Origin: Thermomicrobiales bacterium
Lineage (GTDB): Bacteria > Chloroflexota > Chloroflexia > Thermomicrobiales > UBA6265
Reading direction: 5' to 3'
Assembly: GCA_030447415.1 (NCBI GenBank)
Contig: JAUJOZ010000021.1
Coordinates: 1-64,000, forward strand
Length of the DNA: 64,000 nt
The notes under the pieces are model-generated. The model did not search any database and was not told the origin of the DNA. It saw nothing but the letters and a program-made list of their open reading frames with translations. Numbering within the stretch: position 1 is the stretch's first letter; each line of letters opens with the position of its first letter. This document shows positions 1 through 64,000 of this stretch, one piece after another. The position numbers and the translations under genes were made by a program.

Positions 1-2
1 CC

Positions 3-119
3 GCCTCCGACGGCAAGTCAGCTACTCTCGACTCGCGGATCGCGGACGCGATCCCGGGGGAGCCGGTCGCCCAGGCCGCGCGGCCGAATCCGGACGACGC
101 GGTGCCCACCGGTACGTAA
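3..119 (+). CDS. C-terminal end of an unidentified protein (partial at window edge)
   Basis: An open frame enters from the left edge and stops at a TAA (117-119). It gives at least 38 residues ending in a hydrophilic, Ala/Pro/Asp-rich tail (...NPDDAVPTGT). It is followed directly by a perfect hairpin, as expected at the end of a gene converging on rpoN. No family can be recognised from this fragment. Confidence 0.4.
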   Translation, partial: ASDGKSATLDSRIADAIPGEPVAQAARPNPDDAVPTGT

Positions 120-186
120 GCGAGCCTGCCGCCCGTCACTTCCGCAACCGATTGCTTAGTTTCGGGCCACGCCGCACCGCATGCCG

Positions 187-214
187 CGGTGGGCACCGCT
201 TCCCGTGCCCACCG
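187..214. terminator. Perfect 10-bp hairpin between convergent genes
   Basis: CGGTGGGCAC (187-196) and GTGCCCACCG (205-214) are exact inverted copies around an 8-nt loop. They lie between the end of the upstream plus-strand frame and the 3' end of rpoN on the minus strand, so a bidirectional terminator is likely. Further copies of GGTGGGCAC near 225 and its complement near 101 could form competing stems. No T-run follows. Confidence 0.5.
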
Positions 215-239
215 AGCTTGACACGGTGGGCACCAGCGG

Positions 240-1772
240 CTAACGCATTGTCGACGGGAGGATGCCGAGCTCGGCGCGGTATTTGGCCACCGTGCGGCGG
301 GCGATTCGGATGCCCTGCTGCAGGAGCAGGTCGCAGATGCGCCGGTCGGTCAGCGGTTGACCATTCTTCGTTTCCCGCTCGATCAACTCCTTGATCACGT
401 CCTTGATGCTGAGCGACGGCGTGAAGAAGTCACTAAACGGAATCACCTTGCGCGACGGCAGCATCACGTACTTATTCGCCGTGGCGCGGCTGACCGTCGA
501 CTCGTGGACTCCAACCTGCTGCGCGACCACCGCTCGGGTCAGCGGGCGCAGCTCACGGACTCCGCCGCGCAGGAAGCTTTCCTGCAGTTCGCAGATGCAC
601 TCGCTGATCTTGAGCAGGGTATCGCGGCGCTGTTGGATGTTCGACATAAAGAGCTTCGCCCGGGTGGCGTACTGGCGGACGTGGGCGCGGTCGTCGTTGG
701 TGGCGGTCGCCGTAAAAGAGGAGATGCCGAGAGCGGGCAGCGCGCCGATCCCTGGACCGCTGCCATTCGCCGACGGACCGGCGCCATTGGCGCCACCCGC
801 TCCCGTGCTGTTGGCGGCATGCGCCGCGGGGGAGCGCCGACGACCAAGATCAGAGGAGAGTCGGTCGTAGAGCGCATTCATGCGGAGGTGGAAGTGCTTG
901 GTTTCGACCACCTCGACGACGAGTTCGTCGTCTTTGAGAGAAATCACGACATCGGGGGCGACATAGGGTGAGCGCGTCGGGCTGCGCCACGACTTGGCCT
1001 GCTGGGTCTGGAGCGGGAAGGGGTTGAGGTAGGTGCGGATGAACTCACGGGCTTCCTCGAGCTCCTCCGCGGAAAGGCCGAGGTCCTTGGCGATCTGGCC
1101 GTACTTGTGGGCGCCGAACTCGGCGAGGTGGGAGGCGATGATCCGTTCGACCTGCGGCGGTGCCGGCTGTCCGGTTTCTGACAGATAGCGCAGCTGGAGC
1201 AGCAGGCACTCTTGCAGGTCCCGCGCCCCGACTCCGACCGGCGCCACGTCCTGGATTACCTCGAGGATCGCCTCGATTTCCGCCACCGGGCGTTGTACAA
1301 GATCTGCCAACTCCTGCAGATCGCACGTCAGGAACCCGCGCTCGTCGAGGGCGTCGACCAGGTATTCCGCGATCGGAAAGTCGGCCGGCTCCAGGATCGT
1401 CCGGGCGTCAAAGAGAATTTGGTCCCGCAGGGTCACGTCGTCGGCGATCAGCGTCATCGGATCGAAGTCGTCGGCGTCCTCGCGGAGGCCGCCGGCCGTC
1501 GCCATCTGCTCGGGGAAGTCCTCGTAGGTCTCAGGCTCGTGGTCGGTGCGCTGACTACCGAGGCAGAGCGGGCAGAACGTCCCTTCGATCACGTTGCCGC
1601 AGAGGGGACACGTCTGGCGGTCGTCCATCTCCAGCGCCGGGTTGGCGTCCATCTCGGCGGCGATGACCGACTGAAGCTCCATCCGGGACAGGCTGAGGAT
1701 GTAGTTGGCCTCGATCAGACTGGGCGAGACCCAGGCGCGCATCTCCTGGGAGAGTTCGTACCCGCTTTCCAT
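240..1772 (-). CDS. rpoN: RNA polymerase sigma-54 factor with zinc-ribbon insertion
   Basis: Alternative sigma factor (510 aa) that directs core polymerase to -24/-12 promoters and needs an AAA+ activator. Region I is recognisable at residues 1-50 (Leu/Gln-rich, LSRMELQSVIAAEMDANPALEMDD). The core-binding region spans the middle, and an HTH (HESTVSRATANKYVMLPSRK) precedes the C-terminal RpoN box ARRTVAKYRA (491-500), which reads -24 DNA. Unusually, CPLC (55-58) and CPLC (67-70) form a CX2C-X8-CX2C zinc-ribbon-like motif directly after region I, where most sigma-54 proteins have an acidic linker. A Ser/Ala/Gly-rich stretch interrupts the protein between the core-binding and HTH parts. The ATG at 1772 is chosen because it begins the conserved region I; the open frame continues upstream without homology. 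A matching sigma-54 promoter lies at 11759. Confidence 0.93.
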   Translation of the reverse strand: MESGYELSQEMRAWVSPSLIEANYILSLSRMELQSVIAAEMDANPALEMDDRQTCPLCGNVIEGTFCPLCLGSQRTDHEPETYEDFPEQMATAGGLREDADDFDPMTLIADDVTLRDQILFDARTILEPADFPIAEYLVDALDERGFLTCDLQELADLVQRPVAEIEAILEVIQDVAPVGVGARDLQECLLLQLRYLSETGQPAPPQVERIIASHLAEFGAHKYGQIAKDLGLSAEELEEAREFIRTYLNPFPLQTQQAKSWRSPTRSPYVAPDVVISLKDDELVVEVVETKHFHLRMNALYDRLSSDLGRRRSPAAHAANSTGAGGANGAGPSANGSGPGIGALPALGISSFTATATNDDRAHVRQYATRAKLFMSNIQQRRDTLLKISECICELQESFLRGGVRELRPLTRAVVAQQVGVHESTVSRATANKYVMLPSRKVIPFSDFFTPSLSIKDVIKELIERETKNGQPLTDRRICDLLLQQGIRIARRTVAKYRAELGILPSTMR

Positions 1773-2231
1773 TGTCGCCACCTTTGGCGCTCGCGCGCTC
1801 AAGCGTCTGTGCGGGCCGTCTGTGAGGCGCGCCGCGTGGCGGCCTATGACCTGCCGACTCTGAAGCGGATCGGTCTGCCGCCTAGGGAACCGTACCCCGC
1901 CGCGGTCCGGAGCGGCGGGGGCCGCAGTCCGCGACCCCCCGGGCGGAGCAGCCCGGGGGCGATCCACCCCCAGCCGAGGCAGTATAGCGAGTCGGCCGGA
2001 ATGCTGGCAAGAATCTTGCTGACGGCGGCCGTCCAGCCTGCGCGTAACGAACATGACACCGGGGTGTCCCTCCGCCCCGCTGCTCCCCGCCGGTAAACGG
2101 CGGGAGCGGAGGTAGAACGCCTGTACAAGCGCGTCGGCGGTTGCTATCATCGCTTCCGGCCGGCGAGCGAGAATAGGCTCACCAGCGGGCCGACGCTCAC
2201 CTTGGGGTCCTGCGCGGCGCGGTGGGGCACG
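1773..2231. other. Divergent intergenic region, rpoN / site-2 protease
   Basis: This stretch separates two divergent genes and holds no convincing gene. It contains a strong hairpin at 2082-2107 (GCTCCCCGCCG, loop GTAAA, CGGCGGGAGC, one bulged C), about 125 bases upstream of the protease start. That could be a 5' leader structure or an attenuator. No clear -35/-10 pair was found for either gene. Confidence 0.4.
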
Positions 2232-3395
2232 ATGCGGTCGCTCTCGCTCGGTCGAATCCAAGACGTCGAGATTAAGATCCACCCTACTTTTGGGTTGGTT
2301 ATCCCCTGGGTGTTCTTCAACTGGGGCTTCGACGGCGTTGGCTTGGTAAGCGCCGCCGGCGCGGTGCTGTTTGGGCTGATCCTCGTCGCTCTCGTCTTCG
2401 GCTGCGTCCTGCTCCACGAGCTGGGGCACAGTCTGATGGCGATGCAGTACGGCATCCGGGTCCACGACATCACGCTCTCGGTCATCGGTGGGGTGGCTCG
2501 GACGGAGCTAATCCCGACCCGACCGCGGACCGAGGTGCTGATCGCCCTCGCCGGTCCGGCGGTCAACGTCGCGATCTTTCTGGGGCTCCTCCCGCTCTTG
2601 CTCCTCTTCGGCGTCCTCAGCGGGTTGGAGTGGCCTCGTGGCTACGTCACCCAGATCTTCGAGGTCTCGCCGGCCGGGCTCGTCTTCGCCCTCTTCTACG
2701 CGAACGTGATGATCGTCCTCTTCAATCTGTTGCCCGCGTTCCCGCTCGACGGCGGCCGCGTGCTCCGGGCCGGCCTGAGCGCGGTCGTGGGGCGCGAGCC
2801 GGGTACTCGTGTCGCGGCGATCGTTGGCCAGGCGCTCGCCCTCGGGCTCGCGGTGCTCGGGCTCTGGCTGCGAACCTTCACGCTGCCGTTGATCGCCCTC
2901 TTCGTGGCCGTCGTCGCGCAGGCGGAATGGCGGGCGGTCCGGCTGGAAGGAGCGATGCGGCGGTTGCGGGTCGGCCAGTTCGCCTTATGGGACATGGGCG
3001 GCATCGCACCCCACCATCCGCTGACCTACGCCCTGCGCGGTGGTCCCCGGGACGTCGCCGTCACCGACAACGGCCGGGTGGTCGGGATGCTCTGGCGCAA
3101 CCAGCTTCTTCGCGCCCTGCACGGCGGCGCCTCGGGCCGCACGGTCGCGGACGTCATGGACACGGAGGTCGTCACCGCCGACGTGGACGACTCGGTCTAC
3201 GATGTCCAACAGCGCATGAACCAGCTCAACCGGTGGGCGTTCCCGGTGATTGAGGATGGACAGTACCGCGGCATTTTTACGGCCGACCGGTTCGTCCATG
3301 TCTATCGTCAGCTTGCGCCCTCGCCCCTCCGCCCCCGCTCCTCCAGCGGCTTCGCCGCCACAGTGAACCACCTCCTCCGGGCCTGGACCCGCTGA
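2232..3395 (+). CDS. Site-2 protease (M50 family) with C-terminal CBS domain
   Basis: Integral-membrane zinc metalloprotease of the SpoIVFB/S2P type (387 aa). HELGH (residues 62-66) supplies two zinc ligands and the catalytic Glu, and NLLPAFPLDGGR in a later membrane segment supplies the Asp ligand. At least four hydrophobic segments surround them. The C-terminal ~130 residues contain a CBS domain (VADVMDTEVVTADVDDSVYDVQ...WAFPVIEDGQYRG), which in this family senses adenine nucleotides and gates proteolysis. The ATG at 2232 gives the usual N-terminus (...LGRIQDVEIKIHPTF). The target substrate, often a membrane-bound transcription factor, cannot be read from the context. Confidence 0.88.
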   Translation: MRSLSLGRIQDVEIKIHPTFGLVIPWVFFNWGFDGVGLVSAAGAVLFGLILVALVFGCVLLHELGHSLMAMQYGIRVHDITLSVIGGVARTELIPTRPRTEVLIALAGPAVNVAIFLGLLPLLLLFGVLSGLEWPRGYVTQIFEVSPAGLVFALFYANVMIVLFNLLPAFPLDGGRVLRAGLSAVVGREPGTRVAAIVGQALALGLAVLGLWLRTFTLPLIALFVAVVAQAEWRAVRLEGAMRRLRVGQFALWDMGGIAPHHPLTYALRGGPRDVAVTDNGRVVGMLWRNQLLRALHGGASGRTVADVMDTEVVTADVDDSVYDVQQRMNQLNRWAFPVIEDGQYRGIFTADRFVHVYRQLAPSPLRPRSSSGFAATVNHLLRAWTR

Positions 3396-3539
3396 CGGAG
3401 CAGGCAGACGGCAGCACGCCTTTCGGTGCATGGCGTGCCGTGCGCTTCGCATCGGCTCCGGACGCCGGCCGCCACATGAGCGCCACAGATCGCGCCACGA
3501 CGGTCGCCGGCTCCCTGCCGCCCCTGCCGCCTCGCTTCC

Positions 3540-3568
3540 TTGACCGTTTACCGCGGCGGGGGTAGCAT
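3540..3568 (+). promoter_or_regulatory. Sigma-A-type promoter of the Rrf2-desulfurase pair
   Basis: TTGACC (3540-3545) and TAGCAT (3563-3568) are separated by 17 bases, placing transcription start near 3575, about 38 bases upstream of the Rrf2 start codon. Rrf2 regulators commonly autoregulate at such a promoter. Confidence 0.55.
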
Positions 3569-3612
3569 GCCTGGTGAGGGTTGAGCACTCCCCGCGTGGA
3601 GGCGGTCGGGCG

Positions 3613-4059
3613 ATGAAGGTTTCGTCCCGAGGTGAATACGGCGTCCGGGCCATGGTGGCGCTCGCCCACCAGTACGGCGCGGCCCCAATGTCGATCACGG
3701 CGGTCGCCAAGGCCTCCGCCGTCCCTCCGGCCTACTTGGAGCAGTTGATCGGGCCTCTGCGCCGAGCCGGGCTTGTCGAAAGCACCCGGGGGGCTCACGG
3801 CGGCTACCGGCTCGCGCGGTCGCCGGAATTGGTCCGCGTCGGCGAGGTCTACCGGGTGATGGAAGGCCCGGTGGCACCGATGGACTGCGTCTCCGAGGAC
3901 CCGGCCGACCAGACCTGCCCCTTGATAGACGGCTGCGAGACGCGCCCGGTGTGGCTCAAGGTCCGCGACTCCATCGTCGAGACGCTCGACTCGATGACCC
4001 TCGCCGACCTGATCAAGGATGGCCCGGCCCGTCGGCCGGTCGGGTCTGCTACCTCCTAG
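3613..4059 (+). CDS. Rrf2-family transcriptional regulator
   Basis: Winged-helix regulator of 148 aa. The N-terminus MKVSSRGEYGVRAMVALAHQ and the HTH (ITAVAKASAVPPAYLEQLIGPLRRAGLVESTRGAHGGYRLAR) are diagnostic of Rrf2. Three cysteines (DC, TC, GC; spacing CX8CX5C) lie where IscR binds a [2Fe-2S] cluster, so an iron-sulfur-sensing repressor is plausible. The next gene is a cysteine desulfurase, 113 bases downstream, which matches an IscR-like role controlling Fe-S or sulfur supply. ATG 3613 begins the conserved N-terminus; 13 codons of open frame upstream were not used. A CymR-like role in cysteine metabolism is the alternative. Confidence 0.9.
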   Translation: MKVSSRGEYGVRAMVALAHQYGAAPMSITAVAKASAVPPAYLEQLIGPLRRAGLVESTRGAHGGYRLARSPELVRVGEVYRVMEGPVAPMDCVSEDPADQTCPLIDGCETRPVWLKVRDSIVETLDSMTLADLIKDGPARRPVGSATS

Positions 4060-4172
4060 CCGCCCATCCCTTCCTGAGTTTTTCGCGTGCGAGGTGTGTC
4101 CCGAGGGGCGACGGGTGATCCCCCGTTCGAATCCTGGCGGCCGCCCTCATCGCCACCTTTCGGAGTCTCACG

Positions 4173-5381
4173 ATGTCCTTCTCGATCCCGTTCGCGCTGC
4201 AGCCTGACGACACCATTTACCTGGACCATGCCGCCACAACACCGGTCGACCCAGAAGTTGTCGCGGCGATGCTGCCCTACTTCACCGCGCGCTTCGGTAA
4301 CCCTTCCAGCATCTACCGGCTTGGCCAGGAGGGACGCGCCGCGCTCGACCGGGCGCGGGACACGGTCGCCGGCGTCCTCAACTGCCAGCCGGCCGAGATC
4401 ATCTTCACCAGCGGCGCCTCGGAGAGCGACAACCTCGCGCTCAAAGGCGTCGCCTGGCAGCGCCGTCTGCGGCAACCAGATGGCCCCCCGCCCCATGTCG
4501 TCACCACCCGGATCGAGCACCATGCGGTACTGCACAGCGCGGAGGACCTCGAGCGGCAGGGTTTCGCCGTCACCTACGTCCCGTGCGACGCCGAAGGGTT
4601 CGTCGGCGTTGAGGACGTCGCCGCGGCGTTGCGTCCGGAAACCTGCCTGATCTCGGTCATGTACGCCAACAACGAGGTGGGAGCGATTCAGCCGATCGCC
4701 GCGATCGGCGCACTGGCCCGCTCCTGCGGCATCCCGTGTCACACCGATGCCGTTCAAGCCGCCGGTGCGCTGCCGCTCGACGTCGAGGCCCTCCACGTCG
4801 ACCTCCTGGCGCTGTCGGCCCACAAGTTCTATGGCCCGAAGGGCGTCGGCCTGCTCTATGTCCGGCGTGGCACGCCGATCGCCTTCCAGCAGCAGGGGGG
4901 CGGACAGGAGAGTGGCCGCCGCGGTGGGACGGAGAACGTCCCGCTCGTCGTCGGTATGGCCGTCGCCTTAGAGAAAGCCGATCGCCTACGCGACGCGTAC
5001 AACGTCCACTGCGCCGCGCTTCGCGACCGGCTGCTCGCCGGCATCATGGAAGCCATCCCGGAGGCGGCGATCAACGGCCCACGGGACTCGTCGCGGCGCC
5101 TGGCGAACAACCTCAACGCTGCCATCCCCGGCGTCCAGGGCGAGACGGTGCTCCTCAGCCTCGACATGCAGGGGATTGCCGCCTCCGCGGGATCGGCATG
5201 CACCACCGGCAATTCGGAGCCGAGCCACGTCCTCCGGGCGATGGGCCTGCCCGAGGAGCGGTGCCGCGCCAGCCTGCGCTTCACCATCGGCCGCGACACG
5301 ACCGCGGAAGAGATTGACGAGACGGTCGAGGTCCTGGCCGACGCCGTGGCGCGGGTGCGCCAGTTTGCGGAGGTGATCTAG
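4173..5381 (+). CDS. Cysteine desulfurase (NifS/IscS class)
   Basis: PLP enzyme (402 aa) that removes sulfur from cysteine as an enzyme-bound persulfide for Fe-S cluster or thiolation pathways. The family start IYLDHAATTPVDPEV is present. The PLP-lysine motif SAHKFYGPKGVGLLYVR and the mobile catalytic Cys loop (SAGSACTTGNSEPSHVLRAMG) are intact. The long SAC loop places it in the IscS/NifS group rather than SufS. It lies downstream of the Rrf2 gene on the same strand. No IscU, IscA or thiI follows within the window, so the sulfur acceptor is unknown. Confidence 0.93.
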   Translation: MSFSIPFALQPDDTIYLDHAATTPVDPEVVAAMLPYFTARFGNPSSIYRLGQEGRAALDRARDTVAGVLNCQPAEIIFTSGASESDNLALKGVAWQRRLRQPDGPPPHVVTTRIEHHAVLHSAEDLERQGFAVTYVPCDAEGFVGVEDVAAALRPETCLISVMYANNEVGAIQPIAAIGALARSCGIPCHTDAVQAAGALPLDVEALHVDLLALSAHKFYGPKGVGLLYVRRGTPIAFQQQGGGQESGRRGGTENVPLVVGMAVALEKADRLRDAYNVHCAALRDRLLAGIMEAIPEAAINGPRDSSRRLANNLNAAIPGVQGETVLLSLDMQGIAASAGSACTTGNSEPSHVLRAMGLPEERCRASLRFTIGRDTTAEEIDETVEVLADAVARVRQFAEVI

Positions 5382-5456
5382 CGCGGCGCGGTCAAGCGGT
5401 GGTCGGGCGGCCTCCCTGCCACCCTGTGCCGCGGCAGCGTGCGAACCCAGCCTGGA

Positions 5457-5882
5457 CTAGGGGACCGGGCGGCGATCCGCGAGGGCCTCGTCTCCCACCA
5501 ACCCCGGGACGTGCACGACGAAGTGCAGGCAGTCCGTCGAACTGGACACGAATGTGTGCGCTTCACCCGGTTCGACGACCAGCACGTCGCCCGCATCCAA
5601 CCGCACGATCTCCCGCTCGATCCGCACGTCCGACCAGCCACGGGCAACCAAGTAGACCTCAGTCAGGCGTGCGTGCATGTGGGGCGCGTCGAGGCCCTCG
5701 AATGCGTAGCCAATGGAAATGGTCAGGTCCGAGTTCCACCGGCCGGCGTACCAGCCTTTGCGTACAGCCGGGGCGGCGCGATCACGCCGCATGCGGCCGG
5801 CCTCCACTGCGCCACGAGCCTCGCGGCCACCCTTTGCCGATTTGGCGCCGCGAGCGATGAGTACGCTCCGCATCACAACCAA
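5457..5882 (-). CDS. Cupin-domain protein
   Basis: Small single-cupin protein (up to 141 aa). The double motif is visible: HMHARLTEVYLVARG gives two His and one Glu metal ligands, and the second motif, DAGDVLVVEPGEAHTF, supplies the last His. Such proteins bind a metal and a small ligand; the ligand is not evident. The start is uncertain: the N-terminal ~30 residues are low-complexity and basic, and an internal ATG at 5792 begins closer to the fold. It is the last gene of the minus-strand cluster, 79 bases beyond scpB. Confidence 0.7.
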   Translation of the reverse strand: MVVMRSVLIARGAKSAKGGREARGAVEAGRMRRDRAAPAVRKGWYAGRWNSDLTISIGYAFEGLDAPHMHARLTEVYLVARGWSDVRIEREIVRLDAGDVLVVEPGEAHTFVSSSTDCLHFVVHVPGLVGDEALADRRPVP

Positions 5883-5961
5883 GACTCGCTACGGCGCTCC
5901 GCCAGCCGCCGTCCTCAGATCGCCCAGGCTCGAGCCCCGTCCGTCCGGCCCTCGGACCCGG

Positions 5962-6672
5962 CTACGGTGACCCGCGTTCCGCGCCCTCCGGGTCGAGCCC
6001 AGCGGCGGCGACCGCCGCATCCAAGACCACCCGAGCGTCCCGGCCCTCGACCTCGCCCAGCGGCGGCAGCGCGTCCAGCGAGGACAGGCCGAAGTGGCGG
6101 AGGAAGTCGGGCGTCGTCCCGTACTGGATCGGGTTGCCAACCGTCGGCAATCGTCCGGTCGCCTCGATCAATCCCCGGCCGTGGAGCGTGGCGAGGACCC
6201 CCGCGCAATCGACTCCCCGCACGGCCTCGATCTCCGCCCGCGTGACCGGTTGTTGGTAGGCGATGATCGCCAGTGTCTCCAACGCGGCCGCTGAGAGGCG
6301 TGCTTCTCGGTCCAGGCCGAGGAAGCGCCGGATGTGGCCGGCGAAGCGGGGTGCGCTGGCCAGCTGAACGGTCCCCCGGTGCCGCTGGATGACCCAGCCG
6401 CGGTCGCTCGTCGCCTCCAGCGCGGCGAGAGCCGCTTCGACGTGGGCGACGTGGACCCCGGCGCCACGGGCCAACTCTTCCGTCGTCACCGGCTGCGGCG
6501 CGACAAGCAGCAACGCCTCGATCAAGGCCTCGAGCTCGGGACCAGGCGGTGGTCCATCGAGAACCTCCAACGGTAGCGCGGACTGCCCGTTCTCGTCCCC
6601 GTTCGGGCGGAACTCGGTCGTCATGGCCGCCGGGATCGGGCGTTGGCGCTGGCCCATCGCGCGGGGTGCCAC
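5962..6672 (-). CDS. scpB: Segregation and condensation protein B
   Basis: Kleisin-associated winged-helix protein (236 aa) of the SMC-ScpAB condensin, required for chromosome compaction and segregation. The conserved segments LEALIEALLLVAPQPVTTEELA, RLSAAALETLAIIAYQQPVTRAEIEAVRGV and the C-terminal TVGNPIQYGTTPDFLRHFGL are all present. It begins 4 bases after the scpA stop. An internal ATG at 6624 would remove 16 unconserved residues and is a reasonable alternative start. Confidence 0.93.
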   Translation of the reverse strand: MAPRAMGQRQRPIPAAMTTEFRPNGDENGQSALPLEVLDGPPPGPELEALIEALLLVAPQPVTTEELARGAGVHVAHVEAALAALEATSDRGWVIQRHRGTVQLASAPRFAGHIRRFLGLDREARLSAAALETLAIIAYQQPVTRAEIEAVRGVDCAGVLATLHGRGLIEATGRLPTVGNPIQYGTTPDFLRHFGLSSLDALPPLGEVEGRDARVVLDAAVAAAGLDPEGAERGSP

Positions 6673-6676
6673 TCGG

Positions 6677-7474
6677 TCAGCCGTCCGCCGTCTGCCCGAG
6701 GACAGGCTCGTCGCCCTTGATCCCGGTGGAAGCGTCCTCCCGCACCGTGCGGCGGAGCGTGATCTCGCCGAACAAGGCGGGCTGGTCCGCCTCGATCACA
6801 CGGCGGCGGATCAGGACGAGGACGGCCAGAAAGGCGGTCAACGCCTCATCCCGCCCCTCGCACCGCGCCAGGACAGCGCGAAACCTTAGCTGGCTCCGCC
6901 CGGCGAGGCCGACCAGCACCCGCTCGATCATCTCCCGTAAGGAGACGAGCGGGCTGGCGGCGACCACGGCGCTTGGTCCCGGCACGATCGTGAGCCGGCG
7001 CCGCAGCGCCCGCGCCAGCGCGCTCGGTTGGTGGAGGGCCAGTCTTGGCGGTGCCGAAGCCGCCGGCACCGCGACGCCGCCCTCGCCGCGAGCGAAGGCG
7101 CCTTCCGCGCGCATGTCACGCACCCCGAGCAGACGGGCCGCCTCTTGCACCGCCCGGTACTCGACCAACTGGCGCACCAGATCGCCCGAGTCGCCCTCGT
7201 CCTCCACGGTGAGCGGGCGGGGCAGGAGCGAGCGGGACTTGATGAGGACGAGCCGCGCGCCGATCGTCGCGAACTCCGCCATCGTCGTCGGCGGCGCCTC
7301 CTCCATGGCGGCGAGGTGCGCCAGAAACTGGTCGGTCACGGCGACGAGCGACACGTCGGTAATGGCCAGCTGGTGCCGCTCGATCAGACGCAGCAGCACA
7401 TCGAGCGGCCCCTCGAACGTGGGGAGCCTCAACTGGTAGCCGTTCAAGACGGCGTCGGGCGCGGTGATGCTCAC
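6677..7474 (-). CDS. scpA: Segregation and condensation protein A
   Basis: Kleisin subunit (265 aa) bridging SMC heads. The N-terminal signature YQLRLPTFEGPLDVLLRLIERHQLAITDVSLVAVTDQFL is typical, followed by the EFATIGARLVLIKSRSLLP helix. The C-terminal winged helix is present (RDEALTAFLAVLVLIRRRVIEADQPALFGEI). It forms a tight pair with scpB. No smc gene is in the window. Confidence 0.93.
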   Translation of the reverse strand: MSITAPDAVLNGYQLRLPTFEGPLDVLLRLIERHQLAITDVSLVAVTDQFLAHLAAMEEAPPTTMAEFATIGARLVLIKSRSLLPRPLTVEDEGDSGDLVRQLVEYRAVQEAARLLGVRDMRAEGAFARGEGGVAVPAASAPPRLALHQPSALARALRRRLTIVPGPSAVVAASPLVSLREMIERVLVGLAGRSQLRFRAVLARCEGRDEALTAFLAVLVLIRRRVIEADQPALFGEITLRRTVREDASTGIKGDEPVLGQTADG

Positions 7475-7578
7475 AGTGTCCCACAGTCTACGCGATCCAA
7501 CCGCCGGGCGCGGAGACTCTGACCAGCCGGCGGCCGCTGCATCGCGTTCGTGCGGTCCACCGAGGTAGCGGACACCGC

Positions 7579-8133
7579 CTACCCCGCCGCCCGGTCGGCG
7601 GCCATCAAGCGATGGAGATGGCGGTCGTCGGGCGGCGGGTCGTCCTCGTGGTGCTCAATGAGCCAGCAGGTGCGGGCGGAGCAGCCGAGCGCGGCGGCCC
7701 GAGCGGCGCCGAGGGCAGGGTGATGGACCGCGAGCGTCAGCCCCCGGCGCCAGGAAGGCGCATCCGGCCGCGCCAGTCGCTGAAGCAGGCGGGGCGCCAG
7801 GCGGCGGAGCAGGACGCGCGCGACCCGGTCCGGCAGTCGGACGTGGCCGCCGCTCTCGTCGATCTTGCCCAGGTCGTGGAGGAGCGCGGCGGCCAGGAGC
7901 TCCGGGTCGTCGACGCCGTCCCGGCGTAGCGTGCGGTAGACGCGGCACAAGTGCGCCTGGTCGTGGGTCGGCAGGCGGCGAAACGCCTCGGCCGCCGCGG
8001 CGGGAAGCGCCGCGGCGAGGATCGCGTCGCGGTCGGCCGGCAGGCGCGGCCGCACGGCGCGAAACCCCTGGTGGAGGCGGTGGCCGACCGTCCAGGGCCA
8101 TGGACGGGCTGCCGCGTCGGCACGCGTGCTCAC
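7579..8133 (-). CDS. HD-domain protein (putative phosphohydrolase)
   Basis: 184-aa protein with the HD signature AALLHDLGKIDESGG around residue 90 and an upstream His (HLCRVYRTLR) plus downstream HHP and HHEDDPP, which could complete the metal site. HD proteins of this size are metal-dependent phosphohydrolases or nucleotidases of varied substrate. It starts 4 bases after the upstream M50 protease stop, so the two are probably co-translated. Arg/Ala-rich composition reflects high GC. Confidence 0.7.
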   Translation of the reverse strand: MSTRADAAARPWPWTVGHRLHQGFRAVRPRLPADRDAILAAALPAAAAEAFRRLPTHDQAHLCRVYRTLRRDGVDDPELLAAALLHDLGKIDESGGHVRLPDRVARVLLRRLAPRLLQRLARPDAPSWRRGLTLAVHHPALGAARAAALGCSARTCWLIEHHEDDPPPDDRHLHRLMAADRAAG

Positions 8134-8137
8134 ACGC

Positions 8138-8815
8138 TCAGAAGAGGAGCGGGTCGCCGACGACGATCCGCGCGAGCAGCTCGTAGACCGGTGAAATCAT
8201 CTCACCGGTAACCGAGCTTCCAAGGCGACCGCCGACGAAGAAGATGAGGAGCAGGATGGCGAAGCCATACCGCTCCAACGGGGCGAGGATTGGGTACCAG
8301 AAATTGGGCAGGAGACCGGTCAGGATCTTGTGTCCGTCCAGCGGCGGGATCGGGATCATGTTGAAGGAGGCCAGCAGCAGGTTGACGAAGACGAACACCT
8401 CCATGAAGAGCCCCGCCCGGCCAAAGTCGGCGACGCTCCGGTCCGAGAGGCGAAGTGGGATGGCAACCGCGGCGGCCTGGACCACGTTCGATAGCGGGCC
8501 GGCGAAGGCGACGAGCGCCATGCCCCCCTGACGACCCCGCAGCCCGCTCCGCAACCGGTTGGGGTTGACCGGCACCGGCTTACCCCAGCCGAAGGCCGGG
8601 TAGCCAAAGGCGATGAGCAGCATGCCGATGAACCCGATCGGTTCGAAGTGCATCGCTGGGTTCAACGTGATCCGACCGAGCTGCCGCGCCGTGTCGTCGC
8701 CGAGGCGCCACGCCGTGTAGGCGTGCATGAACTCGTGGATCGTGATCGCGACGACGAACGCGACGAGGAAGGCGAGGACCACCTCCGGGTCCCGCCGGCC
8801 GAAAACGTCCGGCAC
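8138..8815 (-). CDS. Small site-2 protease (M50 family), CBS-less
   Basis: 225-aa, mostly hydrophobic membrane protein with HEFMH (27-31) in the first long membrane segment and NMIPIPPLDGHK carrying the third zinc ligand in a later one. This minimal architecture belongs to the YwhC/slr1821-type M50B group, with no PDZ or CBS domain. It is packed between oppF (3-base gap) and the HD gene (4-base gap). The substrate is unknown. It is only distantly related to the CBS-containing protease at 2232-3395. Confidence 0.88.
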   Translation of the reverse strand: MPDVFGRRDPEVVLAFLVAFVVAITIHEFMHAYTAWRLGDDTARQLGRITLNPAMHFEPIGFIGMLLIAFGYPAFGWGKPVPVNPNRLRSGLRGRQGGMALVAFAGPLSNVVQAAAVAIPLRLSDRSVADFGRAGLFMEVFVFVNLLLASFNMIPIPPLDGHKILTGLLPNFWYPILAPLERYGFAILLLIFFVGGRLGSSVTGEMISPVYELLARIVVGDPLLF

Positions 8816-8818
8816 CCG

Positions 8819-9925
8819 CTACCCCGCCCGGAACGATCCGTCCGCCGCCTGCTCCGCCCCAGAGCCGGGGTAGAGGTGGCAGGCGACGTAGTGGCCGTTG
8901 CCCTGGTCGGCGAAGATGGGATCGACCTTCTTGCACACGTCCATCACGTACGGGCACCGGGTGTGGAAGTGGCAGCCCGAGGGCGGGTTAATCGGGCTCG
9001 GCACGTCGCCGGACAGGATGATCCGCTCCCGGCGCTTCTCGATCACTGGGTCCGGGATCGGCACCGCCGACAGGAGCGCCTTCGTGTACGGGTGGAGCGG
9101 GTCCTCGTACAGGGCGTTTCGGTCGGCCATCTCGACGATCTTGCCGAGGTACATCACCGCCACCCGGTCGGAGATGTGCTTGACCACCGACAGGTCGTGG
9201 GCGATGAACAGATACGTCAGACCGAACTGCTCCTGCAGGTCCTCCAGCAGGTTCACGATCTGGGCTTGAATCGAGACGTCGAGCGCTGAGACCGGCTCGT
9301 CGGCGACGATGAAGTCGGGGTTGGCCGCCAGGGCGCGGGCGATGCCAATGCGCTGACGCTGGCCGCCGGAGAACTCATGCGGGTAGCGGTTGGCGAAGTA
9401 CGGGTTGAGGCCGACCGTCTGCAGCAGCTCCTGGACCCGCTGCGTGCGCTGGCCCTTCCCCACCAAGTGATGGATCTGCATCGGCTCTGAGACGATGTTG
9501 CCGACCGTCATCCGCGGGTTGAGCGAGGCGTAGGGGTCCTGGAAGATCATCTGAAGGTGGCGGCGCATGCGGCGCATGTCACCGCCGTCCAGCTTGGTCA
9601 GATCCTTGCCCTGGAAGACGACCTCGCCGGCCGTCGGCTTGTAGAGCTGGAGGATGGCGCGGCCGGTGGTGCTCTTGCCGCACCCCGACTCGCCGACGAG
9701 GCCGAGCGTCTCGCCTCGCTTGACCTGGAACGAAACGCCGTCGACCGCCTGGACGGCACCTACCTTCCGCTGGAAGATGATGCCCCGCGTCAGCGGGAAG
9801 TGCATCACCAGGTCCTTGACGGTCAGCAGCGCTTCGGCATGACCGTTGGGACCGGCGCCGTCAGCGGGGGCACCGATCGGCTGGGTGCGGCGATCAACGA
9901 CCGTGTTCTGGGCGGTGTCTGCCAT
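8819..9925 (-). CDS. oppF: Oligopeptide/dipeptide ABC transporter ATP-binding protein (OppF/DppF type)
   Basis: ABC ATPase (368 aa) energising peptide uptake. Walker A is GESGCGKS, the signature is [15 protein letters not shown], and Walker B is [15 protein letters not shown]; the switch His follows in [12 protein letters not shown]. The C-terminal oligo_HPY domain with its Cys cluster ([16 protein letters not shown]...ACHLYPG) is typical of Opp/Dpp ATPases and may hold an Fe-S cluster. Its ATG overlaps the oppD stop as TGATG, with a GGAGG ribosome site inside oppD, so translation is coupled. The matching permeases are probably the separate operon at 33-37 kb or lie outside the window. Confidence 0.92.
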
Positions 9926-11382
9926 CAGTCCTGCCTCCTGGTGCGAGTGCTCGGGTCGGTCGGGTTTGCCGGATCGCTCGGATTCGCGGCGTTCGCCGGG
10001 TCACCGAGTCCAGGTGCGGTTGTTCGGCCCAACGTCCCACCCACGGCCGCCGGTCCGCCCGTCACACCGGGAGTGCCGGTCATGTCGCCGGTGCCTGAGG
10101 CGACGGTCGATGCCGTCGCGCCCCGATCGCCCGATCCACCGGAAGGCGTCCCGGGATTCGGCGCGCCCGCCGGGCTGGCCGGATGGGTGGGATCGGCCGC
10201 CCCAGGCGCTGTCGGCGCGCCGGTGCCGGTGGGCGCGCCGGGCGCAGCCGGCAACGCCGAGGCGTCGGAGAAGTCCTCCCGGGTCGTCGGCTCTGGGTGA
10301 CCGAGGGAGCGAGCGACCATGTTCTGGTCGGCATCCTTGCTGACCTCTTCCCAGAACCAACACGCCGAGTAGTGGCCCGGCTTCACCTCCAGCAGCGGCG
10401 GGTTCTTCTGCTCACACTTCTCGCGCGCGTAGTTGCAGCGCGGCACGAACGGGCACATATCCGGAAGGTCGATCAGGTCGGGCGGCAGACCCCGGATCGG
10501 TTCCAGCTTTTCCTTGCGCTGGGCGTCGAGGCGCGGGATCGACTTCATCAGCCCCACCGTGTACGGGTGGCGGGGGTTGGCGAAGATCTCCTCCGTCGAG
10601 GACGTCTCGACGACGTGTCCGGCGTACATGACCTGGATTCGGTCCGACATGCCGGCGACGACCCCCATTGAGTGGGTGATCATGATGACGCCGGTGTCTC
10701 GCTCTGTCTGAAGGGAGCGCATCAGGTCGAGGATCTGCGCCTGGATCGTGACGTCGAGTGCCGTCGTCGGCTCGTCGGCGATCAGCAGTTTCGGGTTGCA
10801 GGAGAGGGCCATCGCGATCATGACGCGCTGGCGCATACCGCCGGAGAACTGGTGCGGGTATTGGTCGACCCGTTCCTCGGCATTGGGGATGCCGACCATC
10901 TGCAACAGCTCGATCGTCCGCCGTCGCGCCTGATCCTTGTTCATCTTCATGTGGAGCTCGAGGGCCTCGCTGATCTGCCGGTTGATCGTCAGCACCGGGT
11001 TCAGCGAGGTCATCGGGTCCTGGAAGATCATCGCGATGTCGTTGCCGCGGATCGAGCGGACCTGATCGTCGCTCATCCGCAGGATGTCTTTGCCGTCGAA
11101 GAGAATTTCCCCAGCGACGATCTTGCCGGGCGGGTTTGGGATCAGGCGCATAATCGACAGGCCGGTCATGCTCTTCCCACAACCCGACTCGCCGACCACA
11201 CCAAGCGTCTCACCGGGCATGACGTAGAAGGAAACGTCGTCGACCGCCTTGACCACGCCGTCCTGGGTGAAGAACTGGGTTTTGAGCCCGTTCACCTCCA
11301 GCAGCGGTTCGCCGCCGCCGTCTCCCCCTTTGATCACGCGCTGGGTGAGCGATTGGTCTACCGCTCGTGATTGCACGGCCAT
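9925..11382 (-). CDS. oppD: Oligopeptide/dipeptide ABC transporter ATP-binding protein (OppD/DppD type) with long disordered tail
   Basis: Partner ABC ATPase (485 aa) of the oppF product. Walker A GESGCGKS, signature [15 protein letters not shown] and Walker [16 protein letters not shown] are present, as is the Cys-containing oligo_HPY region ([20 protein letters not shown]). Family members usually end about 20 residues after that region. Here a Pro/Gly/Thr/Ala-rich tail of roughly 120 residues follows (about 364-485), ending in TRTRRQD. The start at 11382 is set by AGGTGGCAGG just upstream. First gene of the minus-strand cluster. Confidence 0.9.
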
Positions 11383-11626
11383 CCTGCCACCTCGCTCCTC
11401 TCGCCGTCCTGCGGACGGTCCTGCCGATCGGCGCCGCCTACGCAGGTACGCGTTAGCCCGGGACGCGTCCGTCCCGGGTGGCAATGCGAGCCGGGGTCCG
11501 ACCCCGGAATTCCGACGGTGCCGCCGGCGTACGGGCCGGCGCTGCGGTCACGGATGCGTTCACTCGCCGGGTGACGACGGTCTCGCCAGACGTCGGAACT
11601 GATCGTGGAGTACATGCCTGTGGCGG

Positions 11627-11656
11627 AGCATACCACACGATTTTAAGTGCCCTCAA
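11627..11656 (-). promoter_or_regulatory. Candidate sigma-A promoter for the oppDF cluster
   Basis: Read on the minus strand, TTGAGG (11656-11651) and TATGCT (11632-11627) are 18 bases apart. Transcription would begin near 11620, leaving a leader of about 240 bases before oppD. Confidence 0.4.
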
Positions 11657-11758
11657 CAGTAGGTCCTTGCATCGCGTTCGCCAACCGCCCCGCGTCCTGG
11701 AGTCCGCCGGCCTCGAACCGAGTCCGATTCCCGACTCACCCTCCCCCGACCACGCCGG

Positions 11759-11776
11759 TTGGCACGCGAGTTGCAT
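11759..11776 (+). promoter_or_regulatory. Sigma-54 (-24/-12) promoter
   Basis: TTGGCACGCGAGTTGCAT matches the sigma-54 consensus TGGCACG-N4-TTGCW at every fixed position, with GG at 11761-11762 and GC at 11773-11774 exactly 12 bases apart. Transcription should begin near 11787, about 85 bases before the small membrane protein at 11871. The same window encodes sigma-54 (rpoN, 240-1772). The AAA+ activator needed to open this promoter is not in the window. Confidence 0.75.
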
Positions 11777-11870
11777 TAGCGACACCCGGCGGCTTGGTTG
11801 ACCGCGCGGCGGGACGGCGACGAACGTACGCGGCCGACCGGAGTGTCGGCGCAAGGAGGGCGCAGCGGCC

Positions 11871-12128
11871 ATGGATTTCATTATCTGGCTCATCATCGGG
11901 TTGATCGCGGGCGGCATTGCAAGCCTGATCGTTCCTGGGCGAACGCCCGGGGGTATGATTGGTGCCCTCGTTGCCGGTCTCGTGGGTGGCCTCCTGGGCG
12001 GGTGGGTCCTTGACCTGCTCGGGGCCGGCGACAACCTGAACTGGATCGGCTCCCTAGTGGTCGCTATCGCTGGAGCGGTCGGCATCCTCTACGCGCTGCG
12101 CGCGCGGAGCGGCGGCTCGCGTATCTAG
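11871..12128 (+). CDS. GlsB/YeaQ/YmgE-family stress-response membrane protein
   Basis: 85-aa protein of three hydrophobic segments rich in Gly, with the family pattern IIWLIIGLIAGGIASLIVPG...GGMIGALVAGLVGGLLGGWVLDLLG. Relatives (transglycosylase-associated family) are induced by general stress; their biochemical role is unclear. AAGGAGG lies upstream of the ATG. The gene stands alone behind the sigma-54 promoter at 11759, which suggests that its expression depends on an activator and an environmental cue. Confidence 0.88.
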   Translation: MDFIIWLIIGLIAGGIASLIVPGRTPGGMIGALVAGLVGGLLGGWVLDLLGAGDNLNWIGSLVVAIAGAVGILYALRARSGGSRI

Positions 12129-12260
12129 GCGGATCCCGTCGACACGAAGCGACGTTCAACCCGGCGCACCAGAAGACCGAGCGGGGCGGCCCAGCCGGCT
12201 CGTTCGTCGCTTAACTTCGGACGTGGCATCCGGCGGCGTTCATCACCATTCGGGAATGAT

Positions 12261-13025
12261 CTACCGTGGCACGCCGGCGAGTAGGTCTTGGGCAGCGCGG
12301 GCAAGCAGCGCCGGGGCGCTGCTAACGACTATACGGAAACCCCGTTCCAACTGGCGGTTGGTCGCGGCGGCATCCGCGGCCACCGTGCCAAGCGGGACCG
12401 AGCCACCCCGAGCGATTGCGCAGATGCGGTCGATTGTGGCTTGAACCTCCGGGTGGCCCGGCTCCCCCGGATAACCCATCGACTGCGCCAGGTCGTTCGG
12501 CCCAACGAAGAGAACGTCGAGGCCCTCAGTGGCGAGGATTGCCTCGAGGTCGTCGAGAGCTGCCACGTTCTCGAATTGGGCGATTGCCAGGACTCGGTCA
12601 TTGAGGTGGGGCACGAGCTCGTTGGCGGGCGCTCCCATGCCGTAATCGAAGGTGCGGCCGCCGGCCAAGCCGCGCTCGCCTCGAGGGTAGTAGCGCATCG
12701 CGGCCACCGCGGCCGCCACCTGCTCTGGCGTGTCCGTCCGCGGGATCATCACGCCGGCGATGCCGAGGTCGAGGAACTTCAGGATCACTTGGCGATCGTT
12801 CTGCCCGACCCGCGCCAGCGCCGGCACGCCGCGCGCCTCCGCAGCGAGGATCATCGGGTAGGCGGTTTCGGGTGAGATCCGCCCGTGCTCTGCGTCGAGC
12901 ATCACGAAGTCGAACCCCGCCAGGGCACACACCTCGACCACGTCCGCGGATGGCATCGGAACGAAGACGCCGAGCGCGACGCCACCCTCGCGCAGCGTTT
13001 CCCGGACCCGGTTGGTGAGTTGCAT
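12261..13025 (-). CDS. HpcH/HpaI-family aldolase (class II, metal-dependent)
   Basis: 254-aa TIM-barrel aldolase of the 2-keto-3-deoxy-sugar/4-hydroxy-2-oxoheptanedioate type, which splits 2-keto acids into pyruvate and an aldehyde. VMLDAEHG carries the catalytic His and a Glu metal ligand. PALARVG, GIAGVMIPRTDT, AIAQFENVAAL and VLFVGPNDLAQSMG are standard barrel-strand motifs. It stands alone. A second family member at 54832-55662 is clearly divergent, so the two probably act on different substrates. Confidence 0.88.
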   Translation of the reverse strand: MQLTNRVRETLREGGVALGVFVPMPSADVVEVCALAGFDFVMLDAEHGRISPETAYPMILAAEARGVPALARVGQNDRQVILKFLDLGIAGVMIPRTDTPEQVAAAVAAMRYYPRGERGLAGGRTFDYGMGAPANELVPHLNDRVLAIAQFENVAALDDLEAILATEGLDVLFVGPNDLAQSMGYPGEPGHPEVQATIDRICAIARGGSVPLGTVAADAAATNRQLERGFRIVVSSAPALLARAAQDLLAGVPR

Positions 13026-13110
13026 GGTTGACGTCCCTTCCCCTGAGCCCGCTTGCGACCGGGAAGCCCGGCCCGGCTCGCCATTCTAACGCCACAGGGT
13101 TGCGTCGGAG

Positions 13111-13154
13111 ACGCGATGACCCGCGGCCCGGCAGGGAGCCGCGGGTCATCGCGT
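13111..13154. terminator. 17-bp perfect hairpin downstream of the surface-protein gene
   Basis: Positions 13111-13127 and 13138-13154 are exact inverted copies (ACGCGATGACCCGCGGC and its complement) around a 10-nt loop. They lie 90 bases past the stop of the LPNTG-protein gene on the minus strand and before the aldolase gene. This is the strongest stem found in the window. Confidence 0.65.
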
Positions 13155-13244
13155 GCGAGGCTTGCGGCGCAGTTGCTAGCACGACGCCCGGGTCGGCGGG
13201 GACGAACCGCCGACCCAGATCGCGGGAATTCTCGGGGCGACGGC

Positions 13245-14444
13245 CTACGCCGTTCGGCGCCGCCGCACCATCACCAGCCCAGCCACCGCGAGGCCGACGA
13301 CCAGGGTCAGAACCGGGGTGGTGGCGTTGGTGTCGCGGCCGGCGACCGTGGGGCCGGTGCCGGTGTTCGGCAGTTGGTTGACCCTTGGCGCCGGCTTGGC
13401 GCTCGGGGTCGCCGTTGGCTTCGGCGTTGGCTCCGGATCGCTCTTGGCGTCGACCGGCTTGTTGACCCAGCGGCAGGCGAGCTCCTCGCCTTGAGTCAAC
13501 TCCAACCCGACGCCGTTCGCGTCGAACCGGGTGAACGCGATCTGCCGCGGCTCGGGGGCGCCCGGCACGTTGTCGCCCCAGCACAGCACTTCGAACTCGT
13601 TGAAGTCGCCGGGGATCTCCTCGGAGATCGTGAACGCGCCGGAGCCGAGCCCTTCGAAGGCGACCACGCCGTTCGTGTCGGTCTCGGCCGAGACCGCGAA
13701 CTCGCTGCCGTCAAGGGAGACCGTGAACTCGATCCCCGCGAGTGTCTCCGTGCAGTTCTCGTAGACGTTCTTGCCCTCGAAGCCGACGGGGCAGACGTAC
13801 TTGGTGATCGTGATCGAGTTGCTCTCCGCGTTGCCGTTTGGGACGCTGTTGGGGTCGGTCGGGTCGGAGCCGGCCGCGAGCTCGGCACCGTCGTCGTGGC
13901 CATCGTCGTCGGAGTCGGCATCATTGTCGCTCGTACCGAGGTGGGCCTCCTCGTCGGTGGTCAGCCCGTCACCGTCGGCGTCGGTCTCGGCACCGCTCGG
14001 GACGAACACCGCATACAGCTCGGCGTTCGGCGACCCATTGACCAGGTCGACGTACCAGCCCATCACCGAGCCCCCGCCGACCGTACCGGGCGCCGGCACG
14101 ATGTTCCACAGTTCATAGCCCGCCGGGATCTGCAGCCCGGAGATATCGATGTTGTACGTCGTCAGGGGAACCAACCCCGTCTCTCCCCAGACGGAGGTGC
14201 CGCCATGGGTGGTCGCCTGGGCCATCGTCAGCGTCAGTCCATCCGGACCATGGAAGGAGATGCTGCCGATGCCCGAGGTGGCCGGGCATGACGTCGGATC
14301 GGCGCCGTAGTCATCGCACATGCGACCGCCAAAGGCAATCGTGCCGGACGGGGTATCGGGCCCTTGCTGGGCCGCGGCGGGTACGACGTTGAGCACCAGC
14401 GCGAGCGCTGCGACGGCGAAGGTGAGGATGCGTGGCGCGTTCAC
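13245..14444 (-). CDS. LPNTG-anchored surface protein with Ca-binding repeats and an Ig-like domain
   Basis: 399-aa exported protein. A signal peptide is visible at 1-25 (RILTFAVAALALVLNVVPAAAQ). An N-terminal adhesion-like region follows. Next come thrombospondin-type-3-like acidic repeats (DADGDGLTTDEE...DNDADSDDDGHDD) that bind calcium, then a SpaA/prealbumin-like beta domain (ITKYVCPVGFEG...FTVSLDGS...GVVAFEGLGSGAFTISEEIPGDF). A Pro/Lys/Thr spacer leads to LPNTG, a hydrophobic helix and RRRRTA, a classic sortase sorting signal. The start is GTG at 14444, chosen for AAGGAGA seven bases upstream. No sortase gene is in the window. Its promoter region shares a DNA module with the SH3-protein gene beyond the neighbouring regulator. 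Confidence 0.8.
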   Translation of the reverse strand: MNAPRILTFAVAALALVLNVVPAAAQQGPDTPSGTIAFGGRMCDDYGADPTSCPATSGIGSISFHGPDGLTLTMAQATTHGGTSVWGETGLVPLTTYNIDISGLQIPAGYELWNIVPAPGTVGGGSVMGWYVDLVNGSPNAELYAVFVPSGAETDADGDGLTTDEEAHLGTSDNDADSDDDGHDDGAELAAGSDPTDPNSVPNGNAESNSITITKYVCPVGFEGKNVYENCTETLAGIEFTVSLDGSEFAVSAETDTNGVVAFEGLGSGAFTISEEIPGDFNEFEVLCWGDNVPGAPEPRQIAFTRFDANGVGLELTQGEELACRWVNKPVDAKSDPEPTPKPTATPSAKPAPRVNQLPNTGTGPTVAGRDTNATTPVLTLVVGLAVAGLVMVRRRRTA

Positions 14445-14477
14445 GAATGTCTCCTTGGCGTTCCCATCAGTGGACCT

Positions 14478-14525
14478 CGTGTAATCCCGGGAGTTGTCCA
14501 GGACGTGTAATCCCGGGAGTTGTCC
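14478..14525. repeat. Two tandem 22-bp direct repeats in the leader of the surface-protein gene
   Basis: CGTGTAATCCCGGGAGTTGT plus CC occurs identically at 14478-14499 and 14504-14525, a 26-bp period. Each copy contains the palindrome CCCGGG. The repeats lie 34-81 bases upstream of the GTG start of the LPNTG protein, downstream of its probable transcription start. They could be operator half-sites or a leader RNA element. Confidence 0.7.
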
Positions 14526-14548
14526 GGGGGCGGCGTCCGCCGCTGCAT

Positions 14549-14611
14549 TCACTCTAGGGAACTCAGGACATCGGCACACTGTCAGAAGTAACGATTCACC
14601 CTACTTAATCG
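14549..14611 (-). promoter_or_regulatory. Upstream module shared with the SH3-protein gene (copy A)
   Basis: On the minus strand CGATTAAGTAGG (14611-14600) is followed after exactly 41 bases by CCTAGAGTGA (14558-14549). The same two blocks with the same 41-base gap occur at 18715-18653. Between them only a few positions match (GA-N-TCG-N-TA right after the first block). The arrangement looks like an activator site plus a core promoter or start region of the surface-protein gene. Confidence 0.6.
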
Positions 14612-14898
14612 TGACGCTTGCAGGCACCTAGGCATCGCCGGCGATGGCCGGACGTTCCCGCCGGCCCCGGCTCGCCGCCGTCCGCTCATCTCTTCTGCAG
14701 CGGGGCAGGCGAAAGCGGCGCCACTGTGCATCCGAGTCGTCAGCGATGGCATCGCGCCGCGCGACCGGGTGGGCTAGCCGTCGCCGAGTGCGAGACCCGA
14801 CGCCACGACCGCCTGCAACGCCGACCATGCGCCGACGACACTCGGACTTCTGACCGCGCCGGAGCCGTCTGCCGGGCTAGCCGGAAGGAGGAGCCGCC

Positions 14899-17439
14899 TC
14901 AGACGAGGCCGTGGTCGAGCGCGAAGCGGGTGGCGGCACCTCGGGAGCTGACGTCGAGCTTCCGATAGACGGCGGTGAGGTGGGCGTTCACCGTGCGTGG
15001 GCTAATAAAGAGACGGTCCGCTATCTCGGTATTCGTCATCCCTCGAGCGGCGAGTCATAATACGCCCAGCTCGCGCTCGCTGAGGCCCCCGGGCATGACC
15101 GGGGCCGTATGCTGCGGGGACGCGTCGATCGGTGCGGCTGGGGCGGAGGCGGCCCGGGTGGCGATGGCCAGGGCATCGGCGAGGGCCTGCTCGAGCGAGA
15201 GCGCTCGGCCGGCGGCCGATGCGGCGGCGAACGCCGATTCCCCGAGCGCCACGCGAGCGCTCGCTCCCCTGCGGCGATGCTCGGCCTCTTCGGACGGCGG
15301 CCGGGGCGCGCCGATGGCCTCGCGGAGGGCGTCCGCCGCCGCCATCAGGCGAACCGCGTCCTGCCCATTCCCAATCGCGGCCGCCACGGCGGCCAACCCC
15401 TCCATGCACTCGGCCACCCCGTGCCGGTCTCCCAGTTCCCGTCGCAGCGTCATCGACTCGGCGAACCGCGCGGCCCGCTCCCCCTGCCCGGGTCCGGTCG
15501 CGACCAGCCCGAGGCGATGCAGCGCGTACCCGATCCCAAGCTTGTCCCCGACCTGCCAGAAGAGCGCTAGGCTTCGCTCAAACAGTGGTCGTGCGTCCAT
15601 CTGCCGCGTTTCCGCGCGGGCGAGATCCCCGAGATTCAAGTACGCGTAGGCGACCGCCCCGATATCGCCCATCGCCTGACGAACGGCGAGGGCCTCCTCG
15701 AGCAGTGCCCGGGCGCGCTTGAAATCCCGCTCGTCCTTGGCCACGTTCCCGAGATTGCTTAAGGAGTTTCCGAGTCCCTGGCGGTCGTCGAGCGACCGCC
15801 GGATCGCCAGCGCCTCCTCGTGCAGCGCCCGGGCGCGGGCGTAGTCGCCCGTACAGGCGGCAACGAGACCGAGCCCGTTGAGGGAGGCTGCTACCCCACC
15901 CCGATCTCCGAGCTCACGCCGGATCGCTAGGCTCGCATCGTACCGAGCCTGGGCCTGGGCGTAGTCGCCGAGGTCGTAGTCCATGTTGCCTAGGTGGTGG
16001 AGCGCCTTCGCCCGGGGGGCCAGCACGGCCCCATCGCCCGCACCGGTGATGGGTTCGAGTGAGAGGGCCCGCTCGAGCCACCCTCGCCCTTCGCTCAGGT
16101 AGCCGCGGATCGCCCAGAAGCGCCACAGTGCCCCGGCCAGTCGCAGGCTCGTCTCAGCCTCGTTCTGCTCGGTCGCCCATGCGAGCGCCGCGCGGAGGTT
16201 GTCGTGGTCAGCCTCGAGCCGGTCGAACCACAAGCCTTGGTCGGGACCCACGAGCTCGGGTTCCGCGCGCTCGGCGAGGTCGAGGAAGAAGGCTGCGTGG
16301 GCGCCCCGGACCGCGTCCGCCTCGTCGCTGGCGTCCAGCAACTCGCGGCCGAACTCGTCGATCGTCCGCAGCATCCCAAATCGGGGCTCGCCGTCCAGCT
16401 GCTCCTCCGCCCGCACGAGGCTCTTCTCCACCAGGGACGCCAGCCCCTCGATGGCCGGCAGCTCGGTCTCACCGAGTCGCTCGCCGAGTGCCTCGATCGA
16501 CGCCAACGAGCGCCCGCCGGAGAAGGCCGCGAGGCGGCGGAACAGCCGCTGCTCGGCGGCGTTGAGCAAGTCGTAGCTCCAGGCGATGGCGTCTCGAAGC
16601 GTCTGCTGGCGGGCCGGGAGGTCCCGCGCGCCGCCGCTCAGCAGCGCGAGCCGGCCCGCCAGCCGGGCCAGCAGCGCCTGGGGCGAGAGGAACCGCGTGC
16701 GCGCCGCGGCCAGCTCGATGGCGAGGGGCAGACCGTCGAGCCTGCGGCAGACCTCCGCCACCGCCGCGGCGTTGTGGTCGGTGAGGGAAAAGGCCGGATC
16801 GATCGCCCTCGCCCGCTGCACGAAGAGCGCCACAGCCGGAAACTCCGAGAGCGCGGCCACCGTGTCATCCCGGCCGGGCCGGGGCACGGCGAGCGGCGCG
16901 AGGGGGAAGGCCTGCTCGGCACGCACGCCGAGTGGGGAGCGACTGGTGGTCAGCAGCTTAAGCTGCGGTGCGTGCATCAACAGTTGCGCGACCAGCGGCG
17001 CGGCCCGCGTCACCTGCTCGAAGTTGTCGAGTACAAGTAACGCCGGGTGGCCGGCGAACGCCTCGGCCAGCCCATCGAGGACCGGCCGGTCCGCCGTCTC
17101 ACGGACACCGACCGCGTGGGCAACGTTCGACAGCACGAGGTCGGCATCGCGGATCTCCGCCAGTGGGACGAACCAGACGTGGTCCCCGACATCCCTGGTG
17201 AACTCGGCCGCCACCTCAAGCGCGAGGCGTGTCTTGCCCACCCCCCCAGGGCCGGTCAGCGTCAGGAGGCGCACCTCCGGCGTTCGCAGGAGGGTGAGCG
17301 CGTCCATGATCTCCCGCTCGCGCCCGACCAAAGGTGTCGGTGGCTCCGGGATCGTGGATCGTGGTTGGTTGAGGGTGACGGCGCGGACCCGCGGCACATT
17401 GCCGGCTTCATCAGATCGGTCGTCGTGGGCGCTGGCCAC
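14899..17439 (-). pseudogene. LuxR-family ATPase/TPR transcriptional regulator interrupted by an in-frame TGA before its HTH
   Basis: Large signal-transducing regulator of the AfsR/MalT-like NB-ARC type. From GTG 17439 the protein has a P-loop ATPase (PLVGREREI..., GPGGVGKTRLA near residue 65, LLVLDNFEQV), a winged connector, and many TPR repeats (ALAIRR... GNVAKDERDFKRARALLEEALAVRQ). Translation stops after LSERELGVL at a TGA (15055-15057). The same frame continues past it with [37 protein letters not shown]...HGLV and a stop at 14899-14901, a perfect LuxR HTH. The lost codon is normally Arg, so a CGA to TGA change explains it. As read, a 794-aa protein without a DNA-binding domain is made. 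Confidence 0.88.
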
Positions 17440-17659
17440 GGCATGCCCCCCGCGTCCACCACGGGCCTCGTTGGGTCGAACAACGGTTCCGGGCCATCAT
17501 AGGAGGCGCTGCCGGAGGCCGTCAAACTGCGCTGCCCGCAGAGCGACGTGACCCGCTGGGAGGAGAACGAGGCCCTCGTGCAGGCCGCGGTCGAGGCGGC
17601 CGGCGGGGAGGGATGGGACGCGGAGCCGGGTGGGGACCAGCCCCGACGGAGACGAAGAA

Positions 17660-18481
17660 TCAGGCGATGTAAGCGTTGTACGCCCAGCCGGAGACGCCGT
17701 TGGAGGTGACGCTGCGGTAGCCGTTGGCAAACTGATCGCCGAGGCGGACCGTCGCGCCGGCCGGGATGACGAGGAGGATGCGGGCCGTGGTGAACGGCTG
17801 GTCGCGCAGGTTGAGTGCGGCGGTCGTCGTGCCGTAGCCCGGTTGCTGGCCGCCGCTCTGGGAGAGATAGGCGTCGTAGGCCCAGCCGGCGAGGCCCTGG
17901 TGGATGACGTAGCGGTAGCCGTTCACGACTTGGTTGGTGGTTTGGGCGGCGCTTCCCTGCGGCATGACGCGCAGCACCTGGTGGCTGGAGCTCGGGCCGG
18001 CGCGTAGGTTGAGGTCGACCGTCGTGTAGCCGGTGCCGATCGGGGCAGGCTGGTCTGCGGCAACGAGGTATTGCGCCGCCGCCCAGCCGAATGTGCCGTT
18101 GTAGGTGACCGGCGCGAACCCGTTGGTCCGCTCGATGCCGGCCAGCGCCTCAGCGCCGGCGGGCATGACGAGCATGACCCGGTAGTTCGTCCCGGGCCCC
18201 TCCCGCAGATTGAGGGCGACCGTCGTTCGCATTGGGCAGGGGTCGCACGAGCGGTGCCCCGCGTCGGTCGTTCCGGCGGTCGAGCCGGGCGCCGCGCCGG
18301 CCGGAATGGCGGTCAGCAGCGTGGCGGCGATCACGCCCAGCGTCAGCGCGAAGAAGCCGACGCGGCGCATGGACATCTGCATCAGTGTCGCGGCGCCGCC
18401 CGGCCTCCGCTGCCGCCGCGTCGAGGACGACCCTGCGGTCAACTCCCGCCGGACGATGAGAGCGATGTGGGCTGGGAACAT
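17660..18481 (-). CDS. Secreted protein with three bacterial SH3 domains
   Basis: 273-aa exported protein. A hydrophobic signal segment (RVGFFALTLGVIAATLLTAIPAGAAPG) precedes three SH3b repeats of about 65 residues, each with LNLR(E/A/D)GP...V(M/I)PxG and a closing GW(A)...YL/YI. SH3b domains usually bind cell-wall peptides. No hydrolase domain is attached, so this may be a wall-binding or sensing protein. ATG 18481 is chosen for GAAAGGAT just upstream. It leaves ~35 residues before the signal segment, so a start near 18382 is possible, and the open frame also reaches 18613. The regulator on its 3' side and the shared promoter module suggest co-regulation with the LPNTG protein. Confidence 0.75.
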   Translation of the reverse strand: MFPAHIALIVRRELTAGSSSTRRQRRPGGAATLMQMSMRRVGFFALTLGVIAATLLTAIPAGAAPGSTAGTTDAGHRSCDPCPMRTTVALNLREGPGTNYRVMLVMPAGAEALAGIERTNGFAPVTYNGTFGWAAAQYLVAADQPAPIGTGYTTVDLNLRAGPSSSHQVLRVMPQGSAAQTTNQVVNGYRYVIHQGLAGWAYDAYLSQSGGQQPGYGTTTAALNLRDQPFTTARILLVIPAGATVRLGDQFANGYRSVTSNGVSGWAYNAYIA

Positions 18482-18652
18482 CGGGCGATCCTTTCGGTTC
18501 GAGGCGCGCTGAGATCGAGCGGCGTCAACCAGCAACTCCTGCTGGCGCGCGGTGGCGACGTGATAGCCCTGGCCGAAGTCTCCTGCGTACATGGCGTTCT
18601 CCCGAACGGTCATGGTGCTGTGGCTCGACTGGGGTGGCGCCTGCCACGGTTC

Positions 18653-18715
18653 TCACTCTAGGTGTGCGGCAACCCGGGCGCATCGGTAAACCTACCGACT
18701 CGACCTACTTAATCG
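18653..18715 (-). promoter_or_regulatory. Upstream module shared with the surface-protein gene (copy B)
   Basis: CGATTAAGTAGG (18715-18704) and CCTAGAGTGA (18662-18653) on the minus strand, 41 bases apart, duplicate the arrangement at 14611-14549. It lies about 170 bases upstream of the chosen start of the SH3-domain protein (40 bases upstream of the longest open frame). Confidence 0.6.
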
Positions 18716-19567
18716 GCGGAGCAGGGCCTACCTAAAGGACGCCTGGCACGTGGCGTTGGTCAAGGCCCTCGCCACGCGAGCAGCCGGCGAACCCAGGCGC
18801 AGGGTGGACCGAGGCAGCGCGCCCTGGGCGGCGACGCTCCTTGGGTTCGGCTCCGGCGTCCGAGGCCCGCGCGACCCCAAAACTCCGGCCTGCGCAGGTT
18901 GATGATCAGCGCCTCGCTAGCGGCGGAAAGAGGACCCGCGGATCGAGCGGTCGGCGTTGGTCAACCCAGGAACCATCGATGCTGCAGACGAGTTACGAAA
19001 GGAAGGCACGCCGGCCAAGCGGAGTGGCGGGCGACTCCATCCCGTGTGGCGGGGAAGTAACGCCACGCCTGGCCGGGATGCCGCGCGTAATAGGTTTCTG
19101 ATTGGTCGATCGCGGATCGGTGTGATCGCCTGGTTCGTTGGCCGGTTGGGCACACGGTTGGCGGGGAACGAGCAACGAGCCTGCCTTCGTCTCAGGGATG
19201 TCGTGGTGGGCCACGCTCGAGGCGTTGGCGGGCGGCACTGGGGGTAACGCTCGCTTTGATGGCAGCCGACTGAATCGGTGCAGCAGCAGATGCCCGGCCG
19301 GCGTTGCTCGAATCAGTCGGCGAGCCGCTCGTCCATGGTCTGGGATGGGCGCCGACCGCGGCCCGCGACACCAGCACCGAGGAGCATAGCGAGCGGCTCC
19401 GGGGAGCTCCCCAGAGCCGCTTCAGCGAGTGAGGTCACGAGGGCCCGCGCGAACGGCGTGGCTGGTTGCGGTCACCGGTGCCGGCGCATTCGTATCGTAG
19501 GCCGCCCGGTGGGCCGCCGCTGAGCCGTCTGGGCTCGCGCCGGCCGTGTCCCGCCCGGTTGCCCCAC
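18716..19567. other. Gene-poor interval, possibly decayed
   Basis: Open frames here are short, overlap on all strands and match no family I recognise. They also lack convincing ribosome sites. Nothing like an insertion-sequence end, tRNA or strong promoter was seen. It may be remnants of a lost gene. Confidence 0.4.
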
Positions 19568-20050
19568 CTACCGCCCGGTCGTCCCTAGCAGCTTGGTGAT
19601 GCGCTCCATTTGCCGCCGGTCGTGCGCCACTAGCTCCTCGACTCGGGCGCAGATCGGCTTGCCCCCCTCCAGCGCTTGGTCCCACCCCTCCGCCGACAAG
19701 GGGCGCAACATCGCCAGCGTTGACTCCCGCGCCGTGCCGAACTGCGAGAGGATCGCCGCCGTGGGTTCGTGCCCCGTCTCGGTGCCAATAACCGGTGCCT
19801 CGTCCTCACCGAACATTTCCGGCATCGCCACGCCGGTGATGCGCTCCTTGAGGGCCTGCGAGAAGCGCAGCTCGGTGTCGCGCAGCCGGGTCAGCACGTC
19901 ACGCACCGAACCGCCTTCAGCGCCCCGCTGGCGCAGGCGTTCCTCTGGCTGCGGCCGGACCGTGCCGTTCAGTTCGCGGTAGGTGGCGATGAGGGCGCTC
20001 ACCACCTCCTGCCGCCCGGGAGCCACTTCCGTCGCTTGTGCGTCGCCCAT
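19568..20050 (-). CDS. DinB-like superfamily protein
   Basis: 160-aa four-helix-type protein. The pattern of an N-terminal helix (VVSALIATYRELNGTVR), a central RDVLTRLRDTELRFSQALKERI and a C-terminal helix with HDRRQMERITKLL fits the DinB/YfiT-like fold, often a metal-binding thiol-transferase of unknown substrate. The start at 20050 is preceded by GGAGGACGG; an ATG at 20065 has GGAGG immediately adjacent and is less likely. The lack of a full His triad makes the subfamily uncertain. Confidence 0.6.
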   Translation of the reverse strand: MGDAQATEVAPGRQEVVSALIATYRELNGTVRPQPEERLRQRGAEGGSVRDVLTRLRDTELRFSQALKERITGVAMPEMFGEDEAPVIGTETGHEPTAAILSQFGTARESTLAMLRPLSAEGWDQALEGGKPICARVEELVAHDRRQMERITKLLGTTGR

Positions 20051-21565
20051 CCGTCCGTCCTCCATCCTCCGCGGGGGCCGGGCCCCCGGCCGGGGGGCGT
20101 TTGCCGCCCCCATCAGTACCGGTGCGGCTACGTGGGCCGCCTTGGCGACGTCGCGGGCGGCGGGAGCGGGCAGCAGCCCTCAAGCTCGGCCACGCGGATC
20201 GTCGCCGTGTCATGGCGGGCATCGTCGCAGACGGCGCGGGTCGGCGCAAGGGGTGGACCGGGTGGTCGTTTCCGCTCGTCCGCACAATTCGGACTGTGGT
20301 GGAAGGCAAACGACTCTACGTCGACGCCCGAGGCGACCGTCCTGGTGACTGGTGGCGGAGACCGCTCTTAGCCTTGCGACGCCTCGCATTGCGCGCGGCA
20401 GATCGCGGTGCTCCGGGGCTGGTCGGTATCCTCGCTCGAGGAGGTGGCGCCCTCCTTCACGGCACGGAGCAGCGTGTGCGAAGGCTTCGCCGACCTCTTT
20501 GTCGTCGACGACGCGGGGCGCGACCCGTTCCGCGAACTCCTCTGCGGAGATGGTGAGTTCAGCGTTGAGCTGGCGCGGCGTTCACTCGTTGAACTGGCGT
20601 CGGGGCGCCGAGTCGTCACCCGCCTGCCCACCACGGGCATCCCAGGGGTGACCGGCAGCAACCCCGTCTGGACCCGCGGCACCCCCTCCGTCATTCGCCA
20701 TGACCGCTCCCATGTGGGGGAGGCCCCCACGTTCAGTTTCGCCGGGCAAAGACGCGGGAATGAGAGAAGGGGACGCCGTCGACAGTCGGCGCACGAGCGG
20801 GCGATCCTTTCGGTTGGCACGATTTCCTCTATCGTCGATCGAACGCTCTTCGGTTCGGTGCGGGCCGCCTCCTATGGAGCTGAGACAGCACGATGCAACC
20901 CGCCCGCCAGAATTCCGAGTTGGGATGGCTGCGTCGAAACGTCGCCATGTATGGCTCCCGCGGCACTCGCCTCGCAGCGGTCGAGCGAGAGGACTTGAAG
21001 CGGCCGGTGCCGGTCTACCGACGCGCCGCCGAGACGGAGGCTTCTACGGCTGCCCTGCGACCCCCGCAGTCGCGCATGGCGTGGACGCGATCATCTGGGG
21101 ACGGGTCGAGCCCATCCTGTTCCACCTCTCCATCGTTGCCCCGGACGGCAAGCGCCGGCGCGCCACCGAAAACGCCGCAACGGCCGACGCCAGGGCGCTG
21201 GACCGCTAACGCGCCGAGCTTAAGCCGCATCCGCGGCGCATCGTCCGTGCCGTGGCGACCCTCGACGGTGGAGGCGACCAAGCCTCTCCTCCACCAACTC
21301 CAGGCCCCGGCGCCGGAACAGTGCAGCGTCGAGGGGGAGCAGGCGATGGCCGAGACGTGGCGGGCAGAGCAGGACGCCCCGCGCGCGGCTCGCCAATCTG
21401 GGAGAGTACCTGTGGCACATCGACGCCAGCCTGCCGACACTCGACTTCCCTGCTTGGCGCAGGATTCTGGCGGCGCTCGCCGTGCAAGCGAAGCACTATA
21501 GCCAGACGGGTTGGGCCGATGCGAAATCAGCGCCTCGAGTCCGTTGGACCGCGACAAGGGGGGCC
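20051..21565. other. 1.5-kb interval with broken coding-like segments
   Basis: No intact gene is convincing. A minus-strand stretch near 20590-20370 reads like protein in two frames (LTISAEEFAERVAPRVVDDKEVGEAFAH, then TLLRAVKEGA in the next frame) and starts directly after a stop codon, so it looks like a frameshifted remnant. Plus-strand text at 21390-21540 (ANLGEYLWHIDASLPTLDFPAW) is likewise coding-like without a start. The region directly precedes the disrupted dprA gene. Confidence 0.4.
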
Positions 21566-22274
21566 GTGGCCTACGACCGTCGACAACATGTCCAGTACTG
21601 GATCGGGTTTCACCGGGTGCCGTTCGTCGGGCCGACGCGGATCGGACGACTGATGCAGCACTTCGGCGATCTGGGACGGGCTTGGCAGGCCTCACCGGTG
21701 AACTGCGGGCGGTGTTGGACGAGCGATCGGTGGAGAGTCTCGTCAAGACCCGCGCGGGTTTGTCGCTGGATGATGAGATGGCCCGGATCGAGCGCCTGGG
21801 GATCACCGTCCTCACCCGCGAAGACGACGACTACCCGAGACTCCTCGCCCAGATCCCAGCACCGCCTTCGGTGCTCTACGTCAAAGGCGAGCTTCTGCCG
21901 GAGGACGCGGTGGCGGTCGCCATCGTCGGCACCCGGCGTTTGACCTCGTACGGCCGCGAGGTCACCGGCCGTCTGGCGGGCGACCTGGCACGGGCGGGGG
22001 TGACGGTCGTCTCCGGACTGGCGCGGGGGATCGACGCCGTGGCGCACCAGGCGGCGCTGCGCGCGGGCGGCCGCACCATCGCCGTGCTCGGTAGCGGCCC
22101 GAACGTCATCTACCCACCGGAGCACCGCCACCTGGCCGCCGAGATTGTCGAGAACGGCGCCTTGGTGTCCGACTATCCACCAGACCGCAAGCCCGACGCG
22201 CCGAACTTCCCGGCCCGGAATCGCATCATCTCCGGCTTGACCCTCGGCGTCATCGTCGTGGAGGTCCCGGCCCG
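21566..22274 (+). pseudogene. dprA: dprA, 5' part (interrupted by mobile element; also frameshifted)
   Basis: DprA loads RecA on incoming single-stranded DNA during natural transformation. GTG 21566 (preceded by AAGGGGGG) starts QYWIGFHRVPFVGPTRIGRLMQHFGDLGRAWQAS. One base is missing at about 21697, where CCGGTG should read CCGGGTG, and the next frame continues with GELRAVLDERS. The Rossmann core is intact: VAIVGTRRLTSYG, VVSGLARGIDAVAHQAAL, AVLGSGPNVIYPPEH and FPARNRIISGLTLGVIVVEVPAR. The last codon (CG-N, 22273-22274) is split by the element and resumes at 25922. Adding back one base, the two parts give exactly 364 codons, normal DprA length. In the integrated state the frame runs into the element and stops at 22461. 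Confidence 0.92.
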
Positions 22275-22293
22275 TATGGGTGTCCGGCAATAC
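22256..22293. mobile_element. attL junction
   Basis: Host dprA sequence ends at CG (22273-22274). Element DNA follows with TATG and then the 15-bp arm GGTGTCCGGCAATAC (22279-22293), which is the near-exact inverse of the arm at the right junction. Confidence 0.85.
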
Positions 22294-22354
22294 AACGTCC
22301 CTCGTCCGGCTACGGTTCAAGGATGCCGATATGGCTGCGGTTGCGGCAAACTGA
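22275..22354 (+). other. Orphan 3' end of the integrase gene, separated by integration
   Basis: When the element is circularised, the integrase frame ...AGRQS continues through the core into this segment: VWVSGNTTSLVRLRFKDADMAAVAAN, stop TGA at 22352-22354. It is therefore the native C-terminus of the recombinase, left at the other end of the element after insertion. A hairpin terminator follows at 22379. Confidence 0.75.
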
Positions 22355-22378
22355 CCGGGCTACCAGCGCGAGGAGGAC

Positions 22379-22412
22379 GAAGCCCCGGCATTGGACCTCC
22401 CGCCGGGGCTTC
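22379..22412. terminator. Bidirectional terminator inside the element
   Basis: GAAGCCCCGGC (22379-22389) and GCCGGGGCTTC (22402-22412) form a perfect 11-bp stem with a 12-nt loop. It lies 4 bases past the stop of the minus-strand cargo operon and 25 bases past the native integrase stop, so it would end both transcripts in the circular form. Confidence 0.7.
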
Positions 22413-22416
22413 CGTG

Positions 22417-23112
22417 CTAAGGCCAATGCTCGGGTTCTTTGATTCCCTGCATCCAGCCTGATCCGGACGTGCCTTCAACCATCAACCAGAACCGTACTTC
22501 TTGCGCCCCATGACCATCGTGATAACTGATCCAGCCGTTGAAATGATCTTTCTTCCATCCCGCAAACGTAGTCCCCGATGGAGTGATCTCGTCCTTCAAT
22601 CCGCTATTCTCGAAATACTCTCTTGGCATTTTGACGAGCATTTCGGCATGCTCGAACGGGTTTAGGGCATGAATAGGGTCCGATCTTGGCGTCATCTTTC
22701 CCCACTCACCGTTGACTACCGTATCCGATCCCGGTGGGAACAGGAACATCTGAACATGCCGAGCAACTGCCGGACCCTCGTTGAATATGGGAATGGTGAT
22801 TTCATATTGAAAACTGCCAAAGACATCGGGAGGCATACTGAAAATCCAGTCCGTGAGTAGGATTACCCTGGCCGACTTTGATTCAGCGTGTGCCGCTATC
22901 TGATGCTGAACTGTCTGTTCAGCCGCTTTAGCCGACACTTGCGCAGCACTGGCCGCATCCTCAGTTGCCACCCTCATTGCCTTGTTCGACTCGGCCATAG
23001 ACACGTTCGCGTCGGCCGTCCGCTTGGTTTCCGCGTAGGACAGCGCGCTGACGACGAGAGCGAGAAACGCCATGCAGACCGCCGCGAGGGCGATCCAGTC
23101 CGAAACGTCCAT
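22417..23112 (-). CDS. Membrane protein of unknown function (element cargo)
   Basis: 231-aa protein with one N-terminal membrane helix (WIALAAVCMAFLALVVSALSY). A likely coiled coil of about 45 residues follows (ETKRTADANVSMAESNKAMRVATEDAASAAQVSAKAAEQ), then a C-terminal beta-rich domain (YEITIPIFNEGPAVARHVQMFLFPPGS...GWISYHDGHGAQEVRFWLMVEG) resembling an Ig-like fold. It begins 5 bases after the stop of the DUF4145-like gene, so the two form one operon. No family was recognised. Composition is less GC-rich than the host. Confidence 0.75.
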   Translation of the reverse strand: MDVSDWIALAAVCMAFLALVVSALSYAETKRTADANVSMAESNKAMRVATEDAASAAQVSAKAAEQTVQHQIAAHAESKSARVILLTDWIFSMPPDVFGSFQYEITIPIFNEGPAVARHVQMFLFPPGSDTVVNGEWGKMTPRSDPIHALNPFEHAEMLVKMPREYFENSGLKDEITPSGTTFAGWKKDHFNGWISYHDGHGAQEVRFWLMVEGTSGSGWMQGIKEPEHWP

Positions 23113-23117
23113 AGTCG

Positions 23118-23819
23118 CTACCGACGACGAACCGGGTACTCATCGCGGGCACCACCATCGACCTTACCGACAGGCTTTGGATTGGGCGGGTTTCCGGGCA
23201 CGGCTGTGCCTGAGATAGCGACAGCATCCGGCGTCGCCGGCACCAGCATCGCCGGAAACTCGTACAGAAGTCGCAGGATCATTTCAATGAACGTGATAAG
23301 CAGCATGGCGTCTTGTTCGCCCATGACCCCTAATTCGTGGGTGGCATCGTTACCCCGGTCCTTGATCCTGCCCAACCAGCCCTTACCCTGGGGCGGGGCG
23401 AACATCTTGGCCGCGAGGTATTCGACGTACTCAAAGAACCGCTTTCCCCGCTCGTATACATCCCCTTGGTCTACCGCGAGGTCAACGAGCATCTTTCGGC
23501 AAACCAGCACGCAAGCCGTGTCAGCCCCAATCCCCGCGCTTTGGCGGGCTTCCTCATAGAGCCGGGCAACGCCGTCCGGAACACTTGCAATGGGTCTACC
23601 GGGCGGTGCCTTTGGAAACTGGACGGGACCGCCATTTCGATGTTTACCGAAGAAGGTAGGGAAATCGCACTGGTGGCATAGCCTGATCGTGCCGTTGTGG
23701 CTGGCGTACCAGCCACGATCCGACGCTACCAGGTTGCCCCAATGGGCACAAGGAAAACTCTTCGACGCTACGTTCTTGACGTCCTGCCAACCCTCAGGCC
23801 GACCCCATCCCTTATTCAT
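23118..23819 (-). CDS. DUF4145-like protein (element cargo)
   Basis: 233-aa protein. The C-terminal part has the DUF4145 pattern: helix with CRKMLVDLAVDQGD, then LGRIKDRGNDATHELGVMGEQDAMLLITFIEMILRLLYEFP, including the G-N-x-x-x-H motif. The N-terminus carries Cys/His residues (FPCAHWGNLV...LCHQCDF) that may bind zinc. DUF4145 occurs in restriction-type ATPases and in stand-alone proteins near defence genes; its function is not established. ATG 23819 is used because the upstream open frame overlaps the divergent XRE gene. It is the first gene of the two-gene module. Confidence 0.75.
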   Translation of the reverse strand: MNKGWGRPEGWQDVKNVASKSFPCAHWGNLVASDRGWYASHNGTIRLCHQCDFPTFFGKHRNGGPVQFPKAPPGRPIASVPDGVARLYEEARQSAGIGADTACVLVCRKMLVDLAVDQGDVYERGKRFFEYVEYLAAKMFAPPQGKGWLGRIKDRGNDATHELGVMGEQDAMLLITFIEMILRLLYEFPAMLVPATPDAVAISGTAVPGNPPNPKPVGKVDGGARDEYPVRRR

Positions 23820-23899
23820 GTTGGCGCCTTGCCACGACGAAAACGGGGCAGGCGCGGGAGGCGCTGATCCTACCACGGCGGCGACCGCTCCCGACGTGG

Positions 23900-23905
23900 T
23901 ATAAT
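23900..23905 (+). promoter_or_regulatory. TATAAT -10 element in the divergent control region of the element
   Basis: A perfect TATAAT lies 47 bases upstream of the XRE start in the 132-base space between the divergent cargo and XRE-integrase operons. No good -35 hexamer is visible at 17 bases. An adjacent AT-rich patch could also serve a minus-strand promoter for the cargo. Confidence 0.45.
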
Positions 23906-23951
23906 TAGTGCTGAAGTGGTGCAGTTTTGCAAAGCTTAGCGGGGGCGCAGG

Positions 23952-24161
23952 ATGGAACCGATACGGCTTGCCGAATGGCGGCGGCGCCGCTTCCTCAGCC
24001 AGGACGAATTGGCCGAGCGATCCGGCGTCAGCAAGCGGGCAATCGTGGCCCTCGAATCGGAGCAGCCCCCGCGACCGCAGGGGCGCACCGTCCGCAAGCT
24101 TGCAGAGGCATTGGGCGTTGAACCGGCGGTCCTCTTTCGGGCACCGCACGAGGGGGAATAG
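23952..24161 (+). CDS. XRE-family HTH regulator of the element
   Basis: 69-aa single-domain Cro/CI-type DNA-binding protein: LAEWRRRRFLSQDELAERSGVSKRAIVALESEQPPRPQGRTVRKLAEALGVEPAVLF. It is transcribed away from the cargo operon and ends 2 bases before the integrase start, so it is probably co-expressed with the recombinase. It probably represses the divergent control region and thereby excision or cargo expression. Confidence 0.88.
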   Translation: MEPIRLAEWRRRRFLSQDELAERSGVSKRAIVALESEQPPRPQGRTVRKLAEALGVEPAVLFRAPHEGE

Positions 24162-25091
24162 CCGTGGCCGAGAAAGCCGCCATCCTCGCCCGCGTTTCGA
24201 CCAAGGGCCAAGAGAAGAAAGAGAACCCGATTGCCGGCCAGTTGAGCAATTGCCGGGAATGGGCCGCGAGTCACGGTTACGACGTGGTAGCCGAGTTTCG
24301 GGAGGTCTGCTCAGGCTTCTCGTGGGTATTCGACCGGCAGACCGTCAGCGACCTTTGGAAGGTGGTAGAGGCCAAGCAAATTACCGTCGTCGTCGTGGAT
24401 GATATGGATCGCTTGGCCCGCGAACCCGATTTCCAAACCTATTTGACCGTTGACGCGGCCAAGCACGGGGTACGGATCGAAGCCGTCGCCGGCAACGCCG
24501 ACGATTCGTTTGAGGGCCGGCTGGTTACGCACGTCACCAAGCTTTACGCCAAATACGAGAACACCAAGCGCAAGCACCGGACGGAACGTGGGCGCAAGGC
24601 GCGGGCGGAAAGCGGCAAGCCGATCAGCGCCAGCCTTCCCTACGGCTACCGCTGGTTCGACCCCGAGCCGCGCAAGAAAACCCGGATGATCGTTCACGAG
24701 GGCGAAGCCGCGATTGTTCGGAGAATCTTTGAGTGGTTGGCCAGCGGCGGAACCGCCACCAGCCTAATGAACGCGCTCAACGCCGAGGGCATCCCGAGTC
24801 CGCAAGCCCGCGAAGGCCGGCTAAACGCTTGGTCAACTCGGACCATCGGCCGAATCGTCCGGAACGACGCCTATATCGGCAAAGCGTGGGCGTTCAAGAC
24901 GGAAAGCCTCTACCAGCCAAACAAGCGGATTCGCCTTGCCAACCGGCCGGAAGCTGATAGGGTGGCTTTGCCCGAGGGCACCATCCCGGCGATTATCGAC
25001 CTCGACACCTTCACCAGGGCCGGCGAGCGGCTTATCCGGAACCGCCGCGAAGCCACGCGCAACAGCCGAAACGCGGCCCTCTACCTACTGC

Positions 25092-25311
25092 GGGACGGCT
25101 TTGCCAAGTGCCACCATTGCGGCGGCACGCTGGAGGCGTGCGTAGCGCCGAGGGGCGACCGCTATTACCGTTGCATCCCGACTCAGCGTCGAAAGCACGG
25201 TGGGACGGCTTTGCCAAGTGCCACCATTGCGGCGGCACGCTGGAGGCGTGCGTAGCGCCGAGGGGCGACCGCTATTACCGTTGCATCCCGACTCAGCGTC
25301 GAAAGCACGGT
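25092..25311 (+). repeat. Perfect 110-bp tandem duplication in the integrase gene
   Basis: Positions 25092-25201 and 25202-25311 appear identical base for base. The unit starts GGGACGGCTTTGCCAAG and ends GCACGGT. Since 110 is not divisible by three, the second copy throws the integrase out of frame, and deletion of either copy restores it. Identity of the copies suggests a very recent event or an assembly artefact. Confidence 0.9.
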
Positions 25312-25900
25312 TGCCCCTCGTGCTCGATCAAGGCCGAGGAATTGGAAAGCGGGGTTTGGGATCACGTCAAGCTAGTGCTTGAAAACCCGGCCTACATCGA
25401 ACAGCACGCGCAGCGGCAAGCCGAGGACGATACGACGGCCGACCAACTGGACACGCTCGACCGCGCTTTGGTAGGGCTTTCCCAGCAGGCGGAAAACCTC
25501 TTGGCCACGGCGGCGATGGCCATTGACGACCAATCCCGGCAATTCATCGCGGCCAAGCTGGACGATATAGCCGCGCAGCGGCGGGGACTGACCGAGCGCC
25601 GGCACACCCTCTTGGACCTCAGAGCCGCGCACCAGCGGACCAAGGTGATGCTAGCCGGCCTTTCGGACATTTCGTCAGAGCGGTACGCGGAAATCGACGC
25701 CATGACGATGGCGGAACGCCGGGACGTGCTGGCCGACTTCGAGGTAACGGTCACGGTCTACCCGAAAGACCGCCGGCCGCGTTGGGAAATTGATATGGCG
25801 TTCGATCTTTCAAGCTGGTTCGATCCGGCAACTGGTTTTCAATTGGAGGAACCCGACGACTCGCCGGATACCGTGCAAGGGTGGGAAGCCGTGCCAAGTA

Positions 25901-25925
25901 GTATTGCCGGGCGCCAGTCCGCTCC
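25901..25925. mobile_element. attR junction
   Basis: Arm GTATTGCCGGGCGCC (25901-25915), spacer AGT, core CCG (25919-25921), then dprA sequence CTCCAGCGCC. The arm inverts the one at 22279-22293. Confidence 0.85.
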
Positions 25926-26303
25926 AGCGCCCTGATCACGACCGACTTCGCCGCCGACCAGGGACGCGAAGTCTTTGCCGTCCCCGGCAACGTCCTGTCG
26001 GTCGCCAGCGAGGGGTGCAATAAGCTACTGCGCGATGGCGCAACGCTGGTGACGAGCGCCGACGACGTCCTGGAGGAGCTGCACCTCGGCCGCCGCCAGG
26101 AGCAGGTCACCGTCCAGCAGGCGCTGCCGATGGCCGAAGAGGAGCGGCGCCTCCTCGCGCTGCTGACGGCCGAGCCGCAGCACATCGACGAGATCGCCGC
26201 CGGCGCCAACCTGCCCATCGCCCAGGCCGGCGCTCTCCTCGTCACGATGGAGTTGAAGGGCCTCGTCCGCAACGCCGGGGCGCAGCACTACGCCCGGGGG
26301 TAA
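25922..26303 (+). pseudogene. dprA: dprA, 3' part
   Basis: It continues the split codon of the 5' part with SSALITTDFAADQGREVFAVPGNVLSVASEGCNKLLRDGATLVTSADDVLEEL, the conserved end of the DprA Rossmann domain. A C-terminal winged-helix domain follows (EERRLLALLTAEPQHIDEIAAGANLPIAQAGALLVTMELKGLVRN...HYARG). There is no own start near the junction, so a functional DprA cannot be made while the element is present. Confidence 0.92.
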
Positions 26304-26365
26304 GTCGGTCGTCCCTGCATGATGACGACGCTGCCGACCGACTGGTGGAGAGGTAACGAACTCAG

Positions 26366-27331
26366 GTGGAGCCGCCGGCCGTCGACAGTCCGACCGCGCA
26401 CGACGCCATCGCGATTCTTCAGCGCTATCTTGGCGTCAAGGTGCGATCCGTCCGGCGTTTCCCGACCGGCTTGCACAACCATGTCTACGACGTGCGGACT
26501 GTCGATGGGCAGGCCGTCGTCGTCCGCATGAATCGACCGGGAGAGGGCGCACATTTCGCGGCGGCGGCGTCCTGGTATCACCTGCTGGCGCCGCGCGGCG
26601 TGCCCCTCCCCCGCCTTCTGCGTGCCGAACCCTGGCCGGACGATGACGGCTTGCCGTTCATGATCATGGAGCGACTTCCGGGACGGGACCTCGACCTCGA
26701 GTATCAGCGGCTGTCCCGAACCCAGAAGCGCGTCCTCGCCGCGGAGTTAGTGCGAATCCAGCGCACCGTCGGGGCCCTTCCCCTCGGACCAGGTTTCGGC
26801 TACGCCGGCTCCTACGACGATCCGTCCCTGCACCCGACCTGGCTTGGTGTCCTCCGTGCCGATCTGGAGCGGAGCCGGACGCGCATCGCGGCGGTCGGAG
26901 CGGTCTCGCCGGACCACGTGGACCGGGTGGCGGCGAAGCTGCCGGCCTACGCCACCTACTTCGCCGCGGTCGAGCCGCGCCCCTTCCTCGACGACACGAC
27001 GACCAAGAACGTGCTGGTCCACGAGGGGCGGTTGAGCGGCATCGTCGATGTCGACGCCGTCTGCTTCGGCGACGCACTGTTGACCCCGGCCTTGACCCAG
27101 ATGGCGCTGCTGAGTAGGGGCTACGACACCGAGTACGTCGACGATTGGTGCGCCGAGCTCGGACTCGGCGCGGAGCATCGGACCATCCTCACCTTGTACA
27201 CGGCCCTGTTCTGCGTCAACTTCCTCGGCGAGCTCGGGCACCGGTTCAATCAGGGCCGGTCTAAGCCGGTCGACGTGGACAGGGTCAGCCATCTCCTTGA
27301 CGTGCTGAAGACCCTGCTAGCTCGTTGCTGA
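26366..27331 (+). CDS. APH-family phosphotransferase
   Basis: 321-aa aminoglycoside-phosphotransferase/choline-kinase-fold enzyme transferring phosphate from ATP to a small hydroxyl compound. The N-lobe has VRSVRRFPTGLHNHVYDVRTVDGQAVVVRMNRP (Lys/Arg for ATP). The catalytic loop is FLDDTTTKNVLV rather than the usual HGDxxxxN, and the metal-binding IVDVDAV replaces IDW/FD. The LDDTTTKN variant keeps Asp and Asn but lacks the His. The substrate is unknown. GTG 26366 starts after GAGAGG. It lies directly downstream of the disrupted dprA, without evident functional connection. Confidence 0.8.
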   Translation: MEPPAVDSPTAHDAIAILQRYLGVKVRSVRRFPTGLHNHVYDVRTVDGQAVVVRMNRPGEGAHFAAAASWYHLLAPRGVPLPRLLRAEPWPDDDGLPFMIMERLPGRDLDLEYQRLSRTQKRVLAAELVRIQRTVGALPLGPGFGYAGSYDDPSLHPTWLGVLRADLERSRTRIAAVGAVSPDHVDRVAAKLPAYATYFAAVEPRPFLDDTTTKNVLVHEGRLSGIVDVDAVCFGDALLTPALTQMALLSRGYDTEYVDDWCAELGLGAEHRTILTLYTALFCVNFLGELGHRFNQGRSKPVDVDRVSHLLDVLKTLLARC

Positions 27332-27425
27332 CGAGTCACGACCGGCCGTCCAGATCCGGGCACGTTCTCAGTCGTGACGAACGAACGCCTGCGTGCTCGT
27401 CGCCTCAGCACGCACGCTCCATCCC

Positions 27426-27454
27426 TTGACAGTGACCCCGCGCGGTAGTACAAG
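27426..27454 (+). promoter_or_regulatory. Sigma-A promoter with consensus -35, no downstream gene
   Basis: TTGACA (27426-27431) and TACAAG (27449-27454) with 17-base spacing would start transcription near 27461. No gene begins for almost 600 bases. Confidence 0.5.
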
Positions 27455-27460
27455 TGTTCT

Positions 27461-27640
27461 AAGCAGTCTGCTCCCGGAGGGAGAGCGGGACCTGAGCAGC
27501 GCCCGATGCCCTCCCGGGACCGTCCCCGTGATTCGGAACCGGGAGCTCACCCGGGTCACTCCGGGACCCTCCTTGGTCGTGTCGCAGTGGACCGTCATCC
27601 CCGCCGCACCGCGCACCGTTCTCCGCCCTCATTCACTCCG
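27461..27640 (+). ncRNA. Candidate structured leader or ncRNA, weakly T-box-like
   Basis: Downstream of the promoter, CTCCCGGAGGG (about 27471-27481) can pair with CCCTCCCGGG (about 27510-27519) with one bulge. CCGGGAG, CCCGGG and CTCCGGG segments around 27541-27566 give further stems. GCAGTGGACC near 27584 resembles, but lacks one base of, the T-box antiterminator UGGNACC. No aminoacyl-tRNA synthetase or amino-acid gene follows, so if it is a T-box it is orphaned. Family assignment is tentative. Confidence 0.25.
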
Positions 27641-28058
27641 AGGCGAGGCGCCGAGGTTCGAGGTCGCGGGGTCGCCGTCGCAGTGATGGCGGGCCTGGCC
27701 GGAGGGCCGACATCTCTTACCGAACTCGCTGACTTGCCTATTCCTCATCGCAAGGGCTTCGATCGGTCGATCTGAGGTCCTGCGAACCCAGCGGGCTTGG
27801 ATTGTGACCCGACGTGCCTAGCCCCTTTGCCGGGCATCGGCCGGGTCAGGACGATATGCCGGACGCGCTCCGGCGACCGATGGAGTGGCGCTACCTCGCC
27901 CCTTCCCCCGCGTCTGCGGCCACCTGGCATGGCTTGACACCCACCGGACCCGTCGCTATGGTTGCCCTTAAGGAAGGACGCCCCGCCGTTTTCTCACACC
28001 GCAACTCGTGATCAACACTCGTGCCGCGCCGAGCAGCGCTGCGGCAGCCAGGATTTCT

Positions 28059-30296
28059 ATGCCCACAAACTCCCGAACCACCACCGATGGCGCCGCCAAG
28101 TCGCGTCGGGCCGGCGCCGAGCCTCAGCCGCCAGCGTCCACCAACGGGCGCGGCCGGGGAAAGCTCGTCATCGTTGAGTCGCCCGCCAAGGCGAAGACCA
28201 TCGGCAAGTACCTCGGCAGCGGCTACACCGTGAAGGCCTCGATGGGCCACATCCGTGATCTCCCGAAGAGCACCCTCGGTGTCGACGTCGACGACGACTT
28301 CGCCCCCAAATACCTGGTGCCGCGCGACAAGGTCAAGGTCGTCAAGGAGCTCAAGGCGAGCGTCGAGGGCGCGCGCGAGATCTTCCTCGCCACCGACCCC
28401 GACCGCGAGGGCGAAGCGATCGCCTGGCATCTCGTCCATGCCACCGACGCCACCGGCAAGCCGATCCGCCGCGTCGTCTTCCATGAGATCACTCCCGAGG
28501 CCGTCTCCGAGGCGATCGCCAACCCCCGCGATATCGACCCGAATCTGGTCGATGCCCAGCAAGCCCGCCGCGTCCTCGACCGCCTCGTCGGCTACGGCGT
28601 CAGCCCCCTCCTCTGGAAAAAGGTCAAGCGTGGCCTCTCCGCCGGGCGCGTGCAGACCGCCGCGCTGCGGCTGGTGGTCGAGCGCGAGCGCGAAGTCCTC
28701 GACTTCGTCCCCGTCGAGCACTGGACCGTCGACGCCGAGCTCGCCAAGCGGACCGGTGCGGCCCGCAGGCCCCAGGACACCTTCCGCGCCGCTCTCCACC
28801 GCGTCCGCGGCAAGAAGGCCGAGCTCAAGACCGGCTGGGAGGCGCAGGAGATCGTCCAGGGCCTGGAGGGCGCCGCCTATCGTGTCGACGCCGTCACCCA
28901 GAAGGAGGCGCAGCGCCGGCCAGCGGCGCCGTTCATCACGAGCACCCTCCAGCAGGAAGCGTCGCGCAAGCTCGGCTACCCCGTGCGGCGCACGATGCAG
29001 GTGGCGCAGGAGTTGTACGAGGGGGTCGATCTCGGCCCCGAGGGCACCCAGGGTCTTATCACCTACATGCGGACCGACTCGACCAACGTCGCGGGCTCGG
29101 CCCAGCAGGCGGCCCGGGCGGTGATTAGCGTCCGCTTCGGTCCAGATTACGTGCCGGACCGGCCGCCGGTCTACACCAAGAAGAGCAAGGGGGCGCAGGA
29201 AGCGCACGAGGCGATTCGGCCTACCTCGCCACGGCGTGACCCCGCCAGCGTCAAGCCCTACCTGTCGGCCCCACAGTTCCGCCTCTATCAGCTCATCTGG
29301 CAGCGCTTCATCGCCAGCCAGATGCGCCCGGCGATCCTCGACAACACCACCGCCGACATCGCCGCGGGCAAGCCCGAGGAGATGGCAGCCCGTAAAGAAG
29401 CGCCCTTCTTCTTCCGCGCCACCGGCTCGGTCGTGCGCTTCCCGGGCTTCATGGCGGTCTACCAGGTAGGTCGCGACGACGGCGACGCCGATGAGTTGGA
29501 CAAGGGGGCGCTGCCAGTGCTGGCCGCGGGCGAGGACCTCGACCTCCTCCGCCTCCTGCCGGAGCAGCACTTCACCCAGCCACCTCCCCGCTTCACCGAG
29601 GCCTCGCTCGTCAAGGCGCTGGAGGAGCAGGGCATTGGTCGTCCGAGCACCTACGCGCCGACGATCGCCACGCTCCAGGCTCGCTCCTACGTCGCGGTGG
29701 AGGAGAAGAAGCTGGTCCCGACCGAGCTCGGGATGGTCGTCAACGACTTGCTGGTCGAGCACTTCCCGCACATCTTCGACGTCGGCTTCACCTCCAGGAT
29801 GGAGGAGGAATTGGACGAGATCGCCACCGGCGACCGCGCCTGGGTGCCGACAATGCGCGAGTTCTACGGTCCGTTCACGGAAACGCTCAAACTGGCCGAG
29901 CGGACGATGGAGCGGGTCCGACTGAAGGACGAGCCGTCGGACGAGACGTGTGAAAAGTGCGGCCGGCCGATGGTGATCAAGCTCGGCCGGTTCGGCAAGT
30001 TCCTGGCGTGCAGCGGCTTCCCGGAGTGCCGCAACTCCCGCCCGCTGCTGCAGCGAATCGGCGTCCCCTGCCCGAGTTGCCACCAGGGGGAGATTGTCGA
30101 GCGCCGCTCCAAGAAGGGGCGGGCCTTCTTCGGCTGCGAGCGCTATCCGGCGTGCGACTTCGTCGCCTGGAACAAGCCGGTCGACGCGCCCTGCCCGCGC
30201 TGCGGCTCCCCCTACTTAGTTGAGGTCGGCCGCAAGGGTCAGGTCAAGTGCCCCGCCTGCGGCCACGAGGGCCGGGACCTGGCGAAGACGGGCTAA
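28059..30296 (+). CDS. topA: DNA topoisomerase I (type IA)
   Basis: Relaxes negative supercoils by cutting one strand through a 5'-phosphotyrosine. The Toprim domain begins LVIVESPAKAKTIGKYLG and has FLATDPDREGEAIAWHL. The active-site Tyr is in GLITYMRTDSTNV. VEEKKLVPTELGMVVNDLLVEHFPHIFDVGFTSRMEEELDEIA is standard for the family. Three C-terminal C4 zinc ribbons follow (CEKCG...CSGFPEC, CPSCHQG...CERYPAC, CPRCGS...CPACG). ATG 28059 gives 745 aa with a short Ser/Ala-rich head; a GTG at 28008 would add 17 residues. Confidence 0.96.
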   Translation: MPTNSRTTTDGAAKSRRAGAEPQPPASTNGRGRGKLVIVESPAKAKTIGKYLGSGYTVKASMGHIRDLPKSTLGVDVDDDFAPKYLVPRDKVKVVKELKASVEGAREIFLATDPDREGEAIAWHLVHATDATGKPIRRVVFHEITPEAVSEAIANPRDIDPNLVDAQQARRVLDRLVGYGVSPLLWKKVKRGLSAGRVQTAALRLVVEREREVLDFVPVEHWTVDAELAKRTGAARRPQDTFRAALHRVRGKKAELKTGWEAQEIVQGLEGAAYRVDAVTQKEAQRRPAAPFITSTLQQEASRKLGYPVRRTMQVAQELYEGVDLGPEGTQGLITYMRTDSTNVAGSAQQAARAVISVRFGPDYVPDRPPVYTKKSKGAQEAHEAIRPTSPRRDPASVKPYLSAPQFRLYQLIWQRFIASQMRPAILDNTTADIAAGKPEEMAARKEAPFFFRATGSVVRFPGFMAVYQVGRDDGDADELDKGALPVLAAGEDLDLLRLLPEQHFTQPPPRFTEASLVKALEEQGIGRPSTYAPTIATLQARSYVAVEEKKLVPTELGMVVNDLLVEHFPHIFDVGFTSRMEEELDEIATGDRAWVPTMREFYGPFTETLKLAERTMERVRLKDEPSDETCEKCGRPMVIKLGRFGKFLACSGFPECRNSRPLLQRIGVPCPSCHQGEIVERRSKKGRAFFGCERYPACDFVAWNKPVDAPCPRCGSPYLVEVGRKGQVKCPACGHEGRDLAKTG

Positions 30297-30323
30297 CGAG
30301 CACCGCGTGCCGAGAGGACGATA

Positions 30324-30345
30324 GGGGCACCGCTTCAGGCGCCCC
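30324..30345. terminator. Hairpin after topA
   Basis: GGGGCACC (30324-30331) pairs with GGCGCCCC (30338-30345) with one A/C mismatch and a 6-nt loop, 27 bases past the topA stop. Confidence 0.5.
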
Positions 30346-30521
30346 CGTCCTCACCGCGACATCCCGCGGAGGACCAACGACCATAGCGCAGCCCGGATCT
30401 GGCACTCTCGGCACTCGACCCTGCGGTACAATTCCTCCACCTGACGCCACGCGGCGCGCAGCATCCCCGCTGGGGTGGCTCCCTGCCGCCCGGCCCACGT
30501 GAACCGGACCCCCAACCCTCC

Positions 30522-31283
30522 GTGACGCTCCAACCGAATGCCGAAACGCCGCGACGCCTGCGGGCGACGACGATCCTCGGCGTCAAGCGTGACAACGCCG
30601 TGGCCCTGGCCGGGGACGGTCAGGTCACGCTCGGCGACGTTGTGCTCAAGCACGGCGCGCGCAAGATCCGCACACTCCATGACGGTCGAGTCATCGCCGG
30701 ATTCGCCGGCGCCGTCGCTGACGCCCTGACCCTCTTCGGCAAGTTCGAGGCGCAGCTCAAGGGCTGGGACGGCAACCTCCGGCGCGCCTCGGTCGAGCTG
30801 GCGAAAGAGTGGCGAACCGACCGCTACCTGCGCCGGCTCGAGGCCCAGCTTCTTGTCGCCGACCCGGAGTCCCTGCTGGTCCTGTCCGGCGATGGTGACG
30901 TGATCGAGCCTGACGACGGCATCGTCGCCATCGGCTCGGGTGCCCCGTATGCCACCGCCGCCGCGAAGGCCCTACTGGCGCACACCGACCTCGACGCGAG
31001 GACGATCGTCGAGTCGGCGATGACCATCGCCGCCGAGCTGTGCATCTTCACGAACGACCGCTTCAGCATCGAGAGTGTCCGGCGCGACGGACCCGAAACG
31101 GTGACGGTCGAGGGAGACGCCGCGGCCGACGAGCGCGAGCTGCCGGTGGACGGAGCGTTGCCTCCCGACGACCCCCGGATGGTCGCCGCGACCGAGGACG
31201 ACGAAGACGACGAGGACGACTTGCGGTCGGGCGAAGTCGGCGCCGAGCCCGACGAAGTGGACGACGACGAGGACGGGTACTAG
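30522..31283 (+). CDS. hslV: ATP-dependent protease subunit HslV with acidic C-terminal extension
   Basis: Threonine-protease chamber subunit of Hsl[30 protein letters not shown] holds the catalytic Thr (residue 16), which would be exposed by removal of a 15-residue propeptide, longer than the usual one. [21 protein letters not shown] and [21 protein letters not shown] are typical. The family normally ends near residue 185. Here about 65 extra residues follow, strongly acidic ([20 protein letters not shown]). GTG 30522 is the only reasonable start. The hslU start follows after 2 bases. Confidence 0.93.
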
Positions 31284-31285
31284 GC

Positions 31286-32782
31286 ATGGCTGAAGCGGTT
31301 CGCCGCCCCACCCCGATCAACCCGAGCGTCCGCGCCACCGCCGACGGCGACGCCCGGTCGACGATGGACAACCTGACGCCGGCCGAGATCGTGGCCGAGC
31401 TCGACAAGTACATCATCGGCCAAGCCGAAGCCAAGCGTGCGGTCGCCGTCGCGCTCCGCAACCGTTACCGGCGCCAGCTCCTGCCGGACGAGATGCGGCA
31501 GGAGGTCCAGCCCAAGAACATTCTGATGATTGGTCCAACCGGGGTCGGCAAGACGGAGATCGCCCGTCGCGTCGCCAAGATCGTCGACGCGCCGTTCCTC
31601 AAGGTCGAGGCGACCAAGTTCACCGAGGTCGGCTACGTCGGCCGCGACGTCGAGTCGATCGTCCGAGATCTGGTCGAGATCGCGATTAGCATGCTCCACG
31701 GGCAGAAGCTGGAGCAGGTCAAGGACGAAGCCGCCCGCGCCGCCGCGCAGCGACTGGTCGACCTGTTGGCGGAGCAGCTCGTTGAGAAGAAGCCCGCGCG
31801 GAACGGGCGCAAGGCAGCGGCCGAGCAGGCCGCGACCGATCAAGCCGACGCCGCGGCGCTCCACCGCCAGGAGGCCGCCTCCGAGCGGCGGCTCCGGCGC
31901 GAACGCAAGCGCCTGCTCCAGCTCCTGACCGATCAGGCGTTGGAGGACGAGACGGTCGAGATCGAGATCGAGGCCGACTACGACGACTACGGTCCGTACG
32001 ACGACTTCGGCGAGATTGGACCGGAGGAGCTGCACGAGGCCTTCCAGGATTTCCTCGACGGCTACGCCCCGCCCCGGCGCCCGGCGCGCCGCCGCGTCTC
32101 GGTGCGCGAAGCGCGGCGCATCCTGACCCAGCAGGAGGCGAACCGCCTCGTCGATTTCGACGCCGTCGTCGAGGCCGCCGTCAAGCGCGTGGAGGAGTCG
32201 GCGGTCGTTTTCCTCGACGAGATCGACAAGACGATCACCGGCGATGGTGACTTCGGCGCCGACGTTTCCGGCGCGGGCGTCCAGCGCGACTTGCTGCCGA
32301 TCGTCGAGGGATCGGTCGTGATGACGCGCTACGGGCCCGTCAAGACCGACCACGTCCTCTTCATCGCCGCCGGCGCGTTCCACAACACCCGCCCCTCCGA
32401 CCTGATCCCCGAGTTGCAAGGCCGCTTCCCGATTCGGGTCGAGCTGAGCAGTTTGTCGGAGGACGACCTGTACGCCATCCTGACCGAGCCGCAGAATGCC
32501 TTGACCAAGCAGTACGTCGCGCTGCTGGCAACGGAGGGGCTCGAGTTGCGCTTCGCTGAGGAGGGGATGCGCGAGATGGCCCGCCTGGCAACGCTGGTCA
32601 ACGCCCGGACCGAGGACATCGGCGCGCGGCGCCTCCACACGGTCATCGAGAAGGTGCTGGAGGAAGTCTCCTTCGACGCGCCGGGTCACCGCGGGGAAAC
32701 CGTCACGATCGACCGCGGCTTCGTCGGAGAGCGCGTGGGCGAGGTGGCGGCCGACGACGACCTGAGCAACTTCATCCTGTAA
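31286..32782 (+). CDS. hslU: ATP-dependent protease ATPase subunit HslU
   Basis: AAA+ unfoldase (498 aa) that feeds substrates into HslV. The conserved start LTPAEIVAELDKYIIGQAEAKRAVAVALRNRYRR precedes Walker A GPTGVGKTEIARR and KVEATKFTEVGYVGRDVESIVRDL. The intermediate domain is long and charged. Walker B is SAVVFLDEIDK, and GRFPIRVELSSL plus the C-terminal DDDLSNFIL tail that docks into HslV complete the protein. ATG 31286 is 2 bases after hslV. Confidence 0.96.
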   Translation: MAEAVRRPTPINPSVRATADGDARSTMDNLTPAEIVAELDKYIIGQAEAKRAVAVALRNRYRRQLLPDEMRQEVQPKNILMIGPTGVGKTEIARRVAKIVDAPFLKVEATKFTEVGYVGRDVESIVRDLVEIAISMLHGQKLEQVKDEAARAAAQRLVDLLAEQLVEKKPARNGRKAAAEQAATDQADAAALHRQEAASERRLRRERKRLLQLLTDQALEDETVEIEIEADYDDYGPYDDFGEIGPEELHEAFQDFLDGYAPPRRPARRRVSVREARRILTQQEANRLVDFDAVVEAAVKRVEESAVVFLDEIDKTITGDGDFGADVSGAGVQRDLLPIVEGSVVMTRYGPVKTDHVLFIAAGAFHNTRPSDLIPELQGRFPIRVELSSLSEDDLYAILTEPQNALTKQYVALLATEGLELRFAEEGMREMARLATLVNARTEDIGARRLHTVIEKVLEEVSFDAPGHRGETVTIDRGFVGERVGEVAADDDLSNFIL

Positions 32783-32802
32783 GGGAAGTCAGGGAGTAAG
32801 GG

Positions 32803-32832
32803 GACCAATCGCCCGCCATGGCGGGCGTGGTC
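32803..32832. terminator. Palindromic terminator after hslVU
   Basis: The 18-bp perfect palindrome CGCCCGCCATGGCGGGCG (32810-32827) is flanked by GACCA and TGGTC, which extend the stem. It starts 20 bases past the hslU stop. Confidence 0.6.
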
Positions 32833-32966
32833 GCCTGCCACCAGGCTGGCCCACTGTTGTCGGCGGTGACAACGTGATCCCGCGGGCGACCTGTCGTCAA
32901 CCCCGGCGACTGGACATAAGGCACGAGCAAGATCACGAGGCGCTTCACCCACTGCGTCGAACCGTC

Positions 32967-32996
32967 TTGACACCTCTTTTGTGCCGGTGCTAAAGT
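32967..32996 (+). promoter_or_regulatory. Sigma-A promoter of the opp operon
   Basis: Consensus TTGACA (32967-32972), an 18-base spacer and TAAAGT (32991-32996). Transcription would start near 33003, giving a leader of about 117 bases with a small hairpin (GTAGC ... GCTAC near 33041-33058) before the permease gene. Confidence 0.6.
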
Positions 32997-33119
32997 CCGG
33001 CCACTTTCGCGGAATCCGCCAGCATCGAAGGGAAACTCCGGTAGCCCGTTAGTGCTACGGACCGTGTCCCGCTTCCCCGTCGTCCGTTCCGGCCGAAGTC
33101 CGCAACGAACGGAGCCGCG

Positions 33120-34058
33120 ATGCTGCGTTACATCGTTAGCCGCGTGATCTGGTTCCTCCCGACGCTTCTCGCGATGGCCGCCGTCACGTTCCTCATCATG
33201 TCGGCGACACCGGGTAGCCCCTTCGACGCCCGCGCGGCCAATGGGCTCAACCCCGAGGCGATCGCGCGGCTCGAAGAGCAGTACGGGATGGACAAGCCGC
33301 TGCCCCAACGCTTCGTCATCTATGTCTGGAACGCCGTCCGCGGCGACTTCGGCGAGTCCTACGCGGCACGGCCCCAAGAGGTTCGGGACATCATCGGGCG
33401 CACGTTCCCCATCTCCCTGGAGCTCGGGGCGTGGGCGATGCTCTTCGCGATCGTCGTCGGCATGACCCTCGGCATCCTGGCGGCCGTCAAGCAGAATGGG
33501 CTCGTCGATTACATCTCGGTAACGCTGGCGATCCTCTTCTACAGCATGCCCAACTTCGTGATGGGGTTCCTCCTCATCCTTCTCTTCGCTGTTTGGCTGC
33601 CCGACCACGGCGTCGACCTCGGCTTCCGTGTCAGCGGCTGGGATGGTCCCATCGATCGCATCCTGCCCACCATCGCGCTCGGAGCGGCGCCGCTGGCGAC
33701 GCTCGCCCGCTACACCCGCTCAAGCGTCATCGACGTCATCCGCTCCGACTACGTGCGGACGGCGCGGGCCAAGGGGGTGTCGGAGCAGGGCGTCGTCGTC
33801 AAGCACGTCCTGAAGAACGCCCTGATCCCGGTCGTGACGTTGATCGGGCCGATTTTCGCGGCCGTCGGCACCGGCTCCTTCTTCGTCGAGCAGGTCTTCA
33901 ACGTCCCCGGCATGGGCAAGTTCTTCGTCACGAGCATGCAGACCCAGGATCAGACAATGATCCTCGCGGTCGTCCTGCTCTACGGCGTCTTCCTGGCCAC
34001 GATGAACCTCGTCGTCGACCTCGCCTACGGCGTGATCGATCCGCGGATCCGCTACTGA
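33120..34058 (+). CDS. oppB: Peptide ABC transporter permease (OppB/DppB type)
   Basis: 312-aa inner-membrane permease. The N-terminal helix and signature LRYIVSRVIWFLPTLLAMAAVTFLIMSATPGSPFD are typical of the B subunit. The EAA loop is DYVRTARAKGVSEQGVVVKHVLKNALIPVVT, the contact site for the ATPase. It is first in an operon with the C permease and binding protein. The ATPases are not in this operon; the oppDF pair at 8.8-11.4 kb could serve it. Peptide specificity is assumed from family membership. Confidence 0.92.
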   Translation: MLRYIVSRVIWFLPTLLAMAAVTFLIMSATPGSPFDARAANGLNPEAIARLEEQYGMDKPLPQRFVIYVWNAVRGDFGESYAARPQEVRDIIGRTFPISLELGAWAMLFAIVVGMTLGILAAVKQNGLVDYISVTLAILFYSMPNFVMGFLLILLFAVWLPDHGVDLGFRVSGWDGPIDRILPTIALGAAPLATLARYTRSSVIDVIRSDYVRTARAKGVSEQGVVVKHVLKNALIPVVTLIGPIFAAVGTGSFFVEQVFNVPGMGKFFVTSMQTQDQTMILAVVLLYGVFLATMNLVVDLAYGVIDPRIRY

Positions 34059-34202
34059 GGACGCAGCAAGACAGCAAGGCGGGAGCCACGGGGTGAGTGA
34101 CGCGGGACGCGCGAAGAAGGGCGAACGGTCCGTTTTGGATACGCATTGCTGCTTGCCGCGTCGCCGATGTGGCGTCGTGCCGACTCCCGCCCGGAGGCCG
34201 TG

Positions 34203-35216
34203 ATGGCACAGTCGCAGTCGCAGCCTCAGCCGCGGGACCGCGCGCTCGATCCCCTAGACCTGTCGTTGCGGCAGGACGATACCGCCCTCCCGGCGCCGAT
34301 GGACGCTGCCGAAGCCTCGCCCATGGCCGCGCTGGGTGCCGCCCGCGAGCTGGCAGGGCACCGCCAGCGGAGTCTCTGGCGCGACGCCTGGCGCCGGCTC
34401 ATCCGGAACAAGCTTGCGGTCATCGGCATGGTGGTCGTCACCTTCTTCCTGGCACTCGCCATCGTCGGGCCCATTATCGCGCCGTACGGCGAATCCGAGG
34501 TGGTCGACGTTCGCCTGGGCCGATACGCCCCGAGCTGGACCTGGCCGTTCGGGCTCGACCCCAACGGGCGAGACATTTTCAGCCGGATGATGTACGGGGC
34601 GCGCGTCTCGCTCGTCGTCGGCGTCCTTTCTCAGATCATCATCCTCATCATCGGTGTTCCCATCGGCGCCATCGCCGGGTACTTTGGGGGCTACATCGAC
34701 AACACCCTGATGCGGATCGTCGACGTCATGTACGCGATCCCCCAGCTGCTTCTGGTCCTGCTCTTCGTCAACTGGTGGGGACCGGGCCTGACCAATATCT
34801 TCCTCGCCATCGGTCTGGTCGGCTGGGTTACGGAGACGCGACTGGTGCGGGGACAGTTCCTGGCCCTGCGGGAGCAGGAATACGTCAACGCCGCGAAGAT
34901 CGCCGGCGGCCGCGGCTTCTACATCATCTTCCGCCACCTGCTGCCCAACAGCCTGACCCCGATCATCGTGGCCCTCACCTTCGGCATCCCGACGGCGATC
35001 TTCACCGAGGCAGCGCTCAGCTTCGTTGGCGTCGGCATCCGCCCGCCTCAGGCAAGCTGGGGCCAGATGGTCGGCGCCGCCAGCCAGCCCGGTTATATCC
35101 AGACCGATCCCCACATGCTCTTCTTCCCGGTGATCGCGATCGGCCTGACGATGCTCGGCTTCACCTTTCTCGGCGACGGGTTGCGCGATGCGCTCGACGT
35201 CCGGGCCAACGAATAG
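34203..35216 (+). CDS. oppC: Peptide ABC transporter permease (OppC/DppC type)
   Basis: 337-aa partner permease. After a ~60-residue cytoplasmic head come WRRLIRNKLAVIGMVVVTFFLALAIVGPIIAPYG and FGLDPNGRDIFSRMMYGARVSLVVGV, the OppC signature. The EAA loop is EYVNAAKIAGGRGFYIIFRHLLPNSLTPIIV, and the C-terminal TEAALSFVGVGIRPPQASWGQM follows. ATG 34203 has GGAGG upstream and is preferred to an in-frame ATG at 34146. The OppB gene ends 144 bases earlier. Confidence 0.92.
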   Translation: MAQSQSQPQPRDRALDPLDLSLRQDDTALPAPMDAAEASPMAALGAARELAGHRQRSLWRDAWRRLIRNKLAVIGMVVVTFFLALAIVGPIIAPYGESEVVDVRLGRYAPSWTWPFGLDPNGRDIFSRMMYGARVSLVVGVLSQIIILIIGVPIGAIAGYFGGYIDNTLMRIVDVMYAIPQLLLVLLFVNWWGPGLTNIFLAIGLVGWVTETRLVRGQFLALREQEYVNAAKIAGGRGFYIIFRHLLPNSLTPIIVALTFGIPTAIFTEAALSFVGVGIRPPQASWGQMVGAASQPGYIQTDPHMLFFPVIAIGLTMLGFTFLGDGLRDALDVRANE

Positions 35217-35391
35217 CCGGCCCGGGTGGCGGCCCTGCGCCGCAGCCTCGGCACAAGCCCCAAACATGCGGCGGGGCCGACCACGAAAGGAGGCACATCC
35301 AGGCGAGGGAACCGGAGCGACCCGGTTCACGACCGAACGAGCCACCCAGTGAGAGTGGCCGCGTGGATCCTGACAGGACGGAGGAGCCAAC

Positions 35392-37173
35392 ATGGACGAG
35401 GAGAAGGCGCAGCGATTCGCCGAGGGAGTAAAGGGTGCCTTCAGCCGGCGCACGGCGCTGAAGACCGCCGCGGCCACGGCCGTGGGAACCGCGGCATCCG
35501 CCGCGCTCGCGAAGACGGGTACCCTGGACGTCAGCGCCGGCGCGGGGGCGAAGACCACCGCGGCGCATGCCGCCGCCCAGGGGACCGAGGAGCAGGTCCT
35601 GTACCACTTCGGGGTGTCAGAGGACCCGACCAGTTTCGACTGGAACCTCAACCTCTATGCCAACGCCGAGGAGACCACCTTCGCCGGGCTCCTCACGTTT
35701 GACGCCGATCTCAATGTCGTCCCGGATTGGGCCGAGCGGTATGAGTCCAACGAAGACGGGTCCGTCTACACGTTCTACATCCGCCGGGACAACAAGGGCT
35801 GGACGAACGGCGACCCGGTCACCGCCCACGATTTCATCTGGTCATGGGGTCGGCTGCTCGATCCGGCCAACGCCACCCCGTACCCCTTCATCCTCTTCGA
35901 CATCAAGAACGCGGAGGCGTTCAATACCGGCAAGCAAGTGGACGGCAAGGCCGTCACCGCGGCCGACTTGGGCTTGAAGGCGATTGACGACTTCACGCTC
36001 GAAGCCACGCTTGAGGGCCCCCGCGGGAACTTCCTGCAGAAGGTCGCGTACATCGCGTGCTACCCCGCTCACCGGGCCTCCGTCGAGCAGCACGGCGACA
36101 AGTGGGCGTCGGGCGAGGTGCCGCTCGTCTCCAACGGCTTGTTCAAGCTCGACAAGTGGGAGCACGACGTCAAGGTCGAGACTTCGAAGAACGAAGGGTA
36201 CTGGGACTCCGAGGCCATCCGGCTGACCCGGGTGATCCACCCCATTATCCCGGCCGAGAACAGCGTCCAGGCGTTCGAGCGGGGCGAAGGGGATCAGCGC
36301 CTCGACTGGACCAACATCAGCGCGGCGGATTTGCCGCGGTTCCAGGGCGACCCGGAGCTCGCCAAGCTTCTGACCCAGTACGTCTACCCCGGCATCTGGA
36401 TGCTCGTCTCCTCCAACGGCATCCCGCCGTTCGACGACGTCCGGGTCCGCAAGGCGGTCGCTCACGCCGTCGACCGGAGCCGGCTGGTGCAGGTCACCAA
36501 CGGCATGGCGCTCGAGGCACACGTGATGGTGCCGCCGGGGATCTTCGGCCACTTCGACGACCCGGCGATCAGCGAGATCCAGAAGTTCGATCCCCAGTTG
36601 GCGATGCAGCAGCTGGTCGGGACGGAGTTCGAGGGCGGCAAGAACTGGCCCGAGATCACGATGCACATGCGGGCCAACGAAGAGATTTTCAACGCGGACA
36701 TCATGGCGAACGACATCGTCGCTCAGCTCAAGGAAAATCTTGGGATGGACGTCAAGATCGAGGCCATCCCGCAGACCAGCTTCTCGGAGATCCACTTCCA
36801 GAACAAGTGGCAGCTGATCTTCGTCCGCTGGTGGTACGACTACCCGGATGCCGACAACGGCTACGGCGACATGTATTACAGCCGCAAGGCGTCCGGAAAG
36901 CGGACGGCGTGGTCGAACGCCCAGTTTGATGATCTCGTCCTCGCCGGACGTGCGGAGCCGGATCCTGAGAAGCGGTTGGAGATCTACAAGCAGGCGGAGC
37001 GGATCATCCAGGAGGAGGTCGGATACACGCCGCTCGTCTTCCGGCTGGACCAGTACGCCTTCAAGCCGTGGGTGAAGGACGTGCCGGTCAACCGCCAGGG
37101 CTTCAAGGTGCCGGACGGCAACATCTTCGTCCGCATGCTGAGCCGCGCCCGGATCGAGGGCCGGACGGAGTAG
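35392..37173 (+). CDS. Peptide ABC transporter substrate-binding protein (OppA-like, SBP family 5)
   Basis: 593-aa extracytoplasmic binding protein. The N-terminus AFSRRTALKTAAATAVGTAASAALA is a twin-arginine signal, so it is likely exported folded. Family-5 landmarks: PDWAERYESNEDGSVYTFYIRRDNKGWTNGDPVTAHDFIWSWGRLLDP, the pocket strand region FDDVRVRKAVAHAVDR, and a C-terminal PLVFRLDQYAFKPWVKDV. AGGACGGAGGAG lies upstream of the ATG. The 175-base space after oppC may allow separate tuning of expression. A strong terminator closes the operon. Confidence 0.92.
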   Translation: MDEEKAQRFAEGVKGAFSRRTALKTAAATAVGTAASAALAKTGTLDVSAGAGAKTTAAHAAAQGTEEQVLYHFGVSEDPTSFDWNLNLYANAEETTFAGLLTFDADLNVVPDWAERYESNEDGSVYTFYIRRDNKGWTNGDPVTAHDFIWSWGRLLDPANATPYPFILFDIKNAEAFNTGKQVDGKAVTAADLGLKAIDDFTLEATLEGPRGNFLQKVAYIACYPAHRASVEQHGDKWASGEVPLVSNGLFKLDKWEHDVKVETSKNEGYWDSEAIRLTRVIHPIIPAENSVQAFERGEGDQRLDWTNISAADLPRFQGDPELAKLLTQYVYPGIWMLVSSNGIPPFDDVRVRKAVAHAVDRSRLVQVTNGMALEAHVMVPPGIFGHFDDPAISEIQKFDPQLAMQQLVGTEFEGGKNWPEITMHMRANEEIFNADIMANDIVAQLKENLGMDVKIEAIPQTSFSEIHFQNKWQLIFVRWWYDYPDADNGYGDMYYSRKASGKRTAWSNAQFDDLVLAGRAEPDPEKRLEIYKQAERIIQEEVGYTPLVFRLDQYAFKPWVKDVPVNRQGFKVPDGNIFVRMLSRARIEGRTE

Positions 37174-37209
37174 GCTCACCCCTCTGGGGAGGATGGTCAA
37201 CGCTCATCT

Positions 37210-37239
37210 GGCCGGGGCGCCCGCAAGGGCGCCCCGGCC
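37210..37239 (+). terminator. 13-bp GCAA-tetraloop terminator of the opp operon
   Basis: GGCCGGGGCGCCC (37210-37222), loop GCAA, and GGGCGCCCCGGCC (37227-37239) form a perfect 13-bp stem 37 bases after the binding-protein stop. Confidence 0.75.
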
Positions 37240-37349
37240 TCGTTCATCGCCGCAGTACCGGCTCGGCGGCGGACCGTGCGATACTCCGTACCCGAGTTGG
37301 GCGTCGGTGTGCCCATAGCGAGTTGGCGCGCGTGACAGGAGCGGTTTCG

Positions 37350-38300
37350 GTGGCGGACGGGCACCCAACGTATCTCTGGTGGAAGGGCGAGCGGCGGCGC
37401 TGGGAGGAGGCGACGGTCCACGTCACCGACCTCGGCTGGTCAACCGTCGGCGCCGTGTTCGAGGGCATCCGCGCCTATTGGAATCCCGACGCCGGCGAGC
37501 TGTTCGTCTTCCGTCTCCAAGAGCACCTGGACCGGCTGGTGCGCTCGATGAAGCTGGTGCGCCTGCCGCTCGAGTACCCGGTCGAGGCGCTGACGGAAGC
37601 GATCCTGGACCTGCTGCGGGCGAACGAGACGCGGGGGGACACCTATATCCGTCCGCTCGCCTACGCCGCTAACACCTCCGGCAAGCGCTTCGCTCAGATC
37701 GGCAACGACGCGGAGCTGCTGATCAACACCAGCGCGATGCCGTCGCACCTGCTCACCGGCCTGACCCAGACGGCCAAGGTCAGCTCGTGGCGGCGGATCG
37801 CGGACGACGTGATGCCGCCGCGGATCAAAAACCTGTCCAACTATCGCAACGGCCAGCTCGCCGGTCAGGAGGCCCGACTCGACGGCTACGATACCGCCTT
37901 CCTCCTCGACGCCCAGGGCAAGCTGGCCGAGGCGCCCGGCGCTTGCGTCATGCTCGTGCGCGACGGACGGCTAATCACCCCGGAGGTGACGAGCAGCATC
38001 CTCGAGAGCATCACCCGCGACGCATTGCTGATCCTTGCCCGCGAGTCGCTCGGGATCGAGGTCGTGGAGCGCCAGGTGGATCGGACCGAGCTCTACCTGG
38101 CCGACGAGGTCTTCACCTGCGGCACCGCCGCCGAGATCACACCGATCGTCGCTGTCGATAGGTACGACATCGGGGGCGGAGAGCCCGGTCCGATCACCCG
38201 ACGCCTGGAACGCCTCTTCCACGACGTCCTACGCGGCAGCGAGGACCGCTACGTCCACTGGCGAACCCCCGTCGGCGTAGCGGCGCCGGTGCCCGCCTGA
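37350..38300 (+). CDS. ilvE: Branched-chain-amino-acid aminotransferase-like class IV PLP enzyme
   Basis: 316-aa fold-type IV aminotransferase. HVTDLGWSTVGAVFEGIRAYW, FRLQEHLDRLVRSMKLVRLPL and DTYIRPLAYAA match IlvE. The PLP lysine is in RIKNLSNYRNGQLAGQEARLDGYDTAFLLDAQGKLAEAPGAC, and TCGTAAEITPI forms the cofactor phosphate pocket. GTG 37350 has AGGAG eight bases upstream; GTG 37332 would add six residues. A D-amino-acid or aminodeoxychorismate-related activity cannot be excluded. No other ilv/leu genes adjoin. Confidence 0.88.
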   Translation: MADGHPTYLWWKGERRRWEEATVHVTDLGWSTVGAVFEGIRAYWNPDAGELFVFRLQEHLDRLVRSMKLVRLPLEYPVEALTEAILDLLRANETRGDTYIRPLAYAANTSGKRFAQIGNDAELLINTSAMPSHLLTGLTQTAKVSSWRRIADDVMPPRIKNLSNYRNGQLAGQEARLDGYDTAFLLDAQGKLAEAPGACVMLVRDGRLITPEVTSSILESITRDALLILARESLGIEVVERQVDRTELYLADEVFTCGTAAEITPIVAVDRYDIGGGEPGPITRRLERLFHDVLRGSEDRYVHWRTPVGVAAPVPA

Positions 38301-38334
38301 GTCGAGGCGTGGAGTAGAACCCGGCAGGGTCGTA

Positions 38335-38374
38335 GCCGGCGGTGCGCCCATGGGGTGATGGGGGCACCGCCGGC
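38335..38374. terminator. Bidirectional terminator between convergent genes
   Basis: GCCGGCGGTGC (38335-38345) and GCACCGCCGGC (38364-38374) form a perfect 11-bp stem between the 3' ends of the aminotransferase and RidA genes. Confidence 0.65.
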
Positions 38375-38408
38375 CTGCATCGCCCGTACTCGCTCCTCGA
38401 TTCCTTGC

Positions 38409-38822
38409 CTAGGTCGGCGCCGCGCTCCCCACGATGGCGTCGGCCTCGATCTCGACCAGCATTGCCGGGTCCACCAGCGCGCTGACCGCCACCAGGGTAT
38501 TGGCCGGGCGGATCCCCGCGAACACCCGCCCCAGCTCTTCCCCGACCTGGGGCCAGACCGTGATGTCGGTCACGTAGATGCGGCAGCGCACCACGTCCGC
38601 CATCGTCGCGCCGGCCTGGTCCAGCGCCCACGCGACGTTTGCCAGGATCTGACGGGTCTGCGCCGCCGCGTCGCCCGCGCCTACCAGGACGCCATCCTTG
38701 AGCGCCGTCGTCCCAGACACGAACACGGCGTCGCCGACCCGGACGGCGCGCGAATAGCCGACCGTCGCCTCGTAGGGCGTGCCGGACCCGATCCGCCGCC
38801 GCGTCGGCCCTGTCTCGTTCAC
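38409..38822 (-). CDS. RidA/YjgF-family protein
   Basis: 137-aa RidA-like protein. The family patterns ATVGYSRAVRVGDAVFVSGTTAL, AAQTRQILANVAWALDQAGATMADVVRCRIYVTDI (Arg of the active site in VRCRIY) and ANTLVAVSALVDPAMLVEIEADAI are present. RidA deaminates reactive enamine/imine products released by PLP enzymes, which fits its position convergent to an aminotransferase. Start GTG 38822 follows GAGGGTGG. Confidence 0.88.
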   Translation of the reverse strand: MNETGPTRRRIGSGTPYEATVGYSRAVRVGDAVFVSGTTALKDGVLVGAGDAAAQTRQILANVAWALDQAGATMADVVRCRIYVTDITVWPQVGEELGRVFAGIRPANTLVAVSALVDPAMLVEIEADAIVGSAAPT

Positions 38823-39081
38823 GCTTCCACCCTCGTGGCTGGCGACCAGTGGACCCGAGCAGGCGGGTGTCCGCCCGTCCACGCACCCGGAGGATACCCG
38901 GTGGGCACATCGGGCCGCTGCCTGGTCGGGCACCCGAAGAAGGTTTTGATGGTATCCCAGGGACGGACCATCCACCCCGGTGCACCGTACACTTAAGGGC
39001 GCGTCCCCGTGGCAGGCGCACCGCCCATGGCGATCCAGCCGCCGGACGCCCGGCCCCATACCCGATCCCCACCGAGGAGTT

Positions 39082-40418
39082 GTGTCGTTGGACGATCATC
39101 CTTCCCATCACCCGTCACTTCCTGCCGATGCGTTGGCGGCCCGGAGGCTGCGACGAAGCCCACGCTTCCCGGCACGGCACGCCGTGGCTGCCCTGGTGCT
39201 CGTGGTCGTCTTCGAGCCGGAGTCGGCGTCGACCGCGTCGTCTGGGACGGTGGGCCGGCTGCGCGGGCGTCGTCGCCGTTCACCGAATTGGCGGAGTTCC
39301 GAGTCCTCCAGGAAACCTGGGACACGATCCACGAGCAGTACGTCGACCAGGAGGCGATCGATACCCAAGAGCTCATCTACGGCGCGGCCGCCGGCATGGT
39401 GGATGCCCTTGGCGACACCGGCCACAGTCGTTTCCTCGACCCCGAAGCCGCGCGCGAGTTCGACGAGGCCACCCGTGGTGAATTCACGGGGATCGGCGTC
39501 GAGCTTGACATCCCCGTCGATCGCCCGATCGTCATCGCCCCGATCGATGGCTCACCGGCCGACGAGGCCGGGGTTCGTCCGGGCGACACGATCCTCGAGG
39601 TCGATGGCCGGTCGACGCGCGACCTGACGATGGAGGAACTGACCGAGCTCATCCGTGGCGACGAGGGGACGGCCGTGAAGTTGACCCTCCAGCACGCGGA
39701 CGAGGACGAGCCCTACACCGTCACCCTCACTCGGCGCAAGATCGTGATTCAACCCGTCACCTGGCGGCTGCTGCCGGATGGTGTCGCCCACGTTCGCTTG
39801 AGCGAGTTCTCGGTCGGCGCTACCGACGACTTGAAGGAGGCGATCACCGCCGCCCGGGAGGCGGGCGCTCGCTCAGTCGTCCTCGACCTTCGCAACAACC
39901 CGGGCGGGCTGGTGTCCGAGGCGATCGGCGTGGCTAGCCAGTTCATGCCGGAGGGTCGGACGGTTTTCCAGCAGGAAGAGCGGGATGGCGAGCCCAAGCC
40001 GGTCAACACGATTGGCAATGACGGCGTGGCGCTCGACCTGCCGATGGTCGTTCTCGCCAACGAGTATTCCGCCTCGGCGGCGGAGATCGTGGCCGGTTCC
40101 CTGCGAGACAATGACCGGGCGACGCTGATCGGCGTCGCGACCTATGGCACCGGCACCGTCCTTCTCCCGATCGAGCTGAGCGACGATTCGGTCGTACTGA
40201 TCGGCACCGCCCTCTGGCGCACCGCCGACGGCGACCAGATCTGGAAGGAGGGGGTCCCACCCGACGTGGAGGTCGACATGCCGCTGGAGCGGATCAGCCG
40301 GCCGAGCGCCGACGAGGACGTGACTCGGGCCGATCTCGCCGCGCTGAAGGACACGCAGCTCCTGGCGGCGCACGAGGCGCTCACAGGCGACGGTGGGCCG
40401 GGGGCGGCCAATCCTTAG
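39082..40418 (+). CDS. S41-family (C-terminal processing) peptidase homologue, frameshifted near the signal helix, catalytic Lys absent
   Basis: PDZ plus S41 protein. The body reads in one frame: FRVLQETWDTIHEQYVDQEAI, PDZ (TGIGVELDIPVDRPIVIAPIDGSPADEAGVRPGDTILEVDG), VLDLRNNPGGLVSEAI and the Ser motif ANEYSASAAEIVAGSL. The usual Lys motif (T-F/Y-G-K-G) reads TYGTGTV, so the general base is missing. The expected N-terminal membrane helix (HAVAALVLVVVF) lies in another frame that begins at GTG 39082/TTG 39088 after GAGGAG and joins the body at about 39217. One missing G (TTCGAGCC for TTCGGAGCC) would explain this. An alternative GTG at 39009 gives an unlikely Pro/Arg-rich head. Confidence 0.75.
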
Positions 40419-40463
40419 GCAGCCACGACCCGAGATGAGGACGCGAGGAAAGCGAGGAAAGCC

Positions 40464-40670
40464 ATGGCAGCGTTCGAAGATGACGCCGACCCGCCAGTTC
40501 TGAGACAGGGTGAGGATCCAGGGGACGTGGCCCCGTCCGCTGCGGACGGCGAGCCCACGGCCGACGCCGCCGGTGACGAGGCGTACCAGCGCCGGGTGCG
40601 CGACGTGGTCGGCCGCCGCGGTTACGACGAGGGCGAGGACGAGACCCAGGAAGAGGACGAGGAGCACTAG
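40464..40670 (+). CDS. Small acidic hydrophilic protein
   Basis: 68-aa protein, strongly acidic (DDADPP, DEGEDETQEEDEEH) with a single basic patch (YQRRVRDVVGRRGYDE). It has no membrane segment or Cys and is probably disordered. AGGAAAGCC immediately precedes the ATG. It lies 45 bases after the S41 gene on the same strand. Function unknown. Confidence 0.55.
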   Translation: MAAFEDDADPPVLRQGEDPGDVAPSAADGEPTADAAGDEAYQRRVRDVVGRRGYDEGEDETQEEDEEH

Positions 40671-40902
40671 CGCCGAGCATTCGAAGCGCATCCCCGGACG
40701 TCGCTCCTACGCACCGAGCTTCGACACCGTCGGGGATTGGTAAGGTCGCGGAGCCGGGTCGCATGGTTGCGATCCTCGGCGGATGACACGATGGGTAAGG
40801 TCAAAACGTGACGCGTCCCCAGGGGCTGGCATGCGCCGTGCAACCGCGACGCCATGCGCGCCACGGCCGGCTGGTCTGCCCACGTTGTTGATGGAGGGAT
40901 CA

Positions 40903-41169
40903 ATGTCGTCATACCCGTATCCGCAGGACCGACACCGGGACCGCCAGGAAAAGGGCGATCAGCCGTACAAGGACGCTAAGGAGGCGATGACCCAGACCGA
41001 GGCCCGCCTCCAGGCTGAAGCAGAGGCCTACGGCGAGGAGCACCGGGACGAAACCGACGAGGAGCGGAACGCCCGGGTTGCGGCGGAGATGGAGGATCGT
41101 CTGCGGCGGGTCAACGCCGAGGTCGAGGGGCGTCCCGGGGAGCCGGCTGCGGGGGACCGGCGATCGTAG
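40903..41169 (+). CDS. Small charged protein of unknown function
   Basis: 88-aa, very hydrophilic, mostly helical prediction by eye (KEAMTQTEARLQAEAEAYGEEHRDETDEERNARVAAEMEDRLRRVNAEVEG), with a Tyr/Asp/Arg-rich head. GGAGGGA is three bases before the ATG. It is one of three small disordered-type proteins in a row. A perfect hairpin terminator follows its stop. Confidence 0.6.
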   Translation: MSSYPYPQDRHRDRQEKGDQPYKDAKEAMTQTEARLQAEAEAYGEEHRDETDEERNARVAAEMEDRLRRVNAEVEGRPGEPAAGDRRS

Positions 41170-41196
41170 GCTTGTCCACGCGGCGGTACGGAAAGC

Positions 41197-41225
41197 AGCG
41201 GCCGGGGCTGAGTGCCCCGGCCGCT
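41197..41225. terminator. 12-bp bidirectional terminator
   Basis: AGCGGCCGGGGC (41197-41208), loop TGAGT, and GCCCCGGCCGCT (41214-41225) form a perfect stem between two convergent small genes. Confidence 0.7.
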
Positions 41226-41257
41226 TGGCTCCAAGATTGTGCTCGCGCCGGCTCTCG

Positions 41258-41524
41258 CTACTGGCCGGTCCGCTGCTTCTGCATCCCCTGACCCGAGCCC
41301 TTGCCGCCGACGGTGATAATGCCGTCGGCATCGGTGTCCTCGGTGGGCCCGTGCTCCGCGACTTGGCGGCGGGCGGCCTGCTGGAGTTGCTCGGCGGCCT
41401 GGGCGCCGGTGATCTCGCCGGCGATCATTGCCTCTTCCAGCTCACGCGAGGGGAGCGCGTCCCCGACCCCCGAGGCGCTGCCAGCTTCTCCGGCTCCCGG
41501 GTGCGTGTTGGTCTGATCGGTCAT
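41258..41524 (-). CDS. Small hydrophilic protein of unknown function
   Basis: 88-aa Gly/Ala/Gln-rich protein (LPSRELEEAMIAGEITGAQAAEQLQQAARRQVAEHG), with a Thr/Gly head and a GKGSGQGMQKQRTGQ tail. GAGGAGGCG stands before the ATG. It has no membrane segment. Its position and character resemble the two preceding small proteins, but it is on the opposite strand. Confidence 0.55.
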   Translation of the reverse strand: MTDQTNTHPGAGEAGSASGVGDALPSRELEEAMIAGEITGAQAAEQLQQAARRQVAEHGPTEDTDADGIITVGGKGSGQGMQKQRTGQ

Positions 41525-41738
41525 CGCGTCGCCTCCTCGTCGGTGATGCCGGCGTCACAATCTCGCGGCGTCGTGTTGAGCCAAATGCCTGGCGCGGTTG
41601 GTGCAAGAACGGTGCCCAGTCATTGGGCGGCGCTGGCCGCTCGGTCAGGGGCGCGTGGTATCGTAGAGCGGCTCGGGCGCACGCCGATCGGGCGAGCAGT
41701 CCGCCGACCGCGATGGTAGGGGAGGGCGAGTAACCGGG

Positions 41739-42164
41739 ATGATGTCGACGGAGACGTGGCCACGGTCGGCGGTGCGGGTCTGGACGCTGGCGCAGCGGTT
41801 CCAGAAGTTCCTCGCCGTCGGCGCGGTTGGCTTAGCGGTCAACCAGGTGATGCTGTTCGTCCTGGCGGGCCTGCTCTCACTTCCCCTGCCCTCCGCTTCC
41901 GCGATCGCCATCGCGATCTCGATGATCGTCACCTTCGGCTTGAACGAGTTGTGGACGTGGCATGATCGCGGAAGCGGACGGATTATCACCCGCGCCCTGC
42001 TCTACAGTGCCATCAACTCGGGCGGGTTGCTGATCAACACCGGTGTCCTCGTCTATCTGGAGCGAGAGGCCGGGGTCCATTACCTCCTCGCGAACCTGGT
42101 CGGTGCGGGGGCGGCTGCCGTCTGGAACTTTGGGCTCAACCATCTGATTACCTGGCGCGCCTAG
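41739..42164 (+). CDS. GtrA-family membrane protein
   Basis: 141 aa with four membrane helices: FLAVGAVGLAVNQVMLFVLAGLL, ASAIAIAISMIVTFGLNELWTW, ALLYSAINSGGLLINTGVLVYL and LLANLVGAGAAAVWNFGLNHLITWR. GtrA proteins are thought to flip or present lipid-linked sugars for envelope glycosylation. It leads the glycan cluster and ends 12 bases before the next gene. ATG 41739 or the adjacent ATG 41742 are both possible. Confidence 0.88.
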   Translation: MMSTETWPRSAVRVWTLAQRFQKFLAVGAVGLAVNQVMLFVLAGLLSLPLPSASAIAIAISMIVTFGLNELWTWHDRGSGRIITRALLYSAINSGGLLINTGVLVYLEREAGVHYLLANLVGAGAAAVWNFGLNHLITWRA

Positions 42165-42176
42165 CGCCGTTCGCCA

Positions 42177-43595
42177 ATGACCCAGCGAATGGTTTTCGAA
42201 ACCCAGCTCGACGTTCTGCGAACGGCGGACCCTGCCGTCCAGCCCGCTACACCGCCCCGGTGGCGGACCGACGCGGGCTGGCTCGTGCCGCTGTTCGTCC
42301 TGTTCCTCCTCAAGCAGCTGTTCCTCGTCGCCGTCATCGGCCCGTTCACTGGGCACGATGAGGTTGATCACTTCTACTACGTGGCGCGGCTGGCTGCTGG
42401 GGATGGACTCGGCGTCGCCGGCGAGACCGAGTTGCCGCCCGAAGCGCGGCGGTACCGGACTTACGTCGCCGACTACCCGAACAACGCCGAGGTGATCCAG
42501 CCGCCGCTCTATCATGCGCTCTTGGCGCCGCTCTACGCCGCTCTGCCGGACGGCGTCGCGGTCAAGCTCTACGCGCTCCGGTCGGTGTCGATCCTCTTCG
42601 GCGCGGTCACCGTCTGGCTCGCCTACCTGAGCGCGCGCCTCCTCTTCCCGGGCGAGGTGTTCATCCGGGCCGGAGTGCCGGTCTTCGTCGCCTTCCAACC
42701 GCAGTTCTCGTTCGAGGCGGCGATCGTCAACCACGACATCCTCCTCATCACGCTCTTCACCCTCGTGCTCTACCTCCTCTTGCGCGGGCTGCGGGATGGA
42801 TTGTCCAGGCGAGCTAAGCTGGCACTCGGGCTCCTGGGCGCCGCCGGGCTCTGGACTAAGGCGAGCTTTGGCTTGGTGCTGCCTGTCGTCGCGGTCGCTG
42901 TCTTGCTCGCGTGGCGGGACGCGCGCCGGTCGCGGCGGGAGTTGCTGGCCGACTGGGCCTGGACGGTTGGGCTACCGGTGGCCCTGGCGCTCCCGTGGTT
43001 CGTCCGCTCGTTCCTGCTCTATGGCGATCCCACCGGCGCCCAGCGTCTGCGGGAAATCCCCGAGTACGGGGAGCAGGCGCAGGGATACTGGGAGATGGTC
43101 TCTGAGGCGGCGTTCTGGCGGGATCGTCTCCAGGACTTCTGGGGTAACTACGGCTGGCGGCTCGTCCCGTTCGACCTGTTTGATTACCAAATCATCGGCT
43201 GGATCTGGGCGGCGGCGGGCATTGGGCTCCTCGCGCTCCTGGTGCGCGGCTTGATCGCCCGTCTCGGGCGCCGCCGTTGGGCCGCGGCGCCCGTGTTCAC
43301 CCGGCTCCAGCGGCGCGGACTTGGGTTGCTGGCGCTCTCGGTGTTGCTCCTCCTCTACGGAGTGCTCTACGTCGGCACCATCCAGTTCACGCAGTCCCGC
43401 TTTATCTTCCCCGCGATGGTGGGGATCGCGACGCTCACGCTCGTCGGTGCCGGTCGCTGGCTCCCGGCGCGAGTGCGACCGCTCGGCCTGCCGGTCCTCG
43501 TCGCGGCTCTCATGGCGCTGAACGCCGTCGTCGCGCTGCGCTACCTGATTCCCTTCTACGTCGGCCCCGGGGGCGGGGCGATGATCGACCCGTGA
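42177..43595 (+). CDS. Multi-TM glycosyltransferase-like protein (GT-C fold, family 39 type)
   Basis: 472-aa membrane protein with about ten helices. GPFTGHDEVDHFYYVARLAAGDG after the first helix matches the acidic (D/E)-rich loop of GT-C enzymes, which use lipid-phosphate sugar donors. NAEVIQPPLYHALLAPLYAALPDG and FVAFQPQFSFEAAIVNHDILLITLF are also typical. It resembles the gene at 46159-47637. Its stop overlaps the next start as GTGA. Confidence 0.8.
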   Translation: MTQRMVFETQLDVLRTADPAVQPATPPRWRTDAGWLVPLFVLFLLKQLFLVAVIGPFTGHDEVDHFYYVARLAAGDGLGVAGETELPPEARRYRTYVADYPNNAEVIQPPLYHALLAPLYAALPDGVAVKLYALRSVSILFGAVTVWLAYLSARLLFPGEVFIRAGVPVFVAFQPQFSFEAAIVNHDILLITLFTLVLYLLLRGLRDGLSRRAKLALGLLGAAGLWTKASFGLVLPVVAVAVLLAWRDARRSRRELLADWAWTVGLPVALALPWFVRSFLLYGDPTGAQRLREIPEYGEQAQGYWEMVSEAAFWRDRLQDFWGNYGWRLVPFDLFDYQIIGWIWAAAGIGLLALLVRGLIARLGRRRWAAAPVFTRLQRRGLGLLALSVLLLLYGVLYVGTIQFTQSRFIFPAMVGIATLTLVGAGRWLPARVRPLGLPVLVAALMALNAVVALRYLIPFYVGPGGGAMIDP

Positions 43596-44374
43596 GCCGA
43601 AGCCGCAGGCCGCTCCTGCCGCTCGGGGTCGGGGTCGTGGGAGCGCTGCTCCTGGCTGCCACCGCACTCTTGCTCCCATTCGACGTGCGCAACAGTGCGA
43701 CGGCGGGGTACAACCCGACCCTCGACCCAAAGCGCGGCATCGCCGTGACCGGCCGGCGAATCGCGATCAACTACCCGAATCTCCACCGGATCGACCTCGA
43801 CCTGCGCGCCTACACTCGGGCGCCCCGCTACGACCTCCGGATCCACATTCGGCGCGCCGCGCCCGGGGCGAGCGACGTCCGTGTTATCCCGCTCGGAGTC
43901 GCCGGGGACGACATCTGGCATGAGAAGGGCGACTTCGCGGACCCGTTCACCAAGTTGCACTTCGAGCCGATTGTGGACTCGGCCGGCAAGCGGTACGAGG
44001 TCTGGGTGGAGCGGGGACCGCGTAACCGCGACGACATCGTCACCATCTGGAGCATCAAGACTTATTCGCGGGTTACGGGTCGCGACGTGCTGGGAGCACT
44101 TCTCGATAACCCGCCCGGGACGGCCGCCGCGGGATTCGTGCGGGTGGTATTAATCGTGCTCTTGGTCGGGGTTGTCGGCGCGTTCGGCTGGTTGCTGGGG
44201 GGCGTTGTCGCGCTCGTGATATCGGCGGGCGGCGCACTGCGCGCGATCGACGACCAGGCCGGGGGTCGGGCGCCGCCGGTGGCCATGGCGCGGGGTCGGT
44301 GGTATACACTATCGCGGTTTGCGCGGTGGCCCTTCCGGCCTCTCCCTTTCGGGGCGTGCCGCCCGAGCCGGTAG
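43592..44374 (+). CDS. Membrane-anchored extracytoplasmic protein, unknown function
   Basis: 260 aa with an N-terminal helix (LPLGVGVVGALLLAATALLLPF), a beta-rich exterior of ~140 residues with KRGIAVTGRRIAINYPNLHRIDLDLRAYT and IPLGVAGDDIWHEKGDFADPF, and two C-terminal helices (GFVRVVLIVLLVGVVGAFGWLLGGVVALVI). GTG 43592 overlaps the previous stop, so translation is coupled to the glycosyltransferase. It may assist in sugar transfer; no family was recognised. Confidence 0.7.
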   Translation: MSRSRRPLLPLGVGVVGALLLAATALLLPFDVRNSATAGYNPTLDPKRGIAVTGRRIAINYPNLHRIDLDLRAYTRAPRYDLRIHIRRAAPGASDVRVIPLGVAGDDIWHEKGDFADPFTKLHFEPIVDSAGKRYEVWVERGPRNRDDIVTIWSIKTYSRVTGRDVLGALLDNPPGTAAAGFVRVVLIVLLVGVVGAFGWLLGGVVALVISAGGALRAIDDQAGGRAPPVAMARGRWYTLSRFARWPFRPLPFGACRPSR

Positions 44375-44459
44375 GGCGAGGCGATACTACCGGACGTTGC
44401 CAACCACGCGTCCCACGATTGAACCCACGTCGTACTCCACAGGGAGGGATCCGATACCA

Positions 44460-45998
44460 ATGGAACACCCGCGCAACGGTCGGGCGGCCGGCGCCCCCGC
44501 ACCCGGCACCAATGGCTCTGGCCCGACCGTCGCCCCGGGCTCCCCACCCAACACGGTGGTGATGGGAGCTGGGCCGGGCGGGCTCTGCTCCGCCTACGTC
44601 CTGAGCAAGGCGGGCATCCCGACCGTGGTCCTGGAAAAGGCGCCTTTTGTCGGTGGCCTGGCGCGAACGATCAAGCGACAGACCGAGCACGGCGAGTTCA
44701 AGTTCGACATCGGCGGCCATCGGTGGTTCACCAAGAACGACGAGCTGAACGATCTGTTCCGCGAGGTCGTGGCCGATGAGCTGCTCTGGGTCAACCGGAT
44801 CAGCCGCATCTACTTCGATGGCCGCTACGTCGACTATCCCCTCAAGATCTCCAACGCCCTGAAAGCGATCGGTCCCTTCACTTCCGCCAGGGCGATGGCC
44901 GACTATGCGCGGACGCGGGTGGCACACCGCGTGAAGCCCGTCGAGATCGTGTCGATGGAGGACGCCTACATCGACCAGTTCGGTCCGACTCTCTACAAGC
45001 TCTTCTTCCAGCGCTACTCCGAGAAGGTGTGGGGCCTTCCTTGCGACCGGATGAGCGGCGACTGGGTGTCCCAGCGCTCCAAGGGGATGTCGCTGCTGAC
45101 AGCCGTCAAGGACGCCGTGATCCCCTCGAAGGGCAAGGTCGTTAGCCTCATCGACGAGTTCATGTACCCGAGAGACGGCTTCGGCCGCTTCTCGGAGCGG
45201 ATGGCCGACGGCGTCAACGCGATGGGCAATGATGTCCGACTCGGGGCCGGTGTCGATAAGGTCCATTGCGAGGGCAACCGCGTCACCGCCGTCACGGTCA
45301 GCACCGATCGTGGCACCGAGCGGATCGAGGCCGACAACTTCATTTCCTCGATCCCGCTGACGTTGCTGGCCCAGATCATCGAGCCGTCGGCTCCGGCCGA
45401 CGTGATCGAAGCCTCCAAGCAGTTGACCTTCCGGGACATCATCACCGTCAACCTGATGCTCAAGAAGCGTCAGGTGACGCCCGATACCTGGCTCTACGTC
45501 CACGACCGCAACATCCTGTTCGGCCGCTTCCACGAGCCGAAGAACTGGAGCGCGGCCATGGTCCCTGGAGACGAGAACACCTCCCTCGTCGTCGAGTACT
45601 TCTGTACCCGGGGCGACCACATTTGGACGATGACCGAAGAGCAACTCGTCGAGCAGACGGTCAAGCACCTGATCAACGACATGGGATTCATGACCCGTGA
45701 CGAGGTGATCGGCGGCTTTGCCGTTCGCGCCCCTCGTGCTTACCCGTCCTACGTGATCGGCTATGAGAAGCCACTCGGCAAGGTGAAGGACTTCGTCGGT
45801 CAGTTCGAGAACCTGCAGTACATCGGTCGCGGTGGATCGTTCCGCTACAACAACACCGACCACTCGATCGAAACCGGGCTCTTGGCGGCCAAGAACATCC
45901 TTGGCGAGCACCACGACCTCGACCAGGTCAACGCCGACAAGGAGTACCACGAGATCAAGCGGGTCGAGGAGCCGGTGGGAGCGGGCAGCCACGCCTAA
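44460..45998 (+). CDS. FAD/NAD(P)-dependent oxidoreductase, UDP-galactopyranose-mutase/protoporphyrinogen-oxidase-like
   Basis: 512-aa flavoprotein. VVMGAGPGGLCSAYVLSKAGIPTVVLEKAPFVGGLARTI is the dinucleotide-binding fold with FAD motif; FDIGGHRWFTKNDELNDLFREV is typical of the UGM-like group. The C-terminal YIGRGGSFRYNNTDHSIETGLLAAKNILG completes the FAD site. In glycan clusters such enzymes interconvert sugar ring forms or act on lipid-linked sugars. A ~30-residue Pro/Gly-rich head precedes the fold. GGGAGGGA stands before ATG 44460. Confidence 0.85.
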   Translation: MEHPRNGRAAGAPAPGTNGSGPTVAPGSPPNTVVMGAGPGGLCSAYVLSKAGIPTVVLEKAPFVGGLARTIKRQTEHGEFKFDIGGHRWFTKNDELNDLFREVVADELLWVNRISRIYFDGRYVDYPLKISNALKAIGPFTSARAMADYARTRVAHRVKPVEIVSMEDAYIDQFGPTLYKLFFQRYSEKVWGLPCDRMSGDWVSQRSKGMSLLTAVKDAVIPSKGKVVSLIDEFMYPRDGFGRFSERMADGVNAMGNDVRLGAGVDKVHCEGNRVTAVTVSTDRGTERIEADNFISSIPLTLLAQIIEPSAPADVIEASKQLTFRDIITVNLMLKKRQVTPDTWLYVHDRNILFGRFHEPKNWSAAMVPGDENTSLVVEYFCTRGDHIWTMTEEQLVEQTVKHLINDMGFMTRDEVIGGFAVRAPRAYPSYVIGYEKPLGKVKDFVGQFENLQYIGRGGSFRYNNTDHSIETGLLAAKNILGEHHDLDQVNADKEYHEIKRVEEPVGAGSHA

Positions 45999-46158
45999 CC
46001 GACCGCCGGCCGAGGGCGAGTAACCAAGAAGCCAGGTAGAGGAGCGACGCCCGCCTCGTCCCGCCTCCGATTGCGATGCGGCGGTCGGCAACCGGGCGAT
46101 GGTTGCGACGCCGCTACCGGAGACAGGCACCGCCGGCCACCGGCCCGGGGAGATCGCG

Positions 46159-47637
46159 ATGGCCGAGCTGGCCGAACCAATCGACGCCCGCGGCTCGTCC
46201 GTGCGCCTCGCGGGCGCCCGCGTTGGCCTAGGGCGTTGGACGACGGTGCGGGCCTGGCCGGCGGTGCGGCGCTTCGTCCTCGTCCTAACGGTGCTCTACC
46301 TTGCCAAGCAAGCGATCTACGTCGTCGCGTTCCGGCCGTTCAGCGGGCACGACGAGGTCGCCCACTACAGCTATCTGCGGACCGTCGCCACTGAGGGGCG
46401 CGTCCCGATCCTGGTCAAGGACCGCCTCCACGACGACCTCTATCCGTATTGCGACTTCATCCTCCACTGGGCACCGTGCGACCCGCGTTACATCGGCAAC
46501 CCCCCGGAGGTCGCGACCTACCCCGGGTTCGGCGCCCACCCGGTCGGTCTCCAGTACGCCGCCAACCACCCGCCCCTCTACTACATCTTGATGACGCCCC
46601 TCTACTGGATCAGCGATGGCGCCTCGCCGGAAACGCAGCAGTATCTGCTGCGCATCGCGGCGATCCCGTTCGGCTTGGCGACGGTCCTGCTCGCCTACCT
46701 CCTCGCCAGAACGCTTTTCCCCGGCGACGCCTTCCTGGCCGTCACCGTCCCGACGCTGGTCGCGTTTCAGCCCCAAATCTCCTATGAGGCGGCGATGGTC
46801 AACAACGACATCGTCTGCATCGCCCTGTACTCCTGGATCCTCTACCTACTCGTCGTCGGTATCCGCGACCGCTTCCCGACCCGTACCTGTGTCTTGATCG
46901 GGTTCGCACTGGGCCTGGCGCTGCTTGCCAAAGGGACCTCCCTCACCGCCGCCGGCATCATCGCTGTGGCCGTCATCGCTGGGACGGGCTGGCGTGACGT
47001 GCGAGGCTGGGTGACGCGAGGGGCGCTCGTCGCCGGCCTCGCCGCCGTTCTCGTCGCCCCTTGGTATGCCTTCCTCTACCGCACCTATGGCAACTTCAGC
47101 GGACTGGAGCAGGTCGAACAGATCCAGTGGTGGAATAATCCGGCGGGTTCCTTCTTCGGCCTCCTGTTCAATCGCCAGTTCGTCGTCGATCGCTTCCATG
47201 AGACGTGGGGCCAGTTTGGCTGGCGGCAAATCCCGCTCGATCCCGCCCTGCGGTGGGCCATCGCCGTACCCCTCATCCTCGCCTTCGGCGGCCTGGTCCA
47301 GTACGTCTTCACCGCCAACCACGTCGCCCCGGAGGTGGGTGACGACCCCGCGCTCCGCCCCGCCCCTTGGCAGGTCAAGGGACTGATGATGCTTGCGGTG
47401 ACCTGCATCGTCGCCTATCTGGCTGTCGTGCAGTTCGGCACTCGGTTCCAGCTCACCCAGGCCCGGTACTACTTTCCCGCTGTCAACGCGGTCGCCCTGC
47501 TCACGATGCTCGGCCTGCGGACGCTGATCCCGCGCCGACTCCACGCCTACGGGCAGGCGGCCGTCTTCGCCGCACTCGTCTTGCTGAACGTCCTGATCTT
47601 CACCCAGTACGTCATCCCCTACTACCTGACCGCCTAG
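46159..47637 (+). CDS. Multi-TM glycosyltransferase-like protein (GT-C fold, family 39 type)
   Basis: 492-aa protein homologous to the one at 42177: RPFSGHDEVAHYSYLRTVATEG, NHPPLYYILMTPLYWISDG and VAFQPQISYEAAMVNNDIVCIALYSWILYLL occur at equivalent places. About ten membrane helices are visible. The Cys pair region (YCDFILHWAPCDPRYIG) in the extracytoplasmic loop is absent from the paralogue. ATG 46159 has GGGGAGA upstream; ATG 46099 is an alternative. Confidence 0.8.
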   Translation: MAELAEPIDARGSSVRLAGARVGLGRWTTVRAWPAVRRFVLVLTVLYLAKQAIYVVAFRPFSGHDEVAHYSYLRTVATEGRVPILVKDRLHDDLYPYCDFILHWAPCDPRYIGNPPEVATYPGFGAHPVGLQYAANHPPLYYILMTPLYWISDGASPETQQYLLRIAAIPFGLATVLLAYLLARTLFPGDAFLAVTVPTLVAFQPQISYEAAMVNNDIVCIALYSWILYLLVVGIRDRFPTRTCVLIGFALGLALLAKGTSLTAAGIIAVAVIAGTGWRDVRGWVTRGALVAGLAAVLVAPWYAFLYRTYGNFSGLEQVEQIQWWNNPAGSFFGLLFNRQFVVDRFHETWGQFGWRQIPLDPALRWAIAVPLILAFGGLVQYVFTANHVAPEVGDDPALRPAPWQVKGLMMLAVTCIVAYLAVVQFGTRFQLTQARYYFPAVNAVALLTMLGLRTLIPRRLHAYGQAAVFAALVLLNVLIFTQYVIPYYLTA

Positions 47638-47680
47638 CGGCGCCCGCCAGCCCCGCATCCGAGAAGGTCGATCCCAAGCG

Positions 47681-48073
47681 ATGGTCATCGAGCCCCAGTC
47701 CGATCAAACACGGTCGTCCGACCAGCCCGCGTCGCCCGCCGCGGTGACAGCTTCGGCTGGGGGTGGTCCCGCATCGCGACGGACGGCTCTCGTGGTCTGG
47801 CTGGCGTTGACTGCCGGCTTCACCCTCTTTCTGGGCCTGGCCAGCGTCAGGGTCGAGGCCGGGCAGGCGCCGGGACGGACATCGCGAGTGACCCGCCTCT
47901 GGTCGCGATTGGCCGACGAATTGCCGGAGATTGGAAGCGTTGCGGCTGTTCAAGCCGTCGTCTTCGGCGCCCTCGTGCTGTTCGTTGCGGGCGCCATCTT
48001 GGGCCTCTGGCTCGCGCTAACGGCCGAGTCCGTGACAGGCGGTGCTCCGTCGCCACCTTCCGACCGCGGGTGA
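47681..48073 (+). CDS. Small two-helix membrane protein
   Basis: 130 aa, with helices TALVVWLALTAGFTLFLGLASVRV and AVQAVVFGALVLFVAGAILGLWLALTA flanking a basic loop. Its stop overlaps the next start (GTGA), so it is translated together with the large membrane protein. No family was recognised. Confidence 0.7.
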   Translation: MVIEPQSDQTRSSDQPASPAAVTASAGGGPASRRTALVVWLALTAGFTLFLGLASVRVEAGQAPGRTSRVTRLWSRLADELPEIGSVAAVQAVVFGALVLFVAGAILGLWLALTAESVTGGAPSPPSDRG

Positions 48074-50265
48074 CATCCTCGCCCCGCCCGGTCTCCAGCC
48101 GTTCCCCCGCCGCGAGCGTCGACCGAACGGGCTCAGAGCAGCGTCACCCCGCCCTCCCCCTGATCTCGGAGCGCATCTGGTGGGCCCTGATCTGCTTGCT
48201 CGCGCTCGGGGTCGCGTACCGGGTTGGCGCTTTTCATCTTTGGGACACCGTCGCCGGCCCGGATGGCCGCCGCGTGCGGCTGCCAGACACTTTCGCCGCC
48301 GTCGACCACCCATTCCACGTCGCGCGGGCGGAAGCCCTGCGCCGGGCGCTCGCTGACGGCCACCCGCTGCGCTGGATCGGCCACCACCAGGGCGGGTATC
48401 CGGCGGAGTTCTATCCACTCGGGGTCGCCTGGGTGGAGGTCGGCGTGTGGGCGTTGCTCCTCGGCACGCTGCCGATCGCGGCGGTCCACAAGCTGGTCGT
48501 CGTTCTCCTCTTCCTCCTGCCTGGGCTCGGATACACCCTGATGGCGCGACGCGACCGACGCCCGGTCGGAGTCGGCCTCGCGGCGCTCGCGGCCCACGTC
48601 GCCGTACCCGGGGCTTGGTGGCAGGGCGGCTACATGGAGTTGATTGATTGGGGGCTGGTGACGAACGTGGCCGCCGCCATCGCGCTCCTGTTCGTGCTCT
48701 TCTGGCTGACGATGTACCTGGAAGAGGGGCAGCCCGTCGCGGCAGTCGGCGCGGCCCTCACCGCCGCGTTCGCCGTTTCGACCAATCCCCGATCGCTCAT
48801 CGCCCTTGCCGTCATCGGCGCTGGGGCGTGGCTCGCGCTCGCGTTCCGCCCGCGGGATGACGGACCAAGCCCGGCGGCGCTGACGCGTCGCCTCGCCCTC
48901 GTCGTCGGCGTGACGACTGCCCTCGCGGCGCCACAGTTGGTCGCGCTGCTGCGCTTCGAGGAGCTGTACTACTTCGTGCGGTACCAACGGTACGACGCGC
49001 CGGCCGACTACCTGCGTGCGTCGCTGCAGGCGGTATCAAGCCCGGTCTTGCCCTTCGCCGTTGTCGGGCTGGCAGTCGGGCTGGTGTGCCCGGGGCGGAC
49101 GATTAGCCGCGCGGCCGCAGTCACGCTCGCACTCTACACCGCGGCCACGGCCGTCCTCAGCTTCGGGACGCAAGGAGCGGCGCTCCTTCAGCAACTGGAA
49201 ACGCCGCGGTTGATGCCGTTCCAGCGGCTCCTTACCGTCTACCTGGCCGCGGTGGCGGTCCATCACGTCGCCGACTGGCTCACCACCACCGCCGGCCGGC
49301 GAGGTGCGACCGTCGCCGATCTCGCCTTGCTCGGTGTGGCGGCCATCATGATGGTGGCGCCGCCGGTCGCTCCCGCCATGCCGGCCGGTGAGGTGCCGCT
49401 GCCGGATCGAAGCCTGTACCCGGTCCTCACGGCGGCATTGCCTGCCCAGGCTGACTTCGGATTGGCCGTCCGCGCCGCGGACGAGGCGGCTTCGCCGGGC
49501 ACAGCGGTGTTGGTCCTCGGATCGCAGATATCCTGGCATCAGGCATTGTCGGCGCCGCTCCACGCGGAGCGTCCGTTCTTCTACGACGACTGGCTGTGGT
49601 ACTGGCAGACGCGCCACTACGGTGACTACGACCCTCGGGCCGCACACGCCTACCGTGACGACGCTTCCACGCTAAGGCCGGATTACCTGGCGCGCCATGC
49701 CATCGGCGCCGTTGTGGTGACCAAGGAGGCGAAGCGTGACGCCGCGGCGTCCTCGGCGTTGACGCCGGTCCGCACCGGTGTCTACGACGTGTATGCGGTT
49801 CGAGCACCGACCACGATCGTCACCCTCGCGGGGGCAAACGCCGGCTCGAGCGATGTCGCGAGTCAGCGACTTGCGGCGAGCGGAACGAGCGCAGGCGGCG
49901 AGGCCCTCATCCGCCGCAACTGGTATCCGCGCTGGCGCGCGACGGTGAACGGCGATCGCGCGGCGATCACGCAGACCGCCGACGGCTACATGTCGGTGCC
50001 GGTCCCGGCCGGCGAAGCGCGGATCGAGCTTCGCTACGCGGTCGACACGATCGACTGGCTTGCCCGCGTCGCGAGCGGGATCGGATTCGCCGCCGCCATC
50101 TGGCTGGCCAGCGGACGGGTGTGGCGGCGAACCCGTGAGGTAGCGGGTAGTCGACGGCGGCGAGGAACTCCGCGCGGTGTCGCCGCGACCATCCGCGCTT
50201 CGGGCACCGGTCCGGCTGAACATGGCCGTTCGCCAGGCGAAGCGGAAGACCGTCCGGTGCAATGA
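48070..50265 (+). CDS. Large multi-TM membrane protein, probable glycan or polysaccharide-related (YfhO/6-TM PPS type)
   Basis: 731 aa, about 11 helices in the first 430 residues, with an extracytoplasmic acidic/His loop after helix 1 (DTFAAVDHPFHVARAEALRRAL...WIGHHQGGYPAEFYPLG) as in lipid-sugar-dependent enzymes. A soluble C-terminal domain follows with RRNWYPRWRATVNGDRAAITQTADGYMSVPVPAGEARIELRYA, a YfhO-like beta module, and a last helix near 685. GTG start overlapping the preceding gene. Confidence 0.72.
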   Translation: MTSSPRPVSSRSPAASVDRTGSEQRHPALPLISERIWWALICLLALGVAYRVGAFHLWDTVAGPDGRRVRLPDTFAAVDHPFHVARAEALRRALADGHPLRWIGHHQGGYPAEFYPLGVAWVEVGVWALLLGTLPIAAVHKLVVVLLFLLPGLGYTLMARRDRRPVGVGLAALAAHVAVPGAWWQGGYMELIDWGLVTNVAAAIALLFVLFWLTMYLEEGQPVAAVGAALTAAFAVSTNPRSLIALAVIGAGAWLALAFRPRDDGPSPAALTRRLALVVGVTTALAAPQLVALLRFEELYYFVRYQRYDAPADYLRASLQAVSSPVLPFAVVGLAVGLVCPGRTISRAAAVTLALYTAATAVLSFGTQGAALLQQLETPRLMPFQRLLTVYLAAVAVHHVADWLTTTAGRRGATVADLALLGVAAIMMVAPPVAPAMPAGEVPLPDRSLYPVLTAALPAQADFGLAVRAADEAASPGTAVLVLGSQISWHQALSAPLHAERPFFYDDWLWYWQTRHYGDYDPRAAHAYRDDASTLRPDYLARHAIGAVVVTKEAKRDAAASSALTPVRTGVYDVYAVRAPTTIVTLAGANAGSSDVASQRLAASGTSAGGEALIRRNWYPRWRATVNGDRAAITQTADGYMSVPVPAGEARIELRYAVDTIDWLARVASGIGFAAAIWLASGRVWRRTREVAGSRRRRGTPRGVAATIRASGTGPAEHGRSPGEAEDRPVQ

Positions 50266-50581
50266 GCGCAGCCGCCATCCCACCGGAGTTAGGTGGGTCC
50301 TGCCTCGTCAGCCGATGTGCCGTCCAGCGGCGACGTAACCGGTCGGCGCCGGGCTCACCTCCGGACGCATTAGCTGACCAGACCGGAAGCAGCGATCACA
50401 CTGCCGCGACCCGGTTGTGGGGGGCGTGCTCGCAATTCGGTCTACGCCCGCCCTAGGAGCCCATCCCGTGGCCGGGGTCCTCCGACCATGGCGAGCTGTC
50501 GCACGGTCGAATGGACCGGCTCGTCGTGGCGGTCGGTGTGCCCAAGCGAGAACCGGGTTTGTTCCTTGGTTGGGAGCGGCG
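50266..50581. other. Intergenic interval without recognisable features
   Basis: Short, overlapping open frames only; no clear promoter, repeat or hairpin was noticed. Confidence 0.4.
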
Positions 50582-50899
50582 TCAGGCGGTCCTATCGCGT
50601 GCCGATGGGGGGTCGCCGGGCGCGGCCAGCCAGGCGGCGCCGTGGCCCGACACGCGCCAGCGGTTTCGGCCCCGGGCACTCCGAGCGCGAAACGGCTCCA
50701 GCAGTCCCTGCGCCCGGGCGCTGGTAAAGACGGCGTCGACGAACGCCGGCGGCCAACCAAGAGCGGCGGCGATTGCGGGCGCGTGGGACACCGGAGAGTA
50801 ACCGTCACCAAGCGCGGCGACCCGCTCGAGGAACGGACGGAGGAACGGGTCGAGCGGCGAAGGCATCCTAGCGACGGGGGGCCGTTCGGTCGAGCTCAT
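50582..50899 (-). CDS. Small protein of unknown function, helical
   Basis: 105 aa: PLDPFLRPFLERVAALGDGYSPVSHAPAIAAALGWPPAFVDAVFTSARAQGLLEPFRARSARGRNRWRVSGHGAAWL. The helix-turn-helix-like spacing and a basic, Trp-containing wing (RGRNRWRVS) suggest a winged-helix DNA-binding fold, but no family was recognised. ATG 50899 is used; a TTG four codons upstream is less likely. Confidence 0.5.
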   Translation of the reverse strand: MSSTERPPVARMPSPLDPFLRPFLERVAALGDGYSPVSHAPAIAAALGWPPAFVDAVFTSARAQGLLEPFRARSARGRNRWRVSGHGAAWLAAPGDPPSARDRTA

Positions 50900-51112
50900 G
50901 GCGCCAGCCAAACCTCGCTTGTCGAGTCGAACGCCGCCGATTCTAGCACCCTCCCGCCGTTAGCCTGGGGCGGGCGTCGGCACCGGAGGAGGCTGGTATG
51001 CTAGCGGGGCGCGGCGGCCGCCGGCGATGACGCTCGGCACGCGGTGGGCGGCAGTGGTTGAAGTGAGGGAGGGTGGATGGCACGTGGCTGAGGCGACGGA
51101 CCAGGGAACGGC

Positions 51113-52351
51113 ATGGACGATCGGATAATCCGCTCACCCTTGTTGCCGGGCGGCGACCTGATCGCGGCGGTACTCGACCGCGAGGTGATGGGTCTCGCCG
51201 ACCGCGGGGGCGCCAGCAACCTGATCGGGTCCTGCTGGGCCGACCTCTGCGCCGAGCACGCCGCCCGTTGGCCCGGTCAGGATCGCCCTGTCCCCGACGG
51301 TGATCCCACCCCGCTCCAGGTCCGACGGGTAGCGCGCCTTGACGCGACGCCGGCGATCGCGGCCGCCGCCTCCCGACGGGGCCTACAGAACCCGGATCTC
51401 CTCCTGGTCGGCACCCGTCACGGTCGCCCTGCTATCCAGGCCGCCGATGCGAAGTTCTCGGTCGAGGCGGCGCGCTCCAAGCAGGTCAGCCCCGCGGTCG
51501 TCGAGGGTTTGCTGGGACTCGGACCGCTGCTCGTGGAAGCGCTCGGTGACGGGGGGGCGACCGTGGACGGAGAGGCCACGCTGGTCCCTGGGGTCTTCCT
51601 GTGTCCGGACTTCCCGCTCACTCACCTGATGCTTCGCCGCCGCCAAGGCATCGTGCGGACGACCGTCCGGCCGGAGGAGGTCGTCCTGCTGGCTGCCCCC
51701 GCCCGCGCCTTCTTCGCGCCGCTGGAAGGTGCGAGCGTGATGCCCCCCCTCGCCACGGTGGACGACCTGCCGGCGCGGATCGATGAAAATCTCCTGGCCG
51801 CGCTCTACTACTTCCGGCTCGCGCGGGCGGCGGTCGGCTGCTGGCTCGACGCCACCAAGCCGCTGCTCCTATTTGACGATCAGTTGATCGTGGATGAAGC
51901 GACGGTCCGGACGGAGGCGGAGGCGCGCGCCCCGGCGGCGCGAACGGCCTATGAACTTATCGTGGCCTGGAACGCCGACGTGCAGACTGTTCGCTCCCAG
52001 CGCGCCGCGGTTGACCAGGTGGCGGCCCTACCGGTCATGAGCCGGGACCTGCGGGACCTCGTGAACCGGATCGCGGCGCGGCTCGGTGCCGAGCCCCCAT
52101 CCCTCAATCAGGTCCGGCGGCGTCTCGGTGCGTGGTATCGCGGCCGGCTACGTGAGCATGTCGGCCCGCTCGCACCGCCGGTCCCCGACCTACCGCGCGT
52201 CCTCGCGGAGTTGGCGCGGGTCAGCGCCACCCTGCAACCCCTGCTCGAGTCCCAAACGACCCAGGTCGTGAACGAGTTGATCGATGCCCGTCAAGCGGCG
52301 GATGCGGCAACCGAGCCGGTCGGGCTCGTCGCGGCGGGAGACGCCAACTAG
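51113..52351 (+). CDS. Hypothetical protein with PD-(D/E)XK-nuclease-like motif
   Basis: 412 aa, soluble. The segment QNPDLLLVG...AIQAADAKFSVE (PD at 94-95, D112-A-K114) matches the order and spacing of a PD-(D/E)XK catalytic site and is followed by an alpha helix (KQVSPAVVEGLLGLGPLLVEALG). The middle has Leu/Ala-rich helices and LVPGVFLCPDFPLTHLMLRRRQG. The C-terminal half is helical with many Arg (LNQVRRRLGAWYRGRLREHVG). ATG 51113 was chosen as the first Met of a long frame. It stands alone, convergent with the MFS gene 16 bases away. Confidence 0.6.
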   Translation: MDDRIIRSPLLPGGDLIAAVLDREVMGLADRGGASNLIGSCWADLCAEHAARWPGQDRPVPDGDPTPLQVRRVARLDATPAIAAAASRRGLQNPDLLLVGTRHGRPAIQAADAKFSVEAARSKQVSPAVVEGLLGLGPLLVEALGDGGATVDGEATLVPGVFLCPDFPLTHLMLRRRQGIVRTTVRPEEVVLLAAPARAFFAPLEGASVMPPLATVDDLPARIDENLLAALYYFRLARAAVGCWLDATKPLLLFDDQLIVDEATVRTEAEARAPAARTAYELIVAWNADVQTVRSQRAAVDQVAALPVMSRDLRDLVNRIAARLGAEPPSLNQVRRRLGAWYRGRLREHVGPLAPPVPDLPRVLAELARVSATLQPLLESQTTQVVNELIDARQAADAATEPVGLVAAGDAN

Positions 52352-52367
52352 GCGCCAGCGCGGTGTT

Positions 52368-53735
52368 CTACAGTGCCCGCATGGCTCGCGACCTGACGGC
52401 GAGCATCGCTGCGAGGCCGGATGAGATCACCGCGCCGCCGGCAACTGCGACCGGGGCGCCGAAGCGGTCCGCAACCAGTCCCATCGGCGCTGCGCCGAGC
52501 GGCATGAGCCCCCAGGTCAGCATGTAGGCGCCCATCACCCGACCGCGCACGTCGTCGGTGATGCGGTGCTGCAGCAGCACGTTGTTCATACCCATGAATG
52601 ACGCGCCGCTGATGCCGGCGCAGACCAGCAGCGGTAGCGAGAGGTAAACGGAGCGTGAGAAGGCGACGGCGACGATGAGGCCGCCGTAGCCGACCGTCAT
52701 CCCCAGGACGAACCGACCCGCTCCGCGGATCTGCCGCCGGGCCGCGACGAGGAGCGAGCCGACCACCGCGCCGGAGCCGGAAGCCGCCATCATGAGACCC
52801 AAGCCACCGGCGCCGATATGGAGGATGTCACGGGCAAAGACCGGGAGGAACTGGAGATATGGGAAGACGAAGAGGGTTGGGATGCACGCGAGCAGGAAGA
52901 GCTCACGTAGATCCGGCCGGTCAGCGATGAGGCGGATCCCGTCGAAGACGGCACGGGTGCCCGAGGTCGACGGCGTGTCCGCGCGCGAGGGGATAGCGAC
53001 TCGGGAGACAAGGGCGAACGCGACGGCCAGCGCCGCCGCCTGAAGCAGAAATGCGGCGCTGGTGTCGGCGAAGGCGATCACCAGACCGGCGATCGACGGT
53101 CCGACAACGCGGGTCATGTTCTGCCCGGCGCCCATGAGACCGAGGGCGTTGGTGAGGTCGGTGCGGGCGACCAGGTTAGGGACCAACGCCTGCTGCGTCG
53201 GGTTGAGCAGCGCCTGCAGCGAGCCGTTGCCAAAGGCCGCCACCAGGAGGTGCCAGGGCTGAACCGAGCCGCTCAGGACATCGATCGCCACCACGACGGC
53301 AAGGAGCGCTGCGAGGCCCTGGCACGACAGCATCAATCGCCGTCGGTCGACTCGATCAATCAGTACGCCGCCGGGCAGGGCGACGACCAGAAACGGGAGG
53401 CCGGCCGTGAAGCCGACAAGGCCAACGAACGATTCGGAGTCCGTGAGCGTCAACGCCAGCCACCCCAGCGCGACCTGCTGCATCCACTGGCCGAGGGAGG
53501 CGGCCATCGCCCCGAGCCATAGCCGGCGGAAGGTGGGGTATCGTATGAGCGCGCCGAAGACGCGATTGCGGCGGGATTCGGTGTCCTCTGCCGCGGGAGC
53601 GACGGCGTCGACGTGGGGCGCCGGTCGCGGAGCGCTCGGACCGGGTTCGAGTGGACTCGCCCGGTCTCGCGCGGATGCCCCGTCCGACGGCTCCGTTGGT
53701 GCGGTCGCGGCTGGCACGGACGCCGGAGGGGGCAC
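52368..53735 (-). CDS. Major facilitator superfamily transporter (EntS-like exporter group)
   Basis: 455 aa with 12 membrane helices and the group-typical start FRRLWLGAMAASLGQWMQQVALGWLALTLTDS, then LPFLVVALPGGVLIDRVDRRRLML (motif A variant). The long Pro/Ala-rich cytoplasmic head of ~55 residues is not conserved. It is the distal gene behind an aldolase and a 2-hydroxyacid dehydrogenase, so it may export or import a sugar-acid-like compound. Direction and substrate are unknown. Confidence 0.85.
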   Translation of the reverse strand: MPPPASVPAATAPTEPSDGASARDRASPLEPGPSAPRPAPHVDAVAPAAEDTESRRNRVFGALIRYPTFRRLWLGAMAASLGQWMQQVALGWLALTLTDSESFVGLVGFTAGLPFLVVALPGGVLIDRVDRRRLMLSCQGLAALLAVVVAIDVLSGSVQPWHLLVAAFGNGSLQALLNPTQQALVPNLVARTDLTNALGLMGAGQNMTRVVGPSIAGLVIAFADTSAAFLLQAAALAVAFALVSRVAIPSRADTPSTSGTRAVFDGIRLIADRPDLRELFLLACIPTLFVFPYLQFLPVFARDILHIGAGGLGLMMAASGSGAVVGSLLVAARRQIRGAGRFVLGMTVGYGGLIVAVAFSRSVYLSLPLLVCAGISGASFMGMNNVLLQHRITDDVRGRVMGAYMLTWGLMPLGAAPMGLVADRFGAPVAVAGGAVISSGLAAMLAVRSRAMRAL

Positions 53736-53810
53736 GACGGTTCTCCTCTGGGGAAGGGCTTACTCCGGGCAGACTGTAGCACGCCGGCGAGCGACTGGTG
53801 CCCTCGGCGG

Positions 53811-54770
53811 CTAATACCCGAGTCGCTTGTCGACCACGTTATGCAGTGAGTCGCCCCGAGCGTAGCGGCGAAGGTTGTCGCGTAGGATCTCGACGCAGCG
53901 CCGCTCCTTGGCGGCCGAGTCGCCGGCCAGGTGCGGCGTGATGATGAGATTCGGCGCGTCCCAAAGGGGGCTGTCGGGAGGCAGCGGCTCGTCCTCGGCG
54001 ACGTCGACGCCGGCGCCTGCCAAGCGGCCGGCGTGCAGCGCCATGGCGAGCGCGGCCTCGTCGACGATGCCACCGCGCGACACGACGATCAGGTAGGCGT
54101 CGGGCTTCATCCGCCTCAACATCTCCGCGTCGAGGAGGTGATGCGTCTCGGGCGTTAGCGGGGCGGCGACCACCATGACGTCGACCTGTTCGAGCAGGTC
54201 CGGTAAACGGCTGGGCGGCCACACCTCCTTGACGAACGGCCGCCCGTCCGTGGGGTGCGCGTCGACCGCCAGCACGCCCAGTTCGAAGGCGAGCGCGCGT
54301 TGCGCCACCGCCCGTCCCACGGCGCCAAAGCCGAGGACGCCCAACGCCGAGCCGCGGATCTCACGCGACGTGCCGTAGCCTTCCAGGCGCCCCCAATGCC
54401 GTTGGCGCTGCCACTCCAGGCAGGTCGGGATGCGGCGGGTCAACCCTAACAAGAGGGCGAAGACGTGCTCGCCGATCGAGGGACCGTGCGCGCCGCGGGT
54501 GTTGGTGAGCACAATGTCGCTCTCGACCAACTCGGGGATGTCCGCGACGAACTCGACGCCGGCGCTATGCGCCTGGATCCAACGCAAGGCGCGTCCCGCG
54601 GTAACGATCTCCGCGCTCGGGCGACCGTAGAGAATCTCCGCGTTCACGACCTCCGTCAGCACGTCGTCCGGTGTCCTCGCCCGGACGATCTTCAGGCCGA
54701 GCTCGTCCCGAACCTCGTCCAGCAGTCCAAAATGGGCCTCCCCTTCCGCCGCGGCCAGGACCAGCTTCAA
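53811..54770 (-). CDS. D-2-hydroxyacid dehydrogenase (NAD-dependent)
   Basis: 319-aa dehydrogenase. GSALGVLGFGAVGRAVAQRALAF is the NAD-binding GxGxxG, RGAHGPSIGEHVFALLLGL the helix before it, and VVSRGGIVDEAALAMALHAGRLAGAGVDVAEDEPLPPDSPLWDAPNLIITPHLAG holds the catalytic Glu/His pair. It reduces 2-keto acids or oxidises D-2-hydroxy acids. The TTG at 54770 is chosen as start because AGGAGG is seven bases upstream; the long open frame before it overlaps the aldolase gene. It lies 61 bases after that aldolase, which yields a pyruvate-type product. Confidence 0.88.
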   Translation of the reverse strand: MKLVLAAAEGEAHFGLLDEVRDELGLKIVRARTPDDVLTEVVNAEILYGRPSAEIVTAGRALRWIQAHSAGVEFVADIPELVESDIVLTNTRGAHGPSIGEHVFALLLGLTRRIPTCLEWQRQRHWGRLEGYGTSREIRGSALGVLGFGAVGRAVAQRALAFELGVLAVDAHPTDGRPFVKEVWPPSRLPDLLEQVDVMVVAAPLTPETHHLLDAEMLRRMKPDAYLIVVSRGGIVDEAALAMALHAGRLAGAGVDVAEDEPLPPDSPLWDAPNLIITPHLAGDSAAKERRCVEILRDNLRRYARGDSLHNVVDKRLGY

Positions 54771-54831
54771 GCCCGATTCCTCCTGTGCGATGACGTCGGC
54801 GCGGCGCTCAGTCCGTCGGCTCGCGATTAGG

Positions 54832-55662
54832 TCAGTAGCGGACAACCGCACCCTGGTCGCCGGTGGGGATCTCCTCACGTTCCGCGGGTCGCCAGTTGAC
54901 GGCCGCGAGGTCCTGGCGGAGGCCGCCAAGCATGTACCGGAGCTCGCTGGCCATAGCACAGAATCGGAAGCCCTCAGCCAGGCGCTGATTGACCCCCGCG
55001 GCATGGGAGCAGTGGACCCCCGGCGCCACACCGTGCCTGATGCACGTGTCACGGATGTGGTCGATGGCCTGGACGAGGGCGGGATCGTCACTTTCGAGTG
55101 GCACGCCGAGGCCGAGGCCCATCGAGGCGGCGAGGTCGTTCGGCCCGATGAAGCACGCGTCGACCCCTGGCACGCCGAGAATCTCGTCGGCATGCTCAAC
55201 CCCGGCGATATGCTCGATCTGAAGGACGAGCAGGATCTCGTCGTTGGCGTGGTGGTAGTAGTCGGTCGCGGCCGTGCCGAAGGAGAGACCGTGGCGGCCG
55301 CCGCCGACGCTGCGCTGACCGAGTGGCGGGTAGCGGGTCGCTGCTACCGCCTGCTCCGCCTCCTCCTTGGTCTTGACCATCGGAACGACCACACCCCACG
55401 CCCCGGCGTCGAGGGCGCGCTTGAAATGCTCAGGCGTGTTCCAGGGGATGCGCACCATCGGCGCTGTCCCCGAACCGGCCAGCGCGGTGAACATCTGGGC
55501 TAGGGTGCGGACGTCGATCGGGTTGTGCTCCGCGTCGGCGACGAGCCAGTCGAAGCCCAGCGCGCTGACGTACTCGGCCGCCTCCGGGCTCGGCAACGAG
55601 AGCCAGGTGCCGATCGACGCCTCGCCGGCTGCCAGCCGCCGTCGAACGTGATTCGCGCGCAT
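54832..55662 (-). CDS. HpcH/HpaI-family aldolase
   Basis: 276-aa class II aldolase; GTWLSLPSPEAAEYVSALGFDWLVADAEHNPID carries the catalytic His and metal Glu, with PMVRIPWN, GAWGVVVPMVKTKEEA, LVLQIEHIAGVEHADEIL and ACFIGPNDLAASMG as barrel motifs. ATG 55662 follows GGAGAGGG. It begins a minus-strand unit with the 2-hydroxyacid dehydrogenase and MFS genes. It is divergent from a sugar ABC transporter, consistent with breakdown of an imported sugar acid to pyruvate plus an aldehyde. Confidence 0.9.
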   Translation of the reverse strand: MRANHVRRRLAAGEASIGTWLSLPSPEAAEYVSALGFDWLVADAEHNPIDVRTLAQMFTALAGSGTAPMVRIPWNTPEHFKRALDAGAWGVVVPMVKTKEEAEQAVAATRYPPLGQRSVGGGRHGLSFGTAATDYYHHANDEILLVLQIEHIAGVEHADEILGVPGVDACFIGPNDLAASMGLGLGVPLESDDPALVQAIDHIRDTCIRHGVAPGVHCSHAAGVNQRLAEGFRFCAMASELRYMLGGLRQDLAAVNWRPAEREEIPTGDQGAVVRY

Positions 55663-56048
55663 GCGCTGTCCCTCTCCTACACCGGCCCCTCGCCGCTCGG
55701 CCGAGTCGCTGTCGCCCGGGATTGCTCCTGGGATTGTATGCGGAGCGAGACGGGGAGGTCGGCGCTGGTGCGCCGAGGGTTGACGCCCGGGAAGACCGGC
55801 CGTACCCTGTCCGCCCGCGCTAGGCCCGGATGCTGATGCCGGCCGGGATGGAGGAGGTCGGGTTTCGCTCGCACGGGAATGACCCGATCGCGCGGAACCC
55901 CTATCGCCACTCCTCGCCATTGCCGTCTCCGTCCGCCGGGGATGGCAGCGGTCGAGGTCGGTGTGCGGCGACGGCGGTGATCGGACTGCGACCCGGTGGC
56001 AAGGGCCGGGCCCCGTCGATGGCTCCGATGCGTGTCGAGGAGGACACC
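55663..56048. other. Divergent control region of the catabolic locus
   Basis: 386 bases between the aldolase and the sugar-binding protein genes. It must hold both promoters, but no clear -35/-10 pair or operator palindrome stood out. No regulator gene adjoins. Confidence 0.4.
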
Positions 56049-57440
56049 ATGAGCGACGAACGCGTCACCGAACTACTTCGAGAGGCGAAGGCGCTCCGCT
56101 ACTCCCGTCGCGGTATCTTGAAGCGAGCGGCAGCGCTCGGTCTCTCGGCGCCCGCCGTGAGTGCCGCGCTGGCCGCCTCGGCCGCCGCGGCACCTGGTGC
56201 CCGCAACTTCGGCAAGGCCCCGGCCCACCTCCAGGGCACCAAGCTGAACATCCTCGCGGGCACCTACTTTGTCCCGGCGGGCCAGGAGCACTACACGCAG
56301 CGCGCCCAGGCCTGGGGCGCCGAGAACGGCGTGGAGGTCACCGTCGACTATATCAACTGGCCCGATATTCAGGCTCGGATCGGGTCTGCGGTCTCAGGCG
56401 GCGCGGGTCCCGACATCGTGGAGATGCGGGACACCTGGCCGTATCTCTACTACAAGAACCTGGTTGACCTGAACGACCTGGCGATCCGCATCGGACAGGA
56501 GCGGGGCGGCTACTTTGACTGGGTGACCAACACGGCCTCCGTCGACGGGCACTGGTACAGCATCCCGGTCGGGCTGTCCAGTGCCGCCTACGCCTACCGC
56601 ACCAGCTACTTCGAGCAGGCCGGCGTTACCGATCCGGCCACCAACTTCCCCAAGACCTGGGAGGAGCTCTTCGCGGTCGGCAAGAACCTCAAAGCCATGG
56701 GCAAGCCGATCGGCCAGGCCCTCGGTCACAGCCTCGGTGACCCGCCGAACTTCTGCTACTCCTACATGTGGAGCTACGGCGCGATGGAGGTGATGGAGGA
56801 TGGCAAGACCGTCGCCTTCCACACCGACCAATTTGTCGACGGCATGACTAAGTTCGTCCAGGGCTGGAAGGACGCCTTCGACGACACCGGCCTCGCTTGG
56901 GATGACACGGTTAACAACCGGGCCTTCCTCTCCGATCAGATCTCGGCCACGATCAACGGCAGCAGTATCTATATTGCCGCCCAGGACCCCGAGGACGGCA
57001 ACCCGGACATCGCCGCCGACATGAACCACGCCGGCTTCCCCGCTGGACCCGCTGGTCGCTTCAACATCCTCGGCAGTTGGTCCTACGGCATCCTGAGTTA
57101 CTCGCCGAACCAGGAGGCCGCCCGCGCGTTCCTGGAATGGTGGTCCTCACCGGCGGAATACCAGGCGTGGCTGGAGGTGCAGCAGGGGTACATCATCCCG
57201 CCGGTGCCGCAGTTCGCCGAGCTTCCGATCTACACCGAGGATCCGAAGCTGGCGCCGTACCTGGAAGTCGTCGAGTACGGGCGTAACAAGGGGTTCGCCG
57301 GCCCGGCGAACCAGAAGTCGGCGACCGTGTCCAGCCAGTACATCATCGTCGACACCTTCGCCAACGCGGTCCAGTCGGGCGACGCCGAAGGGGCGATTCG
57401 CCGCGCCGCCCAGCAGTTGGAGCGGATCTACAGCCGGTAA
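56049..57440 (+). CDS. Sugar ABC transporter substrate-binding protein (family 1)
   Basis: 463-aa exported binding protein. RYSRRGILKRAAALGLSAPAVSAALAASAAAAPG is a twin-arginine-type signal. The mature part has LNILAGTYFVPAGQEHYTQRAQAWGAENGVEVTVDYINWPDIQARIGSAVSGGAGPDIVEM, typical of carbohydrate-binding family 1. FPKTWEELFAVGKNLKAMGKPIGQALG and the C-terminal WWSSPAEYQAWL fit. GAGGAGGA precedes ATG 56049. It heads an operon with two permeases. Confidence 0.92.
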   Translation: MSDERVTELLREAKALRYSRRGILKRAAALGLSAPAVSAALAASAAAAPGARNFGKAPAHLQGTKLNILAGTYFVPAGQEHYTQRAQAWGAENGVEVTVDYINWPDIQARIGSAVSGGAGPDIVEMRDTWPYLYYKNLVDLNDLAIRIGQERGGYFDWVTNTASVDGHWYSIPVGLSSAAYAYRTSYFEQAGVTDPATNFPKTWEELFAVGKNLKAMGKPIGQALGHSLGDPPNFCYSYMWSYGAMEVMEDGKTVAFHTDQFVDGMTKFVQGWKDAFDDTGLAWDDTVNNRAFLSDQISATINGSSIYIAAQDPEDGNPDIAADMNHAGFPAGPAGRFNILGSWSYGILSYSPNQEAARAFLEWWSSPAEYQAWLEVQQGYIIPPVPQFAELPIYTEDPKLAPYLEVVEYGRNKGFAGPANQKSATVSSQYIIVDTFANAVQSGDAEGAIRRAAQQLERIYSR

Positions 57441-57570
57441 CCTCGTGACGGCTGCGGGCTCTCGGGCGCGGGTTCCTGGTGGACCCGCGCCCTACCCCTG
57501 GCGATTCGTCATCCTCTGCACCCCGTGCTCCGCACTCCGCACCTGAGCTCCGCACCGGGAGGAGGGACCC

Positions 57571-58512
57571 GTGAGCGTAGTACCTGCCCGCGCACCGCGG
57601 GACATGACGGGCCAGCGGGGGTGGGGGGCGCGGCCTAAGGCGCTGCTCGAGCGCGAGGGCTTCCTGGCGTATCTCTTCATGACGCCGGGCGGCATCATCC
57701 TGCTGCTCTTCATGGCCTACCCGTTCTTTCTCGGGATCTACCTGTCGTTCACTGATCGCCTCGTTGGGTTCCCGGATTACAGCTTCGTCGGCCTCACGAA
57801 CTACCGGTATCTCCTCGACGACGTGATCTTCCGCGAGACGGTCAAGAACACCTTCATCTACGGCTTCTTCACGGTGCCGTTCAAGCTCCTGCTCGGGCTT
57901 GGGCTGGCGCTGCTCCTCAACCAGCACTTCCGCTTCAGTCGGGTATTGCGCGCCGGCCTACTGCTGCCATGGATCGTGCCGACGGCGCTCAGCAGTCTCG
58001 CCTGGCTGATGTTGTTCGACAGCGTACTCAGCCCCATCTCCTGGGTCTTGAAGGACTGGGGGGTCGTTGACTCGAACATCGCCTTCCTTGGGAGTGCGTT
58101 CAACGCACGGACGTCGATCTGCCTCGCCAACATCTGGCGTGGCGTCCCGTTCTTTGCCGTGTCGATCCTGGCAGGGTTGCAGGCGGTACCGCAGGACCTG
58201 CACGAGGCGGCGGCGCTCGATGGAGCGGGACCGTGGCAGCGCTTCCTCGCCGTGACGCTTCCGGTCATCCGCAACATCGTCCTTATTGCCACCCTCTTCT
58301 CGATCATCTGGACCTTCTCCGACTTCCAGTTGGTCTATGTACTGACCAAGGGTGGGCCCGCCAACGCGACGCACGTCTTCGGCACGTACGCCTACCAGAC
58401 CGGCATGACCCAATCCGCGATCGGTGAAGGCGCGGCTATTTCGCTCTACATGTTCCCGATCCTGGCGATCTTCGCGATCATCCTGCTTCGATACGTGCGA
58501 GCCGAGGACTGA
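57571..58512 (+). CDS. Sugar ABC transporter permease (MalF/UgpA type)
   Basis: 313 aa, six helices. LFMTPGGIILLLFMAYPFFLGIYLSFTDR is the usual first helix. The EAA loop DLHEAAALDGAGPWQRFLAVTLPVIRNIVLIATLFSIIWTFSDFQLVY contacts the ATPase. GTG 57571 is preceded by GGAGGAGGG. The ATPase subunit is not in the operon; a shared MsmK/UgpC-like ATPase elsewhere is expected. Confidence 0.92.
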   Translation: MSVVPARAPRDMTGQRGWGARPKALLEREGFLAYLFMTPGGIILLLFMAYPFFLGIYLSFTDRLVGFPDYSFVGLTNYRYLLDDVIFRETVKNTFIYGFFTVPFKLLLGLGLALLLNQHFRFSRVLRAGLLLPWIVPTALSSLAWLMLFDSVLSPISWVLKDWGVVDSNIAFLGSAFNARTSICLANIWRGVPFFAVSILAGLQAVPQDLHEAAALDGAGPWQRFLAVTLPVIRNIVLIATLFSIIWTFSDFQLVYVLTKGGPANATHVFGTYAYQTGMTQSAIGEGAAISLYMFPILAIFAIILLRYVRAED

Positions 58513-58575
58513 CGACGACGGGCGTGGTCCCGAGTACCGGGCGTCCACCGCTCGGGACTGAGGACGGAGGGCGAC

Positions 58576-59421
58576 ATGGTCGGCAGCAACACCTTTGGGC
58601 AGCGTCTCTTCAAGCTGTACTTGCCGCTCGTGTTCTACGCCGTCTTCCTCATGTTTCCGTTCGCGTGGATGCTGATCGTCTCGGTCAAGCCGGATAACGC
58701 CCTATTCGACACCAGCGCCAACCCGTTTCTGCTCACCGGCATCAGCCTCAAACACTACATCTTCCTGTTTGAGAAGACCGACTTCGTACGCTGGATTTGG
58801 AACACGGCGGTGGTGACCATCGGGTCAACGTTTCTTTCCCTGATCTGCAGCATCCTGATCGGCTACGCCCTTGGCCGCTTCCGCTTCCGCGGCGGCAACG
58901 TCATGGGCGTCGCCATCTTCCTTGCCTACCTCGTCCCGCCGACGCTGCTGTTCATCCCCCTGTCGCAGATCATCACCCGACTGAAGCTTTACAACGAGTA
59001 TTGGGCGCTGATCTTCACCTATCCGACCTTTCTGATTCCTTTTGCCGGCTGGCTGTTGATGGGCTACTTTCGCACCATCCCGATCGAGCTCGAGCAAGCG
59101 GCGATGGTGGACGGGGCGACCCGGTTGCAGGCGATGTGGCGGATCGTCCTGCCGCTAGCGCTGCCGGGGGTACTCTCCGCTGGGATCTTCTGCTTCACCC
59201 TCGGCTGGAACGAGTTCCTCTACGCCCTTGTCTTCATGGGTTCCGGCGAGATGAAGACGATGCCGGTCGGTGCCGTCAGCGACCTGATCCGGGCCGACGT
59301 GTTCCAATGGGGAGCGTTGATGGCGGCGGGGATCCTCGGTTCCGTCCCGGTCGCCGTCGCCTACTCCTTCTTCGTCGACAACTACATCTCGGGTCTCACC
59401 GCCGGTGCGACGAAGGGCTGA
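58576..59421 (+). CDS. Sugar ABC transporter permease (MalG/UgpE type)
   Basis: 281 aa, six helices; FPFAWMLIVSVKPDNALF, SLICSILIGYALGRFRFRGG and the EAA loop ELEQAAMVDGATRLQAMWRIVLPLALPGVLSAGIFCFTLGWNEFLYALVF are typical. GGAGGG lies before the ATG. It ends the transporter operon. Confidence 0.92.
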   Translation: MVGSNTFGQRLFKLYLPLVFYAVFLMFPFAWMLIVSVKPDNALFDTSANPFLLTGISLKHYIFLFEKTDFVRWIWNTAVVTIGSTFLSLICSILIGYALGRFRFRGGNVMGVAIFLAYLVPPTLLFIPLSQIITRLKLYNEYWALIFTYPTFLIPFAGWLLMGYFRTIPIELEQAAMVDGATRLQAMWRIVLPLALPGVLSAGIFCFTLGWNEFLYALVFMGSGEMKTMPVGAVSDLIRADVFQWGALMAAGILGSVPVAVAYSFFVDNYISGLTAGATKG

Positions 59422-59525
59422 TCCACCGCGGGGATGACTTGGGACAGCGAGGGCGCGTTGCCGGCCGTATCGGCCGTCGTTATCCCCTCGCGCCGCTCGC
59501 TGTCGCGGACCGAGCTCGTCGCACC

Positions 59526-59563
59526 GCCCGGTTCCGGCCGTGGCGGGCCCGGCGGAACCGGGC
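59526..59563 (+). terminator. Terminator-like inverted repeat after the sugar transporter; rest of the 390-base interval empty
   Basis: GCCCGGTTCCG (59526-59536) and CGGAACCGGGC (59553-59563) form a perfect 11-bp stem with a 16-nt loop about 105 bases past the permease stop. The remainder of 59422-59811 shows no gene or clear promoter. Confidence 0.5.
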
Positions 59564-59811
59564 TCCGTCAGGGTCGCTCCCGTCCCGAGCGTTTGACCGG
59601 GTGCCCGCTGGGCGGCGGTTGGTGGTGAGGGCAACTTCTCGGGGTCCCGGGTCGCGTCGCCGTCGACCAAGACCAGTTCTCCGGGCTCAGGGCCGTCATC
59701 ATGTCGCCCCGCCTCGACAAAGATCGCGCCTGGCGGCATCCTTGCGCGCATTGAACGTCCGTTCGCGCCATCGGACGGCGCGGCGTTGGCACAGTGGTGG
59801 AGCACCGAGCA

Positions 59812-60942
59812 ATGACCGAGATGGCGACGGGGCCCGGCGCGGTTCTCGCCTCCGCACGGCCGCGAACCCGCACCATGAAGGGGCTGGTGCTCGCCGGCGG
59901 CAAGGGATCCCGCCTCCGCCCCTTGACCGCCACCGGCGCCAAGCAGCTTGTTCCAGTCGCCAACAAGCCGGTTCTCTTCTACGCCCTGGAGCAGTTGGTC
60001 GCCGCCGGCGTGGAGGAGATCGGCATCGTCACCGGCGACACCGCCGCCCAGGTCGAGGCCGCGGTTGGTGACGGGGCATCCTTTGGCGCCCGCGTGACCT
60101 ATCTGCCCCAGGCGGCGCCGCTCGGCCTCGCTCACGCCATCCTGACCGCCCAGGACTACCTTGGCGACGACCCGTTCTGCATGTTCCTCGGCGACAACTT
60201 CCTCAAGCGGGGGATCGCTCCCTACGCCGCCCGCTTCGCCGCCGACGACTCGGCCGCCCAGATCCTGCTCAAGCGCGTCGACGACGCGACGGCCTTCGGC
60301 GTAGCGGTGCTCGATGAGAATGGACGTGTCCAGCGCCTGGTCGAGAAGCCGAAGCAGCCGATCTCCGACCTGGCCGTTATCGGTGTCTACTTCTTCGGAC
60401 CCGAGGTGCACGCCGTGACCCCCCGTCTCACCCCGTCGGCGCGGGGCGAACTGGAGATTACCGACGCCATCCAGGGCCTGGTCGACGCCGGCTACCCCGT
60501 TCGCTCCGCCGTCATCGACGACGACTGGATCGACACGGGCAAGAAAGACGACATGCTCGAAGCCAACCGGCTGGTGCTGGCAACCATCGGCCGGCGGATC
60601 GAGGGGACGGTCGATGCGGATTCGACCGTTGTCGGCGACGTCGTAATTGAGGCCGGAGCGCGCGTCGTCGCCAGTACAGTCCGTGGCCCGGCGATCATCG
60701 GCGCGGGTACGGAACTGCTCGATGCCTACGTTGGTCCCTTCACCGCCATCGGCCCCCGCTGCGAGCTGGTCGGTTGTGAGATCGAGCACTCCATCGTGCT
60801 GGAGGGGAGCGCCATCCGTGGCGTCCCCGCCCGCATCGCGGACTCCCTCATCGGCTGTGAGGTCGTGGTCGAGCGCTCGCCCTTGAAGCCGCAGGTGATC
60901 CGGCTCATGCTGGGCGACCACTCCCTCGTCGGGCTGGTCTAA
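59812..60942 (+). CDS. rmlA: Glucose-1-phosphate thymidylyltransferase, long form
   Basis: First step of dTDP-rhamnose synthesis: dTTP plus glucose-1-phosphate to dTDP-glucose. MKGLVLAGGKGSRLRPLTATGAKQLVPVANKPVLFYALEQL is the nucleotidyltransferase signature, with CMFLGDNFL and VEKPKQPISDLAVIGVYFF following. The C-terminal ~90 residues form left-handed beta-helix repeats (GTVDADSTVVGDVVIEAGARVVASTVRGPAIIGAG), which mark the long form. ATG 59875 opens the conserved part; ATG 59812, behind GTGGAG, is kept as the more likely ribosome start. Its stop overlaps the rmlD start. Confidence 0.9.
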   Translation: MTEMATGPGAVLASARPRTRTMKGLVLAGGKGSRLRPLTATGAKQLVPVANKPVLFYALEQLVAAGVEEIGIVTGDTAAQVEAAVGDGASFGARVTYLPQAAPLGLAHAILTAQDYLGDDPFCMFLGDNFLKRGIAPYAARFAADDSAAQILLKRVDDATAFGVAVLDENGRVQRLVEKPKQPISDLAVIGVYFFGPEVHAVTPRLTPSARGELEITDAIQGLVDAGYPVRSAVIDDDWIDTGKKDDMLEANRLVLATIGRRIEGTVDADSTVVGDVVIEAGARVVASTVRGPAIIGAGTELLDAYVGPFTAIGPRCELVGCEIEHSIVLEGSAIRGVPARIADSLIGCEVVVERSPLKPQVIRLMLGDHSLVGLV

Positions 60943-61985
60943 TGGAGCAATGGGTCCGGGCTGAGGGTGGCCGTGGCCACCCCGGCTTCTCCCCGGTGAG
61001 GGGAGTGGAGCCGTCCTCCAGGCACAGCCGGGGGGCGGAGGGGTCGCGCCTTGCTCTCGAAGGACGACGGGTGCTTGTAACCGGTGCCGCTGGGCAACTT
61101 GGGGGCTACCTCCGGCCGGCGCTCACGCTGGCGGGAGCGACGGTGGTCGGTCTGGGTGCGCGGCCGGGCGAGGGGGTCGACGCGATCGCGGACATCACCG
61201 ACGCCCCCGGGACCCTGCACACGATTGGGGCGGCACGACCCGACGCCGTGATCCACGCCGCAGCCTATACCGATGTCGACGGCTGCGAGCGCAACCCGGC
61301 CATGGCAGAGGCGGTCAACGCCGGGGGGGCACGCCACGTCGCTGAGGCGGCGCAGCAGGCCGGCGCCTACCTCGTCGCCGTCGGCACCGACTTTGTCTTC
61401 GCCGGCGACGGCGGCGCGCCCTACGCCGAGGGGGCCGAGCCACGTCCCATCTCCGTCTATGGGGCGACCAAGCTGGCCGGCGAGCGGGCGGCGCTTGCCG
61501 CCGATCCGGGGTTCGCCGTCGCACGCACCGCCTGGCTCTACGGCGGCGCCGGCAAGCACTTTCCGCGCACCGTCCTGTCGGTCCTCCGCGATCGCGGCCG
61601 TATGGCGGTGGTGGACGACGAGGCCGGCAGCCCGACGTTTGCCGCCGACCTCGCCGAGGCGCTGGTCGCGCTCGTCGCTGCCGGCGCCGCGGGCGTGTTT
61701 CACTTGGTGAATGAGGGGAGGGCGACACGGCACGAGCTAGCGCGCGCGGTCGCCACCGGTGCGGGGCTCGACCCAATCGGCGTGGAGCCGACAACGACGG
61801 CGGCGTTCCTCGCCACGCATCCCCTCGCGGCGAAACGGCCCGGCGACAGCACGCTTGTGAACGCTCGGGCCGCCGCCCTCGGTATCCGCCCCCGACCATG
61901 GCGACAGGCCGTTGAGGCGTACGTGTCCCGCCTCGCGGTCGAGATGGGAATCGGACCGGAAATGCGGCAAGCGAAGGAGGCCTAG
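60942..61985 (+). CDS. rmlD: dTDP-4-dehydrorhamnose reductase
   Basis: 347-aa SDR enzyme, last step to dTDP-L-rhamnose. RRVLVTGAAGQLGGYLRPAL binds NAD(P)H; VIHAAAYTDVDGCERNPAMAEAVNAGGARHVAEAAQQAGAYLVAVGTDFVFAGDGGAPYAE and VYGATKLAGE (YxxxK) are diagnostic. The ATG overlaps the rmlA stop by one base (TAATG), but it gives a non-conserved ~38-residue head. A later start inside the head is possible though none is clearly better. Confidence 0.9.
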   Translation: MEQWVRAEGGRGHPGFSPVRGVEPSSRHSRGAEGSRLALEGRRVLVTGAAGQLGGYLRPALTLAGATVVGLGARPGEGVDAIADITDAPGTLHTIGAARPDAVIHAAAYTDVDGCERNPAMAEAVNAGGARHVAEAAQQAGAYLVAVGTDFVFAGDGGAPYAEGAEPRPISVYGATKLAGERAALAADPGFAVARTAWLYGGAGKHFPRTVLSVLRDRGRMAVVDDEAGSPTFAADLAEALVALVAAGAAGVFHLVNEGRATRHELARAVATGAGLDPIGVEPTTTAAFLATHPLAAKRPGDSTLVNARAAALGIRPRPWRQAVEAYVSRLAVEMGIGPEMRQAKEA

Positions 61986-61988
61986 CGG

Positions 61989-63032
61989 GTGCGAATTCTG
62001 GTCACCGGCGGCGCCGGATTCATTGGCTCCAGCTACGTCCGGCGCGTGCTGGCCCACCACCCCGCGGATGAGGTGGTGACCCTCGATCTGCTGTCCTACG
62101 CCGGACGCCTGTCTAACCTGGAGGGGATCCGCGACGACCCGCGCCACCGCTTCGTCCGAGGGGACATCGCGGACGCGGACCTTGTCGACGGACTCGTAGC
62201 GGAGTGTGACGCGGTTGTTAACTTCGCGGCCGAAACGCACGTTGACCGCTCGCTCCTTGACCCGGCGGCCTTCGTCCGCGCCAACGTGACGGGGGTGATG
62301 ACCCTGCTGGAGGCCGTGCGCCGCCATGCCAAGCGAATGCTCCAGGTCAGCACCGACGAGGTCTATGGCGACGTGGAGCCGGGTCGCTTCTCGGTCGAAC
62401 CCGATCCGCTCCTGCCCCGCTCGCCCTACGCCGCCGCCAAGGCGGGCGGGGAGTTGATGTGCCGCGCGTACGTCGTCTCTTACGGAACGGATGTGGTGAT
62501 CACGCGCGGCTGCAACACGATCGGCCCCCGGCAGTACCCGGAGAAGATGGTTCCATTGTTCGTCACCAATGCGCTCACCGACCAGCCCCTTCCTGTCTAC
62601 GGCGACGGCATGCAGGTCCGCGATTGGCTCCACGCCGAGGACCACGCCGCCGCGGTGGATCTGGTGTTGCGTCAGGGCCGAGCTGGTGAGAGCTACAACG
62701 TCGGCGCGGGCAACGAGCGACCGAACCTCGACGTGGTGCGAGCCCTCCTGGCCCACCTCGGCAAGCCGGAATCGCTCGTCGTCCACGTGCCGGACCGGCC
62801 CGGTCACGACCGACGCTACGCACTCGACTGGGGCAAGATCCGGCGCGAGCTCGGATGGCGACCGACGCGCGATTTTGAGCGGACGCTTGCCGACACGATC
62901 GACTGGTACGTCACGAACTCGGAGTGGTGGGGCGCGATCCGGCGTGGCACCGACGACTTCGCCACCTACTACGAGCGGCAGTACGGCTGGCGGCTCGCGG
63001 TCGCCGGTGCGTCGGGCACAGGGGCGAGATGA
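61989..63032 (+). CDS. rmlB: dTDP-glucose 4,6-dehydratase
   Basis: 347-aa extended SDR. RILVTGGAGFIGSSYVRRVLAHHPADEVVTLDLLSYAGRLSNLEGI, VVNFAAETHVDRSLLDPAAFVRANVTGVMTLLEAVR, QVSTDEVYGDVE and SPYAAAKAGGE (YxxxK) are present. GNNTIGPRQYPEK normally positions substrate; here it reads GCNTIGPRQYPEK. GTG 61989 follows rmlD by 3 bases. The stop overlaps the next ATG. Confidence 0.94.
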   Translation: MRILVTGGAGFIGSSYVRRVLAHHPADEVVTLDLLSYAGRLSNLEGIRDDPRHRFVRGDIADADLVDGLVAECDAVVNFAAETHVDRSLLDPAAFVRANVTGVMTLLEAVRRHAKRMLQVSTDEVYGDVEPGRFSVEPDPLLPRSPYAAAKAGGELMCRAYVVSYGTDVVITRGCNTIGPRQYPEKMVPLFVTNALTDQPLPVYGDGMQVRDWLHAEDHAAAVDLVLRQGRAGESYNVGAGNERPNLDVVRALLAHLGKPESLVVHVPDRPGHDRRYALDWGKIRRELGWRPTRDFERTLADTIDWYVTNSEWWGAIRRGTDDFATYYERQYGWRLAVAGASGTGAR

Positions 63033-63649
63033 CGGAATCCAAGGCCGCGGCGCCGCGAACCGCCCAGCCTCTCGCAGACGTCGAAGCTGGGGGAGCGACG
63101 AGCGTGCTGGTCCGAGACGCGATGGCGCCGCCCGCGATCGCGGGTGTGGTCCTGCGAGAACTCCGGGTGAATCGCGATCCCCGCGGCACCCTGACCGAGC
63201 TGCTGCGTGCGGACTGGCCGGATGTCTTCGGCGACGATCTGCCGTTTGCCCAGGTCTATACCTCGACCACCGCGCCCGGCGTGGCGCGGGATGAGGATCG
63301 CTGGCACCTCCACCGTCACCAGACAGACCGGTTTTACTGCGTCGCGGGCCGAATCGTCGTGTCCATTGCCGACGCCCGGCCCGATTCCCCCACGCGCGGT
63401 CGGCTGATGCTCGTCGAGCTAGCGGCCGAGGCCGACGCGCCGGCACCATTGGTGGTGACGATCCCCGCCGGGACACTCCATGGCTTCGTCGTCACGAGCA
63501 CGACGCCGGCCACGCTGCTCAACTTCCCCAGCCGGCTCTACGACCCGGCGGACGAGGGCCGCGTCCCTTTCGCCGAGGCTGGCATTGCCTTCCCCGACGG
63601 CGAACCGTTCTCCTACGACGCCGTGCGTCGACTCTACGCACGGGTGTAG
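63029..63649 (+). CDS. rmlC: dTDP-4-dehydrorhamnose 3,5-epimerase family protein
   Basis: 206-aa cupin-type epimerase. DPRGTLTELLRADWPDVFGDDLPFAQVYTSTTAPGVARDEDRWHLHRHQTDRFYCVAGRIVVSIADAR matches the RmlC core with its catalytic His region, and PLVVTIPAGTLHGFVV is the second strand pair. Spacing in the active site differs somewhat from canonical RmlC, so a sugar 3,5-epimerase of related specificity is possible. It completes the rmlADBC unit (ATGA overlap with rmlB). Confidence 0.85.
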   Translation: MTESKAAAPRTAQPLADVEAGGATSVLVRDAMAPPAIAGVVLRELRVNRDPRGTLTELLRADWPDVFGDDLPFAQVYTSTTAPGVARDEDRWHLHRHQTDRFYCVAGRIVVSIADARPDSPTRGRLMLVELAAEADAPAPLVVTIPAGTLHGFVVTSTTPATLLNFPSRLYDPADEGRVPFAEAGIAFPDGEPFSYDAVRRLYARV

Positions 63650-63681
63650 CGGTCGCTCCGCCCCGGCGAAAGGGCAGTGCC

Positions 63682-63713
63682 GACGGCGGGGAATCATTTC
63701 CCACGCCGCCGTC
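63682..63713. terminator. Hairpin between convergent rmlC and the last gene
   Basis: GACGGCGG (63682-63689) pairs with CCGCCGTC (63706-63713). GGAA/TTCC extend the stem past a 3-nt bulge. Confidence 0.5.
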
Positions 63714-63990
63714 AGGCGCGCTTCGCGGCCCCGGTCGCGGCCGGCTTCCGTCGCGCCCGTGCTCGCGTCTGGGGCTGGGTGCCATTGGTCGCGTCACCGC
63801 CGTCCTGGGTCCAGCCAGACGCTACGAGCACGTCGCCGATCGGGCTACCCGAGCGCGGGGCGACCGCCACCTCGATCACGATTGCCTCCGGCTGCGGCGG
63901 GGGCACCGGTTGCTGCGTCTGCGGGGCGGCCGTTTCCACGACCGGCGCCTCGCCGGGGTCGTGCGTTTCGGCCGGGGTCGTCAACGGCAT
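63712..63990 (-). CDS. Small basic-tailed, disordered protein
   Basis: 92 aa: Pro/Gln/Thr-rich head (PAETHDPGEAPVVETAAPQTQQPVPPPQPEA), a short hydrophobic strand segment (IVIEVAVAPRSGSPIGDVLVASGW) and a Lys/Arg-rich tail (RARARRKPAATGAAKRA) like histone-type DNA-binding tails. Function is unknown. It is close to the window end, so its upstream region cannot be judged. Confidence 0.45.
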   Translation of the reverse strand: MPLTTPAETHDPGEAPVVETAAPQTQQPVPPPQPEAIVIEVAVAPRSGSPIGDVLVASGWTQDGGDATNGTQPQTRARARRKPAATGAAKRA

Positions 63991-64000
63991 GGCCCCCGCC

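What the first reader, a model, noticed from the sequence alone, without database searches (positions are those of the whole stretch)
22273..25920. Serine-recombinase element inserted in the competence gene dprA, with a reconstructable attP/attB
The two flanks share only CCG. Joining host sides rebuilds a CGN Arg codon and an uninterrupted DprA core (PAR-SSALITTDFAADQGREVF), and the repaired gene is exactly 364 codons. Joining element sides rebuilds an attP with arms GTATTGCCGGGCGCC / GGTGTCCGGCAATAC inverted around a 10-bp centre whose middle is the shared CG. Mobile elements that inactivate competence genes are known (for example prophage in comK), and such insertion is thought to protect the element from being removed by transformation. 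A small serine-recombinase element that uses a conserved dprA site would be a clean new case.
Basis: seen in the sequence. Interest (0 to 1): 0.88.

Follow-up and report, generated by a model that had tools for sequence, protein, structure and literature searches.

The report
Integrase element inserted in dprA
A 3.6-kb mobile DNA element has inserted itself, at one exact codon, into dprA, a bacterial gene needed to take in and recombine foreign DNA; two other bacterial genomes carry different elements at the same codon and a third, distant one a decayed version, so this codon is a recurrent landing site for such elements.

Summary
The insertion is real. A 3,647-bp element with a large serine recombinase (LSR) gene splits the genome's only dprA between core CG 22273-22274 (attL) and CG 25920-25921 (attR). 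Joined host sides restore ...VVEVPARSSALITTDF. Joined element sides give an attP with arms symmetric about the CG. All three readable attPs share ATTG-N13-core-N13-CAAT centred on codon positions 1-2. The two full LSRs are ~27-30% identical and do not group (AU p=0.027). A strict attR pattern over 84,980 species genomes hit only G006 and G503. Elements in competence genes are known; I found no report of dprA as the target.

The parts
21566..22274 (+). 5' part of dprA (N-terminal domain and most of the Rossmann fold), up to and including the core CG; read with one -1 frameshift
   Evidence: Pfam DNA_processg_A 2-169 of 212, E 3.5e-59; matches to relatives' DprA in two frames, residues 1-35 and 32-228
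21688..21700 (+). -1 frameshift in dprA (CCGG where relatives need one more base)
   Evidence: frame of WQAS versus GELRAV; compared with the relative L036, which is open throughout
22273..22274 (.). attL core dinucleotide CG = first two bases of the dprA Arg codon
   Evidence: attP symmetry centre and restored DprA frame
22275..25921 (.). the integrated element, 3,647 bp
22279..22293 (-). left-end attP arm GGTGTCCGGCAATAC; the CAAT motif begins 13 nt after the core
   Evidence: (pair I5)
22417..23112 (-). cargo ORF, 231 aa, N-terminal hydrophobic stretch, no reliable family
   Evidence: no Pfam match over cut-off, no PADLOC or PHROG match
23118..23819 (-). cargo ORF with DUF4145 domain (ATG at 23819), like phage protein family phrog_1305
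   Evidence: Pfam 8.4e-7 over cut-off; phrog_1305 7.7e-15
23952..24161 (+). XRE/Cro-type helix-turn-helix regulator, 69 aa, directly upstream of the recombinase gene
   Evidence: Pfam HTH_3 1.1e-11
24164..25935 (+). large serine recombinase gene, interrupted; its stop codon lies 12 nt past the core, inside dprA
   Evidence: Resolvase 1e-22, Recombinase 1.4e-17, Zn ribbon 3.2e-10; PHROG 95 integrase 2.8e-64
25092..25311 (+). exact tandem duplication of 110 bp (2 copies) in the zinc-ribbon region; shifts the frame, so the product is cut to 363 aa
25901..25915 (+). right-end attP arm GTATTGCCGGGCGCC; the ATTG motif ends 13 nt before the core
25920..25921 (.). attR core dinucleotide CG
25922..26303 (+). 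3' part of dprA (SALIT...VPG and winged-helix domain)
   Evidence: Pfam DprA_WH 4.5e-12; PF02481 162-211

Best explanation
This is an integrative mobile element carried by a large serine recombinase. The recombinase joined an attP on the circular element to an attB inside dprA by a cut-and-join at a 2-bp core, CG, the first two bases of an Arg codon just before the conserved Ser-(Gly/Ser)-Ala-Leu-Ile-Thr motif. The insertion cuts DprA inside its Rossmann fold and should abolish it. The same codon is an attB for several LSRs: at least two divergent LSR lineages (G000/G006-type with core CG, G503 with core AA) use it in Chloroflexota, with different cargo. In this genome the copy is probably fixed, because its recombinase gene has a frame-breaking duplication, and the competence pathway is decaying (dprA frameshift, comEC frameshift). 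Shown by sequence: boundaries, att structure, empty-site reconstruction, same-codon insertions elsewhere, lesions. Inferred: that recombinase did the integration, that DprA function is lost, that the copy is immobile, and that competence loss favoured the element.
For: Restored DprA and symmetric attP at one centre. Empty sites in relatives: complete uninterrupted dprA in most of 57 matched relatives and most of 375 Chloroflexota with a match. Same-codon insertions: G006 N half ends ...EAPRR, C half starts LRSGALIT directly after an LSR C-terminus that is 60% identical to ours over 25 aa; G503 LSR (Resolvase 8.8e-42) followed directly by the dprA C half, N half on another contig. attP of all three = ATTG-N13-core-N13-CAAT with the core at codon positions 1-2. 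Strict attR pattern hits only these elements, among loci in hand and in 84,980 genomes. G417: decayed recombinase-tail-like ORF, then RRSGALIT. LSRs of G000 and G503 separated on the tree, AU p=0.027. comEC in two frames in G000 but whole in 11 of 12 genomes looked at.
Against: In G006 and G503 the two dprA halves lie on different contigs of draft genomes, so their pairing is inferred. No excised or empty site in the same strain, and no reads, were seen. The 110-bp duplication and the single-base frameshifts could be assembly errors, though nine other LSR genes of this genome are full length.
Confidence: 0.9

Rival explanations
1. Assembly or binning chimera: two unrelated fragments joined in a draft genome give the look of an insertion.
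For: Draft genome in 125 contigs, 86% complete, 6% contamination; unusual exact 110-bp duplication and two frameshifts nearby.
Against: The join rebuilds the DprA motif to the base, the ends form a symmetric attP, and two other genomes, also held as separate public records, break dprA at the same codon with the same att architecture.
Confidence: 0.03
2. A regulated gene-in-pieces, like skin in sigK or the prophage in comK: the element excises on cue to restore dprA and so works as a competence switch.
For: Excision would restore dprA exactly at the junction; an XRE-type regulator lies just upstream of the recombinase; comK prophage in Listeria sits in a competence gene (PMC4774983).
Against: Recombinase frame broken, dprA and comEC each carry another frameshift, so excision would not restore competence here; no recombination directionality factor recognised.
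Confidence: 0.05
3. Competence decayed first and dprA was already dispensable; the insertion was neutral and dprA was hit only because its conserved motif offers a good attB, with no selection for blocking transformation.
For: comEC frameshift and dprA frameshift beside the insertion; the other LSR copies of this genome end at varied genes, for example hsdM.
Against: In G006, ComEC is intact although dprA is interrupted at the same codon, so insertion can precede decay; LSR targets are enriched for competence genes in a published survey (PMC10083194).
Confidence: 0.35
4. One LSR family inherited by all hosts, so that a single ancestral targeting event rather than convergence explains the shared site.
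For: The three attPs share ATTG/CAAT at the same spacing; G006 and G000 recombinase tails are clearly related.
Against: G000 and G503 LSRs share only about 27-30% identity and are split by well-supported branches; holding them together costs 23 log units, AU p=0.027.
Confidence: 0.25

Closest known systems
Prophages and elements inserted in competence genes: comK (Listeria), comYC (Streptococcus), comFA, comM, radC (Croucher et al. 2016, PMC4774983)
   Same: site-specific insertion into the coding sequence of a competence gene, same orthologous position in different species, convergent integrases on one gene
   Different: the target is dprA, which that paper does not list as a target in the passages read; the element is small and carries no recognisable phage or conjugation genes
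LSR elements surveyed by Durrant et al. 2022 (PMC10083194)
   Same: LSR with 2-bp core; distantly related LSRs converging on one gene; enrichment for competence genes; 12.4% of site-specific LSRs target a Mg-chelatase/ATP-dependent protease gene
   Different: dprA is not named in the main text; the supplementary target lists could not be read here, so it may be present there
SPbeta prophage integrase (SprA/YokA, PDB 9dxh)
   Same: closest solved large serine recombinase by sequence, E 4e-7 over residues 136-324
   Different: low identity; SPbeta inserts elsewhere (from general knowledge: spsM)
Transposons in comEC of pneumococcus and Piscirickettsia (cited in PMC12637031; PMC12955456)
   Same: mobile DNA breaking a competence gene
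   Different: different gene and, for Piscirickettsia, various transposable elements rather than one att site

Membership tests
Large serine recombinase (integrase) | N-terminal resolvase-type catalytic domain with catalytic Ser and DRxxR motif | tested here: met
   Pfam Resolvase E 1e-22; ARVST and DRLAR present
Large serine recombinase (integrase) | Recombinase domain followed by zinc-ribbon domain and coiled coil | tested here: met
   Recombinase 1.4e-17, Zn_ribbon_recom 3.2e-10, the latter in the second frame because of the 110-bp duplication
Large serine recombinase (integrase) | attP next to the recombinase gene, arms symmetric about a 2-bp core | tested here: met
   18 of 25 about CG; core inside the 3' end of the gene
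Large serine recombinase (integrase) | intact, active recombinase in this copy | tested here: not met
   reading frame broken at the duplication, 363 aa product; could still be an assembly error
Element inactivating a competence gene | interrupts the only copy of a competence gene | tested here: met
   only dprA match over cut-off in the genome is the split one
Element inactivating a competence gene | same orthologous position in other species | tested here: met
   G006 and G503, both sides; G417 3' side only
Element inactivating a competence gene | host loses transformability, element escapes removal | not testable with these tools
   needs experiment; host competence itself not established
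Prophage | phage structural or replication genes | tested here: not met
   cargo matches only DUF4145/phrog_1305, XRE regulators and integrase
Integrative conjugative or mobilizable element | relaxase or conjugation genes | tested here: not met
   no such domain among the four element ORFs scanned
Regulated excision element (skin-like) | condition-dependent precise excision restoring the gene | not testable with these tools
   the junction itself is restored in silico, but gene and recombinase carry other lesions

The most novel reading that the evidence does not exclude
The Arg/Lys codon before Ser-Gly-Ala-Leu-Ile-Thr of dprA is a general attB on which unrelated LSRs converge, with the core dinucleotide (CG or AA) set by whether the host codes Arg or Lys there, and in which dprA itself completes the recombinase gene: after integration the recombinase tail is shortened (575 to 553 aa in the single-copy reading here, 520 to 505 in G503), because a TGA hidden in dprA's Leu-Ile codons ends it. 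The tail swap could bias the enzyme between integration and excision.
Probability: 0.12. Interest if true: 0.7.

Novelty: new member of a known kind. Interest (0 to 1): 0.5.

Why it matters
It adds dprA, the loader of RecA on incoming single-stranded DNA and the most widely conserved gene of transformation, to the competence genes that mobile elements interrupt, and shows different integrase lineages using one codon of it. That supports the intragenomic-conflict view in a phylum (Chloroflexota) where it has hardly been examined, and gives predicted attP/attB pairs with CG and AA cores that can be tested directly in vitro.

Tried and rejected
LSR protein against genome contigs and viral contigs: no close relative. 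LSR against phages and plasmids: only distant matches, all under 60% identity. Closest LSRs of relatives (33-39% identity) are not beside dprA. DprA profile against viral contigs: 29 matches, none obviously cut at the insertion codon with an LSR (not examined one by one). My first join for G006 used the wrong CG and dropped one codon; corrected after comparing with the DprA alignment. G314: not an insertion but a ComM-like start fused to the DprA 3' half, probably a deletion. G157: DprA halves on two contigs meet at residue 195, another place, not pursued. G034: DprA 3' half begins two codons further on, without an LSR beside it; unresolved. Contig breaks explain G025, G048, G255 and probably G321. 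Literature: no paper found that reports an element inserted in dprA; supplements could not be read.

Full report
What is in the window. The only dprA gene of this genome is split into a 5' part (21566-22274) and a 3' part (25922-26303) by 3,647 bp. The sides share CCG (22272-22274, 25919-25921). Joining the host sides restores ISGLTLGVIVVEVPARSSALITTDFAADQ in one frame. Joining the element sides gives an attP in which 18 of 25 positions on either side of the shared CG are complementary; no other centre tried exceeds 10.

The first 35 residues of the matched DprA lie in a different frame from the rest, a -1 frameshift near 21688-21700. From GTG 21566 to the stop the repaired stretch is 1,091 nt, so it is not 364 codons. 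The recombinase gene contains an exact 110-bp tandem duplication (25092-25201 and 25202-25311) that shifts its frame; with a single copy it would read as 553 aa. The recombinase has resolvase, recombinase and zinc-ribbon domains, so it is a large serine recombinase; the nearest solved structure is the SPbeta integrase. Other element genes are an XRE-type regulator, a DUF4145 protein and an unassigned ORF. No phage structural or conjugation genes were found.

Are the lesions real? Nine other LSR genes of the same genome are full length (562-680 aa), which argues against a generally error-ridden assembly, but without reads this stays open. comEC is also in two frames in this genome, whereas 11 of 12 other genomes examined keep the domain in one piece (the twelfth, G503, gave no match). 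dprA and comEC together suggest that transformation is decaying here.

Same-site insertions elsewhere. A search of 60 relatives with the joined DprA found most dprA genes whole. G006, same family, had residues 1-230 on one contig and 224-352 on another. The 5' half ends EAPRR and runs into foreign DNA; the 3' half is entered directly from the C-terminus of an LSR that is 60% identical to ours over 25 residues. G503, same class, has an intact LSR (505 aa, Resolvase 8.8e-42) that runs into the dprA 3' half, with the 5' half ending at the same codon on another contig beside a TIR-domain gene and a primase-like gene. G417, another class of the phylum, has the dprA 3' half beginning at RRSGALIT right after a decayed ORF that looks like an LSR tail; no Pfam family confirms that tail. 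The phylum-wide sample of 400 genomes gave 375 with the DprA family; of the low scorers followed up, only G417 shows this break.

Common att structure. In G000, G006 and G503 the attP reads ATTG, 13 nt, a 2-nt core, 13 nt, CAAT, and the core is always codon positions 1-2 of the Arg or Lys that precedes Ser-(Gly/Ser)-Ala-Leu-Ile: CG, CG and AA. An intact dprA can hardly match ATTG at that place, because it would need Cys or Trp in the Val strand. A pattern of ATTG plus the dprA 3' motif matched only these elements among 146 loci and, over 84,980 species genomes, only two records: those of G006 (JACCXM010000452.1, a Chloroflexia MAG) and G503 (JADDPT010000015.1, titled Rubrobacter MAG but placed in the window's class by the genome tool). 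The strict pattern finds only this att type, so this is a lower bound. Relatives' intact genes carry CGN, AAR or another codon at this place, which predicts which LSR can enter which host.

One lineage or several? On a tree of 43 LSRs from the class, the G000 and G503 enzymes are separated by well-supported branches; forcing them together lowers the log-likelihood by 23, AU p=0.027. Both have long branches, so convergence is likely but not proven. G006 and G000 look related by their tails.

How it works, with steps marked. Shown: precise boundaries, attP/attB geometry, same-codon insertions, disrupted dprA. Established knowledge of LSRs: a 2-bp staggered cut at the core and strand exchange between attP and attB. 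Inferred: this LSR did the insertion; DprA is inactive, since the cut falls within its Rossmann fold; the copy is now stuck. A structural detail: in G000 and G503 the recombinase frame crosses the core and is closed by a TGA lying out of frame in dprA's Leu-Ile codons; in the circle it would be 22 and 15 residues longer. Whether this matters is unknown.

Comparison with the known. Insertion of elements in comK, comYC, comFA, comM and radC, at orthologous positions and by convergent integrases, is published (PMC4774983). LSR targets are enriched in competence genes, with a Mg-chelatase/ATP-dependent protease gene hit by 12.4% of site-specific LSRs (PMC10083194). I found no paper naming dprA as the target, but could not read supplementary lists. 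I therefore file this as a new member of a known kind: the target gene and its recurrent codon are new to me, the mechanism is not.

Noticed in passing
L149 (G000:C81) 883-2366: comEC of this genome is split over two frames, while 11 relatives have one uninterrupted match; comEA upstream is open.
   Followed up: yes
L106 (G000:C103:14000-21000), around 3868: Another LSR gene of the same genome ends at the very start of a type I restriction methylase gene (HsdM), which lacks its first residues: possibly an LSR insertion in a defence gene.
   Followed up: partly
L103 (G000:C79:178500-185500), around 3574: LSR frame overlaps the start of an ATPase-like ORF (GPGGAGKTT); no Pfam match; gene identity unclear.
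   Followed up: partly
G000 whole genome: About 11 LSR genes in one 5.2-Mb draft genome, an unusually rich set.
   Followed up: partly
L100 (G314:C50) 3914-4441: ORF that fuses a ComM-like AAA motif to the 3' half of DprA, as if a deletion had joined comM and dprA.
   Followed up: no
L079 and L080 (G157:C78 and C73): DprA halves on two contigs, both well inside the contigs, meeting at residue 195: a different kind of break, perhaps a rearrangement.
   Followed up: no
L077 (G034:C317) 3753-4566: DprA 3' half preceded by an unknown 144-aa ORF, two codons past the usual insertion point; no LSR visible.
   Followed up: partly
L096 (G503:C114) 4441-7503: Left end of the G503 dprA element carries a TIR-domain protein (PADLOC ThsB-like) and a primase-like protein.
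   Followed up: partly
window 1892-1980: The only tRNA call in the window has an uncertain identity (4-base anticodon gctc).
   Followed up: no
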